DNA of 64,000 bases, from assembly GCA_027923505.1 (NCBI GenBank), contig BROI01000016.1, forward strand, positions 62,001-126,000. Direction: 5' to 3'. The notes under the pieces are model-generated. The model was given only the letters and a program-made list of their open reading frames with translations. It was not told the origin of the DNA and ran no database searches. Numbering within the stretch: the first letter of the stretch is position 1; each line of letters begins with the position of its first letter. The position numbers were made by a program, and so were the translations under genes. This document shows, piece by piece, positions 1 to 64,000 of the stretch. This DNA is from Mayamaea pseudoterrestris (taxonomy: Eukaryota; Bacillariophyta; Bacillariophyceae; Sellaphorales; Sellaphoraceae).

Positions 1-399
1 AGTCAATAAATGAGACGAACTTAAAGTAGCCTTTGTTGAGCTTGCCATTGATTTTGCGGCCTTGGAAGAATTGGCTGCGAGTTGCTCCACGGCTTGGATT
101 GCGTCAAGGATTGCTTCGTCTTCCTCTAGCGTCACCAAGACATGCTCAAGTCCCAGGCATAAATCGTGAAACATTTCATGGCAGTATTCTATTGACAATG
201 TTTCCATGAGCCGCTGATAAGCGTGCTGGAGTTTTGTATAAACGGCTTGATCGCTGCTCGTGACGTCGCTGCATAAGCTTGCCATGATGCGACCCAATTG
301 AAACAAGTCCAAGGCATCAATCATAACATCATTATCACTTTTTGCTGCCTCCAGCTTGTCAAGCAGTTGTTGCGCAGTTATTGTTAACTGAGTATGCAT
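1..399 (-). CDS. Unknown alpha-helical protein, N-terminal part (runs off left edge)
   Basis: An uninterrupted minus-strand frame opens with ATG at 397-399 and stays open for 133 codons to the first base of the window, so the gene continues to the left. The visible part is rich in Leu, Ala, Gln, Glu and Asp with few Pro or Gly, suggesting a helical bundle or coiled coil. No signal peptide or membrane segment is seen, and I recognise no family. The next gene starts on the opposite strand only 138 bp away, so both probably share a divergent promoter. The frame could also be one exon of a longer gene. Confidence 0.6.
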   Translation of the reverse strand, partial: MHTQLTITAQQLLDKLEAAKSDNDVMIDALDLFQLGRIMASLCSDVTSSDQAVYTKLQHAYQRLMETLSIEYCHEMFHDLCLGLEHVLVTLEEDEAILDAIQAVEQLAANSSKAAKSMASSTKATLSSSHLLT

Positions 400-537
400 A
401 TTGTTGTTGTATTGTATAATTATCCATCGACGTGCTTTTGTGGTTGATCCATGGGACGACGATTTACGATGAGACATAGTTTTCATCATCGCTTAAAAAG
501 CGCGGTCGCCGCGCGCCCGTCTCAAAAAGGTTTCACC

Positions 538-1302
538 ATGACCACCACCAAGAAACGAAAGGCATCCAACGTTACCAAAAGGAGCAAGGATGCGACTGCA
601 TCAAGTGACTGGCTGAATGCGCTTGTCAAGCAGACTTCTTCAGAAGATCCAGAAAACAATGTCTCATCAAAGCAAGAGCGCATCGACAAACGACTAGCAA
701 AGAAGCAGCGCCAGCAGGAGAGACGTCAGGCGACCACTGCCATTCATAACACGTCTACTAGCGCTATTACGGAACCCGCAAAAACTAATTCGAATAAGAC
801 AAAGGCATCAAAGACGCAGTCATTTGACTCTGACCCGACGAGAAAAGGTCTCGTCCGAGTAGCCGGCAAGGTTCATTCCGCCATTGTCAAAAGCAGCGAG
901 CCGCAGCATGCACCATCGTCTACCAATATGTCTCGCCGACCTCGTCTCTACCAACCAGATACTAGTGCAACGACGACAAACTTTAAAAAGCGCCAATGGG
1001 AAGTATCCAGTATTCAGCCGCGTCGCAACGACTACGGTGGCATTGGACTCGCCCGAGATAGCTTGTACTTGGAACTGAGCGACCCTAGCTTTGGCGCCAA
1101 GCTCCAGCAGGAATTTGCGGAACATGTGTCTGGCTTCTTTGGCAAGCAGCGCACCAAGGCAATGAAGAAGCAGCTGAACAGCAACATGCTGTGGAAGCAA
1201 ATGGCGACGAAAAAGGATTTGCGGATTGATGGAAAACGATTGGGTGACATGAAACCAGATGATCAAGTCGAGGCATTAATCAAGGCTGGTGTAATAATGT
1301 AA
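538..1302 (+). CDS. Basic nuclear-type protein of unknown function
   Basis: The frame is open from an in-frame ATG at 451; I prefer the ATG at 538 (MTTTKKRKASN), which has a CACCATGA context, giving 254 residues. The first half is Lys/Arg/Ser/Thr-rich and looks disordered, with KKRK near the start (a possible nuclear localisation signal) and a charged stretch around RLAKKQRQQERR. The C-terminal ~95 residues (from RRNDYGGIGLARDSLY) are more ordered, with aromatic and hydrophobic spacing like a small conserved domain. The family is not recognised; a role in chromatin or RNA biology is only a guess from composition. Confidence 0.65.
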   Translation: MTTTKKRKASNVTKRSKDATASSDWLNALVKQTSSEDPENNVSSKQERIDKRLAKKQRQQERRQATTAIHNTSTSAITEPAKTNSNKTKASKTQSFDSDPTRKGLVRVAGKVHSAIVKSSEPQHAPSSTNMSRRPRLYQPDTSATTTNFKKRQWEVSSIQPRRNDYGGIGLARDSLYLELSDPSFGAKLQQEFAEHVSGFFGKQRTKAMKKQLNSNMLWKQMATKKDLRIDGKRLGDMKPDDQVEALIKAGVIM

Positions 1303-1426
1303 TAGTGCGCAGTCAAGGTTTTGTAGTTACCAAGTATGTTTGTTTGCCAGTTTTTCAGTCGGCGAATACTGCAACTGTTACATTAGTGGAACCAGATGCA
1401 CAGCAAAGATTCATCTTTCTCAAACA

Positions 1427-2282
1427 TTAAAGAGGTGTCTCTGCCATTGCCGGCCAAACAAGAAATCGCCCTCGCTGACTCGTGTTGTTGCATTCAATGA
1501 GCAAGTCTTCCGCCTCAACACCAATGGATCCTCCTTTGCTGTCCGTCTGTGAACCGTCGTCACTCAAGTGACTCATTTGCGGCGGACACTGATCCGTTGT
1601 ATCTTTGGCCATCTTGAAAATACTTTCGAAAAGCTGAATTGGATGGCAAACAGCCTTGACCGCATTGTCGTCACTGCACGGCATCTTGGCCAAATGCAAA
1701 GGCGGTGCCGAATCGGAGAAACATTTTGTTGCCATCGATGATGCCGGATCGCGTTTATTTCAAAAGTCCAAACTCCGATTCGTGAAACGAAGGGCTTCGC
1801 GTGTACGTCGCTGGTGGATCAGAGGACGGATGTAACACTGAGGGATCCATCAAGTCGGTCAAGTCACTTTCGACGCAAGTCAAACTGACACCAACGTCCC
1901 TTCCGACTACAACTACTGGCAATTGGGGAGCCACCATTACTCTAAACAAGAAATGTCTTCTTCCTCTTCACTGTTACAACAAGTCTATACTGCTCGGTGC
2001 AATGGCTTTTTGCTGCAACGACTCAGGATATTGCGCGCTCATATGTGTCGGTTGGATTTTCGAATTTTGAAAGTTTGATGAGCGCGGCGCGCCATTTCCG
2101 TCCGTGAGAAATGGTGTCGTAACGGGACTTCGTTTCATCGCAGCGGTACTACTCATGGCGCGGCAACCGCGCGCTGCGCCTCGAAACGAAAGTTCAGCGC
2201 ATGCCGCATGACCATGGGCAAACGCGATGCGTTCTCCATTCTTGACTAGACGTCCTGCATCACTCTTTTGTCTGCTGACCAC
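1427..2282 (-). other. Possible minus-strand gene, structure unresolved
   Basis: Three minus-strand open stretches (1974-2282, 1755-1949, 1427-1735) encode Ser/Asp/Pro-rich, disordered-looking peptide. The first two would be joined in frame if a 36-nt GTAACA...TTTAG segment just below 1976 were removed, but every well-supported intron here is 70 nt or longer. No convincing joint to the third stretch was found. The upstream end overlaps the start of the kinase gene on the other strand. It may be a small multi-exon gene, a decayed gene or chance. Otherwise the 925 bp between the flanking plus-strand genes show nothing. Confidence 0.2.
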
Positions 2283-3621
2283 CTACTCTAAAGCTATTGG
2301 TGCAAATGCCTATGAAGAATCCCGATTTTCTCCGCAACAACGAGTTCCAGTAGCACGCCATGCTGCTCCGAACAACGAACTGCATCAGCATTTGGAAGCC
2401 TCTCGTAAAGCACCATTTCCTCCGCCTGGCCTTGCCGTCAAGACCACGGAAGATTATCAAGTTGTTAGACGACTTGGAACTGGAAAGTTTAGCGATGTTT
2501 TTGAAGCTGTGGACATGAATGTGGAACAACGACTGAACAATCAACACAACTTGCAGAACGAAAATGAAGCAAACATGGAGCACACAAAGAACATGAAGCA
2601 GCATTCTGGATCACTTGTTGTACTAAAGTGCTTAAAGCCAGTCAGCGAGCGCAAAATTCGACGCGAAATCGCCATTCTACAGCATGTTTCAAAGCTTCCC
2701 AATTTGGTGAAACTACTCGGCATTGTGCTGCCACCCAAGTATTTTGCAACAAGTCGCTCGCCAACCGAGTTGCCACAAATGCCATCGCTTGTTTTGGAAC
2801 ATGCTGGACCGCATGCGCAGTGGCTATGTCACGGCCATGGGCTGCTTGCTCCAAGCTCTTCTGAGAAGGCAGCGCCACCACATGATCAAGCAGCGACAGC
2901 TGAATCACAGTATCTTTCCGACTATGAGATACGTTACTACATGTTCCATCTTTTGATTGCACTAGACTCTTTACACTCCGTTGGAATCATGCATCGCGAC
3001 GTCAAGCCTAGGAACGTTTTGATCAATCGCGGCAACCACATTGTTGGAAAGGGTATGCAGCCGCACCACCACCGTCCGTTGGTGTTGATTGACTTGGGTC
3101 TCAGTGACTTTTACTCGCTGCATCAACGGTACAATGTTCGCGTTGCCTCAAGACACTACAAGAGCCCCGAGTTGCTTGTTGGTTATGAGTACTATCATTA
3201 CAGTCTCGACTTTTGGAGTCTTGGATGTGTTTTGGTGGGCTTACTGCTGCGACGAGAACCCTTCTTTCGAGGCAAGGACAATGTTGATCAGCTTGCCAAG
3301 ATTGTTGCAGTGCTCGGCACAAACGACTTGATTGCCTACATGCAGCGCTATCAGATACCCATTACGAGCGACATTCAAAGCATTATTCAAAAGCACTCTA
3401 CGACGCGAAGAGACTGGGCGTCAATGGTCGCGGCCGATTGTCCCATGCCGGGCTTGGACGCTTTGGATTTGCTAGACAAGCTCCTGGTGTATGACCATGA
3501 AGGCCGACTCACGGCCAAGCAGGCCATGGAACACCCTTACTTTGATTCTGTTCGCGATCGTGTCCATGCCGAGCTTTTGAGCTACACTACCTACTTGTAT
3601 CCTTCCTGTAGGTATCCATGA
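2227..3621 (+). CDS. CK2 alpha-like serine/threonine protein kinase, divergent
   Basis: A single-exon 464-residue protein whose kinase domain follows casein kinase 2 catalytic subunits: glycine loop LGTGKFSDVFEA (~83-94), lysine in VVLKCLKPV (K134), KIRREI helix, catalytic loop HRDVKPRNV (256-264), metal site DLG (289-291), NVRVASRHYKSPELL activation region, then SLDFWSLGC and LDKLLVYDHEGRLTAKQAMEHPYF. CK2 normally has DWG; here it is DLG. It differs by two low-complexity insertions (~100-130 and ~195-230) and a ~75-residue N-terminal extension with a weak hydrophobic stretch that might be a targeting signal. CK2 phosphorylates acidic Ser/Thr sites. This looks like a diverged paralogue rather than the housekeeping subunit. 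Confidence 0.88.
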   Translation: MRSPFLTRRPASLFCLLTTYSKAIGANAYEESRFSPQQRVPVARHAAPNNELHQHLEASRKAPFPPPGLAVKTTEDYQVVRRLGTGKFSDVFEAVDMNVEQRLNNQHNLQNENEANMEHTKNMKQHSGSLVVLKCLKPVSERKIRREIAILQHVSKLPNLVKLLGIVLPPKYFATSRSPTELPQMPSLVLEHAGPHAQWLCHGHGLLAPSSSEKAAPPHDQAATAESQYLSDYEIRYYMFHLLIALDSLHSVGIMHRDVKPRNVLINRGNHIVGKGMQPHHHRPLVLIDLGLSDFYSLHQRYNVRVASRHYKSPELLVGYEYYHYSLDFWSLGCVLVGLLLRREPFFRGKDNVDQLAKIVAVLGTNDLIAYMQRYQIPITSDIQSIIQKHSTTRRDWASMVAADCPMPGLDALDLLDKLLVYDHEGRLTAKQAMEHPYFDSVRDRVHAELLSYTTYLYPSCRYP

Positions 3622-3820
3622 TTGAAAAATAATGCAATAATGAAGGGTCTTTGAGTTATGGCAAAAGTGCTAGATGGGATTTAACAGTAAGAGAGACGCC
3701 GCAGCATGCGGCCACTGGGCATGCTTGACAATGTCATAAATGCTAGGAGCGCTGGTTCTTTGATAGCTTCGACGACCTCTGAATACATAGATATAACATT
3801 TATAACTTCAGTCAGTCCAA

Positions 3821-4906
3821 CTAAAACGAGTCAGACGGCCAAATGAGATGCGAATCACCATTGGGTGGAGAATGACCATGGAACGATTTGTACATCCAGC
3901 CCATGTCATCTTCCGTCGTCACATTCGTTGAATCTAATAAATTGAACACGCTTGGTCCCCATTCGTGCAAAATTCGCTCATAAACCAGTGTCGGCATGGC
4001 CAACACTTGCGATTTCCCCGCGAACCCTTCCAATGCTTTATGGAGTAGCATTCCAACGTGACACCCCGTACTTGCAGCCTGCGTGGTTGACTTGTCGGCG
4101 AGTCCAAACTCTCGCAATTGAATCACATTGCCACGCTCACGAAGCGAGATCCACCCAAGGATTGTATTCCCTTCCTCAACTACAAGCAAGGATTCGCCCA
4201 GCTCTTGAGCAACATATTGTTCCCAATATTCCTTGGAACGAATAATACAGCCTTCAAAGTTATGCTCCGAGTTATCTTGGTATATCTGCATAAGTTGCTC
4301 TGTGTCTTGCGGAAACCGAGCGGTCCGAATTCTGAACAAGGCATCATAGCAGCCAGTACTTGACTGTGAACGAATGGGTAGATGCGTCCATTTTGTGCGC
4401 ACGCATTCATAGCCAGCGCTTTGGTAGACTGGAAAGAAGGCTGGACCCGAGTGTAAAAAGCTGACATGAAAGTTTTCTTCCTTCATAATGTCAAAGCAAT
4501 CCTTCAAGAGTTCCTTGGAAAGATTGCGCTTGCGGTGGTTGGCACTTGTACAAACTTCGCCAATTCCGCCAGCCTTGAGTTTTTTCAAGTTCTTGCTGTA
4601 AACAGAGCATTGCGCCGTTGATATATGACGGACAAAGATTCGACAGGACGCAACAATTTCATTGCTCAATTGACGACAGGCGACTCGAACAAAGGATGCC
4701 CTTCTGTCTGGATCGTTGCAATAGTGACGTTCGAAATAGGCTGCCGGTGGAGGCGAGTCCTTGTAGGCAAAGACGGAGGCGCAAAAGGCTGACCATTGCG
4801 GCATTTCGGATTCATCAAGACCTCTGAGCACATAATTTTCTGCTGGTAAGTCGTCTGGGAGCTTGACAGTCAAGACACGAGAGGATGATGCGGTCGCAGG
4901 CGCCAT
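3821..4906 (-). CDS. GNAT-family N-acetyltransferase, two-domain
   Basis: The frame opens at 5035, but the ATG at 4904-4906 (MAPATASSSRV) has the better context (CACCATGG), giving 361 residues. The N-terminal half fits a GNAT fold: GGIGEVCT beta strand 4, then HRKRNLSKELLKDCFD in the acetyl-CoA pyrophosphate loop and helix, and FLHSGPAFFPVYQSAGYECV as strand 5 and the final helix. The second half (LLVVEEGNTILGWISL ... LREFGLAD) looks like another, weaker GNAT-like unit, an arrangement seen in Eis-type acetyltransferases. The substrate is unknown. Divergently placed to CCT1 across ~425 bp. Confidence 0.75.
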   Translation of the reverse strand: MAPATASSSRVLTVKLPDDLPAENYVLRGLDESEMPQWSAFCASVFAYKDSPPPAAYFERHYCNDPDRRASFVRVACRQLSNEIVASCRIFVRHISTAQCSVYSKNLKKLKAGGIGEVCTSANHRKRNLSKELLKDCFDIMKEENFHVSFLHSGPAFFPVYQSAGYECVRTKWTHLPIRSQSSTGCYDALFRIRTARFPQDTEQLMQIYQDNSEHNFEGCIIRSKEYWEQYVAQELGESLLVVEEGNTILGWISLRERGNVIQLREFGLADKSTTQAASTGCHVGMLLHKALEGFAGKSQVLAMPTLVYERILHEWGPSVFNLLDSTNVTTEDDMGWMYKSFHGHSPPNGDSHLIWPSDSF

Positions 4907-5331
4907 GGTGAAGTAATGAAGGATTTGCGAGTCTTTATAGTCGCATTTAGTACCGCTAATCATCGCTCCGGTACTCGCGATGCCGCGCACAAAGGGCGAC
5001 ATCCAAAGATAAGCACTTTGCGTGCAATTTAACATGCATGATTATCTTTGGTGAACAAGGTAAACGTTTCTTTACAGAAAGTCGGTATCGCAGTGCAAGT
5101 TAGATCCTTTAGCTACCGTAAAAATATTGGTAGTCGCATCGGTTCTTAGCTTACTCTGCAGTGTTCGAATCCCCTGTCTCGGCCATCGTATCAATCGCTT
5201 GTGAGCAGTCCACTGGCCCGCAGCAATGGAGATTCTTGCCGCTTGCCGGGCACTCTCATCGAAGCTGCAAAATACCCGAGCAACGCGTCGCATACATCCA
5301 GCAAGACTATATACACTGAATTTAAGCTTTC
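4907..5331. other. Intergenic region between GNAT and CCT1
   Basis: Contains the presumed divergent promoters of the acetyltransferase (minus) and TCP-1 alpha (plus). A GTTCGAATCCCC string near 5165 resembles a tRNA T-loop but no acceptor stem pairs with it. No convincing gene is seen. Confidence 0.6.
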
Positions 5332-7142
5332 ATGTCTGCAGCCAATCCTGCATCATCTGGTCTGGTAAGCCTGGCTGATTGCCTTATCGTGCGCATGGCG
5401 ACCTGACCCTCATTCATCTCGCATTGCGTCGAATCATTTTTGATTTTTTACTCTCCCTTGTAACTCAATTCTCTCTGCTTTCACTCCTCTTTTTTCAATG
5501 ATATTAGTTCATTGGTGGTTCTCGCGAATCCGGCTCCGATGTCCGCGTCCAAAATGTTCGGGCTGCAATTGCCGTGGCAAACATTGTCAAGTCGTCGCTT
5601 GGTCCTGTTGGCTTGGATAAAATGCTAGTCGATGAAATTGGAGACGTTACAATCACCAATGACGGCGCCACCATTCTGCAGCAACTCGAAGTGGAGCATC
5701 CAGCAGCTCGTTTACTGGTAGACTTGGCGCAGCTGCAGGATCGAGAAGTGGGTGATGGAACAACAAGCGTAGTCTTGGTGGCGGCGGAACTATTGAGACG
5801 AGGCAGCGACTTGATGCAAACGTCAAACGTTCATCCAACAACTGTCATTAGCGGATATCGGGCGGCACTCAAGGCAGCAGTCACCTATGTCAAGAGCAAC
5901 TTGGTAACACCAGTGACGCGACTGTCGGACGAGCATTTGCTCATGGCAGCCAAGACGAGCATGGCCAGCAAACTGATTGGCAATGAATCTGACTTTTTTG
6001 CGCAAATGGCAGTTCAAGCCATCAAGAGTGTTGCTACCAAAATGAGTGACGGCAAGACAAAGTATCCGCTGAGTGCCATTCATATTCTCAAAGCGCATGG
6101 CTTGTCGTCATTGGATAGTCGCTGCTTGCCGGGCGGCTTTGCCTTGAATGCGACGCGAGCCTCGCAAGGCATGCCGACGCATGTTGAAGCTGCTAGTGAA
6201 GACAATACTGTGAAGGTTTGCTTGTTGGACATGAACTTGCAGCGCCATCGCATGGCCATGGGTGTCAGTATTCAAGTGACGGATCCAGCCGAAATTGAAA
6301 AGATTAAGCAGGAGGAACTCACCATTACCAAGCGCAAGATTGATACAATCTTGGCCACGGGTGCCAAGGTTGTCTTGACGACAAAGGGACTGGATGATAC
6401 TTGCATGAAGTACTTTGTGCAGGCAGGTGTTTTATGTGCCAGACGCATTAACAAGGATGACATGAAGCTACTTGCGAAAGCAACGGGTGGCAAGATTGTT
6501 GTGACGCTGGCTGACATGGAGGGCGAGGAGAGTTTTGACGTTGCCAACTGTGGACAGTGCAAGAATGTACGTGAGGTACGAGTTGGAGATGGAGAAATGA
6601 TGCAGTTTGAAGGGTGTGTTGGGGGACCTGATGGAGGCTCCGCTTCCACAATTCTGCTGCGCGGACCAAACGAGTACTACTTGGACGAGGCGGATCGGGC
6701 ATTGCATGATGCGCTATGCGTGGTCAAGCGCATGTTGGAGAGTAGCTCGCTTGTGCCGGGTGGTGGTGCAGTCGAGGTGGCGCTTTCAGTGTATTTGGAT
6801 ACATTTGCTGAAACACTTAACACGCGCGAGCAGCTTGCCATTCAAGAGTTTGCTGCTGCCCTGCTGGTTATCCCTAAGACATTGGCAGTGAATGCAGCAA
6901 AGGATAGTTCTGAACTAGTAGCCAAGCTTCGTTCAATCCACGCCAAAAGTCAAAAGAACTCGGAAGATGAAGCCTTGAAAAACATGGGTTTGGACTTGGT
7001 GGAGGGAACAGTTCGTGACAACCTTGCGGCTGGTGTGGTAGAGCCTGCCGTCTCCAAAATTAAATCACTTCGATTCGCCTGCGAGGCTGCCATTACCATT
7101 CTGCGCATTGACGATCGTATTATTGTGGTGCCAAGTAATTAA
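5332..7142 (+). CDS. TCP1: T-complex protein 1 subunit alpha (CCT1), cytosolic chaperonin
   Basis: Two exons: 5332-5364 (11 codons, MSAANPASSGL) and 5508-7142, with a 143-bp GTAAGC...TTAG intron, phase 0. The spliced protein is 555 residues, the usual length for TCP-1 alpha. Group II chaperonin signatures are all present: NDGATIL (~62-68), EVGDGTTSVV around residues 92-100 holding the catalytic Asp, and LVPGGGAVE near 425. The start of exon 2 (GSDVRVQNVRAAIAVANIVKSSLGPVGLDKMLV) matches the alpha subunit rather than the other seven. It works in the hetero-oligomeric TRiC/CCT ring folding actin, tubulin and other cytosolic proteins. It ends 94 bp from the convergent PEX1 gene. Confidence 0.95.
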
Positions 7143-7236
7143 CTACATTTATAAAATTTATTGGTAATATATAATCATGTATTGGTTTGCTTTGAGCCAT
7201 ACCTTCTTGGTGTTGTAAATTTACATAGTCAATTGA

Positions 7237-10200
7237 TTACATGAGTGCCACTTTCAAAGATTCTGGTGATAGTTGACCCTCTTTAAATTCCTTTTTATTG
7301 TCCCGAAACGACTCGTACACACGCTCCAGCTGTTGCCATCCATCCATAGACATGCTTGGCCTTGTTGTTCGAAAAGCATCAATTATATGCTCCCAGCGCA
7401 AGGAAATTTGATCAGTGTCTCGACCAAGAGCGATAGTCTCATGAGCAGCAGTGACTTCAGCTGTGTAAAAGACAGCATTGATATCTGCTGCTGTAAACTG
7501 CAACGCAAAGGGAGCTTTGTCACGCACATCTTTCAGTAACTGTCCTGATGAAATCCGTTCCACCATAGCACTGGACATGATATATCGCTTAGCAGTTTTG
7601 ATAACAATATCTGTCCATTCGTCGGGAGTGCGAGAAATTCCAACGTAAATGTGGCGCTCCAAACGTCCGGGTCGCAGCAGCGCTGGATCAATCTTGTCCG
7701 GCCGAGACGTCGCTGCAATGATATACACCGTCCCGGATGACGAATTGGAATCCTCAACGCCATCTAAGAATGTGAGGAGCTGATTCACGACGCGATCCGT
7801 CACGCCTGTGCTGTCCGAACCTCGTCTCGGCGCCAACGAGTCCAACTCGTCCAGAAAGAGAATCGACGGTGCGACGGAGGCTGCCCGCGCGAAAAGTGCC
7901 CGTACCTTTGCTTCCGATGCACCGATGTACTTTGACAAGAGCTCTGGACCATGACAAACGATCAGTGGATAGCCACATTTCTTAGCCAAAGCAGGAACAA
8001 TGAAGGACTTGCCGGCACCGGATGGACCAAACAAGAGAACACCTCGAGGAAGACGGATCTGAGCTTTGTCGTAAATGCGCTTGTACAAGCTAGGCCTCAG
8101 TACAATTGATGAAAGCTCATTCTTCACGTCGAAGAGCCCGCCGATATCCGACCATTCGTTGTTTGTCGGAAAATCATTGGTCACAGCCGACACTTTACCG
8201 AGTGGTGTATATCGGTCGAGTGATATTCTTGTCGCGCTGGCAAGGCAACTGTCAGCTAGTCCAACTCTTTGCTTCACTCTTGACGCTAATCTTTCCAAAT
8301 CACCAGGACGAAAACCACGAGACTTTCTCGCAAAGTCTGAAAACGCACGAGCAAATTTGTCTCGGCAGGAGATGTCTGCCACTTCCAGCAGGTCGAGATA
8401 AAAGTCCTTCCTTTCATCATCGAGTAGAAGTGGTAAGTTCATAACGCAACTAGGCGCGACATTGGATCGGAACGAATTGGGAATTGCATCCGATTCACTG
8501 CATGTTATCACTAGCACCGCACCAGAGTCTTGCAGCAATCGGGTCAGGGTCGATTCAATGGCAAAGCATTCATCTTTTAAAGCTGGATTCGGCTGCATAA
8601 TGTGGGCGCTTCCTGTCTCAGGACCTTCATTGCCGTGATTTGATAAAACGTCGTCCAGATTGTCTAATACAATAATCGAGTCTTCACTTTGCATTGCATC
8701 AACAAACAACGCCTCCAGTTCTTGTAGAATCGTTGACAGACGCATTGCTTTGCTCTCCTTCAAGCGTCGACAGTCAAGATATACCAAGTGCCGCTGCAAT
8801 CCAACTTGAGCAGCCACAAATAAAGCACTTTGTGTCTTGCCACTGCCAGTACCCCCGCAAAGCATGAAAGATCGCATATGCGGCGTCAGTTTGTCGAGGA
8901 GCAATAAGCCGTAAAAATTTTGCTTTTGCAATGACCTCGACAACGAGAAGCTCTCGCGTAGTATAACAGGATCCACAATGCTCGCCCTCACGCTCGAGTT
9001 TAAATTATCAATTGACTCCGTTGTCGCAGGTACCAATTTCATCAGCAAACGACGCATCTCGTGAGCAAACACGTACAAGTCGTCTTCTAATAAAGGCACC
9101 GCCGCAGCCTGATTGTCGGAGTGAAGCGCCACCCTATAATGAATAGAAGAACCAAGAGCTTGCCGCGAGTTTTCTGTATTCCAAGGTAAACTGATGAGGC
9201 TATTGATCTTAATTGGTGTAAAGTCAAAAGCAATGTCGTTGAACCACGATAACTTCACAGCAACCGCTTCTTCTATTACGTTATTGTCCACCGAGGATGT
9301 TATTTGCGACGAAGAAGCTACGCATGCACTTGGATATCGCCAAGCCGCCAAGTGACGGTGCCGCTGCACTGGAACTGCTTGTAGCTGGACGCCCATGAAC
9401 CGAGCAGTGGAACAGAGGCTTGAAACTTCTGAGCGTGTCACTAGTTCCACTCGAACGAAATCATTTGCGAGTGTTAGGTCAAGTTCTTGACGACAAAGTG
9501 GATGCAGTACTGCGTAAGGAGAAGAAGAACGCAAGTGAGAGGCTGATTCAAACGACTGCGGGAGTCGCTCATGTCAGGTTATTCTCAGAATCAAATTGAA
9601 CATAGTCGTCACGAGTTGACAACCAAATTGCCGTTCTGAATTAGCATGGTATAGATCCTCACAGAATAGCGGAAGGAGCCGAAATACAGGAAAGAGTAAA
9701 CTTACCAATCCATCCGTCCGACACTTGATCCATGACCTCGAGCCGAAGTATTCTGGTTGCTTTGCGATCCGCAATCGTCGCCGTACTGCTTGTACCGACG
9801 GCGACTGCGGTAATGCGAATGTAGCTCGGTTGTTGGAGCGATTCAAATGGTCGGGCGCCCTCCTCGCAAGTAAAAGCCGCCTTCTCGCACAATCGTTCAT
9901 ACAGTCGAGAATTCACCAATGCGCATCCTTGCGGAACACTCGATGGGAGCGAAGCGACGCAGGAATAGTCAAGTTTGCTGGGATACAAGCGACATTGAAG
10001 TCCGTTTAAAGGTCCTGCTTGCGGCGCTGGCGGCAAGACTGTGAGATCCGTGCTAGCTGCAAGTCGCCAACAGTTAAACGGCAATGGTTGCGCTTTAGTC
10101 GAAACCGTAACGGCGCACTGATCCAGAGACGAGCAGTGACCCTCATTTGCTTCTTGGACCGCTTGATCTTCCTCCCAAATGGTGCCACCATGTCCATCAC

Positions 10201-11030
10201 TTGCTATTTCTTGATTTGACAGCACGCGCACTTGAATGACGGTAACATCGTCCATTCGCAAGCTCAACAACTGGTTTGGATAAACAATTGACACTTGTTT
10301 CAAAAGACCTCCTTCTTCCAACCACTCGGCTGCTTGCGAAAGCCGAAGGTAGTCTTGCATTGACAAGGCTTGAATCGACAGCGAAGAAGCTGTTGGTGGA
10401 GCCACCGGCAAAACTCGGACTTGCACCATGGACGCAAGGTCGCATGACGCAATGATGGAACGTGGAAGCTCAATGCATGGTAAAGAACTCACGTTAGCTG
10501 TAAATAAACGAAACATTTTCGTTAGAAATATAGCGAAGCGTACGCCATTGGCAAGACAGTGCAAACAAAAGCTCCGCCATTCATCTAGATTTCTTCAAGC
10601 CTCGGTAGGAAGGCAACAGTTTGTTTAAATTCATCACTGTGATCAGCGGTAGTGACAACTTTTACTGATTCGTCATGGGCTCGAAGAAATGTAATGGAAG
10701 ATGGAACTGATGGCAAGCCTTTTTGTCGGAACGATCTACGTATTCTTCGCACGTACCATTCAAATCACTGTCCATCTCAGCACCATCATCAATCAATCCC
10801 CCGTTATATGAGACATATATAGATTCTCCATTACTCTTCTTTACTTCAAGAGCTAGGAATTCTACGGTAGCTTCATTTTGTCTTGCATCGTCGGCAGCAT
10901 GAAAATTACGAGCAACATTCGAGACGAAACGTTGCGAAAGTCGCGCGAAAAGGTTCAATCGATCATGCGGCCGAACAGACAGCTGATGATACTCATTGGC
11001 ACTGGTTTCCTCGCTTGACCCACGCGGCAT
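7237..11030 (-). CDS. PEX1: Peroxin 1 (PEX1), peroxisomal AAA+ ATPase
   Basis: Three minus-strand exons joined by eye: 11030-10757, 10497-9706 and 9509-7237; introns of 259 and 196 bp, both phase 1 with GTACGT/CAG and GTAAGT/CAG borders; 1112 residues. Exons 1 and 2 carry the PEX1 N-terminal double-psi barrel region (IYVSYNGG, then SLSIQALSMQDYLRL and LLKQVSIVYPNQLLSLRM). Exon 3 holds D1 (Walker A GGTGSGKT ~574-581, Walker B IIVLDNLDD ~634) and D2 (Walker A GPSGAGKS ~850-857, Walker B ILFLDELDSLAPRRG ~905, TGVTDRVVNQLL, sensor AATSRPD, LRPGRLERHI arginine finger). The D2 signature is specific for PEX1, which with PEX6 extracts the PEX5 import receptor from the peroxisome membrane. It is somewhat shorter than human PEX1. 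Confidence 0.93.
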
Positions 11031-11269
11031 GGCAGCATGAATGAATCGACGCAGCAGCGTCGGTGATGAATCATGGTGGATTTGGATTTTGTGTGGAGGT
11101 CACGGCATCAATCGTTGCGAGTCGCACCGGTTAAAATCACTATATATTCGCTGTTGCTGCTTGTAAGCTATGCTATGCTCGCTACTATATAAGATAATAT
11201 ATCCATTTGCATTGAGCTTTCTTTGCTCGCTTATCCCCTTTTCCAACCTCGACTTGAATCAGTTCTGCA

Positions 11270-11863
11270 TCACTCCGCCATGGTTCGTTCGTGTACATGA
11301 ATCAAGTGCCATCCAAAGTGCGTCTGTATTGGCCCAATCGTGGTTCCAACGACAATGGCGTCTGGATCAAAAACGGCTCGCTCAAAGGGAGGTGCCATTT
11401 GGCCCGGATGAAACTTGCCCAAGTTGCCTCCATCCTTGGAGCTCGAACAGGTACTGACTTTTGCAGCCATTTCGGCAAACATTTCCGAATTATCTCCAAT
11501 CTCCGCCTTTAACTTGTGTAGCTCCTGTTCGTCGGGTGATAAAATGTGCGAAGCGACGGCATGGGAAGCTTTTGGACGGTGCGATCTTGATGATCTGGGA
11601 AGGCAGGAACATAGAAATGTGACTGAAATCCACAGAATCAAGAGTGTAACCGGACTAATTGGAAGCGTGAATCCTTGAATCTCAAGATTCTTTGCAAACC
11701 AAGGTTTGGCGTCGAGTCGCATTTGATCCGCTTCGGAAATTGATTCTTCTTTTGCGGAGACAACTGTTGTCGACATGGCGGCGACAGTCAACAGCATCAA
11801 GGATACATGGTGGAGATAATCAATCATTTCCTTCTGTAATCTTACAATCCTCGTTACGTTCAT
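11270..11863 (-). CDS. Membrane-anchored parvulin-type peptidyl-prolyl isomerase
   Basis: The frame is open from 12010, but that part overlaps the opposite-strand ABC-F leader; ATG at 11861-11863 (MNVTRIVRLQKEM) gives 197 residues with an N-terminal signal-like segment (HHVSLMLLTVAAMSTTVVSA), then a membrane span (ISPVTLLILWISVTFLCSCL) and a C-terminal rotamase domain. The latter shows ASHIL, FAEMAAKVSTC, the hallmark GGNLGKFHPGQMAPPFERAVF and FGWHLIHVHER. Parvulins isomerise X-Pro bonds; the membrane anchor suggests work at the ER, another secretory membrane or a plastid envelope. The isomerase call is strong; location is inference. Confidence 0.85.
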   Translation of the reverse strand: MNVTRIVRLQKEMIDYLHHVSLMLLTVAAMSTTVVSAKEESISEADQMRLDAKPWFAKNLEIQGFTLPISPVTLLILWISVTFLCSCLPRSSRSHRPKASHAVASHILSPDEQELHKLKAEIGDNSEMFAEMAAKVSTCSSSKDGGNLGKFHPGQMAPPFERAVFDPDAIVVGTTIGPIQTHFGWHLIHVHERTMAE

Positions 11864-12094
11864 GTTACTCGTACGATATGATTCAGATAATGGCAATGGG
11901 TTCAATCTTGAGTTCAGACGGCGATGCATCAACAGCATGGTGCAGCAGAACGGTCCGTTTCCGATCGATGGATCGAAGCGAACGCGTTTTGTAGTCGGAG
12001 TGGTTCTCAAAGTATCTTAGCGCAACTGCAACGTCATCGTTTGCGCCTCCATTCATCGCGAACTGTTCCTTCGCAGCACAACCAGCACAGCACC

Positions 12095-14470
12095 ATGGTG
12101 CACCCAGCAACAAGAATGGCGCCTTTATATCAAGTTGCCATTGCCTTGCTGTTGTCTGGCTGTCATGCGTTTCAAGTTAGTGCTCCCACTATATTAAGGA
12201 CACCGCTTTTTTCGCACAGAACGTCAACAAGCCTCTTGTCATCGGCAACGTCATCACCTCCAACATTGCCATCACAAACGCAACATTCCGATGACGCCCG
12301 CGGAGCTGCCCTTTGGCTTGACGACGTCTCCGTCTACAGAGGTCCAAATCCGGTGCTGCGAGGGGTCGATTGGAGGATTGAACCAGGCCAAAAGTGGGCG
12401 ATTGTCGGCGCCAATGGCGCTGGAAAAAGCACCTTGCTGCAAGCCATTGTTGGACAAATTGGAGTTGCTCAAGGTCGCGTCTTTATGTCGCCACAATTTC
12501 AAAAGGGAATCGGCTACTTGCAGCAAACTGCCGTCGCAGGTAGCAACCGCACTGTGTACGAGGAAGCAGCGTCTGGCATGCATGCGCTGGCGCAGGCGAA
12601 GCAAGACATGGAGACTGCTTTGCTGCAGGCAAACATGGAAGCATATGATACCGCCTTGACCAAGTTTGAAGCACTTGATGGTTATCAGCAAGATAAAAAG
12701 ATTGCTAACATACTTAGTGGTCTAGGATTCGCTGATCCGTTTGACATTCGTTGCGACGAATTGTCGGGAGGCTGGCAGATGCGCGTCGCCTTGGCCAAAC
12801 TGTTGTTGAGTGAACCAACACTATGCATTCTCGACGAGCCATCGAACCATTTGGACGAATCAGCAAAGAGGTTTCTCGCGAAATACTTGCGTGACTATAC
12901 GGGTCAAGGATCCATGATCTTGGTGACGCATGATGTACAGCTTTTGCAAACCATGTCAAACATTGCTGAGCTCATTCCGGGAGCTCCAACGAAGAGCTTG
13001 CAAATATACAAATCTTGCAACTACGACCAGTATTTGAACCTTAAGGAACAGCGTGCCGCTGCTGCAATTAGCGAGTATGAAAGAAATTTGGAAATCGCCG
13101 CCAAGCTGCAAGCGTTCGTCGACAAGTGGGGCGCATCGGCGACAAAGGCCACGGCGGCGCAGTCACGACAAAAGCAGCTCGACAAGATGCGCAAGGATGG
13201 CTTGCTGGACGATCCGGCCATGGCTATTGTCGCCAAGCGATTTAAACCAACCGTTGTTTTGCCAAAACCACCGAAAGCAATGGGCAATGTGTTGCTTTCG
13301 TTGGAGAAGGCACTGGTGGGTCACGATGCCAGCAAGCCATTGGTATCGAACGTTAATTTGAAATTGACACAAGGCATGAAACTACTTATTCGCGGACCCA
13401 ACGGTTCTGGGAAAAGCACAACTCTGCATTCTCTACGAGGTTCCATTCCATTACTGGAGGGCGAACGCAAAGAGAATCCCAACTTGTACTTGGGCATGTT
13501 TACACAAGACTTGCCGCAGGAACTGGATGTGAACGCCCGCGCGGTAGACTTGGTCACGGCACACGCAAGAACCGGTCTGGGCGGTGACATTACCATATCT
13601 GACGAAAAAGCTCGCAGCGCAATGGGACGGCTGGGCCTGACGGGTGAAAAGCCGCTCCGGCGTATCAAGGACTTGTCGGGCGGTGAAAAAGCACGTGTGG
13701 CTTTGGCAATGTTTACGCTAAAGCCGTGCAATCTGTACCTCTTTGATGAGGTTTCGGTAGGTTGATGGGGATGTTTGTATTCCGACTGGTGGCCTATTAA
13801 TTTTGCTAAAACGTCCCTTTCCTTCTTTCGTACAGAACCATTTGGACCATGAATGGTAAAATTCCTGCCTGTGGCCCCTGCCTTTCTGTCCAGATAGCGT
13901 CTTTCGCCATTGTCCTTACTAACTATTAACTTCAACCTTCATTCTCACAGTGTGGAAGCTTTGGGAGACGCATTACGTCACTGGGGCGACGACTTTGGCG
14001 CCATTGTTGTTGTTTCGCACGACGAAGCATTTTGCTCACAGCTCGAGTTTACCCACGTGGCAACAGTGGCCGACGGCAAGCTGGTGTTGGAGCAGCGAGA
14101 TGCATGCGCCAGTGACTGGCTGGTTGGGGGCATGGCGGCACCGAAACATGCTGCTGATGCATTGATGTCTAGCGAGCCGGCAAACGGGCAACCAGTTGCT
14201 ACTCCATCAGCACCAGCACCGAAGGTAGTCACTGATCCAGATATTCGGAAAAAGCTTTTCAATGCCCCAAAGCGCATAAAGAAGATTGAACAGCAAGTTG
14301 CCAAGCTTGAGCAAGAGGTGAACACCGCTGACGAATCAATGTTATCTCACGGCAATGATTTGGTCGAGCTGAATGCACTTCAGAAGCAAAAGGATGTTAC
14401 CAGTAGAAAAATTGATGCCCTCATGCAGGAGTGGGACGAGCTAGAGTCACTCTTGGCAGAGTACAGCTAG
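12095..14470 (+). CDS. Plastid-targeted ABC-F ATPase (EttA/Uup-like ribosome-associated factor)
   Basis: Three exons: 12095-13756, a 20-nt exon 13836-13855, and 13951-14470; introns of 79 and 95 bp; 733 residues. The start ATG has context CACCATGG and opens MVHPATRMAPLYQVAIALLLSGCHAFQVSAP, a signal peptide followed by an FQ junction typical of heterokont plastid import. Two ABC cassettes follow: GANGAGKST, LSGGWQMRVALAKLLL, CILDEPSNHLD; then GPNGSGKST, LSGGEKARVALAMF and LYLFDEVS joined by splicing to NHLD. There are no membrane spans. A C-terminal coiled coil resembles that of Uup. ABC-F proteins act on the ribosome, resetting stalled or early elongation complexes; here presumably plastid ribosomes. 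DEV in the second Walker B, where DEP is usual, is the only oddity. Confidence 0.92.
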
Positions 14471-14659
14471 CAATGCTTTAATGTTTACACTTGTAACTTG
14501 CTCTCGCCCAGTACGTCAAACTCAATGAGTCTACTACAGGCAACGTGTGGATGCCGCTGCATAATGTTTTCCATAACGGTCATTATGAAGGGCGACCAAA
14601 TAATTTTTACTGCTTAGCATTAATAACAAATAGCTATCTTACGTTCACAGACTACTGTT

Positions 14660-15871
14660 CTATGATTTGTTGAACAAGTTTTTAAGCTTGTCAATGTCCG
14701 CACTGCTCGCCTTGTTGTAGCCTGCATCGGGTGCGCCTCCTCGTCCGCCTTCGCCTCCTGACGGGCCGCGCGGAGATGGTCGCTTGGGTCGTCCACCTCG
14801 CGGTGGCGGCGGTGGTTCGTCCTCGTCGTCATCATCATCATCGTCGTCCGTCTTGGTTTCATTCTTGAGCCCCTTCAACTCATCCTCTAAATCAGCATCG
14901 TTTGCTGTTGACGTCACATTGAAATACTCGGCTCGCTGCGCTTCCATGATTTCCAATCCCTTCTTGACATACTTTTCCTCTCTACGTCGACGGAAGAACT
15001 CGCGCGTCCACAAAAAGCCAAAGGTTGGAATGAATAAGGCAGTAGCAATTTTTGCCGTCAAGACTCGCTGAGCCTGCTCGTTGGGCGTATTGTCAATGCC
15101 GGCAAACTGCGTGCGCGTATTTTTGTATGGACTAGCTCCCTTCGATTGTGATGCAGCCTGAGATGAAGGCGGAAGAATGTCACTTTCATCCATGAAATCT
15201 TCATCGTCTTCTTCATCAAGGTCGTCGTCATCCATGCCGGCATACAAACTATTCTTCTTCTTGGCTTGCTTTCCTTTGCGTCCAAATAGTGAAGAAGCCT
15301 TTTGCTTCGCCGAAGAAACCTTCGAATCCGATTCAGTCGTCGTCGTTGTCAAGCTGCTCCTGGTAGCCAATTGTTCCTGCAGTTCCTCAGCGTCAACGTC
15401 ACCCGTACTCAACTTTTGCGCCTGCTCCTGGTTCATGCCGGGCCGAATGCTGTACACCTTTTCGGTAATGTGCGAATTGCTCACGGGCGGAGCCGCAGCA
15501 GTCGATGATGATGCTATGGCGGGCTGACCAAGAAAGAAGGAAACGACGAGTGCCATGGAAGCAAAGAAACGCCATAGTTGCTGGAATTTAAACATTCGAA
15601 GGGAGCGAAGAAGGCGCTTTAATTTGCTGTGTTTAACATTGCTACTTTCACTGATTGCTGAAAATAGACGAGAAACTTTTTCATTGTCAATCCGTGCAGG
15701 CCAAATAAGGTGGTGCCTGTTGAAGCTGACACGTGGATTGCAATCACTTCGCCGCTGCTGCAACGAAACGCTCGAGTATTGTAGAGGCTGCAGCTGCTGA
15801 AAGCCATAGCATTTCAAGATCAAGCAACTTGATAGCAAGCATAAGCTTTGTAGCAGACTTGATCTCCTCAT
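14660..15871 (-). CDS. Plastid-targeted membrane protein with acidic and Pro/Arg/Gly-rich tail, unknown
   Basis: The frame opens at 15910; ATG at 15869-15871 (MRRSSLLQSLCLLSSCLIL) places a signal peptide ideally at the terminus, followed by CYG-FQQ, a heterokont plastid-import junction; 403 residues. A second hydrophobic stretch (FASMALVVSFFLGQPAIAS) could be a stop-transfer or a thylakoid-transfer signal ending in AIAS. The middle is acidic (DDDDLDEEDDEDFMDE), another membrane segment follows (IATALFIPTFGFLWTREFF), then an Asp run, PPPPPRGGRPKRP and a short helical end (ADIDKLKNLFNKS). The family is not recognised. Neighbouring the plastid ABC-F gene tail-to-tail. Direction and length are well supported; function is open. 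Confidence 0.75.
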   Translation of the reverse strand: MRRSSLLQSLCLLSSCLILKCYGFQQLQPLQYSSVSLQQRRSDCNPRVSFNRHHLIWPARIDNEKVSRLFSAISESSNVKHSKLKRLLRSLRMFKFQQLWRFFASMALVVSFFLGQPAIASSSTAAAPPVSNSHITEKVYSIRPGMNQEQAQKLSTGDVDAEELQEQLATRSSLTTTTTESDSKVSSAKQKASSLFGRKGKQAKKKNSLYAGMDDDDLDEEDDEDFMDESDILPPSSQAASQSKGASPYKNTRTQFAGIDNTPNEQAQRVLTAKIATALFIPTFGFLWTREFFRRRREEKYVKKGLEIMEAQRAEYFNVTSTANDADLEDELKGLKNETKTDDDDDDDDEDEPPPPPRGGRPKRPSPRGPSGGEGGRGGAPDAGYNKASSADIDKLKNLFNKS

Positions 15872-16354
15872 TGCTCTGTAGTTTGGTTGCAATGGTGCAG
15901 TAGATGGCATTGATTAATTTATATCCTTGGCAAGATATGTCGCCGCGTTCAGTCGAATCTACCGTAGGCGAGCGAACCAAAATTTTCAATCCTGTAGCTA
16001 CCGTAGAGATGATTCAAATCAATTATCGCAGCGTATAAAAGGGTCCTTCTTCGAGACGCCGTTCGAATGTCGATCGAGCGCGCATGGTCGATCGGATCCG
16101 TCCTCATCCGAGCGACAGACAGACACATCGTACCGGTAATGGCGGGCTCGCGACAATGTCTGCTGTCCTGTCCTCCCATACCGTAGCTGCTTGGAATCCG
16201 CTATGGATGATTTTTTTGCACCAATCTCACCGCAAGCATGTCCCCATGCATAGCCAAACAGGATTGATGGAACAAGACTACAATTGGGGGTAGATTTGGC
16301 AGGCCATGCACGGAAGGCCATGCACTGTAGCACCATGTAGCTGGTTCCAGTGTG
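15872..16354 (+). other. Intergenic region with a TATA-like box and a short ORF
   Basis: A TATAAAAG string at 16034-16041 lies 43 bp before an ATG that opens a 69-codon frame (16084-16293) on the plus strand. The peptide shows no domain. It abuts the satellite block and may be an orphan promoter or chance. Nothing else is seen here. Confidence 0.25.
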
Positions 16355-19300
16355 AAATGCCCCTATAACATGCCATGTATACACCCAAATCACACCAGAA
16401 TAATGCCAACATCATTATTCAGTGTGCGCTACAAGTTGGCATGCCTGGCTGGTGTATCAGTAGACAGCAATGTGACTAGTGAGAACTTCTCACCAGTCTC
16501 AGCCCGCAGATGTTGTGACATTCAATTGCCCCTATAACATGCTCTGTATACGCTCAAATCACACCAGAATGGTGCCAGCATCATTATGCAGTCTGCGCTA
16601 CAAAAAAAATTGCCTGGCTGGTGTCTCAGTAGACTGCAATGTGATTGGTGACAAGTTGTCTCCAGTCTCAGCCTGCAGATGCCATGACATTCAATTGCCC
16701 CTATAACATGCCCTGTATAAGTCTAATCACACCAAAAATGGTGCCAACATCATTATTCAGTGTGCGCTACAAGTTGGCATGCCTGGCTGGTGTATCAATA
16801 GACTGCAATGTGACTAATGAGAACTTCTCACCAGTCTTAGCCCGCAGATGCTGTGACATTCAATTGCCCCTATAACATGCTCTGTATACGCTCAAATCAC
16901 ACCAGAATAGTGCCAGCATCATTATGCAGTCTGCGCTACAAAACAACATGCCTGGCTGGTGTCTCAGTAGACTGCTATGTGATTGGTGACAAGTTGTCAC
17001 CAGTCTCAGCCTGTAGATGCCATGACATTCAATTGCCCCTAAAACATGCCCTGTATAAGTATAAATCACACCAAAATGGTGCCAACATCATTATTCAGTC
17101 CGCGCTAAAAGATGGCATGCCTGGCTGGTGTCTTGGTAGACTGCAATGCATTTGGTTACAACTTGTCAACAGTCTCAGCCCGCAGGTGCTGTGACATTTA
17201 AACGCACCTACAGCAAGCCCTGTAGGTGCCCAAATTACACCAGAATGGTGCCAACATCATTATTCATTCTGAGCTACAAGATGGTAGGCTTGGCTGGTGT
17301 CTCAGGGGATGGCAATGTATTTGGTGACAACTTGTCACCAGTCTCAGCCCGCAGATGCCGTGACATTCAAACACCCCTACAGCAAGCCCTGTAGGTGCCC
17401 AAAATATACCAGAATGGTGCCAACATCATTATTCAGGCTGCGCTACAAGATGGTAGGCTTGGCTGGTGTCTCAGGGGATGGCAATGTATTTGGTGACAAC
17501 TTGTCACCAGTCTCAGCCTGCAGATGCCGTGACATTCAAACGCCCCTACAGCAAGCCCTGTAGGTGCCCAAAATACACCAGAATGGTGCCAACATCATTA
17601 TTTAGGCTGAACTACAAGATGGTAGGCTTGGCTGGTGTCTCAGGGGATGGCAATGTATTTGGTGACAACTTGTCACCAGTCTCAGCCCGCAGATGCCATG
17701 ACATTCAAACGCCCCTACAGCAAGCCCTGTAGGTGCCCAAAATACACCAGAATGGTGCCAACATCATTATTCAGGCTACGCTACAAGATGGTAGGCTTGG
17801 CTGGTGTCTCAGGGGATGGCAATGTATTTGGTGACAACTTGTCACCAGTCTCAGCCCGCAGATGCCATTACATTCAAACGCCCCTACAGCAAGCCCTGTA
17901 GGTGCCCAAAATACACCAGAATGGAGCCAACATCATTTTTCAGGCTGAACTACAAGATGGTAGGCTTGGCTGGTGTCTCAGGGGATGGCAATGTATTTGG
18001 TGACAACTTGTCACCAGTCTCAGCCCGCAGATGCCGTGACATTCAAACGCCCCTACAGCAAGCCCTGTAGGTGCCCAAAATACACCAGAATGGTGCCAAC
18101 ATCATAATTCAGGCTGCGCTACAAGATGGTAGGCTTGGCTGATGTCTCAGGGGATGGCAATGTATTTGGTGACAACTTGTCACCAGTCTCAGCCTGCAGA
18201 TGCCGTGACATTCAAACGCCCCTACAGCAAGCCCTGTAGGTGCCCAAAAACACCAGAATGGTGCCAACATCATTATTTAAGCTGCGGTACAAGATGGTAG
18301 GCTTGGCTGGTGTCTCAGGGGATGGCAATGTATTTGGTGACAACTTGTCACCAGTCTCAGCCGCAGATGCTGTGACATTCAAACGCCCCTACAGCAAGCC
18401 CTGTAGGTGCCCAAAATACACCAGAATGGTGCCAACATCATTATTCAGGCTGCGCTACAAGATGGTAGGCTTGGCTGGTGTCTCAGGGGATGTCAATGTA
18501 TTTGGTGACAACTTGTCACCAGTCTCAGCCCGCAGATGCCGGGACATTCAAACGCCCATACAGCAAGCCCTGTAGGTGCCCAAAATACACCAGAACGGTG
18601 CCAACATCATTATTCAGGCTGCGCTACAAGATGGTAGGCTTGGCTGATGTCTCAGGGGATGGCAATGTATTTGGTGACAACTTGTCACCAGTCTCAGCCT
18701 GCAGATGCCGTGACATTCAAACGCCCCTACAGCAAGCCCTGTAGGTGCCCAAATACACCAGAATGGTGCCAACATCATTATTCAGGCTGCGGTACAAGAT
18801 GGTAGGCTTGGCTGGTGTCTCAGGGGATGGCAATGTATTTGGTGACAACTTGTCACCAGTCTCAGCCCGCAGATGCCGTGACATTCAAACGCCCCTACAG
18901 CAAGCCCTGTAGGTGCCCAAAATACACCAGAATGGTGCCAACATCATTATTCAGGCTGCGCTACAAGATGGTAGGCTTGGCTGGTGTCACAGGGGATGGC
19001 AATGTATTTGGTGACAACTTGTCACCAGTCTCAGCCCGCAGATGCCGGGACATTCAAACGCCCCTACAGCAAGCCCTGTAGGTGCCCAAAATACACCAGA
19101 ATGGAGCCCACATCAGTATTCATGCTGCGCTACAAGATGGTAGGCTTGGCTGGTGTCTCAGGGGATGGCAATGTAATTGGTGACAACTTGTCACCAGTCT
19201 CAGCCCGCAGATGCCGTGACATTCAAACGCCCCTACAGCAAGCCCTGTAGGTGCCCAAAATACACCAGAATGGTGCCAACATCATAATTCAGGCTACGCT

Positions 19301-22300
19301 ACAAGATGGTAGGCTTGGCTGGTGTCTCAGGGGATGGCAATGTCTTTGGTGACAACTTGTCACCAGTCTCAGCCCGCAGATGCCGGGACATTCAAACGCC
19401 CATACAGCAAGCCCTGTAGGTGCCCAAAATACACCAGAATGGTGCCAACATCATTATTCAGGCTGCGCTACAAGATGGTAGGCTTGGCTGGTGTCTCAGG
19501 GGATGGAAATGTATTTGGTGACAACTTGTCACCAGTCTCAGCCCGCAGATGCCGGGACATTCAAACACCCCTACAGCAAGCCCTGTAGGTGCCCGAAATA
19601 CACCAGAATGGTGCCAACATCATTATTCAGGCTGCGCTACAAGATGGTAGGCTTGGCTGGTGTCTCTGGGGATGGCAATGTATTTGGTGACAACTTGTCA
19701 CCAGTCTCAGCCCGCAGATGCCGGGACATTCAAACGCCCCTACAGCAAGCCCTGTAGGTGCCCAAAATACACCAGAATGGTGCCAACATCATTATTCAGG
19801 CTGCGCTACAAGATGGTAGGCTTGGCTGGTGTCTCAGGGATGGCAATGTATTTGGTGACAACTTGTCACCAGTCTCAGCCCGCAGATGCCGTGACATTCA
19901 AACGCCCCTACAGCAAGCCCTGTAGGTGCCCAAAATACACCAGAATGGTGCCAACATCATTATTCAGGCTGCACTACAAGATGGTAGGCTTGGCTGGTGT
20001 CTCAGGGGATGGCAATGTATTTGGTGACAACCTGTCACCAGTCTCAGCCCGCAGATGCCGTGACATTCAAACGCCCCTACAGCAAGCCCTGTAGGTGCCC
20101 AAAATACACCAGAATGGTGCCCACATCATTATTCAGGCTGCGCTACAAGATGGTAGGCTTGGCTGGTGTCTCAGGGGATGGCAATGTATTTGGTGACAAC
20201 TTGTCACCAGTCTCAGCCCGCAGATGCCGGGACATTCAAAAGCCCTACAGCAAGCCCTGTAGGTGCCCAAAATACACCAGAATGGTGCCAACATCATTAT
20301 TCAGGCTGAACTACAAGATGGTAGGCTTGGCTGGTGTCTCAGGGGATGGCAATGTATTTGGTGACAACTTGTCACCAGTCTCAGCCGCAGATGCCGGGAC
20401 ATTCAAACACCCCTACAGCAAGCCCTGTAGGTGCCCGAAATACACCAGAATGGTGCCAACATCATTATTCAGGCTGCGCTACAAGATGGTAGGCTTGGCT
20501 GGTGTCTCTGGGGATGGCAATGTATTTGGTGACAACTTGTCACCAGTCTCAGCCCGCAGATGCCGTGACATTCAAAAGCCCTACAGCAAGCCCTGTAGGT
20601 GCCCAAAATACACCAGAATGGTGCCAACATCATTATTCAGGCTGAACTACAAGATGGTAGGCTTGGCTGGTGTCTCAGGGGATGGCAATGTATTTGGTGA
20701 CAACTTGTCACCAGTCTCAGCCCGCAGATGCCGGGACATTCAAACGCCCCTACGGCAAGCCCTGTAGGTGCCCAAAATACACCAGAATGGTGCCAACATC
20801 ATTATTCAGGCTGCGCTACAAGATGGTAGGCTTGGCTGGTGTCTCTGGGGATGGCAATGTATTTGGTGACAACTTGTCACCAGTCTCAGCCCGCAGATGC
20901 CGGGACATTCAAACACCCCTACAGCAAGCCCTGTAGGTGCCCAAAATACACCAGAATGGTGCCAACATCATTATTCAGGCTGAACTACAAGATGGTAGGC
21001 TTGGCTGGTGTCTCTGGGGATGGCAATGTATTTGGTGACAACTTGTCACCAGTCTCAGCCCGCAGATGCCGTGACATTCAAACGCCCCTACAGCAAGCCC
21101 TGTAGGTGCCCAAAATACACCAGAATGGTGCCAACATCATTATTCAGGCTGCGCTACAAGATGGTAGGCTTGGCTGGTGTCTCAGGTGATGGCAATGTAT
21201 TTGGTGACAACTTGTCACCAGTCTCAGCCTGCAGATGCCGGGACATTCAAACGCCCCATACGGCAAGCCCTGTAGGTGCCCGAAATACACCAGAATGGTG
21301 CCAACATCATTATTCAGGCTGCGCTACAAGATGGAAGGCTTGGCTGGTGTCTCAGGGGATGGCAATGTCTTTGGTGACAACCTGTCACCAGTCTCAGCCC
21401 GCAGATGCCGTGACAATCAAACGCCCCTACAGCAAGCCCTGTAGGTGCCCAAAATACACCAGAATGGAGCCCACATCAGTATTCATGCTGCGCTACAAGA
21501 TGGTAGGCTTGGCTGGTGTCTCAGGGGATGGCAATGTATTTGGTGACAACTTGTCACCAGTCTCAGCCCGCAGATGCCGTGACATTCAAACGCCCCTACA
21601 GCAAGCCCTGTAGGTGCCCAAAATACACCAGAATGGTGCCAACATCATTATTCAGGCTGAACTACAAGATGGTAGGCTTGGCTGGTGTCTCTGGGAATGG
21701 CAATGTATTTGGTGACAACTTGTCACCAGTCTCAGCCTGCAGATGCCGTGACATTCAAACTCCCCTACAGCAAGCCCTGTAGGTGCCCAAAATACACCAG
21801 AATGGTGCCAACATCATTACTCAGGCTGAACTACAAGATGGTAGGCTTGGCTGGTGTCTCAGGGGATGGCAATGTATTTGGTGACAACTTGTCACCAGTC
21901 TCAGCCCGCAGATGCCGGGACATTCAAACGCCCCTACGGCAAGCACTGTAGGTGCCCAAAATACACCAGAATGGTGCCAACATCATTATTCAGGCTGCGC
22001 TACAAGATGGAGCCCTGTAGGTGCCCAAAATACACCAGAATGGTGCCAACATCATTATTCAGGCTGCGCTACAAGATGGTTGGCTTGGCTGGTGTCTCAG
22101 GGGATGGCAATGTATTTGGTGACAACTTGTCACCAGTCCCAACCCGCAGATGCTGTGACATTCAAACGCCCCTACAGCAAGCCCTGTAGGTGCCCAAAAT
22201 ACACCAGAATAGTGCCAACATCATTATTCAGGCTGCACTACATATGGTAGGCTTGGCTGGTGTCTCAGGGGATGGAAATGTATTTGGTGACAACTTGTCA

Positions 22301-24132
22301 CCAGTCTCAGCCTGCAGATGCCGTGACATTCAAACGCCCCTACAGCAAGCCCTGTAGGTGCCCAAAATACACCAGAATGGTGCCAACATCATTATTCAGG
22401 CTGCGCTACAAGATGGTAGGCTTGGCTGGTGTCTCAGGGGATAGCAATGTATTTGGTGACAACTTGTCACCAGTCTCAGCCCGCAGATGCCGTGACATTC
22501 AAACGCCCCTACAGCAAGCCCTGTAGGTGCTCAAAATACACCAGAATGGTGCCAACATCATTATTCAGGCTGCGCTACAAGATGGTAGGCTTGGCTGGTG
22601 TTTCTAGTGATGGCAATGTATTTGGTGACAACTTGTCACCAGTCTCAGCCCGCAGATGTTGTGACATTCAAACACCCCTACAGCAAGCCCTGTAGGTGCC
22701 CAAAATACACCAGAATGGTGCCAACATCATTATTCAGGCTGCGCTACAAGATGGTAGGCTTGTCTGGTGTTTCAGGGGATGGCAATGTATTTGGTGACAA
22801 CTTGTCACCAGTCTCAGCCCGCAGATGCCGTGACATTCAAACGCCCCTACAGCAAGCCCTGTAGGTGCTCAAAATACACCAGAATGCTGCCAACATCATT
22901 ATTTAAGCTGAGCTACAAGATGGTAGGCTTGCTGGTGTCTCAGGGGATGGCAATGTATTTGGTGACAACTTGTCACCAGTCTCAGCCCGCAGATGCCATG
23001 ACATTCAAACGCCCCTACAGCAAGCCCTGTAGGTGCCCAAAATACACCAGAATGGTGCCAACATCATTATTCAGGCTGCGCTACAAGATGGTAGGCTTGG
23101 TTGGTGTCTCAGGGGATGGCAATGTATTTGGTGACAACTTGTCACCAGTCTCAGCCTGCAGATGCCAGGACATTCAAACGCCACTACAGCAAGCCCTGTA
23201 GGTGCCCAAAATACACCAGAATGGTGCCAACATCATTATTCAGGCTGCGCTACAAGATGGTAGGCTTGGCTGGTGTCTCAGGGGATGGCAATGTATTTGG
23301 TGACAACTTGTCACCAGTCCAGCCCGCTGAAGCCGGGACATTCAAACGCCCCTACAGCAAGCCCTGTAGGTGCCCAAAATACACCAGAATGGTGCCAACA
23401 TCATTATTCAGGCTGAGCTACAAGATGGTAGGCTTGGCTGGTGTCTCAGGGGATAGCAATGTATTTGGTGACAACTTGTCACCAGTCTCAGCCCGCAGAT
23501 GTTGTGACATTCAAACACCCCTACAGCAAGCCCTGTAGGTGCCCAAAATACACCAGAATGGTGCCAACATCATTATTCAGGCTGCGCTACAAGATGGTAG
23601 GCTTGTCTGGTGTCTCAGGGGATGGCAATGTATTTGGTGACAACTTGTCACCAGTCTCAGCCCGCAGATGCCGTGACATTCAAACGCCCCTACAGCAAGC
23701 CCTGTAGGTGCCCAAAATACACCAGAATGGTGCCAACATCATTATTTAAGCTGAGCTACAAGATGGTAGGCTTGGCTGGTGTCTCAGGGGATGGCAATGT
23801 ATTTGGTGACAACTTGTCACCAGTCTCAGCCCGCAGATGCCGTGACATTCAAACGCCCCTACAGCAAGCCCTGTAGGTGCCCAAAATACACCAGAATGGT
23901 GCCAACATCATTATTCAGGCTGCGCTACAAGATGGTAGGCTTGGTTGGTGTCTCAGGGGATGGCAATGTATTTGGTAACAACTTGTCACCAGTCTCAGCC
24001 CGCAGATGCCCAGACATTCAAAGGCCACTACAGCAAGCCCTGTAGGTGCCCAAAATACACCGCATTGGTGCCAACATCATTATTCAGGCTGCGCTACAAG
24101 ATGGTAGGCTTGGCTGGTGTCTCAGGGGATAT
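16355..24132 (+). repeat. Satellite A, 169-bp tandem array (block 1, ~46 copies)
   Basis: Head-to-tail monomers of 169 bp cover this stretch. Five left-edge copies (to about 17200) are diverged; the rest are highly alike. Each standard monomer carries three inverted repeats: GGTGACAA-C-TTGTCACC, CCTACAG-CAAGCC-CTGTAGG and CACCA-GAA-TGGTG. A few monomers are shortened or carry 1-2 nt indels (for example near 20230, 20385, 22010 and 22930). The ~88-codon frames that recur every 169 bp are by-products of the monomer: 169 is not a multiple of 3, so successive copies fall in different frames and each ends at the same monomer position. I do not regard them as genes. Confidence 0.97.
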
Positions 24133-25950
24133 CTGACAGGGATGAATCTGCAACTTGTGGTGTTGGCCATACCCACAGTGGAGGCCGTACCCATGTTGTC
24201 AGCCTCCAGGCAGTCCTTTTTTGCACCATTTGAGACTATGCACCTGTCAATGGCATACCCTGGGCATGTTTTGCCTGACTCATTGGGTATTTGGGTGGCC
24301 AGGGCATGGGGCGTTTGACAGGGAAGAATCTGCAACTTGTGGTGTTGGCCATACCCACAGTGGAGGCCGTACCCATGGTGTCAGCCTCCAGGCAGTCCTT
24401 TTGCACCATTTGAGACTATGCACCTGTCAATGGCATACCCTGGACATGTTTTGCCTGACTCATTGGGTATTTGGGTGGCCAGGGCATGGGGCGTTTGACA
24501 GGGAAGAATCTGCAACTTGTGGTGTTGGCCATACCCACAGTGGAGGCCGTACCCATGTTGTCAGCCTCCAGGCAGTCCTTTTGCACCATTTGAGACTCTG
24601 CACCTGTCAATGGCATACCCTGGACATGTTTTGCCTGACTCATTGAGTATTTGGGTGGCCAGGGCATGGGGCGTTTGACAGGGAAGAATCTGCAACTTGT
24701 GGTGTTGGCCATACCCACAGTGGAGGCCGTACCCATGGTGTCAGCCTCCAGGCAGTCCTTTTTGCACCATTTGAGACTATGCACCTGTCAATGGCATACC
24801 CTGGACATGTTTTGCCTGACTCATTGGGTATTTGGGTGGCCAGGGCATGGGGCGTTTGACAGGGAAGAATCTGCAACTTGTGGTGTTGGCCATACCCACA
24901 GTGGAGGCCGTACCCATGGTGTCAGCCTCCAGGCAGTCCTTTTTGCACCATTTGAGACTCTGCACCTGTCAATGGCATACCCTGGACATGTTTTGCCTGA
25001 CTCATTGGGTATTTGGGTGGCCAGGGCATGGGGCGTTTGACAGGGAAGAATCTGCAACTTGTGGTGTTGGCCATACCCACAGTGGAGGCCGTACCCATGT
25101 TGTCAGCCTCCAGGCAGTCCTTTTTGCACCATTTGAGACTATGCACCTGTCAATGGCATACCCTGGACATGTTTTTGCCTGACTCATTGGGTATTTGGGT
25201 GGCCAGGGCATGGGGCGTTTGACAGGAAGAATCTGCAACTTGTGGTGTTGGCCATACCCACAGTGGAGGCCGTACCCATGTTGTCAGCCTCCAGGCAGTC
25301 CTTTTTGCACCATTTGAGACTATGCACCTGTCAATGGCATACCCTGGACATGTTTTGCCTGACTCATTGGGTATTTGGGTGGCCAGGGCATGGGGCGTTT
25401 GACAGGGAAGAATCTGCAACTTGTGGTGTTGGCCATACCCACAGTGGAGGCCGTACCCATGGTGTCAGCCTCCAGGCAGTCCTTTTTGCACCATTTGAGA
25501 CTCTGCACCTGTCAATGGCATACCCTGGACATGTTTTGCCTGACTCATTGGGTATTTGGGTGGCCAGGGCATGGGGCGTTTGACAGGGAAGAATCTGCAA
25601 CTTGTGGTGTTGGCCATACCCACAGTGGAGGCCGTACCCATGGTGTCAGCCTCCAGGCAGTCCTTTTTGCACCATTTGAGACTCTGCACCTGTCAATGGC
25701 ATACCCTGGACATGTTTTGCCTGACTCATTGGGTATTTGGGTGGCCAGGGCATGGGGCGTTTGACAGGTAAGAATCTGCAACTTGTGGTGTTGGCCATAC
25801 CCACAGTGGAGGCCGTACCCATGGTTTCAGCCTCCAGGCAGTCCTGTTTGCACTTTTTTAGACTCTGCACCTATCAATGGCTTTCCCTGCAATGTTTTGC
25901 CTGACTCATTGGGTATTTGGGTGGCCAGGGCATGGGGCATTTGACAGGTC
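24133..25950 (+). repeat. Satellite B, ~181-bp tandem array (~10 copies) inside satellite A
   Basis: Ten near-identical units of 180-181 bp beginning around GACAGGGAAGAATCTGC recur at about 24314, 24495, 24675, 24856, 25036, 25217, 25397, 25579 and 25760. They differ by single substitutions and T-run length. Left and right borders both fall within a satellite A monomer (left after TCTCAGGGGAT, right resuming at CAACTTGTCACC), so B interrupts A. No inverted repeats like those of A are obvious. Open frames on both strands repeat with the unit and are not taken as genes. Confidence 0.95.
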
Positions 25951-28900
25951 AATGTCAACTTGTCACCAGTCTCAGCCCGCAGATGCCATGACATTCAAAT
26001 GCCCCTACAGCAAGCCCTGTAGGTGCCCAAAATACACCAAAATAGTGCCAACATCCTTATTCAGGCTGCGCTACAAGATGGTAGGCTTGGCTGGTGTCTC
26101 AGGGGATGGCAATGTATTTGGTGACAACTTGTCACCAGTCTCAGCCCGCAAACACCAAGACAATCATACACCACTACAGCAAGCCCTGTAGGTGCCCAAA
26201 ATACACCAGAATGGTGCCAACATCATTATTCAGGCTGCGCTACAAGATGGTAGGCTTGGCTGGTGTCTCAGGGGATGGCAATGTATTTAGTGACAACTTG
26301 TCACCAGTCTCAGCCCGCAGATGCTGTGACATTCAAACGCCCCTACAGCAGGCCCTGTAGGTGCCCAAAATACACATGAATGGTACCACCATCATTATTC
26401 AGGCTGCGCTACAAGATGGTAGGCTTGGCTGGTGTCTCAGGGCATGGCAATGTATTTGGTGACAACTTGTCACCAATCTCAGCCCGCAGATGCCGTGACA
26501 TTCAAACCTCCCTACAGCAAGCCCTGTAGGTGCCCAAAATACACCTGAATGGTGCCAACATCATTATTCAGGCTGCACTACAAGATGGTAGGCTTGGCTG
26601 GTGTCTCAGGGGATGGCAATGTATTTAGTGACAACTTGTCACCAGTCTCAGCCCGCAGATGCCGTGACGTTCAAACGCCCCTACAGCAGGCCCTGTAGGT
26701 GCCCAAAATACACCAGAATGGTACCAACATCATTATTCAGGCTGCGCTACAAGATGGTAGGCTTGGCTGGTGTCTCAGGGCATGGCAATGTATTTGGTGA
26801 CAACTTGTCACCAGTCTCAGCCCGCAGATGCCGTGACATTCAAATGCCCCTACAGCAAGCCCTGTAGGTGCCCAAAATACACCAGAATGGTGCCAACATC
26901 TGACAACTTGTCACCAGTCTCAGCCCGCAAAAACCATGACAATCATACAGCACTACAGCAAGCCCTGTAGGTGCCCAAAATACACCAGAATGGTGCCAAC
27001 ATCATTATTCAGGCTGCGCTACAAGATGGTAGGCTTGGCTGGTGTCTCAGGGGATGGCAATGTATTTAGTGACAACTTGTCACCAGTCTCAGCCCGCAGA
27101 TGCTGTGACATTCAAACGCCCCTACAGCAGGCCCTGTAGGTGCCCAAAATACACATGAATGGTACCACCATCATTATTCAGGCTGCGCTACAAGATGGTA
27201 GGCTTGGCTGGTGTCTCAGGGGATGGCAATGTATTTGGTGACAACTTGTCACCAATCTCAGCCCGCAGATGCCGTGACATTCAAACCTCCCTACAGCAAG
27301 CCCTGTAGGTGCCCAAAATACACCTGAATGGTGCCAACATCATTATTCAGGCTGCACTACAAGATGGTAGGCTTGGCTGGTGTCTCAGGGGATGGCAATG
27401 TATTTAGTGACAACTTGTCACCAGTCTCAGCCCGCAGATGCCGTGACGTTCAAACGCCCCTACAGCAGGCCCTGTAGGTGCCCAAAATACACCAGAATGG
27501 TACCAACATCATTATTCAGGCTGCGCTACAAGATGGTAGGCTTGGCTGGTGTCTCAGGGCATGGCAATGTATTTGGTGACAACTTGTCACCAGTCTCAGC
27601 CCGCAGATGCCGTGACATTCAAATGCCCCTACAGCAAGCCCTGTAGGTGCCCAAAATACACCAGAATGGTGCCAACATCATCATTCAGGCTGCGCTACAA
27701 GATGGTAGGCTTGGCTGGTGTCTCAGGGGATGGCAATGTATTTGGTGACAACTTGTCACCAGTCTCAGCCCGCAGATGCCGTGACATTCAAACGCCCCTA
27801 CAGCAAGCCCTGTAGGTGCCCAAAATACACCAGAATGGTGCCAACATCATTATTCAGGCTGCGCTACAAGATGGTAGGCTTGGCTGGTGTCTCAGGGGAT
27901 GGCAATGTATTTGGTGACAACTTGTCACCAATCTCAGCCCGCAGATGCCGTGACATTCAAACGCCCCTACAGCAAGCCCTGTAGGTGCCCAAAATACACC
28001 AGAATGGTGCCAACATCAGTATTCAGGCTGCGCTACAAGATAGTAGGCTTGGCGGGTGTCTCAGGGCATGGCAATGTATTTGGTGACAACTTGTCACCAG
28101 TCTCAGCCCGCAGATGCCGTGACATTCAAATGCCCCTACAGCAAGCCCTGTAGGTGCCCAAAATACACCTGAATGGTGCCAACATCATTATTCAGGCTGC
28201 ACTACAAGATGGTAGGCTTGGCTGGTAGCTCAGGGGATTGCAATGTATTTGGTGACAACTTGTCACCAGTCTCAGTGCCATTCAAATGCCCCTACAGCAA
28301 GCCCTGTAGGTGCCCAAAATACACCAGAATGGTGCCAACATCATTATTCCGGCTGCGCTACAAGATGGTATGCTTGGCTGGTGTCTCAGGGGATGGCAAT
28401 GTATTTGGTGACAACTTGTCACCAGTCTCAGCCCGCAGATGCCGTGACATTCAAATGCCCCTACAGCAAGCCCTGTAGGTGCCCAAAATACACCAGAATG
28501 GTGCCAACATCATTATTCAGGCTGCGCTACAAGATGGTAGGCTTGGCTGGTGTCTCAGGGGATGGCAATGTATTTGGTGACAACTTGTCACCAGTCTCAG
28601 CCCGCAGATGTCGTGACATTCAAACGCCCCTACAGCAAGCCCTGTAGGTGCCCAAAATACACCAGAATGGTGCCAACATCATTATTCAGGTTGCGCTACA
28701 AGATGGTAGGCTTGGCTGGTGTCTCAGGGGATGGCAATGTATTGGTGACAACTTGTCACCAGTCTCAGCCCGCAGATGCCGTGACATTCAAACGCCCCTA
28801 AAGCAAGCCCTGTAGGTGCCCAAAATAGACCAGAATGGTGCCAACATCATTATTCAGGCTGAGCAACAAGATGGTATGCCTGGCTAGTGTCTCAGGGGAC

Positions 28901-29302
28901 GGCAATGATATTGGTGACAACTTGTCACCAGTCTCAGCCCGCAGATGCCGTGACAGTCATACACCCCTACAGCAAGCCCTGTAGGTGCCCAAAATACACC
29001 AGAATGGTGCCAACATCATTAATCAGGCTGCGCTACAAGATGGTAGGCTTGGCTGGTGTCTCAGGGGATGGCAATGTATTTGGTGACAACTTGTCACCAA
29101 TCTCAGCCCGCAGATGCCGTGACATTCAAACGCCCCTACAGCAAGTCCTGTAGGTGCCCAAAATACACCTGAATAGTGCCAACATCAAAATTCAGGCTGC
29201 GCTACAAGATGGTAGGCTTGGCGGGTGTCTCAGGGCATGGCAATGTATTTGGTGACAACTTGTCACCAGTCTCAGCCCGCAGATGCCGTGACATTCAAAC
29301 GC
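25951..29302 (+). repeat. Satellite A, 169-bp tandem array (block 2, ~20 copies)
   Basis: Continuation of the 169-bp family after the satellite B insert, with more variation than the core of block 1, including monomers carrying CACCAAGACAATCATAC or AACCATGACAATCATAC instead of the usual GATGCCGTGACATTC. A roughly 779-bp segment is directly duplicated (compare 26341 with 27120), creating a multi-monomer period. One monomer near 26900 lacks about 65 bp. The array ends abruptly at the first D repeat. Confidence 0.96.
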
Positions 29303-30805
29303 ACAGAACTTTGGCCATAAATCATTTGAAGCATTCCCACCTTTCATTAAGCTTTTGGTAAGGTCAATCAACCATTACAACCTTGGGGGTCATGCAAATC
29401 CTTTAAGTTTTTGGGAATAGACAAGCTAGCTTCCACATAGCTAAGTATCCCGTATGTCACCACACCACACCTCCAGGTCTGCTGGGCATCCCCATCAATT
29501 ACAAACATTGCCACCATTGGCCAAACTACCAATGAAGCCAACAAACACTGACACAACTGCCAAGCTCAAGTTTTTGGAAAGCTGTGGGAGTAGATGGGTC
29601 AAATTGACCAACAGCGCAGTCTTTGAATCCAAACCAATCAAACTATGGCTTTGACTGTCATTTTAGCCAATGCCACCTTTCAACAAGATTTACGTGAGCA
29701 ACTATGACTCATTCAATGTTGGACAACTCTTGTGTTCCTGGCAAAACAGGAGTAGATATGCTGTATTTAGTGCGACTGTATGTCACACAGCAGCAGCGGC
29801 AGCACCCACAAAACTTTGGCCTTCCCCATCATGTGAAGCATTCCCACCTTTCAAAAAGCTTTTTATAAAGTCAATCATCCACTACAACCTTGGCGGTCAT
29901 GCAAATCCTTCAAGTTTTTGGAGTAGACATGCTAGCTTCCACATAGCTAAGTATCCCGTATGTCGCCACACCACACCACTAGGTCAGCTGGGCATCCCCA
30001 TCAATTACCAACATTGCCACCATTGGCCAAGCTATCAATGAGGCCAACAAAACCAAACAAACCTGACATGCTCAAGTTTTGGGAAAGCTGTGGGAGTAGA
30101 TGGGCCAAATAGAGCAACAGCGCAGTCTTTGAATCCAATCAAACTATGGCTCTGACTGTCATTTTAGCCAATGCCACCTTTCAACAAGATTTACGTGAGC
30201 AACTATGACTCATTCAATGTTGGACAACTCATGTGTTCCTGGCAAAACAGGAGTAGATATGCTGTATTTTGTGCGACTGTATGTCACACAGCAGCAGCGG
30301 CAGCACCCACAAAACTTTGACCATCCCCATCATGTGAAGCATTCCCACCTTTCAAAAAGCTTTTTATATAGTCAATCATCCACTCCAACCTTGGCGATCA
30401 TGCAAATCCTTCAAGATTTGGGAGTAGACATGCTTGCTTTCACATAGCTAAGTATCCCGTATGTCGCCACACCACACCACCAGGTCCGCTGGGCATCCCC
30501 ATCAATTACCAACATTGCCACCATCGTCCAAGCTATCCATGAGGCCTACAAAGACAAACAAACCTGGCAAGCTCAAGTTTTGGGAAAGCTGTGGGAGTAG
30601 ATGGGCCAAATATAACAACAGCGCAGTCTATGAATCCGAACCAATCAATCTATGGCTGTGATTGTCTTTTTAGCCATTGCCACTGGTAAACATGAGATAC
30701 TATGACTCATTCAATGTTGGACACCTCATGTGTTCCTGGCAAAACAGGAGTAGATACCCTGTATTCCATGCGACTGTATATCACGCAGCAGCAGCGGCAG
30801 CACCC
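29303..30805 (+). repeat. Repeat D, three ~503-bp tandem units
   Basis: Three consecutive diverged copies start at about 29307, 29812 and 30313 with AACTTTGG/ACC and end with a CAGCAGCAGCGGCAGCACCCA stretch. They are AT-richer than A and B and encode no recognisable protein. No terminal repeats or transposase were seen. The first copy follows satellite A directly, the third leads straight into repeat C. Confidence 0.85.
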
Positions 30806-31696
30806 AGGCAGGACAGCAGTGGCTTGTTTGACTGATCAATGATGCACTGAAGCCTCCTTCAGCAAGTGGTGGGAGCCTGGTTGGTGTTTGGCAGTCAACT
30901 GGTGTGTTTGTGTAAAAACTGTCTCTGGAGCATTGGCCAGAGCTTGCCCAGAGCTAGGTGCCTGAAATCCATTCTTGGGATGTAGAACTTTGCTTACATA
31001 TATGTTTGGGTTTCTGCGCATGAATGGATCATTCCAAGTGCTTGGGGGTGTCAGAGCAAGTGGCATATAGCAGGAACAATTACTAGGCCCATCATTTTAT
31101 GGTTCATAAAACAAAGAAATGGAGACGATACTGTGCGATGGCGCCCTTCCACAACCATGGCAGGACAGCATTGGCTTGTTTGACTGATCAATGATGCACT
31201 GAAGCCTCCTTCAGCAAGTGGTGGGAGCCTGGTTGGTGTTTAGCAGTCAACTGGTGTGTTTGTGTTCAAACTCTCTCTGGAGCATTGGCCAGAGCTTGGT
31301 GCCTGAAATCCATTCTTGGAGTGTAGAACAGTCACTAACATTTATATTTTGGGTTTCTGCGCAAGAATGGATCATTCCAAGTGCTTGTGGGTGCTAGAGC
31401 AAGTGGCATATAGCAGGAACAATGGCTAGGCCCATCATTTTATGGTTCATAAAACAAAGAAATGGAGACTATACTGTGTCATGGCGCCCTTCCACTACCA
31501 TGGCAGGTCAGCAGTGGCTTGTTTGACTGATCAATGATGCACTGAAGCCTCCATCAGCAAGTGGTGGGAGCCTGATTGGTGTTTGGCAGTCAACTAAAGT
31601 GTTTGTTTTCACACAGTCTCTGAAGCATTGGCCAGAGCTTGGCCACAGCTTGGTGCCCCAAATCCATTATTGGCATGTAGAACAGTCACTTACATA
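30806..31696 (+). repeat. Repeat C, ~350-bp tandem units
   Basis: Units starting near 30809, 31161 and 31504 with CAGGACAGCA(G/T)TGGCTTG and containing TGCACTGAAGCCTCC and GGCCCATCATTTTATGG. The third unit is broken off near 31697 by inverted B-type repeats; a matching tail resumes at about 32468. No coding content was recognised. Confidence 0.85.
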
Positions 31697-32467
31697 TATG
31701 TTGAGCACTGTCTGGAGGCCTACACCATCTGCAAAATGGGTGTGGCCAACACCCCAAATTATGGAATCATACCACTACAATGCCCCGTCCCCTGATCACC
31801 CAACAACCCAATGAGTCATGCAAAACATGTCCAGGGTGTGCCATTGACCTGAGGATGGTCTGACATGGTACAAAACGGACTGCCTGGAGGCCTACAGCAT
31901 GGAATGGTCTACAAGATGGGTGTGGCCAACACCCCAAATTATGGAATCATACCACTACAATGCCCCATGCCCTGGCCACCCAACAGCCCAATGAGTCAGG
32001 CAAAACATGTCCTGGGTGTGCCATTGACATGAGGATGGGCTGAAATGGTGCAAAACGGACTGCCTGGAGGCCTACACCATCTGCAAAATGGGTGTGGCCA
32101 ACACCCCAAATTATGGAATCATACCACTACAATGCCCCGTCCCCTGATCACCCAACAACCCAATGAGTCATGCAAAACATGTCCAGGGTGTGCCATTGAC
32201 ATGAGGATGGTCTGACATGGTACAAAACGGACTGCCTGGAGGCCTACAGCATGGAATGGTCTACAAGATGGGTGTGGCCAACACCCCAAATTATGGAATC
32301 ATACCACTACAATGCCCCATGCCCTGGCCCCCCAACAACCCAATGAGTCAGGCAAAACATGTCCAGGGTGTGCCATTGACATGAGGATGGGCTGAAATGG
32401 TGCAAAACGGACTGCCTGGAGGCCTACACCATCTGCAAAATGGGTGTGGCCAACACCCCAAATTATG
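31697..32467 (-). repeat. Diverged satellite B copies in inverted orientation
   Basis: About four units of ~179 bp whose reverse complement aligns with satellite B across CCAGGCAGTCC, CAATGGCA(T/C)ACCCTGGACATG, TTTTGC(C/A)TGACTCATTGGGT and GGGGC. Two unit types alternate: one has CACCATCTGCAAAATGG (near 31711, 32069, 32423), the other CAGCATGGAATGGTCTAC (near 31891 and 32245), giving a ~356-bp dimer. The array lies inside a repeat C unit. Confidence 0.88.
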
Positions 32468-32580
32468 TAGGCCCATCATTTTATGGTTCATAAAACAAAG
32501 AAATGGAGACTATACTGTGTCATGGCGCCCTTCCACTACCATGGCAGGACAGCATTGGCCTGTTTGACTGATCAATAATG
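32468..32580 (+). repeat. Resumed tail of interrupted repeat C unit
   Basis: From TAGGCCCATCATTTTATGG onward the sequence returns to repeat C and starts a next unit (CAGGACAGCATTGGCCTG at about 32544), then fades into unique DNA before the downstream gene. This supports insertion of the B-type array into a C array. Confidence 0.8.
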
Positions 32581-32806
32581 CATTGACTGTGAAGCCTTCT
32601 TAGATAGGCACGTGACGCGAATCCAACTGTTGCCCTGCCGGCGCGAGACTCGCTCCCTCCAACGACTGCCTGGATCGATTCATGTTCATGCACTGTACCA
32701 CGAGGCAAAGCAGTGAATGAAAGATACATAGCCAAAAGACACTGTATAGTTGAAAGGTGAAAATAGCGCATCTACTGCATTGCCAGCAGAAAGTTCAAAG
32801 GAAAGT

Positions 32807-32907
32807 ATGCGTCTCTATCAAGCATCCGCTTGCTTGCTTTTCGCCTCGCAGCTGCAGTCCACGGCATGCTCGTCGGACGTTCAGTCCACCATTGTTTCGG
32901 CGACTGG

Positions 32908-32943
<36 letters not shown>

Positions 32944-35900
32944 AGAAGCATCGTCGGTCTACGAGTCGCTAAAGGAAGCAAAGAAGAATGTCTCGTCGTC
33001 GGCATCAGCAGCAGCAGCATCAGCAGCAGCAGCAGCATCGAGCATTGATCATGGAAAGGCAATGATTGATTGGATTCGAGCGCATGGAGGCTTTGTCCAC
33101 GAGAGTCTTTACATTGGTCCCATTACTTCAGACGATAGTTTGAGTAGCATTGGGGAAGGCAAGGTGGAGCATTCATATAACAATACTCCCTACGGCTTGT
33201 TTACTCGCGACACTCTCCCTGTAGGCACGACGATTCTCCAAATTCCATACGAATTGACGATTCACACGCATGCCGACAAGGACTTTGATCAATGCGAAAC
33301 GGCGCGCAAATTGCACAAGGAGCTAATCAAAGGAGCCGATTCCTTTTATGCTCCATACGTACAATACTTGAGTGAGACGCAAACCAAAGGGCAAGTGCCG
33401 ACGCTTTGGAGCGCTGCCGGCAATCAGCTATTGAAGGATTTGCTGCGGCACAATGACAACGACGAAACGATTGCGCTGCCGCCCTACGACGTTTCTTCGT
33501 GGGAATACTTGGATGTTTGTCAAGCTTCACCGGAGGAAGAGTTCGCCTTGGAGCTATTGCGCTACCGCGGCTGGGACGAAGTCTTGGTTCCAGTCTACGA
33601 CATGATGTCGCACTCCAACGATCCAAATGTAATGAACACGGCATCGTCCAAGATTATGCGCAACCTTGACAAGGAGCCCATTGTTGTCAAGACAGTGTTG
33701 GAGGTGTCTGCAAAGTCGCAACTCTATTGCTCCTACAATGACTATACTGGCTCGCAAAACCTGAATGAATGGTATGGTACGCCTGGTTTGCTCATTGATT
33801 TTGGTTTTGTTGAATCGCTGCCACAAAGATGGTTCTTTGACCAGGATCGCTGGAATGCGGAAGGATTTTTGGACGAGGACAATTATTTCGAGGAACATGC
33901 GGCCATTAACTTTGAGCTGTCCAAATCGACCGTCAATGGAGAAGTGGTCGTCACGTGGATGCACGAGGATTTGCGGGAGATTGACGTGCTGTTTGCTCGC
34001 GAAGCACTGGAACATTTGAAGAGTTTTGGCTCCATGCGTCTGCAGAGTCGTCCCGAAGGAGTCTTGGAGCGAGAGTTCAACATGATCAAGGAGTACGGAG
34101 CGGCCATGCAATTTGCTCTCGAAACGGCATTGTATCAACACTTTTACGACCCGTTGCTCTTTGGCTCAGCCGATACATACAGCAATATCAATGAAGAGCT
34201 ATATTCGGAGGATCGGCACTACACTTGCGATCACATTCAGTCGCATTCATTCCACGGGCATGAAACGCTTGAAAAGGTTGTTTCACACTATCAGCGACTC
34301 GAATTTGATGTGCATCCAGAGACGCGCGAAACATGCTTTTGGCTCGACATGTACGTTCAGCAGTGCACTTCGTATCGGCCGCATTATCATGAGGTTGCCA
34401 TTCACTACACGGCTCGATATTTGGATAAGGTGCAGCGAATCGCGTGGATTGGTGGCGGCGACTCCATGCTTCTGCATGATGCGTTAAAATATCCGACACT
34501 GGAACTGGCGCTCGGATTGGAGCTGGATCAAAAGGTAACACGCTACAATTACAAGTACATGGGATCGCAGCCACACTATGATAACGACAAGGTGCAATGG
34601 TGGTATGGCGACGCGACAAAGAGTTTGTTGATGCTTCCTGAGTCATACTTTGGTAGTTTTGACATGGTAGTGATTGACTTGTCAGACACGGCCATGCAGC
34701 TTTCGGTGACTTCGGACTTGAGCATCTTTGCAGCACTCTCCTTGCTGCTTCGACCCGGTGGAATCATGGTAAAGAATGAGGAGTACTTGGAGCAATTCTC
34801 GCGCGTCTTTGACTACACTCTGCAGGCGCACTTTTACGATGTTCCCATAGTTTGCTCGCAATCGTTTATTCTTGGCAGCTACGGTACGGATTTTTTGGCG
34901 ACGAAACCCAAGGACCATGAGCCGTCGGATCTTATGTTTGTCAATCAGCGTCCAGACATTCAAAGCGATTTTGGTATTTGGCATGATTATCGACGCAATA
35001 TTACGCGAACAAATGCCCATTGTCGCGACGACGGTGAGGATGCGACTGCCTCACCAGTGGAGCAAACAACTAGCCCTGGTATTCTCATGGTTGTTGAAGC
35101 CGAAAATGTTACAGCCAACCTTGCGTCAACCATGGCTGTAAAAGAGCTTCTAGTGACGGCGCTTGAGCGCGACGCAAAAATGATAGTGACGGATGCTGTT
35201 GTTCAAGAAGGCTCGGGCGTTATTGGATTGGCGCTTAGAACTGGTTATGTCATCGCCCGAATGTATCCAAAGTACAATTACTGTGCGCTCGACATCCACT
35301 TCTGGAGTAGCTTTGAGTTACAAGAGAGCGTCAAGAAGGTGTTGATTGATGCTCTTGGAGGCGGCATTGTACCGAAGTCCGTCTCTTCCTATCGCATTGT
35401 GGCTGGCGGTATGTTCGGCGTCGATACTTGGAAGGATGACGCAAAGAAGCAAGGTCCGCGCAAGGTGCACGACTGCCAGCGCCAGCAAGAGTCTTTGCGT
35501 GGCCCCTTTACAGATCAGCATAATGTTGATTTGATTATGAAGGAAATGTTGTCGTCGCTGGTGAGCAACGAAGCCAAAAATATGGACGTATTGGTTGTGT
35601 GTGGAGCTGCTGGAGCAGACTGCAAAACTGCCAATACTTTAAAAACGATTTCCACTGTTGGGCAAGTACATGAATTGCGAGCTTGCGATAGCCTCGGTGA
35701 TTACATGAGTATGGAAATTTGCGAGATGCAAACGTTTACGTCATTAGACAAGTTTGCCAAGGCGTCTGTCGAATTCGAGGGCTTTCGCGCTTTGATAATC
35801 GATCCCGAAGCTCCATTAGAGATTATGCAGATTGTCCTGAACCTATTTAAAACTGGAAATATCTGGAAGTACACGAAACAAGAAGGATTTTTGATTCTTG

Positions 35901-36892
35901 CAAACTCCTTGGACCCAACGCTCTCGGCCCGTCGAGCATTTCTTGATCGCTTCCGGAGGGAAACGACTGATCCTGCGTTCCGAGCAGAAGTTTTGTTCAA
36001 TAGCACTGATAGCAGCATGGAAGCTGGACTTTTCCTATATGGCGTTGCTGATGCAGTTGACAAAGTTACCAAGGTTGTCGCCAAGATTGAAGCGGACACT
36101 GGTCTTGTTTCTGAAATGCGAAACATTGCTGGCGGCATGTTCCGTTATCAGTACGATTTTGATCCGGCTCAAGTTTACAAGCATAGTGACTTTGACATGA
36201 CGGACGTGCTAGCGCAATGGCAATCGCAGCGGCCTACTGGCTTTCAGTCAATATTTCAGTTTGTCAAGCTGACTCCGGAGGAGCAACTGGACGTTCACGA
36301 CAAGGTTATGATATTCTATCCAGCCGACGAACAGTGGTATCCAGGCAAGGTCGTTTGGGTTCATCCTGCGGACGATACCGTTGACGTTCGTTACGACAGT
36401 GGCGATATTGGTAAGGGTGTTTCATCTAGGCTGATTAAGAAGGATGCGAGCGACACTGCCGCGTCCAAGGATGCAAGCAGCAAGAACACTGACATGATTA
36501 CGGCCGAAGGAATCCGTGACGCATTGCAGTTCGCCCTCACCGAAACCAACTTTGAGGGAATGGAGGAAGCCAAAGTGCACCACTATGTTGGCCCCGGAGA
36601 AGGATCGTTGACCATGGCGTTTTGGTCTGGCGGAAATGCCGTGGCACTATGGGACGGCCGTAGTCACATTGATGTTAACTTGTTTACATACACCGAAAGC
36701 GTGACGGTTGCTGATTCTGTTCAAGAATTGTTCAAAAAGCGCATACCTTTTTTGAAGACTGCACTCCGTGACGAGCAGCCCCGCGGATATGGACGCGTAG
36801 TAAACTACATGCGCGACGTGGAAGAATACAAGGACGACGTTCCTGTGTGGGCCTTGCATTTTAGTGATAAGGCAGAAACGTCGATGGAGTAA
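32807..36892 (+). CDS. Secreted chimera: SET methyltransferase, aminopropyltransferase-like, two SpeD-like and Tudor-like segments
   Basis: Intronless, 1361 residues from ATG 32807 (MRLYQASACLLFASQLQSTA, signal peptide), then a poly-Gln run (~36-46) and Ser/Ala-rich linker. Residues ~86-340 fit a SET domain of the Rubisco-LSMT/SETD3 type: GLFTRDTLPVGTTIL, VPVYDMMSHSNDPN, SQLYCSYND, YGTPGLLIDFGFVE. Residues ~447-700 resemble spermidine synthase: RIAWIGGGDSMLLHDALKYP, LGLELD, WWYGDA, DMVVIDLSDTA. Residues ~759-860 resemble AdoMet decarboxylase (GYVIARMYPKYNYCALDIHFW); ~925-1120 is a further Rossmann-like part starting MDVLVVCGAAGA; ~1165-1212 is Tudor-like (WYPGKVVWVHPADDTVDVRY); ~1229-1340 is a second SpeD-like part (SHIDVNLFTYTES). 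The usual pyruvoyl Ser and Cys are not evident. I recall diatom polyamine-enzyme fusions being proposed for long-chain polyamines; substrate and activity here are inferred. Confidence 0.85.
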
Positions 36893-38765
36893 ATTGGCGC
36901 CGTCTATGCCCGCAAGTTAGTTAGAATTGAGTAGATGACGCTATAATCTAAATTACCGTCAAACGTATTACGAAAGATTAACTCGCTTGTAGTGTTGTCG
37001 AAACTTTTAATTAATAGCAAACAAAACAACAGTGTTGGGAACATGCTGGTGCTCGTTTGTTTGGAGAGGGTAGAAAAAAGTTCTGTCCAGAGACATTACG
37101 AAGTCAATGAGGTTCTACAAATGCGTTGCAAATTAAAAGCTGTGACGAAAGAGGGAACGAAATGAAGCCTCGAGGTACAAAAAAAAAAGACGGCGCTCGA
37201 GATGGAAACAGTAGTGTAGCTGCATAAAAGTTGCCGCGAACTGACCACTCCAAAGAATTCATGCAGCGCCCTGGTGTGCTATGCACGTGATAGTACAGTG
37301 ACCAGCCTGTTACCAAAGCGCTCGTTCGAAGCGCCGCATGGTCGTGCTTCGAAAGAACGAAATAGAATGTCAAATGAATGCAAAGGAATCACGCCTTGCG
37401 CTTGGTTCAGAGCGAAATGTTTCGGCGAGCTGATTCCTAAAGTTGCTCATTCCAGAAACCGCAAACACTCTAGGCAGACGGGGCAAATGCATTTGTGTTG
37501 CCACGGTACAAGGTCATGTCACTTGATTGATGTAGCATGTATATGGGCCGACAAGAGTGATCCATGCGGCACGAGCGGAGTGAGCAATCCACAACGCCAT
37601 GGTGATTGTACTCCTTCGTCGGTGCTCGACTCACCATATGTAGATCGCATGACAGCAAATCAACTCTGTACAGTCCAAACTTGCAGAGATGAGTTTGCTC
37701 AGACGGGCCAGGGAAATGGTAGCTTCGTTGCCGACAACATTGTGCGCCCCGGCAGTAAGTCTTGTTGCCAATGATCATGCCATGCATTCCAGTAACCAAG
37801 AAAGGGTTGAACGAGCAGAGCCAGTCGTCAATACCACAACGACCGATGCTGTAATGCCGCAAAGAATATCCAATGGAACACCAAGGCCAATTCTGCCAGC
37901 GCGAGCCCATTATGTCGAGTTTATTTTGGACAGAAGCGACGACGACCGACTTCCAGCGGTAATCGCAGTTAAGGATTCCGTTGATGATTGTAATTGTACG
38001 ATAACGCCACATCCGGACTCTGAGTGCTTCCTGCTGTTCGACTGGCTTGCCTGTAGAGCAACAAACAATAAACCTTCCACCAATCTGCAACCATCATCCT
38101 TGCCATAGCTCGTCATGCATTGAGACTCTCCTGAACCGATTCTTCAAGTTATCATGGAACTGATTGTGTCGTGTCTACATTCACAAGTCCTACGCAAGAA
38201 AGCAAGGCTCGATACCCTCGTTCGTCATATTCGAATGAGGTACAGTCGTTGGAGCCGTCGTCGTCGATGGTTTAGAGTGCAGAGACTGCTTCATTGTTCC
38301 GCGGCAAGTTCGTTCGATGTTCGATGGATGGATGAATGGATCGATCGATGAATGGCATGGACTACCGTATGGGAAGTGAATACGTAGACGTTCCAAGAGT
38401 CGAAGCCGAAAGTGTCCTCAACAAGATTCACTCAACGCGAAATGTCAAAGACGGCCAAGTGCATTGGGGCCGAACTCATTTAATTGTATAGTCATGCTGA
38501 CGGGTGCGAGAGTATTGGTACGTCAGTTGCTTGCATGTTGTTGCTTCACTGTCGGCAGTGCGCAGTGCAGGAAGGACCTTCGTCGGCAATGGATTCGTCG
38601 CGTGGATTAGCAAGTAAAGTATACATCTTGTTATCTAACAGATAGTCTGATCATTGGATCGCCGCGTTCCAATCAGCAGCAATGTGGTAGAGTGTACAAT
38701 AATGATGTAATGGAGCAACTTGCTCGAATTCATGGTCATGGTCGAATTCTTGGTGCTCGCCTGAA
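36893..38765. other. Region without a convincing gene; short coding-like stretches
   Basis: Overlapping plus-strand frames at 37274-37774 and 37689-38108 and a 47-codon ORF at 38349-38492 read like protein in places (for instance HYVEFILDRSDDDRLPAVIAVKD), but they lie in different frames, no splice path joining them was found, and no family is recognised. A minus-strand frame at 37470-38090 overlaps them. They may be a decayed gene. The first ~370 bp after the chimera contain only A-rich sequence. Confidence 0.3.
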
Positions 38766-39134
38766 GCGTTTTCACACTGGCACTCGTTTCATACATAACC
38801 CCTTAGGCTTCGTTTTCACTGGCACTCGTTTCGTACATAACCCATTTAGCCTTCGTTTTCACTGGCACTCGTTTCGTGCTTAACCCCTTCAGGCTTCGTT
38901 TTCACTGGAACTCGTTTCATCATATAACCCCTTGGGCTTCGTTTTCACTGGCACTCGTTTCATATATAACCCCTTGGGTTTCGTTTTCACTGGCACTCGT
39001 TTCGTACTTAACCCCTTTAGGCTTCGTTTTCACTGGCACTCGTTTCTTACATAACCCCATTAGCCTTCGTTTTCACTGGCACTCGTTTCGTGCTTAACCC
39101 CTTAGGCTTCGTTTTCACTGGCACTCGTTTCATA
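38766..39134 (+). repeat. Minisatellite, ~43-bp unit, 9 copies
   Basis: Nine imperfect tandem copies of a ~43-bp unit containing CGTTTTCACTGGCACTCGTTTC followed by a variable TACATAACCCCTT(A/T)GG part, spacing 42-45 bp. Open reading through the repeat arises from its composition and is not taken as coding. Confidence 0.9.
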
Positions 39135-40311
39135 CTATGGCCCGCTCCGATCAACCATCCACTTCGCACACATTATTCGATCTTTCGGTTCATTCATTGT
39201 AACACCACCATGGCCATGCCTCCTCCAAGTAGCAGCATCGTGCTTTGGACAGCTCTCACTCCATCCTCGCAGTCTATCGTGGCAGTACTGGATCCAAGCA
39301 GTATTGATAATGGAGGCAGTCTTCGTGTAGACCGGCCCTCACTCCGTTTGAAAAGTCGAGATGTTGGATGTTTGATGCAGTAGTAAACCTGGCTCTAGCG
39401 GAGCTGCTGAAAGATTACTGGAAATGATTAACGGTTGGAAATATGGATGGGTCTTTGACTGGCGTGTCGCTTCGAGAGTCGAGAGGACTGCCTGCCTGCA
39501 TGGCTGCTGACAATTGACAATTCGCCAGCAACATGCGCTAACGCTGAATATTAAGGCCACAATACATTTAGTGCCTCACGAAAGACGATCGCAAGAGCCT
39601 GGCGGAAATCGACAAGTCGCCAAAGGCAAGCGTAGTGACGTTGTCTTCTTCAAACGGACGGACTGCGCGGCATCGCGGCAGATTGATACGTCCAAATGCC
39701 TACATGATGCTTCCAATCGTCGCGCCAACGACAAATCTGGGCCTGGATTATAATGTGTCCATTGCAGTGGACAGAAAATGTCTTGCGACTGGATTCTTTT
39801 GAGCTCGAGCCATTGGCATCATGTCCCTGTCCCTCGCCGACCTAGCCGCATTGTCGGATTGAAGATAACAAGTGGCGCTTGGTCTGTCAGACTCGTAGTA
39901 TGTGGCAAGCCGAGTCATCCGATGGCTCTCATTGCTTTCCAGAACAATAACGAACCGACGGCTACATGTTTCAAGAAAAATCACTTATGGCTGATGAAGA
40001 TGGTTGATGGCTACGAGTGTATTTGTGACGAGCATTATTCCGGCCTTTTCGTCGTCTCGGTGAGCGGTGAGCATGCAAACATCCAACAGCTAGCACACGC
40101 CTGTATCCGCTCAATTGTTGAAATGTTTGTTGAGGTATAAAAGATTGCCGCAAAGGAGCGCGATGGTGAAGTTGCTCGCTTGATACTTGAGCGTATCTTG
40201 GCAGCAACTCATCGGACAACCTGACGCGGCAATCGATCGTGAACACACATCCCGTAATACAATATGCTGTTAGTTATAGTATACTGTTTTGTACTGTGCA
40301 GCTAATCTAGT
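39135..40311 (+). other. Unresolved coding-like stretches, possible decayed gene
   Basis: A 57-codon ORF from ATG 39210 (context CACCATGG; MAMPPPSSSIVLWTALTP) ends at 39383. Coding-like peptide then continues in other frames (AAERLLEMINGWKYGWVFDW near 39403-39460; LGLDYNVSIAVDRKC near 39740-39775) and in a 120-codon frame at 39778-40140 ending HANIQQLAHACIRSIVEMFVEV. Changing frames without clear GT-AG borders suggest a gene broken by several frameshifts or exons I could not place. Family unknown. A TATAAAAG string at about 40136 has no evident gene downstream. Confidence 0.25.
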
Positions 40312-41557
40312 CTATGGAGATGCTCGCTCTTCGTCAATGTCGTCATCGTCGAGAGCTTTCTCGATCGCATCATTTTCGTCATCCGCACTCGAAAGAACTT
40401 GACTCTCTGACTTTTCTATATCCGCACCTTTGGCAGTTTCGTCGTATACAAGCTTGCCCGAGGCAAGGTCCGCGTCAATTTTCTTTGTTTGCCTGATTTT
40501 GAAGTAGTGCAAAGCTCCGCAAACTGCCAACCATCCCCAAAACAAGCAAATCTCTGCCAGTGTCCGTTCGCTCGTGTACCCAAAAGGCTTGATAATAACC
40601 ATCGGCAATCGATTGTCGTACCAGAACTTGTGCCGAACCTCCCAAACCACTCGGCTCTCTTCGGAAACCTCTTCAAACTCGTGTGCGCCGCCAACTAATA
40701 GTCCTGTCGCAAGAAACACTGCGACCAGTGTTGACAGAATGCACAAATAGAACTTGTTCTTCATTTTTTGGTTTGCCATGTAGATACCAAACCCGGCGAG
40801 GCATCCAACGAAAATTCCAATGACAGCTGAGAGAGGTATCGACCCTAGATGATGGCCGGTCAAGAAGCTCGGCAACAAGAACATGCCGCACTCTGCAGTT
40901 TCCCGCCAAATGTTCCACGCGACATTGAATCGAATCGTCGTCAAGTTGAGGTCCAAGCCCGTCTGCACTTTGCCTCCTTTAGTCGACTTGTAAAAGCCGA
41001 GCCACTTTGGCATCTTTAGCGAAAGCTGTGTAACGCAGATGGTCGCTACCATTTTGCTCACACCCTCGATGGTGGAGCCAATGTGACCGTTAATGCCTTT
41101 GGAAAGGACGGCCAAAGGAATGGCGACTATCGTGACAACCAGTATAGCAACAAATGCCGCCGCCAAAGCTGATGTGGTAACGGCTCGTAGTAACTTCTTT
41201 TGTGTTGTTTCGTCGCATTTATTTTCACTGCGTAGAATGGCCGTTCGAAACTCGCCTGTAGGTGAATGAAGAAGAGGCGAATGAGCAAGCCATGACTTAC
41301 ATGCATTGGGAAGATGCATTGTAAAATTGTTAAGATGACATGTTGATCGCATAGCTGCATTGATTCAGCTTAGAGCGCCCTCGTGACCCGCCTGGATGTG
41401 ACTTTCCCGCGGCGAAAAAGTGGTGCAACTCATAACTACCGGTCGACTCATGCGGATAGCGCCATCTGCGGAACATACCTATAATGATCATGGCTTCCAT
41501 ACACTCGCGTGCAAAGATTGTGGCGACGGCCATGTTGAAAAGATCTTTGTTGCCCAT
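40312..41557 (-). CDS. FTR1: FTR1-like high-affinity iron permease
   Basis: Two minus-strand exons: 41557-41479 (from ATG, MGNKDLFNMAVATIFAR) and 41255-40312, with a 223-bp GTATGT...CAG intron in phase 1; 340 residues. Both FTR1 iron-binding REXXE motifs are visible: RECME in the first membrane span, just before the intron, and RETAE in the middle of exon 2. Several further membrane spans follow, and the C terminus is acidic and cytosol-like (DDENDAIEKALDDDDIDEERASP). FTR1 carries Fe(III) into the cell after oxidation by a partner multicopper oxidase; no such oxidase gene is in the window. FTR1 genes in diatoms are commonly iron-responsive; no element was identified here. Confidence 0.88.
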
Positions 41558-43798
41558 TTTAGATTGGGACGAAGAAGTTTGCAAAGCAAGCGCCGATTGT
41601 TGCGCAAGTCGAATGGGCCAACTTGTGAGGCTTGTGGATGATTATGCAAGCCTGATCGACATGGATTGGGCATTGCAAATACATGAGCATGCTCCGCATG
41701 CTCCGGTCGCGTGTCACCTCGCACCTTCACACGCAAAAGAAGGAGTAGGGGGCTGTGCTTTTCTTGATAAAGGTAGCTTGATGTCGCAGCAACACTCATG
41801 ACTTGCATCAGTCGAGTCGCGCCGCGCCGTCGCGCCACAAGCAATCACATCAACTGACTGTGAGTTCCTCTTCCAGAGCACCTTTCCCACGCATCTCTTG
41901 CGCTCGACGAGTCATGAAGCAAACGAACGACTTGAAGCAACAATTATGACGTCTCGAGCATTGAGCTTCAAGTCGCGGCGACTACTCGACAATCTACCGT
42001 CCATTATGGCGGCTCTGCGGCTCTGCGGCTCTTGGTGCGAGCAAGAAGCAAGAGCGAACGCATGCTTTAAGAGTAGGGAATGTTGATGCAAATTCAGTGT
42101 GACCAGCGATCCCATGTGTACAAATGTATACTCGGAAGCTGCAAATGGTTCCTGCGGCTACGCAATATGCATTGTGCGTCGCTTGCAGCCTGCAATGGTG
42201 CACTCCAACGAATAACTCGACGGAAGAATGAGCTTTTCCGAGCCAGCAACTCGTATTATCAATAACCAAGCTCCTGCAGCAATGTCAAGAAGGTGAAGCG
42301 AAAAATTGAAACTCTGGTTTGCCTTGCTCGATTGCCGAGGCGCGGAAGCGTTTTGGCAAGAATAGAAGTCTACTTGCATGCGCATCAAATGACCCCGATT
42401 CTTCATTATTTGATCGACATTGATTGATGGCTGAAAGGCGAACTCTAATCTCGCTCTAGTGTTCGAAATTCCGAAACTCTGTCAAGCATCCAGACTGTAC
42501 ACACTGCAACATTAAGGCTCTGGGGAGCGATGGACGACAACATTCATGTCAACACAGAATGACTCGAGGCTGCAAATTGTCGATGCTTGCTCACCACATG
42601 GCATGCCTCACACCAGCTCAATGCCTCTCCAAAGACTCCGTTGTGCTTGTGACTTTGGATATGATTGCGATTCTCCGTTTGCCGGATACATGTAGCTGTG
42701 ACGTCCGGCTTGGAAAGACGGATCATACGCCTATTTCACTATCTGTACGGAGAACCTTGGCCTAGTCTCGTTCGACTAGCAAAACAGTTTGCTCCTACTA
42801 CGACAGTCGCTATTCTCTCTTCACCCGCCATATTCCGCTGTCGGCAAGAGTTGAGTGACCGTGCTCTTCACCCGCCATACTCCCGCTGTCGGCAAGAGTT
42901 GAGTTTCCGCACAGCTGTCTCGGAGCAACGACTACAACCATACAGTTGTGTCTTCAAATTTGGTCAAACCCACCTAGAGCCGGCGATAATCTGAGAATGA
43001 CCTCGCATGCCAGGGCTTTCTGATGAGCTGCGCATAGCGCGAGCCTGACGAGACTGGGAAATTACCCTACATAACGTCCAAGACGTGTTTCCGTCCAGCT
43101 TTTCTTTTCTGCGAGCAGTGTGTTGCATTTGAACAGAACGTGACAATTTATAACAGTATAACAGTCAATAGATTAGTGAGTAGAATTATACCAGATGATT
43201 AATAGAGGGTCGTTAGTGACCGGCAACCCAATAGAATGATGCAAGCATTTCGCATTTGCACCTCGACTGTCGCGACGCGTCATACCATTCCACGTTCCAC
43301 AGGAGCGTCCGGTAAAATGACTTTTCGCCAAAAGTGTCGCACTGGCACTCATCATTCCGTTGACGAGACACTAAATCCGTTGGAAAGCGGCTGGCGTGGC
43401 GCGCCGGCACACCCAGCTGTTGCGCGAAGGCTAAATTCTTCTATCAGCACTTCGCTATAAGAACTTTGCTTAATCAGCACATCGCTATCAGAACTTTACT
43501 TTATCAGCAAAGTTCTATCAGAACTTTGCTTTATCAGCAGAATGCTATCTGTGACTGTACGTGAAACAGTACGAATCGTTAGTATGGCCTTCGACGACGC
43601 TCTTTGCCGCTTGCTGCTCGTGCATCCTTTACGTACAGGCACCACCATAATAAGAAGCTGAAGAAGAGCGCTGCTCTTTATTTAGCAATCAAAGTAGACT
43701 AATTAACATATGACGATTCGATCTGTCCAGTTGGTTTGCTCGCGCGGGCACTGTGGATCCCGCGACAGCACGATTTATTTATGTTCATGGAGCATCAG
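41558..43798. other. Long intergenic stretch, no gene recognised
   Basis: Only short, unconvincing frames on both strands. A ~50-bp segment containing CCGCTGTCGGCAAGAGTTGAGT is directly repeated (about 42820 and 42872). From ~43440 to 43545 there is an AT-rich imperfect repeat built on TATCAGCA / AGAACTTTGCTT. The stretch ends at the target site of the copia element. Confidence 0.6.
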
Positions 43799-44009
43799 TG
43801 TTGAGCATGGATGAGAACCCAAACCGAAGCGGCAGCGGTGACGTCACGAAGACGGTCACGTTTAAGTAAGCGCGGTAAGCGGCAACCGAAGGAGTGGATC
43901 GAGGACGATCACTTCTTGGAGAAAATAAGTAAAGTGGTTTTATTGACTCTGTTCTGCTTAATCATTAGTGTCGCTTCAAGGGCGCGCAAGATATATTCTA
44001 GATCCAACA
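43799..44009 (+). repeat. 5' LTR of the copia element
   Basis: 211 bp, TG...CA ends, same sequence as the 3' LTR as far as read by eye. Preceded by the ATCAG target duplication. Confidence 0.95.
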
Positions 44010-44036
44010 TTTTCTCCAAGAAGGGAGTGAAAAGAC

Positions 44037-47000
44037 ATGTCTTCGACGAGCAATACTCCGACGACAGGAGCGGCGTCGAGCGGTGGAGGTGCGCCTCCCG
44101 CTCCGCCAGCAAGCGAAGGAAACCGACGCAACCGTCATTATCGTCGTGGGAATCGTGCTGGGAATCGTTCCGGGAATCAAGGCAATGGTAACAGACTCAA
44201 CGGACCGAGTCGTGCGCCGAATGGAAATTTCCAAGGAAGCGAGCCGACGCTCGCTGGATTCATCTTCGACTACAACGGTTCGCGCGATCCCGATGGATTC
44301 ATCCGCACGACGAACGAGATCATCACTTTCGTTGGGCGCTCCTACAAGAAATATACCAAGGAGCTGCTCAAGGGCATGCGCAACGTGGAACTGGAGATTC
44401 CTGACGAGCCTGCGCGTCCAACGAAGGATGCCGACACGACGGACTCGGACTGGTCCATAATGCTCGAGGAATACAAGGCCGACAAGAAGGAGCATGTCGA
44501 GCGCGTGCGTGTGTACTCCGACTTCCTCGCTGGTCTCTACGCCGTGTTGTATGGACAATGCACGGAGCGTATGAAGGATCGTGTCAAGTCGCACGCCAAG
44601 TTCCGAGACGCCGAGGAGGACACGGACGGAATTAAGTTGCTGGCGATTATCAAGGAGATCTCGCATACGTACGAAGGGCGCTGCAAACTTGTGGATCAAG
44701 TCGTGGACATTCAAGCTGAGTTGTTCGGACGTACTCAAGGAGCGCGCGAAAGCCTGCAGAAATATTACGAAAGCATGGTCACGCTCGCAGACGTGGCGAA
44801 GGCGGTTGGCGTCACGATGCACAACGAGATCGTGGCATTGAACATTGCCAAGGATGACAATCGTAACAAGGCGAACAAGGAGGATATCAAGGCCGCCGAA
44901 GAGCTCGAGCTTGCGATGCTTTTCGTGCGTGGCGCAACGGGCGAATACGCTGGGTATTGCAAGCACTTGCGCAACTGCTACCTCGACGGGCACGACAACT
45001 TCCCGTTGACGATCCACGATGCATACAACATCATGCAGCGTCGTGAGCATGCGGATGGAGAAGCCACGTTGCCAACGAACGAGGGCGTGGCGTTTCACAC
45101 GACTGGTACAGCGCGTGACCCTCCTAGATGCTGGACCTGCCAACAGGTTGGTCATGTGCAGCGAGACTGTCCTACGAGAACGGAGTCTACGGAGAGTGCG
45201 CCGGCTGCAGAGGCTAGCGGGGCGCAGCACTTCACGCTGGGTAGCGAGGAAGATAGCGATGACGACGACGAGGTCGGATACATGTTCGCGCAGCCGCCGA
45301 AGGTGAACATCTCGAAGAAGGCTGTGCTCTTGGACAATCAGTCGACAGTGGATCTGTTCTGCAACGCCAAGATGCTGACGAACATTCGCCCGGTGCCAAC
45401 GTGGATGGTGATCAAGTGCAACGCTGGTACAGTAAGGACGAACATGATGGGCGACCTGGAGGGCTACGGTCCGGTGTGGTGGTATCCGCAGGGACTGGCG
45501 AACATTTTGAGTTTGGCGCAAGTCCGAAAGAAGTTTACCGTGGAGTATCTCATGCACGGCGTGGAGCGTCCAATGTTTGTCGTGGAGAAGCCGGACGGTA
45601 AGCAGCGCGAGTTTGTCGAGACTGACTCTGGGCTGTATGTTTGCGAGAGCTTTTCGAAGGGCAAGCGCGGTGATGTCAAGGATGGAGTGGCGATGTTGAC
45701 TACGGTAGACGATAACCGTACTAACTACACCAATGATGACTATTTACGCGCTGTTAGAGCTAGGGAACTGCAAATCAAAATTGGACGGCCAAGCCTCAAG
45801 GATTACCTGCGTATCGTTACTAGCAATCAGTTGCCGAACTGTCCTGTGACGAAAGCCGACATCCTGGCTGCTGAGCACATCTTTGGACCAGATGTTGGCT
45901 CGTTAAAAGGAAAGACGACGCGTCGCGCGTCGCATCTGGTGAAGCCAGCGATTGTTGAGCAACTTCCACCGGCTATCATGAGTCGCTATCGAGACGTTAC
46001 TCTTTGTGCAGACATCATGTATATCAATAAGGTCCCTATGTTGGTGACGTTCTCCCGCAGCATTCGTTTTGCTACGGTCGAGGTGATTCAAAACCGTACG
46101 CTTCCGGTTATGTTGAAGGCAATCGAGTCTGTGTTGAAGATTTACGCACGCGGTGGGTTCCGTGTCGTCGCGGCTCTGATGGATGGGGAGTTTGCTCCCA
46201 TGCTGGGCGCGTTGGCTGATCTCGGAGTAGCGCTCAATGCGACGTCTGAGGATGAGCACGTTGGCGAAATCGAACGTTTTATCCGTGTCGTGAAGGAACG
46301 GGTGCGAGCGACATACAACACGTTGCCGTTTAAGCACGTGCCAGCACGCTTGGTTATCGAAATGACGAAGTCTGCCGTGTTTTGGTTGAATGCGTTTCCG
46401 CACGAGCGTGGCATTTCGAAGGATCTCAGTCCACGCACCATTGTGACTGGTCAGACAGTTGACTTTAATCGGCATTGCAAGTATGAATTCGGTCAGTATG
46501 TGCAAACGCATGAGTCGCACAGCAATGACATGCAGGCGCGCACGATTGGTGCGCTGGCTCTGCGCCCGACTGGTAATGTGCAGGGCGGGTTTTATTTCCT
46601 CAGTTTGTCTTCGGGGAAAATTCTGAATCGTGGCCACGCTACGCCTTTGCCCATGCCTGATGATGTCATTGAACGCGTGCACCGTCTCGCTCGTCAACAG
46701 AAGGCTAATCCGGGCATCGTGTTCATGGACCGCCACCGTGTTGCGGAGGCTGCTGAGCCCGTCATGTGGCACGATGATGACGACGCGGATGATGATGACT
46801 CTGATTACGATGACGACGCTTCTCGCGGCGACGACGACTCTGCCGGCGGAAGCGAAGGAGTGAATGCGACCGATGACGATGACAGCGACGACGACGCTGG
46901 TGCTGACGGCGCAATCGAAGGAGTGCCGGGCGATGAGGCTGGTGATGGTGAGGCCATTGACGATGAACGTGACGACGCGCCGGCCGTGGATGATGGCGAA

Positions 47001-48806
47001 ATTGAAGGAGTGCCCGATGAAGGCGAAATTGAAGGAGTGCCAGCTGCTGCAGACGAAGAGGATTTCGATGCGCGCTATGGCCCACGCACTGGTCGGTATG
47101 GCCTGCGTGCACGCAGACCTCGATCGTTCGCTCATTTGTTCACGCTCGACGCTGCAGAGGAAGTGTCGGAGCCACTCGTCACGGCACAGATGAACATGCG
47201 ACAAGGTTTAAAGGCTTTTGGCGATGCTGGAGTGGAGGCAGTGCGCAAGGAAATGCAGCAGCTACACGACAGGCACGTCATGAAGGCAGTCCCCCAGTGC
47301 ACTCTGACTCCGCAGCAGCGCAAGGACGCGCTGGCGTATTTGATGTTTCTCAAGCGCAAGCGATGCGGGACTGTGAAGGGACGCGGATGCGCAGATGGAC
47401 GCAAGCAACGCGCATACACTGCAAAGGAAGACGCAGCATCTCCAACGATAGCGACAGAGGCCATATTTCTGACGGCTATCATTGACGCTATGGAAGGGCG
47501 CGAGGTTGCTGTGGTCGATGTACCGGGCGCTTTCATGCAAGCGGAAATGGATGAGTTGGTGCACGTTCGTTTCACTGGAAAGATGGTGGAGCTACTGTTG
47601 GAAATTGATCGCGAGATGTACGAGCCTTGCGTCACAATGGAGAATGGCGAGAAAGTCATGTACGTCGAATTACTCATGGCGCTTTATGGTACGCTTCGCG
47701 CAGCGCGACTATTCTGGGAGAAGTTGTCTGCAAAATTGCTTGAGTGGGGCTTTGAGAAGAACCCGTACGATCCGTGTGTGTGTAACAAGATTGTCAATGG
47801 AAAGCAAATCACCGTGGGATGGCACGTGGACGATTTGAAGATTTCACACGTCGACGTGAGCGTAGTGGATGAGTTCATCGCGCAGATGGATGAGGAGTTC
47901 GGCAAGGAGACTCCCATGAATAAGTCACGTGGAAAAGTGCACGACTACCTCGGCATGGTATTGGACTATACTAAGCCTGGAGAAGTAGCAATCAACATGA
48001 TTGACTATGTGAAGAACATCCTTCATCATGCGCCGGACGACATGGATGGAACGGCAGCTACTCCGGCCGCCAGTCACTTGTTTCAGATCTCGGAAAATCC
48101 AGTCATGTTGAGCGAAACAAAGAAGCAGATTTTTGTGACGATTGTGATGCAGTGTCTGTATCTGAGTCAGCGAGCGCGACCGGATATTCGCACAGCGATT
48201 TCTTTCTTGAGCACGAGGCTGCAGCAGCCTGACGAAGACGACTATAAGAAGGCTGCAAGAGTGATTAAATATTTTTGGGAAGCGTGGATATGGTGTTGAC
48301 GCTGAAGGCGGACCAGTCCGGGATAGTCCAGTGGTGGGTGGATGCGTCGTACGCGGTACACCCAGACATGAAGGGTCACACTGGTGGAACAATGACACTT
48401 GGTCAAGGATCAGTGTACAGTACGTCGGCTAAACAGAAGTTGGTAACAAGAAGCTCGACGGAGAGTGAGGTCGTGGGAGTTCATGATGTGCTACCGCAGT
48501 TGCTGTGGAGGGATATTTTTCAGGGGGGTTTGGGGGCAGACGTGTATCAAGACAATATGAGTTCAATGCTGTTGGAAAAGAATGGCAGAAGCTCAAGTAC
48601 AAAGCGCACGCGACACATGAATGTTCGGTACTTCTTTGTGAAGGATCGCGTGGCTGCTGGTGAAGTCAACATTGAGCATTGCCCGACCGGAGACATGGTC
48701 GCGGATTTCTTTACGAAACCATTGCAGGGAGCCCAGTTTGGAAAGCTCCGCAACCTGGTTATGAATCTGGCCTCGAGCAGTAAGTACTACTCGGACCAAA
48801 GGAGTG
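44037..48806 (+). mobile_element. Gag-Pol coding region of the copia element
   Basis: One long reading region covers most of the interior. In order: Gag of the copia type, CCHC knuckle (CWTCQQVGHVQRDC), protease, integrase, a highly acidic spacer, reverse transcriptase (with the DD catalytic pair in HVDD) and RNase H near the 3' end. Copia order (integrase before reverse transcriptase) rules out Ty3/gypsy. Long antisense frames over this region are shadows. About one break is present in the region. Confidence 0.9.
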
Positions 48807-49017
48807 TGTTGAGCATGGATGAGAACCCAAACCGAAGCGGCAGCGGTGACGTCACGAAGACGGTCACGTTTAAGTAAGCGCGGTAAGCGGCAACCGAAGG
48901 AGTGGATCGAGGACGATCACTTCTTGGAGAAAATAAGTAAAGTGGTTTTATTGACTCTGTTCTGCTTAATCATTAGTGTCGCTTCAAGGGCGCGCAAGAT
49001 ATATTCTAGATCCAACA
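48807..49017 (+). repeat. 3' LTR of the copia element
   Basis: 211 bp matching the 5' LTR; preceded by a purine-rich tract and followed by the second copy of the ATCAG target duplication. Confidence 0.95.
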
Positions 49018-49712
49018 ATCAGTTCTGCTGTCGCAGCAAACTCGTCGTACTTTTCATAGGGAATCATCATTATAACACCCAGTACAAGGCTCAAGCAAGC
49101 TTCTTGTCATGGCAAATACAAACATCCATCTTTAGCAGCAATCAGTATGGCTAGCCAGTGCTTGTCGATGGTGCCATGGTCGTTTTCGTCGTCGTCAAAG
49201 TCGGTTGGTGGCAGTTGTACAATCATCAACAAGACATAAGTAAAAAACAGCTGATTTGTTGCTAGCAACGAATCACAATCAACAAGAATGTCAAATGTGC
49301 AATCAATCTTTTTCAAGAGTGTACTTAGACAAAAACCGTTATCAGCAAACTGCTATCAGCACATTGCTGACTAAGTAAATCGCTATCAGCAAAGTGCTGA
49401 CTAAGTAAATCGCTATCAGCAAACAGCTGACTAAGTAAATTACTGATAAGCCCATTGGCGATCCGTCGCCGCGCAAGCATAGCCTGGCTATGCTCGCGCG
49501 CATTTTCGCCAATCAAATCTCATCCACGACTGACAGCTGACCCGGTGCGACATTTTTCGTCGAAAAAGTCTTTTTACCGGAAGCTCCAGTGCATACTCGC
49601 CGCGAAATGAATCGACTGTTCAACTCGCTGCGAAGATAATGGACTGCATTGGTCTTCGGTTTCATAAATCACGCAATCGAGTATTGTGCAGCCTCAATTA
49701 ATCGCTTCGACC
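49018..49712. other. Intergenic region with a 30-bp tandem repeat
   Basis: From about 49340 to 49450 three 30-bp copies of GCTGACTAAGTAAATCGC plus TATCAGCAAA occur, related in motif to the TATCAGCA repeats left of the copia element; before that insertion the two repeat patches lay only a few hundred bp apart. No gene is seen. Confidence 0.6.
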
Positions 49713-50615
49713 ATGACAACAACCCATGCCGACCCCGAAGAGGTAGCCGCCTGCGCCAAAGAGCCCAGCGTCGAGATAGACAAACTTGACCACGACGAAA
49801 AAGAAGAGGAGAAAATTGCGGATATTGAAGAAGACGAGGAGGAGGAGGAGGAGGAGGAGGAGGAGGAGGAGGAAGAAGACGATGACGACGACGAAGACTT
49901 CGTCTTGTCCAACGCCAAGAAGCGCAAAGCGCCCAAATCAAAGGCCAAGTCCCCGGCGAAGAAAGCCGTCAAGAAACACACGCCCGCCAAGACCAAAAAG
50001 CCCGCCGCCAAACCCAAAGCGATTCGCGCTCCAAAGAAGACGCCTGGTGGTAAGTAAGGCTCCGACAATGGTACCACTGTCAAGGGAGGCAACCCGAAGG
50101 ACAATATTATCAATGGTCTCCTCGAACTGGCCAACTTTAACATTGTCGATGCATCTCGCGTCCATACTGCTTTGCTTGCTGGTTACAAGAACCCTCGTAG
50201 TGACGGATTTGCCAAAGCTCTCAAGGCGTTGGAATCGGAAGGCAAGATCGCGCTGACAAAAAACTCGGTCCGTGTGACCGACAAAGGCAAGCAGTCGGTC
50301 CCACCCGTGCCTCCCACCAAGGACAATATTGAAGCCCTGGAGCGTTTGAAGAAGATTATGAAGATGGTTTGCGGCAAGAAGGGTCCCAAGTCCGACTTGA
50401 TTTGCGACTTTCTTGGCGACGGCCAAGCGCACTCACTCAAATCGGTTGCAATGGCATGTGGCTATACGAACGTTCGATCAGAGGGTTTGACCAGTGTCTT
50501 GACCACCTTGACGGACTTGAAGCTACTCGACAAGGATGCAGGATCCTTCATGTTGGCGGATATTGCCTTCCCGCATGGCCGTTCCGGTGGAACCGTTACC
50601 AGTGAGAGTGAGTAG
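49713..50615 (+). CDS. Two-module winged-helix-like nuclear protein, paralogue 1, with an in-frame TAA
   Basis: From ATG 49713 the frame encodes an acidic Glu/Asp run and a Lys/Ala/Pro-rich tail like linker histone H1 (SKAKSPAKKAVKKHTPAKTK), then meets TAA at 50055-50057. The same frame continues without break to 50615, encoding two homologous modules: NIINGLLELANFNIVDASRVH...GYKNPRSDGFAKALKALESEGKI, a TDKGKQSVPP linker, and LICDFLGDGQAHSLKSVAMACGY...LADIAFPHGR. The peptide across the TAA (GSDNGTTVKGGNPKDNI) aligns with paralogue 2, so the TAA may be a recent nonsense change, a read-through codon or part of a 39-nt GTAAGT...AG segment (50050-50088) removed from the RNA. Probably DNA- or chromatin-binding; the fold is inferred. 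Confidence 0.65.
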
Positions 50616-51144
50616 ATCATGTCGGATCGTTCCGTTCCATTGTGCCGTGACGCATAGTTTACCAGGATAAGGTAACTGTTGTTAAGCGATCAATTTTCGA
50701 CATTCGTATAAAAGTTGAGCATCCGCAAATGTATTCTCAACATCCAATTTGCGCCAGCCACTGGCAATTACAACCGTCATGATCGTCATATGGCTTTGTG
50801 TCGTAGGCGACAAGACTCCAATCAGCTCATGCACCTCATAAGTTGCGACATTTACAGTTAGTTGAGCGTGCGAACCTTGATCGTGGCTAGACCGTCGCGT
50901 TCGATGGCGTGAGCGTTCTCGACCGACTTTGACCGCCCGCGAATGTGCCCTTTGACAATGTCAGCATCTTCGAAAGCCGCCATTCCACTAGCGCTAATTG
51001 AGGAAAGCGGACAGCGTGGATTGACTTCACAACGGTTCGTCGAGCGCAACCAAATCACACGGCCACCGCCAGTTCAGAATCGTCGTCGAAAGGTCAAGCA
51101 CGCTTACAATACGCACAATCCTCATTTCCTGCTTTGATCGAACC
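50616..51144. other. Intergenic region between paralogues 1 and 2
   Basis: No gene or repeat recognised. Presumably holds the promoter of the next paralogue. Confidence 0.6.
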
Positions 51145-51762
51145 ATGCCAAAGGTCAAGAAAGCCACAACTCATACTTCTGCGAAGAAGACAACCACCAA
51201 GAAGAAGTCAAAGGCAAACGGTGCTTCCAGCAAGTATGCAGGTGGGCCCAAGGATCAGATTTTGGCGGGTCTTGCGGATTGTGAGAGTCTCGGTATTCTC
51301 GTCGTATCACGCCGTCATGCTCTTGCTTTTACAAAGTACCAAAACCTCAACAGTCATGGGTTTGCCGATGCCATGATCGAGCTCAAGCGCGAGGGTATGA
51401 TTGAGTATGTTTCTGGCGATACGGTTGGTCTCACCGACAAGGGACGGAGCGCGACCCCGTCAGTGGCGCCACCAAAGAGCAACGCCGAAGTAATTTCGCA
51501 TCTTCAAGACATTGTCAACATGGTTTGCGCAGCAAGCGGTCCCAAGACTCCCTTGATATTTCAACTACTCAGTGACGGCAAGGAACATTCCACCGAAGCA
51601 GTCCTCAAGGCAACTGGATACAAGCACAAAAACTCCAAGGGTTTTTCGGAAGTGTTGGCAACCTTGTCAGATCTTGGCTTTGTAGAACGCAGTAACGGGA
51701 CGGTCAAGCTCGCGGATTGCGCTTTTCCACTCGGTCGACCAGGCAGCAGCGGCGATAAGTAA
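51145..51762 (+). CDS. Two-module winged-helix-like nuclear protein, paralogue 2
   Basis: Intact single-exon 205-residue protein starting MPKVKKATTHTSAKKTTTKKKSK, a Lys/Thr-rich basic tail. Module 1 (~residues 36-100) has DQILAGLADCESLGILVVSRRHALAF, GFADAMIELKREGMIEY and GLTDKGRSATPSV; module 2 (~115-200) has LIFQLLSDGKEHSTEAVLKATGYKHKNSKGFSEVLATLSDLGFVER and LADCAFPLGRPGS. Each module shows helix-helix-helix followed by a short beta hairpin (VERSNGTVKLAD), as in winged-helix domains, and the two resemble each other. The basic tail suggests DNA binding in the nucleus. The family is not one I can name. Confidence 0.78.
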   Translation: MPKVKKATTHTSAKKTTTKKKSKANGASSKYAGGPKDQILAGLADCESLGILVVSRRHALAFTKYQNLNSHGFADAMIELKREGMIEYVSGDTVGLTDKGRSATPSVAPPKSNAEVISHLQDIVNMVCAASGPKTPLIFQLLSDGKEHSTEAVLKATGYKHKNSKGFSEVLATLSDLGFVERSNGTVKLADCAFPLGRPGSSGDK

Positions 51763-54102
51763 TGGCGCCGCTCATCATCGTTAGCGGATTGTCGAGTGAC
51801 ATGTTTCTGGGAATAATATAGTTGTGATTCCTTTAAAACGACTTGTTATCACAATAGCCACGATCAGTCTGTACAATTGATTGATCGTAGCGCCATGGCA
51901 GCGGTCGCGCTTGGCGGAGTGGTCATGCAGTGATCGGTGCGGAAGGCCCCTTTGCGGTTTCAAAGTCAACGAGCAACGCCGCGAACTCGTTACAACAGAC
52001 AGCCCCTTCCAAGAAGACGAGCGAGCATGAACAAAATCTGGATAGCTGAGACGGCGCGCGGTAGGATCCAAGCCATTGGTAGCCCAAACAATCAGCAACC
52101 AGTAAGCTCAAGTCGTGCGGCAATAAAGCTAGCCGACTGGCCCATCGACAACGAATCAATCCAGCAATCGCCTCGTATCAAAGCGCCACAGAATGAATTG
52201 TTTAACAAGTTCGCATGCCCTAATTTTGCCATAAAAGGCACGTCGCGTCGTCGTCCATATTTCTTTGCGTCCATTCATGCTGTAGCTGCAATATTCACTG
52301 TTATAATTTCTCTAGCATGTAAGCAGTCATTGAAAGAAACGACCAAAGCGAACAAGCCAGCCAAGATGCGAGATGAAAGCGAATCATGTTTCGTTGCTTT
52401 TAATCAAGACGCCGCTTGTCCAGTCGAGTCGTCATCAAAAAGGACATGTCGCAAGAGGACAATCGACAACTGGAATGCAAAACATCGTCGCATCATTCGA
52501 TGCTGTCAAACTGCAAGAAAGCTATAAAACGACATTTGGTGTAGAATGTAGAAGAATTAACCTGTAGATGTACTGCAACTCCCTGCAAAAAAACATCGTA
52601 CAAGCATCATTTTGCTTGGTCGGCATGCATCGGGTCCGATCGTGCCAAATTTGTCAGAGTACACTCTGACCTAGTGCCAATAACTTTGATTTTCAACGGC
52701 TGTCAGTTGTACACTCCGGAGTACAGTGCCAAAAACTTTGATTTTCAACGGCTGTCAGCGCTACACTCTGAACCAGTGTGCCAATAACTTTGATTCTCAA
52801 CGGCTATCGATAGTACACTTCGTGTCACAGTGCCAAAAACTTTGATTTTCAACGGCTATCGATGAAAGGCTCACCATGGAACAAAGCTTGCCTTTGAGGC
52901 GATATCGTTCGACGATACCTCACCTTTGACACTACCACGCCAGTAGCTTGGTAAAGGAAGATAGCATTGTGTAACGTGCTGTCATGACTATTCATGTGGC
53001 GTGGCGACGAATGGCACGAATCGACGACGCACGACGCGATTCATTCTTTCATCATCAAGACAATCGACTTGCCCATGGCCTTTCCATTGCTAGACACTCT
53101 GTAGGGACATGGTGCCGACTTACAACTACGTCGTGGCATCGCAGATGTGAGAAATGACGAAACATGCCGGCAAGGGGATCCGATCCGGCTACTGGTTGCT
53201 TCACCATGCATATTATGGATTGTTGAGAGCTGCGCCAGCAGATGCTCGCGCACAGGACCCAAGAGTGCTCGCGATGCACTCAACACTTGCACAATCGAAT
53301 GCAATTGACCATTTAAAATGAGTCTCAACTCGTTCATCTTCATCACGAGTGCTCAAACTACCGGAACAGCTGCTGGCTTGGCAGCGTTGTCATTCGGCGG
53401 CTCGCTCAATGCATGCGTGACAGCGAACTAATGTTTGATTAATGTTCGCTGACATCTTGACAGTTGGACTTGGCGCATCCATTGGACCAGCAACATGCTA
53501 GCCATATGCCGTTTCGGTCGGATCATTCCATCGCTTGGAGCAAGAGGCAAATGCGGCAATCGCTATTGATCGGTTGCGTTTCTTGATTTGTAACTCAAAT
53601 TTGGTTATGCGGGACGCAGCCTTGTCGGAGGCAACTCTCCAGCGTCACTCTCGCGAAAGGTCAAGCAGTAGAAGGCAACTCTACATCCACGCGAAACGTC
53701 GAGCAGCAAACTGCAATCATTCGACAAACGGACGCGATGAAGAGCAAGAGCATGTGTAACTTTTAAAGTGTGTGATAATGAACGCTGGTGATCGGTTTTA
53801 TCTGCATCACGTTGCAACCGGCGGCCGAAATCGCGATGTTAGTATACAAGTCGATGGAAGGAATAAGCGTATCGGAGCAATGCCAATCACTATAGTTGAG
53901 GTGCATTACAAGCCTTGGCAAAGACCTTTTGTATCGACGCTAACGTCATTGATGAGGCAGCGCGTCAATTCCATTGCACCTTTTCTGCGAGCGGCGAAAT
54001 GTGTCGAGGTATGGCACACGGAGCGAAGCGATTGATCGCCTTTGACTGCCGTGAAAAGTTTCGTTTCGTGGATTCCTTTACAAAACGCATGGTTGTACCA
54101 TA
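51763..54102. other. Intergenic region between paralogues 2 and 3, weak ORFs only
   Basis: Two ORFs merit note. 52027-52527 (+) would encode 166 residues with one hydrophobic span (FFASIHAVAAIFTVIISLAC). 53041-53337 (-) would encode 98 residues (MNELRLILNGQLHSIVQVLS) with a helical start. Neither has a recognised domain, so I leave both as candidates. A 52-bp minisatellite lies at 52674-52870. Confidence 0.3.
52674..52870 (+). repeat. Minisatellite, 52-bp unit, 4 copies
   Basis: Four tandem copies start at about 52674, 52726, 52778 and 52830 with GTGCCAA(T/A)AACTTTGATT, continue CAACGGCT(G/A)TC and end in TACACT(C/T)-type sequence. Intergenic. Confidence 0.9.
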
Positions 54103-54933
54103 ATGTATAAATTTGCGGTGACTCCTGCTGCCATGCCAAAAGCATCGGAACGATACTTTGCCACCATGTCATCCTATGCCTCTCTCGAAACTTGCACACA
54201 AGATCCAAGCACTCCGAATCCAATTGAAGAGACCGATTTTAGCCGCAAAGTAGCCGCCAGTCAGTTCAAAAAGCCTTTCGCCATGCGATCCTTGCCCAAG
54301 CCAATGGCAAAGCAGGCTCCAATCAGGAAGGATAGTGCAGCCAAGCCCAAGACGAAGAAACCGCCAACAAAAACTAAGCCATCGTCCAGCAGCAGCAAGG
54401 AGGATCCCAAGGCCAAGATTTGCGCCGGTTTGTTGCAACTGGACATGCTTGGCGCGACGCAAATTTCTCGTCTCCACGCTGCCACCTTTGCCAATTACAA
54501 GCATGTCAAGTCGACTGGTTTTGTCGCCGCCACCAAGGCTCTAAAGAATGACGGGTTGATTGAGTATCCGACGGCAACAAGCATTCGTTTGACGGCCAAG
54601 GGTAAGCAAGAAACACCTCCAGTTGACGCACCAAAGTCGAATGCCGATGCTTTGTTGCGCTTGCAAAAGGTGGTGGAGTTGACGTCTGACAAGGCTAGTC
54701 CAAAGTGTCAAGTGATTTGCCAGTTTTTGAGCGACGGCAAGGAGCATTCCATCGATGCTGTATTAAAGGCGAGCGGATACAAGCATGCAAAGTCGACTGG
54801 CTTTGCTACTTGCTTGTCGGCCTTGGCGAATCTTGGTTTTGTGGAGCGCGGCAATGGAAGCATCAAGCTGGCGGACATCGCCTTTCCGTATGGCCGTCCA
54901 GGAGCGACGAGTGTTTCGACGTCAAGCATGTAG
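54103..54933 (+). CDS. Two-module winged-helix-like nuclear protein, paralogue 3
   Basis: Single exon, 276 residues from the ATG at 54103; in-frame ATGs at 54133 (MPKASERY, like paralogue 2's MPK start) and 54166 are alternatives. A Ser/Thr/Lys/Pro-rich basic region (KPKTKKPPTKTKPSSSSSK) precedes module 1 (KICAGLLQLDMLGATQISRLHAATF, GFVAATKALKNDGLIEY, RLTAKGKQETPPV) and module 2 (VICQFLSDGKEHSIDAVLKASGYKHAKSTGF, LGFVERGNGSIKLADIAFPYGRPG). Closest to paralogue 2 in module 2. Same inferred nuclear DNA-binding role; no family name recognised. Confidence 0.78.
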   Translation: MYKFAVTPAAMPKASERYFATMSSYASLETCTQDPSTPNPIEETDFSRKVAASQFKKPFAMRSLPKPMAKQAPIRKDSAAKPKTKKPPTKTKPSSSSSKEDPKAKICAGLLQLDMLGATQISRLHAATFANYKHVKSTGFVAATKALKNDGLIEYPTATSIRLTAKGKQETPPVDAPKSNADALLRLQKVVELTSDKASPKCQVICQFLSDGKEHSIDAVLKASGYKHAKSTGFATCLSALANLGFVERGNGSIKLADIAFPYGRPGATSVSTSSM

Positions 54934-56181
54934 ATGACCAACCATGGACTATTGAGAAAGAAGCACGGCCTGAACTACCGTAGTAACTTGCTTTCTTTTG
55001 CCATTGATTCTTGAATTGTATCAAAGTACCGATGAGCATTGAATGTAAATGGTTTTGTAACGAGCAGCGATGCAACGCGTACTGTGCGGTAGCCGCAGCT
55101 CGTCTTTCCGTCGTTATCAGCTGCATCGACAACATTTGCTACAGCTAGTAGCTGCTTTTGTTTCGACAACCTTCGCATGCTGCACTCGCTGAACTCTGTC
55201 GTTGGTCGTTGAACAATTGAACAAACTCTGCTGCCTTGCTTCCGCCGACGAAAGAATCAAGTCATTGCGTCGTGACGTCAACGTTTCGCTCCGTCATGAA
55301 TTCTGACTTTGCGCCAGTTGTATGAGAGAGCAGAGCTGAAAGCAATCAAGACTGCTCGATTCTGGTGCAAAGCATCATGCATCATGATCATTGTGCGTTC
55401 GATCACTGCACATCAAGGTCTAGCCGTTTCGAAGGCCGTGTCCGACGCGTGCTGAGATCAGTATACTACTGTTAAGACGATAGTAAATTGCTTTTGATGT
55501 CACACTCTCTTGACAGGCAATAGTAATTCGTTTTTAATGTCACTTTCTCTTGACAGGCTATAGTAAAACAAATATCAATGGCTTTTATGTCTTTTCGCGT
55601 CTCGCGTCCAGTCATCGCAAAATGCACCGCATCATACGCTGCGCTTTAGATACATACGTATTATACCCAGTAGTCCTTTACAATATTCATCGTGTAAAAA
55701 ACGAGCGGATACTGATGACGAATCGATGCAGCAGCCAATGGTTTTGGCCAGGAAATTCCGATGGTCTTTTCGAGGCGACTCCATATTCCATATGATAGAC
55801 GATGCTTGTCGCTTGTCGCTCCGGATCCGGAATACATACTCATCCAGTAACGCCTTTCAATCGACCACAATCATCACTACAATTAGCAAAGGGATTTAGA
55901 ACGAAGAATACTTGTTTTACAAGACCGCTTTCAGTGCTGGTGAGCCTAGTCGCTCCGTTACACTTTCAACGCCGTTAGTCAGCAGTGTCGGAGTGACGCT
56001 TCATTTCGGTTTACAGTTCCACGGTCACGGTCGTTCAAGCAAGAATCCGACGAGGCACCAGCGTGGAACAGCCAGGATGGAGCGTCGTCAAGCGTGATGC
56101 GCGAGCAGCTTTTTGTTTGCAGTTTGCAGCATTCTACTTCATCGCGGCTCGACGCTTGCCACAGTCGCTTTGACGTTTGCC
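54934..56181. other. Intergenic region between paralogues 3 and 4
   Basis: A ~49-bp segment built on ATAGTAA...TTAATGTCAC and TCTCTTGACAGGC is present twice at about 55480-55575. No gene recognised. Confidence 0.6.
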
Positions 56182-56904
56182 ATGATGCCGCCGCACCTGA
56201 AACCAGTCGCTGTCAAGCAAGAGCCATTTGCCGCTGACCATGTCTTGCCTGACGTAGCCGTTTCATCCTTGCCGGTCATGCATATTGCTCCGGATACTAT
56301 TGGAAGCAATGGTGTGGCAGTTGCTCTTCAGTCTCCATTGTTGGCGCACGGCAGCGTGGAGGAAACGATTTGCAAGGCGCTTTCGGAACTGCATACCCTT
56401 GGCATTCACGAGGCTCTTCGCATCCATGTTGCATTATTTTCCAACTACACGCATATCCGCAGTCCTGGGTTCCAGCTAGCAGTTAAGACGTTGAAGAGTG
56501 ACGGACTGATTGAAGACGCTGGTCGCGGGCGAGTGCGCCTCACCGAGCGGGGCCATATCGCTACCCCATTGGTTCATCCACCGCACAGCAACGAGGAAAC
56601 GCTTCACCGCATTGTACGAGTGATTCAGCGCACCTGTGGTAAGCGTGGTGGTGGCGCCAAGGCTGGCTTGATTTGCGAGCTTTTGAGTGACGGCCAATGT
56701 CATTGTTTGACTGACATTATGAAGCAAAGTGGCTACAAGAACGCTCGCTCTACCGGGTTCAACAAGGTTCTCGCTATTTTGACCAATTATGGATTGCTTG
56801 AGCGAACAAATGGAAAGTTAAAGTTGACGGATGTTTGCTTTCCGTATGGTCGGCCAAGTACTGTTGCAGTCTTGCGGCGAACTGTGAAGCAGGAACTCTA
56901 TTAA
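56182..56904 (+). CDS. Two-module winged-helix-like protein, paralogue 4
   Basis: Start chosen at ATG 56182 (MMPPHLKPVAVKQEP), 240 residues; upstream codons of the open frame lack an ATG. It lacks the long Lys-rich tail of its paralogues but keeps both modules: TICKALSELHTLGIHEALRIHVALF, GFQLAVKTLKSDGLIED, RLTERGHIATPLV; then LICELLSDGQCHCLTDIMKQSGYKNARSTGFNKVLAILTNYGLLERTNGKLKLTDVCFPYGRP. Two V-K-Q-E motifs, one at each end, fit the SUMO acceptor pattern psi-K-x-E. Loss of the basic tail suggests a different mode of chromatin contact. Most diverged of the four. Confidence 0.76.
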   Translation: MMPPHLKPVAVKQEPFAADHVLPDVAVSSLPVMHIAPDTIGSNGVAVALQSPLLAHGSVEETICKALSELHTLGIHEALRIHVALFSNYTHIRSPGFQLAVKTLKSDGLIEDAGRGRVRLTERGHIATPLVHPPHSNEETLHRIVRVIQRTCGKRGGGAKAGLICELLSDGQCHCLTDIMKQSGYKNARSTGFNKVLAILTNYGLLERTNGKLKLTDVCFPYGRPSTVAVLRRTVKQELY

Positions 56905-57372
56905 AGGTGTTTGTCTGCGTAAACCGTATAACAATGTATTCTGCCTATATTATGTTTGTGCAGAAGGCATAACACCGTGTAAAGTTCCATGCGCTGCAAC
57001 GAGAATGTCTCCAACCACTTACAGCATGACCTTTAGCATCCAGACTTTATATCTATATGCCCATACCACACGAGAGGAGCGCCAACAACGCATCGAGTAT
57101 GATTGGTAGCTACTTGAAAGGATGCTGGGAAAACTAAACTACTACTCCTATCTCATGCAAACTGGTCAGTGTGTGTGCCCCCGGTCGGACCGGGAATGAA
57201 ACGTCGCATAACCGATGAGACGGAGGCTCATTTTTGGCGACGGACGATGTTCGAAAGTTCGAAATCAATCGACTTTCTTGGAAGCAAGCGAACTCGATGA
57301 GTTGGTCGAAGCGTATGCCTGGACGATTGATGGATACTGGTACAATTAAAAGAGATTATTCCAAATCCCACC
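56905..57372. other. Intergenic region before ferritin
   Basis: No gene or repeat recognised. It should include the ferritin promoter; an ATTAAAAGAG string at ~57345 lies just before the start codon. Confidence 0.55.
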
Positions 57373-58053
57373 ATGAAACTGACCATGACGACATTGAGAG
57401 CAACGACGGCCATGCTGCTCGCAGCCCGTACCTTTCACCGCACCAACGCCTTTGTGGTTCGCAATAAGGTTGCTGCCACTTCCTTGACGCAAACCTTTCG
57501 AGAAATTCATCACGCAGGAATGGAAACGACAAGCCATGAAGGCAACGTAGAGGAGAATGAGTTGATCAAGACATACAATAAGCAAGTTACCAATGAGCTC
57601 ACTGCCTCTCAGCTCTACTTGTCGGCTAGTCTTTGGTGTCGCCGGCAAGACTTGGTTGGCATGGCAGCCTACATGAGAGAAGAATCCGACGAGGAACGCG
57701 GACACGCCTTGGAACTCATTGACTTTGCCAACCAGCGCAACTTTCATTTGCAACTGCAGCCGCTTGATGCGCCGCCGCACGAATGGAAGAACGTTTTGGA
57801 GCTTTGGGAAAGCTTGCTGCAGGCCGAGCTTGATAATACACAGGCGCTGAACCACTTGGCGGATCTGGCTGATAATGCGCATGATCATGCGCTTTCGGCG
57901 CTATTGGATCCATTTCACATGGAACAGGTCGAGTCGGAAGACGCCCTTCGCACCATGGTGGCCAAGATTGCCGATGAAGGGAAGACGCCAGGCTTGCTGC
58001 GGCAGCTTGACTCGGAGCTGGCGCCCGAGACGAGACCAAAAGTAGAAAAGTAA
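57373..58053 (+). CDS. Plastid-targeted ferritin
   Basis: Single exon, 226 residues, start ATG with CACCATGA context. The N terminus MKLTMTTLRATTAMLLAARTFHRTNA-FVV is a signal peptide followed by Phe, the heterokont plastid-import junction. The ferritin four-helix domain begins near residue 60: NELIKTYNKQVTNELTASQLYLSASLWC with ferroxidase Glu75, EESDEERGHALELIDF with Glu108 and His111, and AELDNTQALNHLADLA with Glu152. It oxidises Fe(II) and stores iron as a mineral in a 24-mer shell, here inside the plastid. Ferritin is known from pennate diatoms, where it supports growth after iron pulses. An FTR1 permease gene lies ~16 kb to the left. Confidence 0.95.
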   Translation: MKLTMTTLRATTAMLLAARTFHRTNAFVVRNKVAATSLTQTFREIHHAGMETTSHEGNVEENELIKTYNKQVTNELTASQLYLSASLWCRRQDLVGMAAYMREESDEERGHALELIDFANQRNFHLQLQPLDAPPHEWKNVLELWESLLQAELDNTQALNHLADLADNAHDHALSALLDPFHMEQVESEDALRTMVAKIADEGKTPGLLRQLDSELAPETRPKVEK

Positions 58054-60564
58054 ATTACGTAGACTATACGAGTCGATTATATTATGAAGAATATGATTTT
58101 GCGAATGGAACTATTCGCCAGGTGCTGCTACATTGAAAATGTAGTTCAATCGAATCCTGGCGCACAGCATCGCCTTGCAAAGACAATAGTCGACTACGGT
58201 AGATTGTAATGTTCGTTTGGTACAAACAAATTTCAAGTTCGTGCTTCCGGTAGTGATCTCTCATTCGCCATTTTCACCCGATTGCTATCGTTTTGCGCGA
58301 ATCGCATAGTGTTTTCCCAGTCCGATACTTGAAAAGTTTTGCCGCGTTGGCCCGCCTGCATGCATCGGATACACTTGAGGTTGGCAGCGCTTTTGCATGG
58401 CCGTAGACAATATTATATGTAAGCCATGGCAGCCTCACGTTAATGAGTGACAAAGAATACAAATAACGGAGATCCGCTAGAAACAGTTATAGGTCGCCGT
58501 ACCGCCGACAATGTAATTTTAGCTTTGCTTTTTGGAAGCCGAGGCGAACAAAGTGGTGTCGCGCGGGCGTCGCTGGACAGCTTTAAAGGCGCCAGTAAAC
58601 GTAACAATGAGCGCCTTTTTGCGTTCGTCTTCCACACATACTTGGTGACACGCGGATTGGTTCTATTTCGTGCGGCGCCAAAATGAACGACAGTTTCGCA
58701 GAAGGCCCGTAGCAGATCAGATACATCCAGTGTACAGTGCAGTAGGCCGCAACGCTCCAATTTGCGTATTGCGTAAGTACAATAGCAACATGTCCATGGC
58801 CAAGTCTTGAAAGAGCAAATTGCTGTGACGAAACTACGAATGTGCAGTTGCATTGCTGACCAAAGCGCGACCATTGATGCTTGTTCGTGCCGCAAGTGAC
58901 CGACACCGATGGCGCATATGAACCAAACCTGCTCCGGTCCGGCAATGACGTACTCTTGCAAGGCTTGCTCCGCAAAAACCATACCGACCCTTTGGCGAGT
59001 GTGCATTAACATGCAGAGACGCAAGTAACGATTAATCCGTGAGAATGGAAACATCCGCCTCGGCCACGACCACTCAGCATGCTCATCGTTTAATCGTTTT
59101 CGTTCGTGGTACCAAAGCACTGCTCCGTCCACCTATGCGCAAGCAACACGAATGCCGAAAATACATCCATTGATTCGCACATAATGCGCAGTTCGCGCTG
59201 CTAGCGCCATCCGTTGCTCCTCCCGAAAGTAAAAGTGGCGGCAAGCTCTCAATGGCCGGTCGAAGCGCGGATCCAGTGGCTGTTTCGACGGTAATGGTGC
59301 GGCGATGGTCGGCATGCGAAAAGAAATCGTCAGCGAGAGTTCCGTACATGGCGGGTTTGTAATCAAGATACCGATGAATCAATATGGAGTCTTGTGTTTG
59401 TGAATGACATCAATGTCGCTTGTAGAAACGACAATAAACTCCTTGCTGGTAAAAGTGTAGACTAGCTGTAAATTGTCGTTAAACATCCAATGCGAAAACC
59501 TTCATTGACCGGCGAGACAATGAAGCCACGCTTGTCTTGCTATACTGCTCGTCCAGCTCGAACGCTGACGAAGATATTTGGGAAAAGGTCTGCATCGTCT
59601 TCTTCCTTGTCGTCCTTCTTTGCGTACATTGTCATGTCATCTGCGAATCAGTGTTTGAAACGCTCGTTGACGACACGAGATTAATATGCTTGCCGGGGGA
59701 AGAAAAAGGCTCGAAAGACTCCAAAATCTGCGCAGTGTCATTTTTGGAACCCTTTGGCGCATCATGTTGCAATCAAATACATGGAAAAGAGGCTTGCTTG
59801 GTCAAGAGCTGCGGTGCAAGTATCGTTGGTTCGTTGGTACGGACGAAATGATTACTCATGACTGTAAAACGTCTTTGCCTTCCAACCTGGCCAAACTTGT
59901 TGTCGAAAATATGTCTTGGAGACCTTGGGATACTGTCTTGGGCAGCAAGCCATCGGACTTTAATAACAGCAAGCTCAGATAATGACATGATCGACATGGA
60001 TGGACGAAAGATCCGATGCCGCGCGATGTGAAAATGGCAAGATGAAAATGAGGCAAGTGACGTCATCCATGTCGTACTGGCTGCCACATCATCCTAGTAG
60101 CTATCAGTCGAGGACGGTCGCTTTTAGCATATTGTAAGCCATGATACCAACCTATGCCGCGGTTTGGAGCGCCGCAGCCAATGAAGGCAGTATCGCATTG
60201 ATTATTACGCATGATGCATGCATGCTTGCTTCTTGCTTGCTTGTTTGCTTGTATGTAAAGGTCTTGTTTGTATTGGATTTGCGATCAAGGTTGCTGGCCG
60301 TCGAACGACTTGGTTTAGACGTTAAATGACGCCGATGCAAAGTTGGCGGTATAGACAGCCTTTCGGCTAGCATACACATAACTTGTTAGCTTCAAGCTGC
60401 GGCTACTCATGATGAATGTCGTCGCTGACACGGAACGTTGTGTGGCACTACGGCAACTCTCGCTCGCCCGTTTCCTTTTTACGCACAACCGAGAATGCGA
60501 GACTGCATGTATTGTGTAAAGTATGTATCTTATGTATGTGTTAGTGGTGGCTGCTACCACCGTT
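58054..60564. other. Intergenic region between ferritin and tyrosinase, weak ORFs only
   Basis: Minus-strand frames at 58440-59132 (starting at a non-ATG or late codon in other readings) and 59083-59349 (MYGTLADDFFSHADHRRTIT, 88 codons) and plus-strand frames around 59490-59982 are open but show no domain, and the two plus-strand frames overlap each other. The 59083-59349 peptide reads most like protein. I could not connect these into a gene. Confidence 0.3.
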
Positions 60565-63500
60565 TTACGGCACGACGACTTGCTCAATGATGCTCACGAC
60601 TTCCGGTTCCTGCCAGACTGGAACAACACTGGTGCAGTCTGCAGTCACTGTCAAGCTCCCAATACCAATCAACGAGTTGCGAATACCAATTGGCAGTCGA
60701 CCCGTGTCCTTGTAGAACTCTGGCGGCACAGTCAGCAATACCAAGTCTGTTCTGGCACCGTCACTTACAATGTCGACGCTCACGCCACCTGTCGACTTGA
60801 AACTTTTGCCGTCGTGTTCTTCGCAGTCAAAGACACCCAGATCCACCATGACGGAACCAACAAGCAGCGTTACATTGGCAGCTTCGCTGCAATCAATCTC
60901 GTAAACCTCCAAACCGATGCGGATGCTGTTGGCCGTCGCTGGGACTCGATAAGTCTTGGACGTACCAGCATTTAATTCCAAAAATGAACCGACAGCCTTA
61001 ATGCTACTTATGTCGCTAAAGACCCATGAGTCAGTGTCGTTGAAATTGCTGTTGAAAACGTCCGTCGCGACAGCGAAATTGGCGGAGCCGTCGCACATTG
61101 GTTCCGATGCTAACGGCAATGGACACTGCGGACCCTCGAGGCTGCATGGCAAGGTGATGGAATGCACGTAGCTGTTGGATGTGACGATGCCAGCGGCACT
61201 GCAAAGCTTGGTGATGGAACTGCCGATTGCCGTCACACCAATGGACGGATCGTTGGCGTAGAGCTTGACAACTGCAATACCTTCCGTGCACTTTGCTTCA
61301 TACACGCCAAACTCGCCGGGGAACACTTCTGTCGTCGAGTCGCAATGCGGTGCACCGTCCAATCCCATGTAGTGAACTGCAACCTTGTCAATCGTATCCG
61401 ACGACCAGACCTGCGACATGGCGAACTGGACCGATGTGTCGTTGAACGAGACGATGCGGATTGGCTTGTAAGTAAAGTCGAACCGGCGGTCGTTGGAAAC
61501 AATACTGATGTCAGGGATGCAGTCGTTTGGGTTGCCAGCGTTGAAGCAACGGAACAACTCGGTGAAATTTTCCATTCCTTGCATAGCAATCCATTCGGGC
61601 GACGCTAACAGGGGATTGCCTTGTGCCTCACATTCGCGGTAAGCGATTGTGTTGAGAATGTCTTGCGGAGGAAGTCCTTGAGCTGACAAGCTTGCCCACA
61701 TGAGCTGTGTGGTGATGTTGCTAAACGGAGGGACATCTTCGGAAATACCAAGGGTGTTGCTCGCTTCAGCAACGGTGATGTTTCCACTGCTGCCATCGCT
61801 GCCAACTTCTTCCAGTCGGCGCGAACAGATAACTTCATCGACCGGTCCACTCGCACGTTTGATCCAGGTCTGATTGTTCTTGGCGACATACGAGGGATCG
61901 GTGCTAGCCAGAAGGCGTCCCAAGGAGTCATTTATGTACGAGACCTGCACCGTGTCCCCCATCGAGTGGTGAACGTCTCTCGGAGTTGGCCACTCACCGT
62001 TTCGCAGAAAGAAGCTTGGGTATGTGCCTGCTTCATTAAAAGGAAGTGGCGTGTCAAGGGTAATGTCGCGCCCTTCTGAGTAGCAATTCTCAGAGATAAC
62101 GTCTTTCGCAGTGCGATCTTGGTTGTAGTAATCCTGATAAAGTGCCCAAATCCTGTCAACGTTTGCTACGAATGATTAAACACACGGTAAGTTATTCACT
62201 AAATGTGCGCGCAAGCAACATGATGGCTCAAAACGTACCATGATGTAGATAAAAGAGAGGGTCGTCTGCAAGTGCAAGGGAGGCGATACATCAGAGGCCA
62301 TCATTGCAAGAGCAACTGTTTTGTCAAAAGACACGTACCTGGAGAAGACATATAGGCCATGTTTCCATTGATGAAGTTATGCACTGAAAAAATGGAAGGT
62401 TTGTGAGGTGAAACTATATACGAATAGGCCACCTGCGGTTGTGCTAGACTTACCTTGACCATGAGGCGTGCCTTGTAAATTATTACTGAAACCCGACAAT
62501 CCTCCTGCGAATGTTGAACGAGAGATCAATGAGATTCGCTTCTCGACTATTTTTAGCTTCAACAAAAGCGACTCACCTCCGAAGTTTGGATAGTTCATGA
62601 TCAGTCGGACGAGTTGATCCTCGGAATAGAATTTGTTCACATATGATTTCTCAAAGCCGCTGCGCAAACAACAATAAAAAGGAGAGCTTAGTATTTTCCA
62701 AGCACGGTGCTAATTACAGCCCATGCTTTTGCTTACCGTCGGAGGCAGCCACCTCCCGCTCGAGTCGTCTGCTTCCAAAAACCACTAAAGCTGCTAATAC
62801 CTTCTGTCACACACCCATTTCCGTCGATTCCGTTAGATGATCCAAACGTTTCTGCTTTAAGGACAGTTGCCTGAAGCTCTCTGCCCTTGTCTTTGGACCA
62901 GTCCCAGTAAGGAACGGTTAAGCATGTGCCAGATACGGTTTGCAGAGCCTTCTCATATTTCCAAAGGTACCATCGATGCCACGGCAAGAACGGTCCATCA
63001 TTAGAACCATGCGCCACTTTATTTAATGTAGATGCATGGATTTTTGCAAAGGTAGCATAATTTGGAATCTTATACGTATTCGTGGCTGGCAGCTTGTACA
63101 GCAACTCGACAGCGCGCAGGTAAGCAGCCTGGTCAGCGCAGCTTGTATCATGCCAGGCTCGTCGAACTGACGGTCCACAATTCGCGGCAGAAAATGTAGG
63201 AGCTTTCGTAGGTGCTTTTACGGGTGTTTTCACTGGCGACCTCGTAGGAGGCTTTGTTGGAGACAATAATCGGAATGGTGAGCGAGTGAACATCACAATA
63301 ATCCAAAGACAATGATCCGTTTGGTCGGCCATACCTTTGTGGGTGTGTTAGTAGGTGACTGTGGAGCGAAAAAAGACGGTTAACAACAGGTGAACAAAGC
63401 ACAGTGGTTGGCGAGTGTTACGAAGTGCATCAATCCTACCTTAGTGGGCTTTTTTGTTGGAGCTGCAGTTGGGGCCTTCGTCGGTGCTTTACTAGGCTTT

Positions 63501-64000
63501 TTCGTTGGAGCCGCAGTCGGGGCCTTCGTCGGTGCTTTACTTGGCTTTTTCGTTGGAGCTGCAGTTGGGGCCTTCGTCGGTGCTTTACTAGGCTTTTTCG
63601 TTGGAGCCGCAGTTGGGGCCTTCGTCGGTGCTTTACTAGGCTTTTTCGTTGGAGCCGCAGTCGGGGCCTTTGTCGGTGCTTTGCTTGGCTGTTTCGTTGG
63701 AGCCGCAGTCGGGGCCTTTGTCGGTGCTTTGCTTGGCTGTTTCGTTGGAGCTGCAGTCGGGGCCTTCGTCGGTGCTTTGCTTGGCTGTTTCGTTGGAGCT
63801 GCAGTCGGCGACGCAGTTGGTCCAACAGAAGGCGTCTCTGTTGGCTGGCTCGTCGGCTTAGCTGTGGGTAGAGATGTTGGCGTAGAAGTGAATGGCGCTG
63901 CTGACGGTGCGTCCGCGGGAGAACCAATAGCAAAGTCAAATTCCGGGGCGAAATCGATTCCGCGGAAGAAGTTTGACGTCGGCGAACTAGTAGTAGGAGC
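60565..64000 (-). CDS. Secreted tyrosinase (type-3 copper oxidase) with Pro/Thr/Lys repeat stalk, 5' end off window
   Basis: Eight minus-strand exons: >64000-63440, 63358-63335, 63251-62737, 62659-62577, 62504-62454, 62383-62339, 62265-62239, 62165-60565. All introns are 70-83 bp with GT-AG ends, and phases match throughout (968 residues visible). Exon 1 encodes an acidic start and tandem AAPTK(K/Q)PSKAPTKAPT repeats. The copper A site is in exon 3 (KIHASTLNKVAHGSNDGPFLPWHRWYLW); copper B is split over small exons (PHGQ-VHNFING, then DDPLFYLHH-ANVDRIWALYQ). The ~500-residue C-terminal part is Cys-containing with several N-glycosylation sites and no recognised domain. Tyrosinases oxidise phenols to quinones and cross-link proteins; PTKAP repeats are common in diatom surface proteins, so a wall or adhesive role is plausible. 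Confidence 0.92.
63450..63830 (-). repeat. Coding minisatellite, 48-bp unit, ~7-8 copies
   Basis: Tandem 48-bp units inside tyrosinase exon 1 encode a 16-residue repeat, AAPTK(K/Q)PSKAPTKAPT. Units near the exon end have KKP, those further upstream KQP, and several are identical, so the copy number is likely variable. Confidence 0.93.

Follow-up and report, generated by a model that had tools for sequence, protein, structure and literature searches.

The 64-kb window, the whole stretch of DNA analysed here, belongs to contig C16 of Mayamaea pseudoterrestris, a pennate diatom described as freshwater in the title of its genome paper. One uninterrupted frame, 1361 codons long from its ATG to a stop codon, occupies positions 32807-36892 of the forward strand, and the parts recognised in its product are given below.

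32807..36892, + strand: whole single frame, 1361 aa (ATG-to-stop ORF; alignment of relatives)
32807..32872, + strand: residues 1-22, candidate signal peptide with a weak score in the Mayamaea copy (hydrophobicity 1.52)
32873..33046, + strand: low-complexity linker containing polyGln (CAG) and stretches rich in Ala/Ser (from the sequence)
33191..33814, + strand: SET domain of the SETD3/LSMT type, residues 129-336 (Pfam and profile; Tyr310 kept, NH changed to SH at 268-269, GE changed to KS at 303-304)
34238..34951, + strand: aminopropyltransferase (APT) domain, residues 478-715 (Pfam and PDB matches; donor-binding and catalytic residues present)
35054..35446, + strand: AdoMetDC-like domain 1, residues 750-880 (Gly813 for the pyruvoyl Ser, Arg818 for the His, Trp833 for the Cys)
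35459..36166, + strand: conserved middle region, residues 885-1120, containing the claimed second Rossmann part (alignment)
36209..36271, + strand: start of the putative C-terminal AdoMetDC-like domain, residues 1135-1155 (weak assignment)
36272..36451, + strand: Tudor-like module, residues 1156-1215, apparent insert in the putative C-terminal AdoMetDC-like domain (profile; insert position)
36494..36826, + strand: rest of the putative C-terminal AdoMetDC-like domain, residues 1230-1340 (conserved H-D-N and PRG-GRVV residues)

A search for related proteins was run with residues 80-1361 as the query, and the 7998 candidates sharing most words with it were scored. It returned 82 relatives, giving a set of 83 proteins with the query included. 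The 11 of these relatives with a named organism were diatoms, some being placed by taxid and the others by name. Alignment A1 contained 45 rows including the query, hand-picked from the 58 rows of at least 1100 aa; 13 long and 25 shorter rows were left out of it, and key residues were counted separately in all 83 rows. The claim of the original prediction that one frame encodes the whole chain was upheld by the collinearity of the relatives over residues 80-1361, which aligned to the best of them over 99% of the length with 37-38% identity (32-38% among relatives with 99% query coverage), so the fusion ORF is a real single coding unit and not a chance one. A chance ORF or an assembly artefact was ruled out by the long relatives together with transcript-derived ORFs. 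Two of the latter, P0009 from Thalassionema nitzschioides and P0071 from Stephanopyxis turris, combined the SET, APT and AdoMetDC matches within a single ORF, which speaks against separate transcripts in the species concerned.

Spermidine synthases are stand-alone enzymes. A domain resembling them had been predicted inside the Mayamaea polypeptide, and it was recovered by Pfam (PF01564, E = 1.1e-12), by matches to spermidine synthases in the PDB (1xj5, 2e5w and others) and by the retention of active-site residues. In AtSPDS, Asp131, Glu151, Asp182, Asp201 and Tyr106 are described as involved in the binding of decarboxylated AdoMet or in catalysis (passages of PMC6514230). Carried over via motif alignments to other spermidine synthases, these positions corresponded to D552, E572, D602, D624 and Y527 of the Mayamaea protein, respectively. 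D552, E572, D624 and Y527 were present in all 45 rows of A1, query included, and D602 in 44 of them, with Asn in the remaining one; Q518 and H528 were also invariant (45/45). When all 83 rows were counted, D552 was found in 76 (six gaps and one R), E572 in 81 (two gaps), D602 in 82 (one N), D624 in 83, and Y527 and H528 in 74 each (nine gaps each). Despite this likeness in sequence and active site, the domain differed from the spermidine synthases in two respects: GGGDG reads GGGDS in the Mayamaea protein, and the position of AtSPDS Asp204, a polyamine-binding residue according to the same passages of PMC6514230, was occupied by Glu in 41 of the 45 rows, by Asp in three, among them the query, and by Thr in one. 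No clear counterpart of AtSPDS Tyr270 was seen in the 45-row alignment.

A change of the D552 equivalent to Ile switches on methyl transfer in plant spermidine synthases, as described in part of PMC3725402, so the retention of this residue speaks for aminopropyl transfer. The conversion of the APT into a methyltransferase similar to plant PMT was considered and rejected, as Asp552 was kept and the positions of Gln79 and Val106 of that enzyme (PMC3725402, same part) corresponded to His528 and Leu555, not to Thr. Judged from its sequence, the APT domain is apparently intact, with the checked active-site residues kept.

The SET domain, predicted to be of the LSMT/SETD3 type, was found by Pfam just above the cut-off (PF00856, 23.7 bits vs 22.4), and the 45-row profile matched SETD3 (E = 8e-9), SETD6 and LSMT in the PDB; none of these three was hit when the SET segment by itself, without a profile, was searched against the PDB. 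Tyr310, presumed to be the catalytic Tyr by LSMT numbering, occupies a position filled in 58 of the 83 rows and by Tyr in 40 of those. Phe332 had been regarded as a lost catalytic SET Tyr, an idea dropped because the catalytic Tyr by that numbering is residue 310, which is kept. At the Asn position of the NH motif a residue was present in 59 of the 83 rows (Asn in 13, Ser in 23, the query having Ser), and at the GE motif, with 24 gaps at each position, G was found in 57 rows and E in 45, the query carrying K303 and S304. Because the Asn of NH, the GE motif and the Cys pair 313/316 are lost in the Mayamaea copy, its methylation activity may be lost as well. Its SET sequence is diverged, with the presumed catalytic Tyr kept: it shares the SET type of SETD3, SETD6 and plant LSMT by profile, and, unlike them, it has altered NH and GE motifs and is fused in a probably secretory protein.

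Two AdoMetDC-like segments had also been predicted. The first was recovered as a remote match, with PF02675 found at E = 1.7e-4 and 22.3 bits, under the cut-off of 25; its profile matched the intact AdoMetDC encoded on contig C24 of the same genome, and the match of the 45-row profile to AdoMetDC in the PDB was weak (best E = 0.0068). The T. maritima enzyme requires S63, H68 and C83 (passages of PMC10407285). At the equivalent positions of the first segment, the pyruvoyl Ser was replaced by Gly in 82 of 83 rows (Cys in one), the catalytic His by Arg in 77 (His in five, Lys in one) and the catalytic Cys by Trp in 82 (Leu in one). Profile alignment to the C24 AdoMetDC served to check where the Ser and the His lie; as this alignment ends before the Cys, the position of the latter was reached by counting onward. 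The segment thus resembles class 1b AdoMetDC (SpeD, T. maritima type) in remote sequence similarity but differs in having lost the equivalents of Ser63, His68 and Cys83. With the pyruvoyl Ser and the catalytic Cys replaced, it should not produce decarboxylated AdoMet and should be catalytically dead; an active AdoMetDC in this place was ruled out by the loss of Ser, His and Cys.

The second Rossmann-like part, predicted to follow the first AdoMetDC-like segment, found no support in the sequence. Compared with the APT profile, this part (about residues 905-1115) scored no better than its shuffles, nine of 40 of which reached as high a score as the real one, and the middle region showed no match with the APTs of the fusions encoded on contig C12. 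On the basis of these two comparisons, a second APT-like Rossmann domain was rejected at the sequence level.

For the second, C-terminal AdoMetDC-like segment, the profile-profile comparison with the first one gave a probability of 21-24% and a score of 25.4, the best of 40 column shuffles reaching 16.6 (none of 40 as high). This comparison weakly supports a second domain of this kind. Its match to the AdoMetDCs of the same genome was not significant (best E = 0.17), and no AdoMetDC catalytic motif was seen in it.

The Tudor-like module, searched alone, gave weak Pfam matches (Agenet, E = 0.043; TUDOR, E = 0.16). A profile built from the inserts which relatives carry at the SET site detected it at residues 1156-1215 with E = 7.6e-11 in a search of the 83 proteins, and in the relative P0008 Pfam placed Tudor_5 at the corresponding position (E = 1.6e-8 for the whole protein). 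The predicted Tudor-like module is present, although apparently within the AdoMetDC-like part rather than ahead of it. In relatives lacking the module, its place is taken by a short loop. It follows a conserved QxIFQLE stretch, which we infer to be the first strand of the C-terminal AdoMetDC-like domain, and it looks like an insert inside that domain, as far as the domain is real.

Inserts of at least 60 residues were detected in the 45 rows at the SET site in 16 cases and at the C-terminal site in nine, two of these nine having them at both sites. The profiles applied to their own sites at E < 0.01 found the module at the SET site in 17 of 83 rows and at the C-terminal site in 20 of 83, two counts with some circularity. 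Applied to the opposite site, the profile from SET-site inserts recovered the module in the C-terminal part of 18 of 83 rows, and that from C-site inserts recovered it in the SET part of 15 of 83; SET-less fragments, which cannot show a SET-site Tudor, are included in these 83-row counts. A FastTree phylogeny of all 83 rows was calculated with the Tudor columns excluded and the root not known, P0069 with its 137-residue insert being added to the C-site rows by hand. The C-site state required six changes on this tree and the SET-site state two (rows of at least 1100 aa only). The Mayamaea fusion protein was placed in a clade of C-site rows (four rows, support 99). A second protein, P0027 (MPSEU_000574600), encoded on contig C10 of the same genome with 100% identity, belonged to another clade (19 rows, support 99), in which 15 rows had the SET-site module and the other four were rows of 751-920 aa. 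P0027 has the same domain chain, keeps the checked APT residues and has lost the AdoMetDC residues in the same way; it differs in its clade, in having the Tudor in the SET domain and in sequence, the main matched part being 39% identical. Since the two Mayamaea proteins fall in different supported clades, they are, by sequence, separate paralogues with Tudor modules at different sites. The Phaeodactylum relative P0011 also carries the Tudor in the SET domain, unlike the fusion protein studied here with its Tudor in the C-terminal part.

A signal peptide had been predicted at the N-terminus. A crude signal score was used, defined as the best 10-residue hydrophobicity within the first 35 residues with a threshold of 1.8. 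Among the 43 Met-starting A1 rows (2 of the 45 lacked a Met start and were excluded), 36 scored at or above the threshold; the Mayamaea copy, with 1.52, was among the seven below. Inside the Mayamaea protein, 56 of 1226 stretches also passed this threshold. A hydrophobic N-terminus is common among the relatives, and the signal peptide of the Mayamaea copy itself is at best a weak candidate. Fourteen columns had Cys in at least 36 of the 45 rows, and 12 of the 14 were kept in the Mayamaea protein. The Cys pair 313/316 was complete in 40 rows and wholly absent in five, including the Mayamaea copy, with no row having a single Cys. The conserved Cys pattern fits a disulphide-bearing lumenal protein, without being proof of one.

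The genome searched for other members of the polyamine pathway comprised 30.6 Mb in 41 contigs. Spermine_synth matches were found on contigs C3 (two places), C14 (three pieces close together), C24, C12 (two), C10 and C16, the last being the fusion protein. AdoMet_dc matched once on C24 and twice on C12, each match adjoining an APT part; the APT matches in the two places on C3 and on C14 had no adjacent AdoMet_dc match. According to motifs read by eye, the C24 AdoMetDC keeps the Ser, His and Cys, the C12 copy L019 has Arg for the His, and in the C12 copy L018 both the Cys and the Glu that precedes the Ser are gone. The eukaryotic AdoMetDC was represented by a PF01536 match on C38. A SET-like stretch following the APT in L019 had no Pfam match and is not claimed. 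In the window, 10 of the 18 other ORFs of at least 220 aa were scanned with Pfam; kinase, GNAT, TCP-1, AAA, ABC, FTR1-like and copia-type element matches were observed, three of the 10 ORFs had no match, and none of the 10 was polyamine-related.

Diatom fusions of this kind were reportedly treated by Michael in 2011 (FEBS Lett 585:2627), who is said to have noted signal peptides, a dead AdoMetDC in some fusions and a Tudor domain in one case, and to have suggested that fusions with a dead AdoMetDC build the polyamine on the silaffin protein. As stated in passages of articles citing that work (PMC3820600, PMC12029483, PMC4483651), diatom APT/AdoMetDC/SET fusions and their role in the synthesis of silica long-chain polyamines had already been proposed, so the caution expressed in the original prediction, that related fusions had been put forward, was justified for the family. 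The relevant part of PMC6356823 agrees with this proposal for the domains it mentions, and that of PMC4483651 has the fusion machines dimethylate silaffins and transfer aminopropyl units onto them. A passage of PMC4742977 reports that the fusion genes were not found in a silicifying haptophyte and may be diatom-specific, one of PMC12533330 describes an APT/AdoMetDC fusion upregulated in Entomoneis under aluminium, and PMC3145265 contains the terms diatom and SET domain and a single mention of Tudor. In PMC3478156, on the silicon response of T. pseudonana, the main text contained no aminopropyl, spermidine or methyltransferase term. The Mayamaea protein unites an APT, AdoMetDC-type parts and a SET domain in a single polypeptide, as do the fusions of Michael 2011 with the same proposed role according to those passages, and it occurs in a diatom, as do 11 of 11 organism-named relatives. 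It is a further member of the published diatom fusion family and not a new system. The exact domain order with a C-terminal Tudor was not found among the matches listed in the literature searched, a search which Michael 2011 lay outside. With Michael 2011 outside the literature covered, the apparent additions are the counts telling live from dead domains in 83 proteins, the occurrence of the Tudor module at either of two sites, the presence of both paralogues in a single genome and the reading of the Tudor as a probable insert.

The reading we favour, with about even confidence, is that the Mayamaea protein, as a member of the diatom fusion family for long-chain polyamines, works as an aminopropyltransferase in the secretory pathway. 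Decarboxylated AdoMet would come from other enzymes, such as the intact C24 AdoMetDC beside its APT and the eukaryotic AdoMetDC on C38. The APT would add aminopropyl units to a polyamine, free or attached to a silaffin lysine, and the SET domain, if active still, would N-methylate the chain or the lysine with AdoMet. By likeness to the N-domain of spermine synthase and to the trypanosome prozyme, the dead AdoMetDC-like domains may serve as dimer, regulatory or binding modules. The former resembles AdoMetDC, and neither human spermine synthase nor the T. brucei prozyme is known to have SET or Tudor parts or to be secretory. Both provide precedents for a non-catalytic partner domain, the N-terminal domain of the human enzyme having a dimerisation role (in part of PMC11203672) and the prozyme activating AdoMetDC (in part of PMC5201418). 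Binding of the methylated amine, as product or as acceptor, may be the part of the Tudor, which would favour repeated rounds, and lumenal action would require both AdoMet and decarboxylated AdoMet in the lumen. The proposed link to N-methylated silica polyamines is reasonable, and the same role has been suggested for the family. The APT site is kept, but the first AdoMetDC-like segment is dead, the SET domain of the Mayamaea copy has diverged and the second Rossmann part found no support in the sequence.

SET domains of the SETD3/LSMT type normally act on proteins, and Tudor domains usually bind methylated residues of proteins. Together with the dead first AdoMetDC-like part, these properties favour a protein-directed modifier, whose APT and SET would act on silaffin lysines so that the polyamine is built on the protein and not free. 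This alternative deserves attention but is rather unlikely, as the SET match covers the fold and not the substrate, and the APT site resembles that of free-polyamine enzymes. It is improbable that the protein is a pseudoenzyme or matrix component binding AdoMet-like ligands or polyamines without catalysis: the first AdoMetDC-like part has no catalytic residues, the second no motif and the SET is diverged, but the APT catalytic residues are kept near-perfectly in rows that share no more than 29-39% identity with the query. A role in ordinary synthesis of thermospermine or spermidine, without connection to silica, is hardly to be expected, for although His528 stands at the AtSPDS Gln107 position, where a plant thermospermine synthase also has His (passages of PMC6514230), the APTs on C3 and C14 without adjacent AdoMet_dc could serve that need, and the hydrophobic N-termini and conserved Cys point to the secretory path.

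Work on the diatom route to long N-methylated silica polyamines continues, and a section of PMC12803844 (December 2025), which counts 32 fusions with an APT part for Nitzschia inconspicua, names such proteins as needing study. For the secretory-pathway aminopropyltransferase proposed here, the candidates for catalysis are the APT and perhaps the SET domain, not the first AdoMetDC-like part, and assays must supply decarboxylated AdoMet. The difference in Tudor site between two paralogues of one genome is usable for swap experiments. A bolder version, to which we give little credence, would see in the family a read-write assembler of polyamines in the secretory pathway, with APT and SET as writers, two former AdoMetDC domains as sensors of substrate or decarboxylated AdoMet (a near-invariant Gly standing for the cofactor Ser) and the Tudor, at either of its two sites, as a reader that retains the methylated amine, allowing processive, length-controlled chain growth. 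If it were true, species-specific chain length could be tuned by where the Tudor modules lie and by how many there are.

Near its C-terminus, the SET/aminopropyltransferase/AdoMet decarboxylase-like fusion protein carries a DxxPRGxGRVV motif, which was strongly conserved across the fusion family. The following features were located in the window:

32912-33046: polyGln run and Ala/Ser-rich codon runs, shortly behind the putative leader of the fusion protein
36770-36802: DxxPRGxGRVV residues (1322-1332 of the fusion protein)
44037-48296, + strand: copia-type retroelement frame of 1420 aa, with RVT_2 and zinc knuckle matches (Pfam)

At the place of the apparent Tudor-like insert in the putative C-terminal AdoMet decarboxylase-like domain, the relatives P0029 and P0051 possessed a tandem pair of Tudor-like copies, and long inserts were present in P0069, P0081 and P0082.

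The polyGln run consisted of 10 Gln encoded by CAG codons, and no run of at least six Gln was detected within the first 150 residues of any of the 82 other family members. The length of the polyGln/Ala-Ser-rich stretch may differ from strain to strain. The copia-type retroelement was located about 7 kb downstream of the fusion gene.

Two more AdoMet decarboxylase-aminopropyltransferase fusions, L018 and L019, were found on another contig (C12) of the same genome. Judging from their sequences, the decarboxylase motifs of these two loci look differently damaged, whereas motif reading indicated intact motifs in the decarboxylase copy on contig C24.
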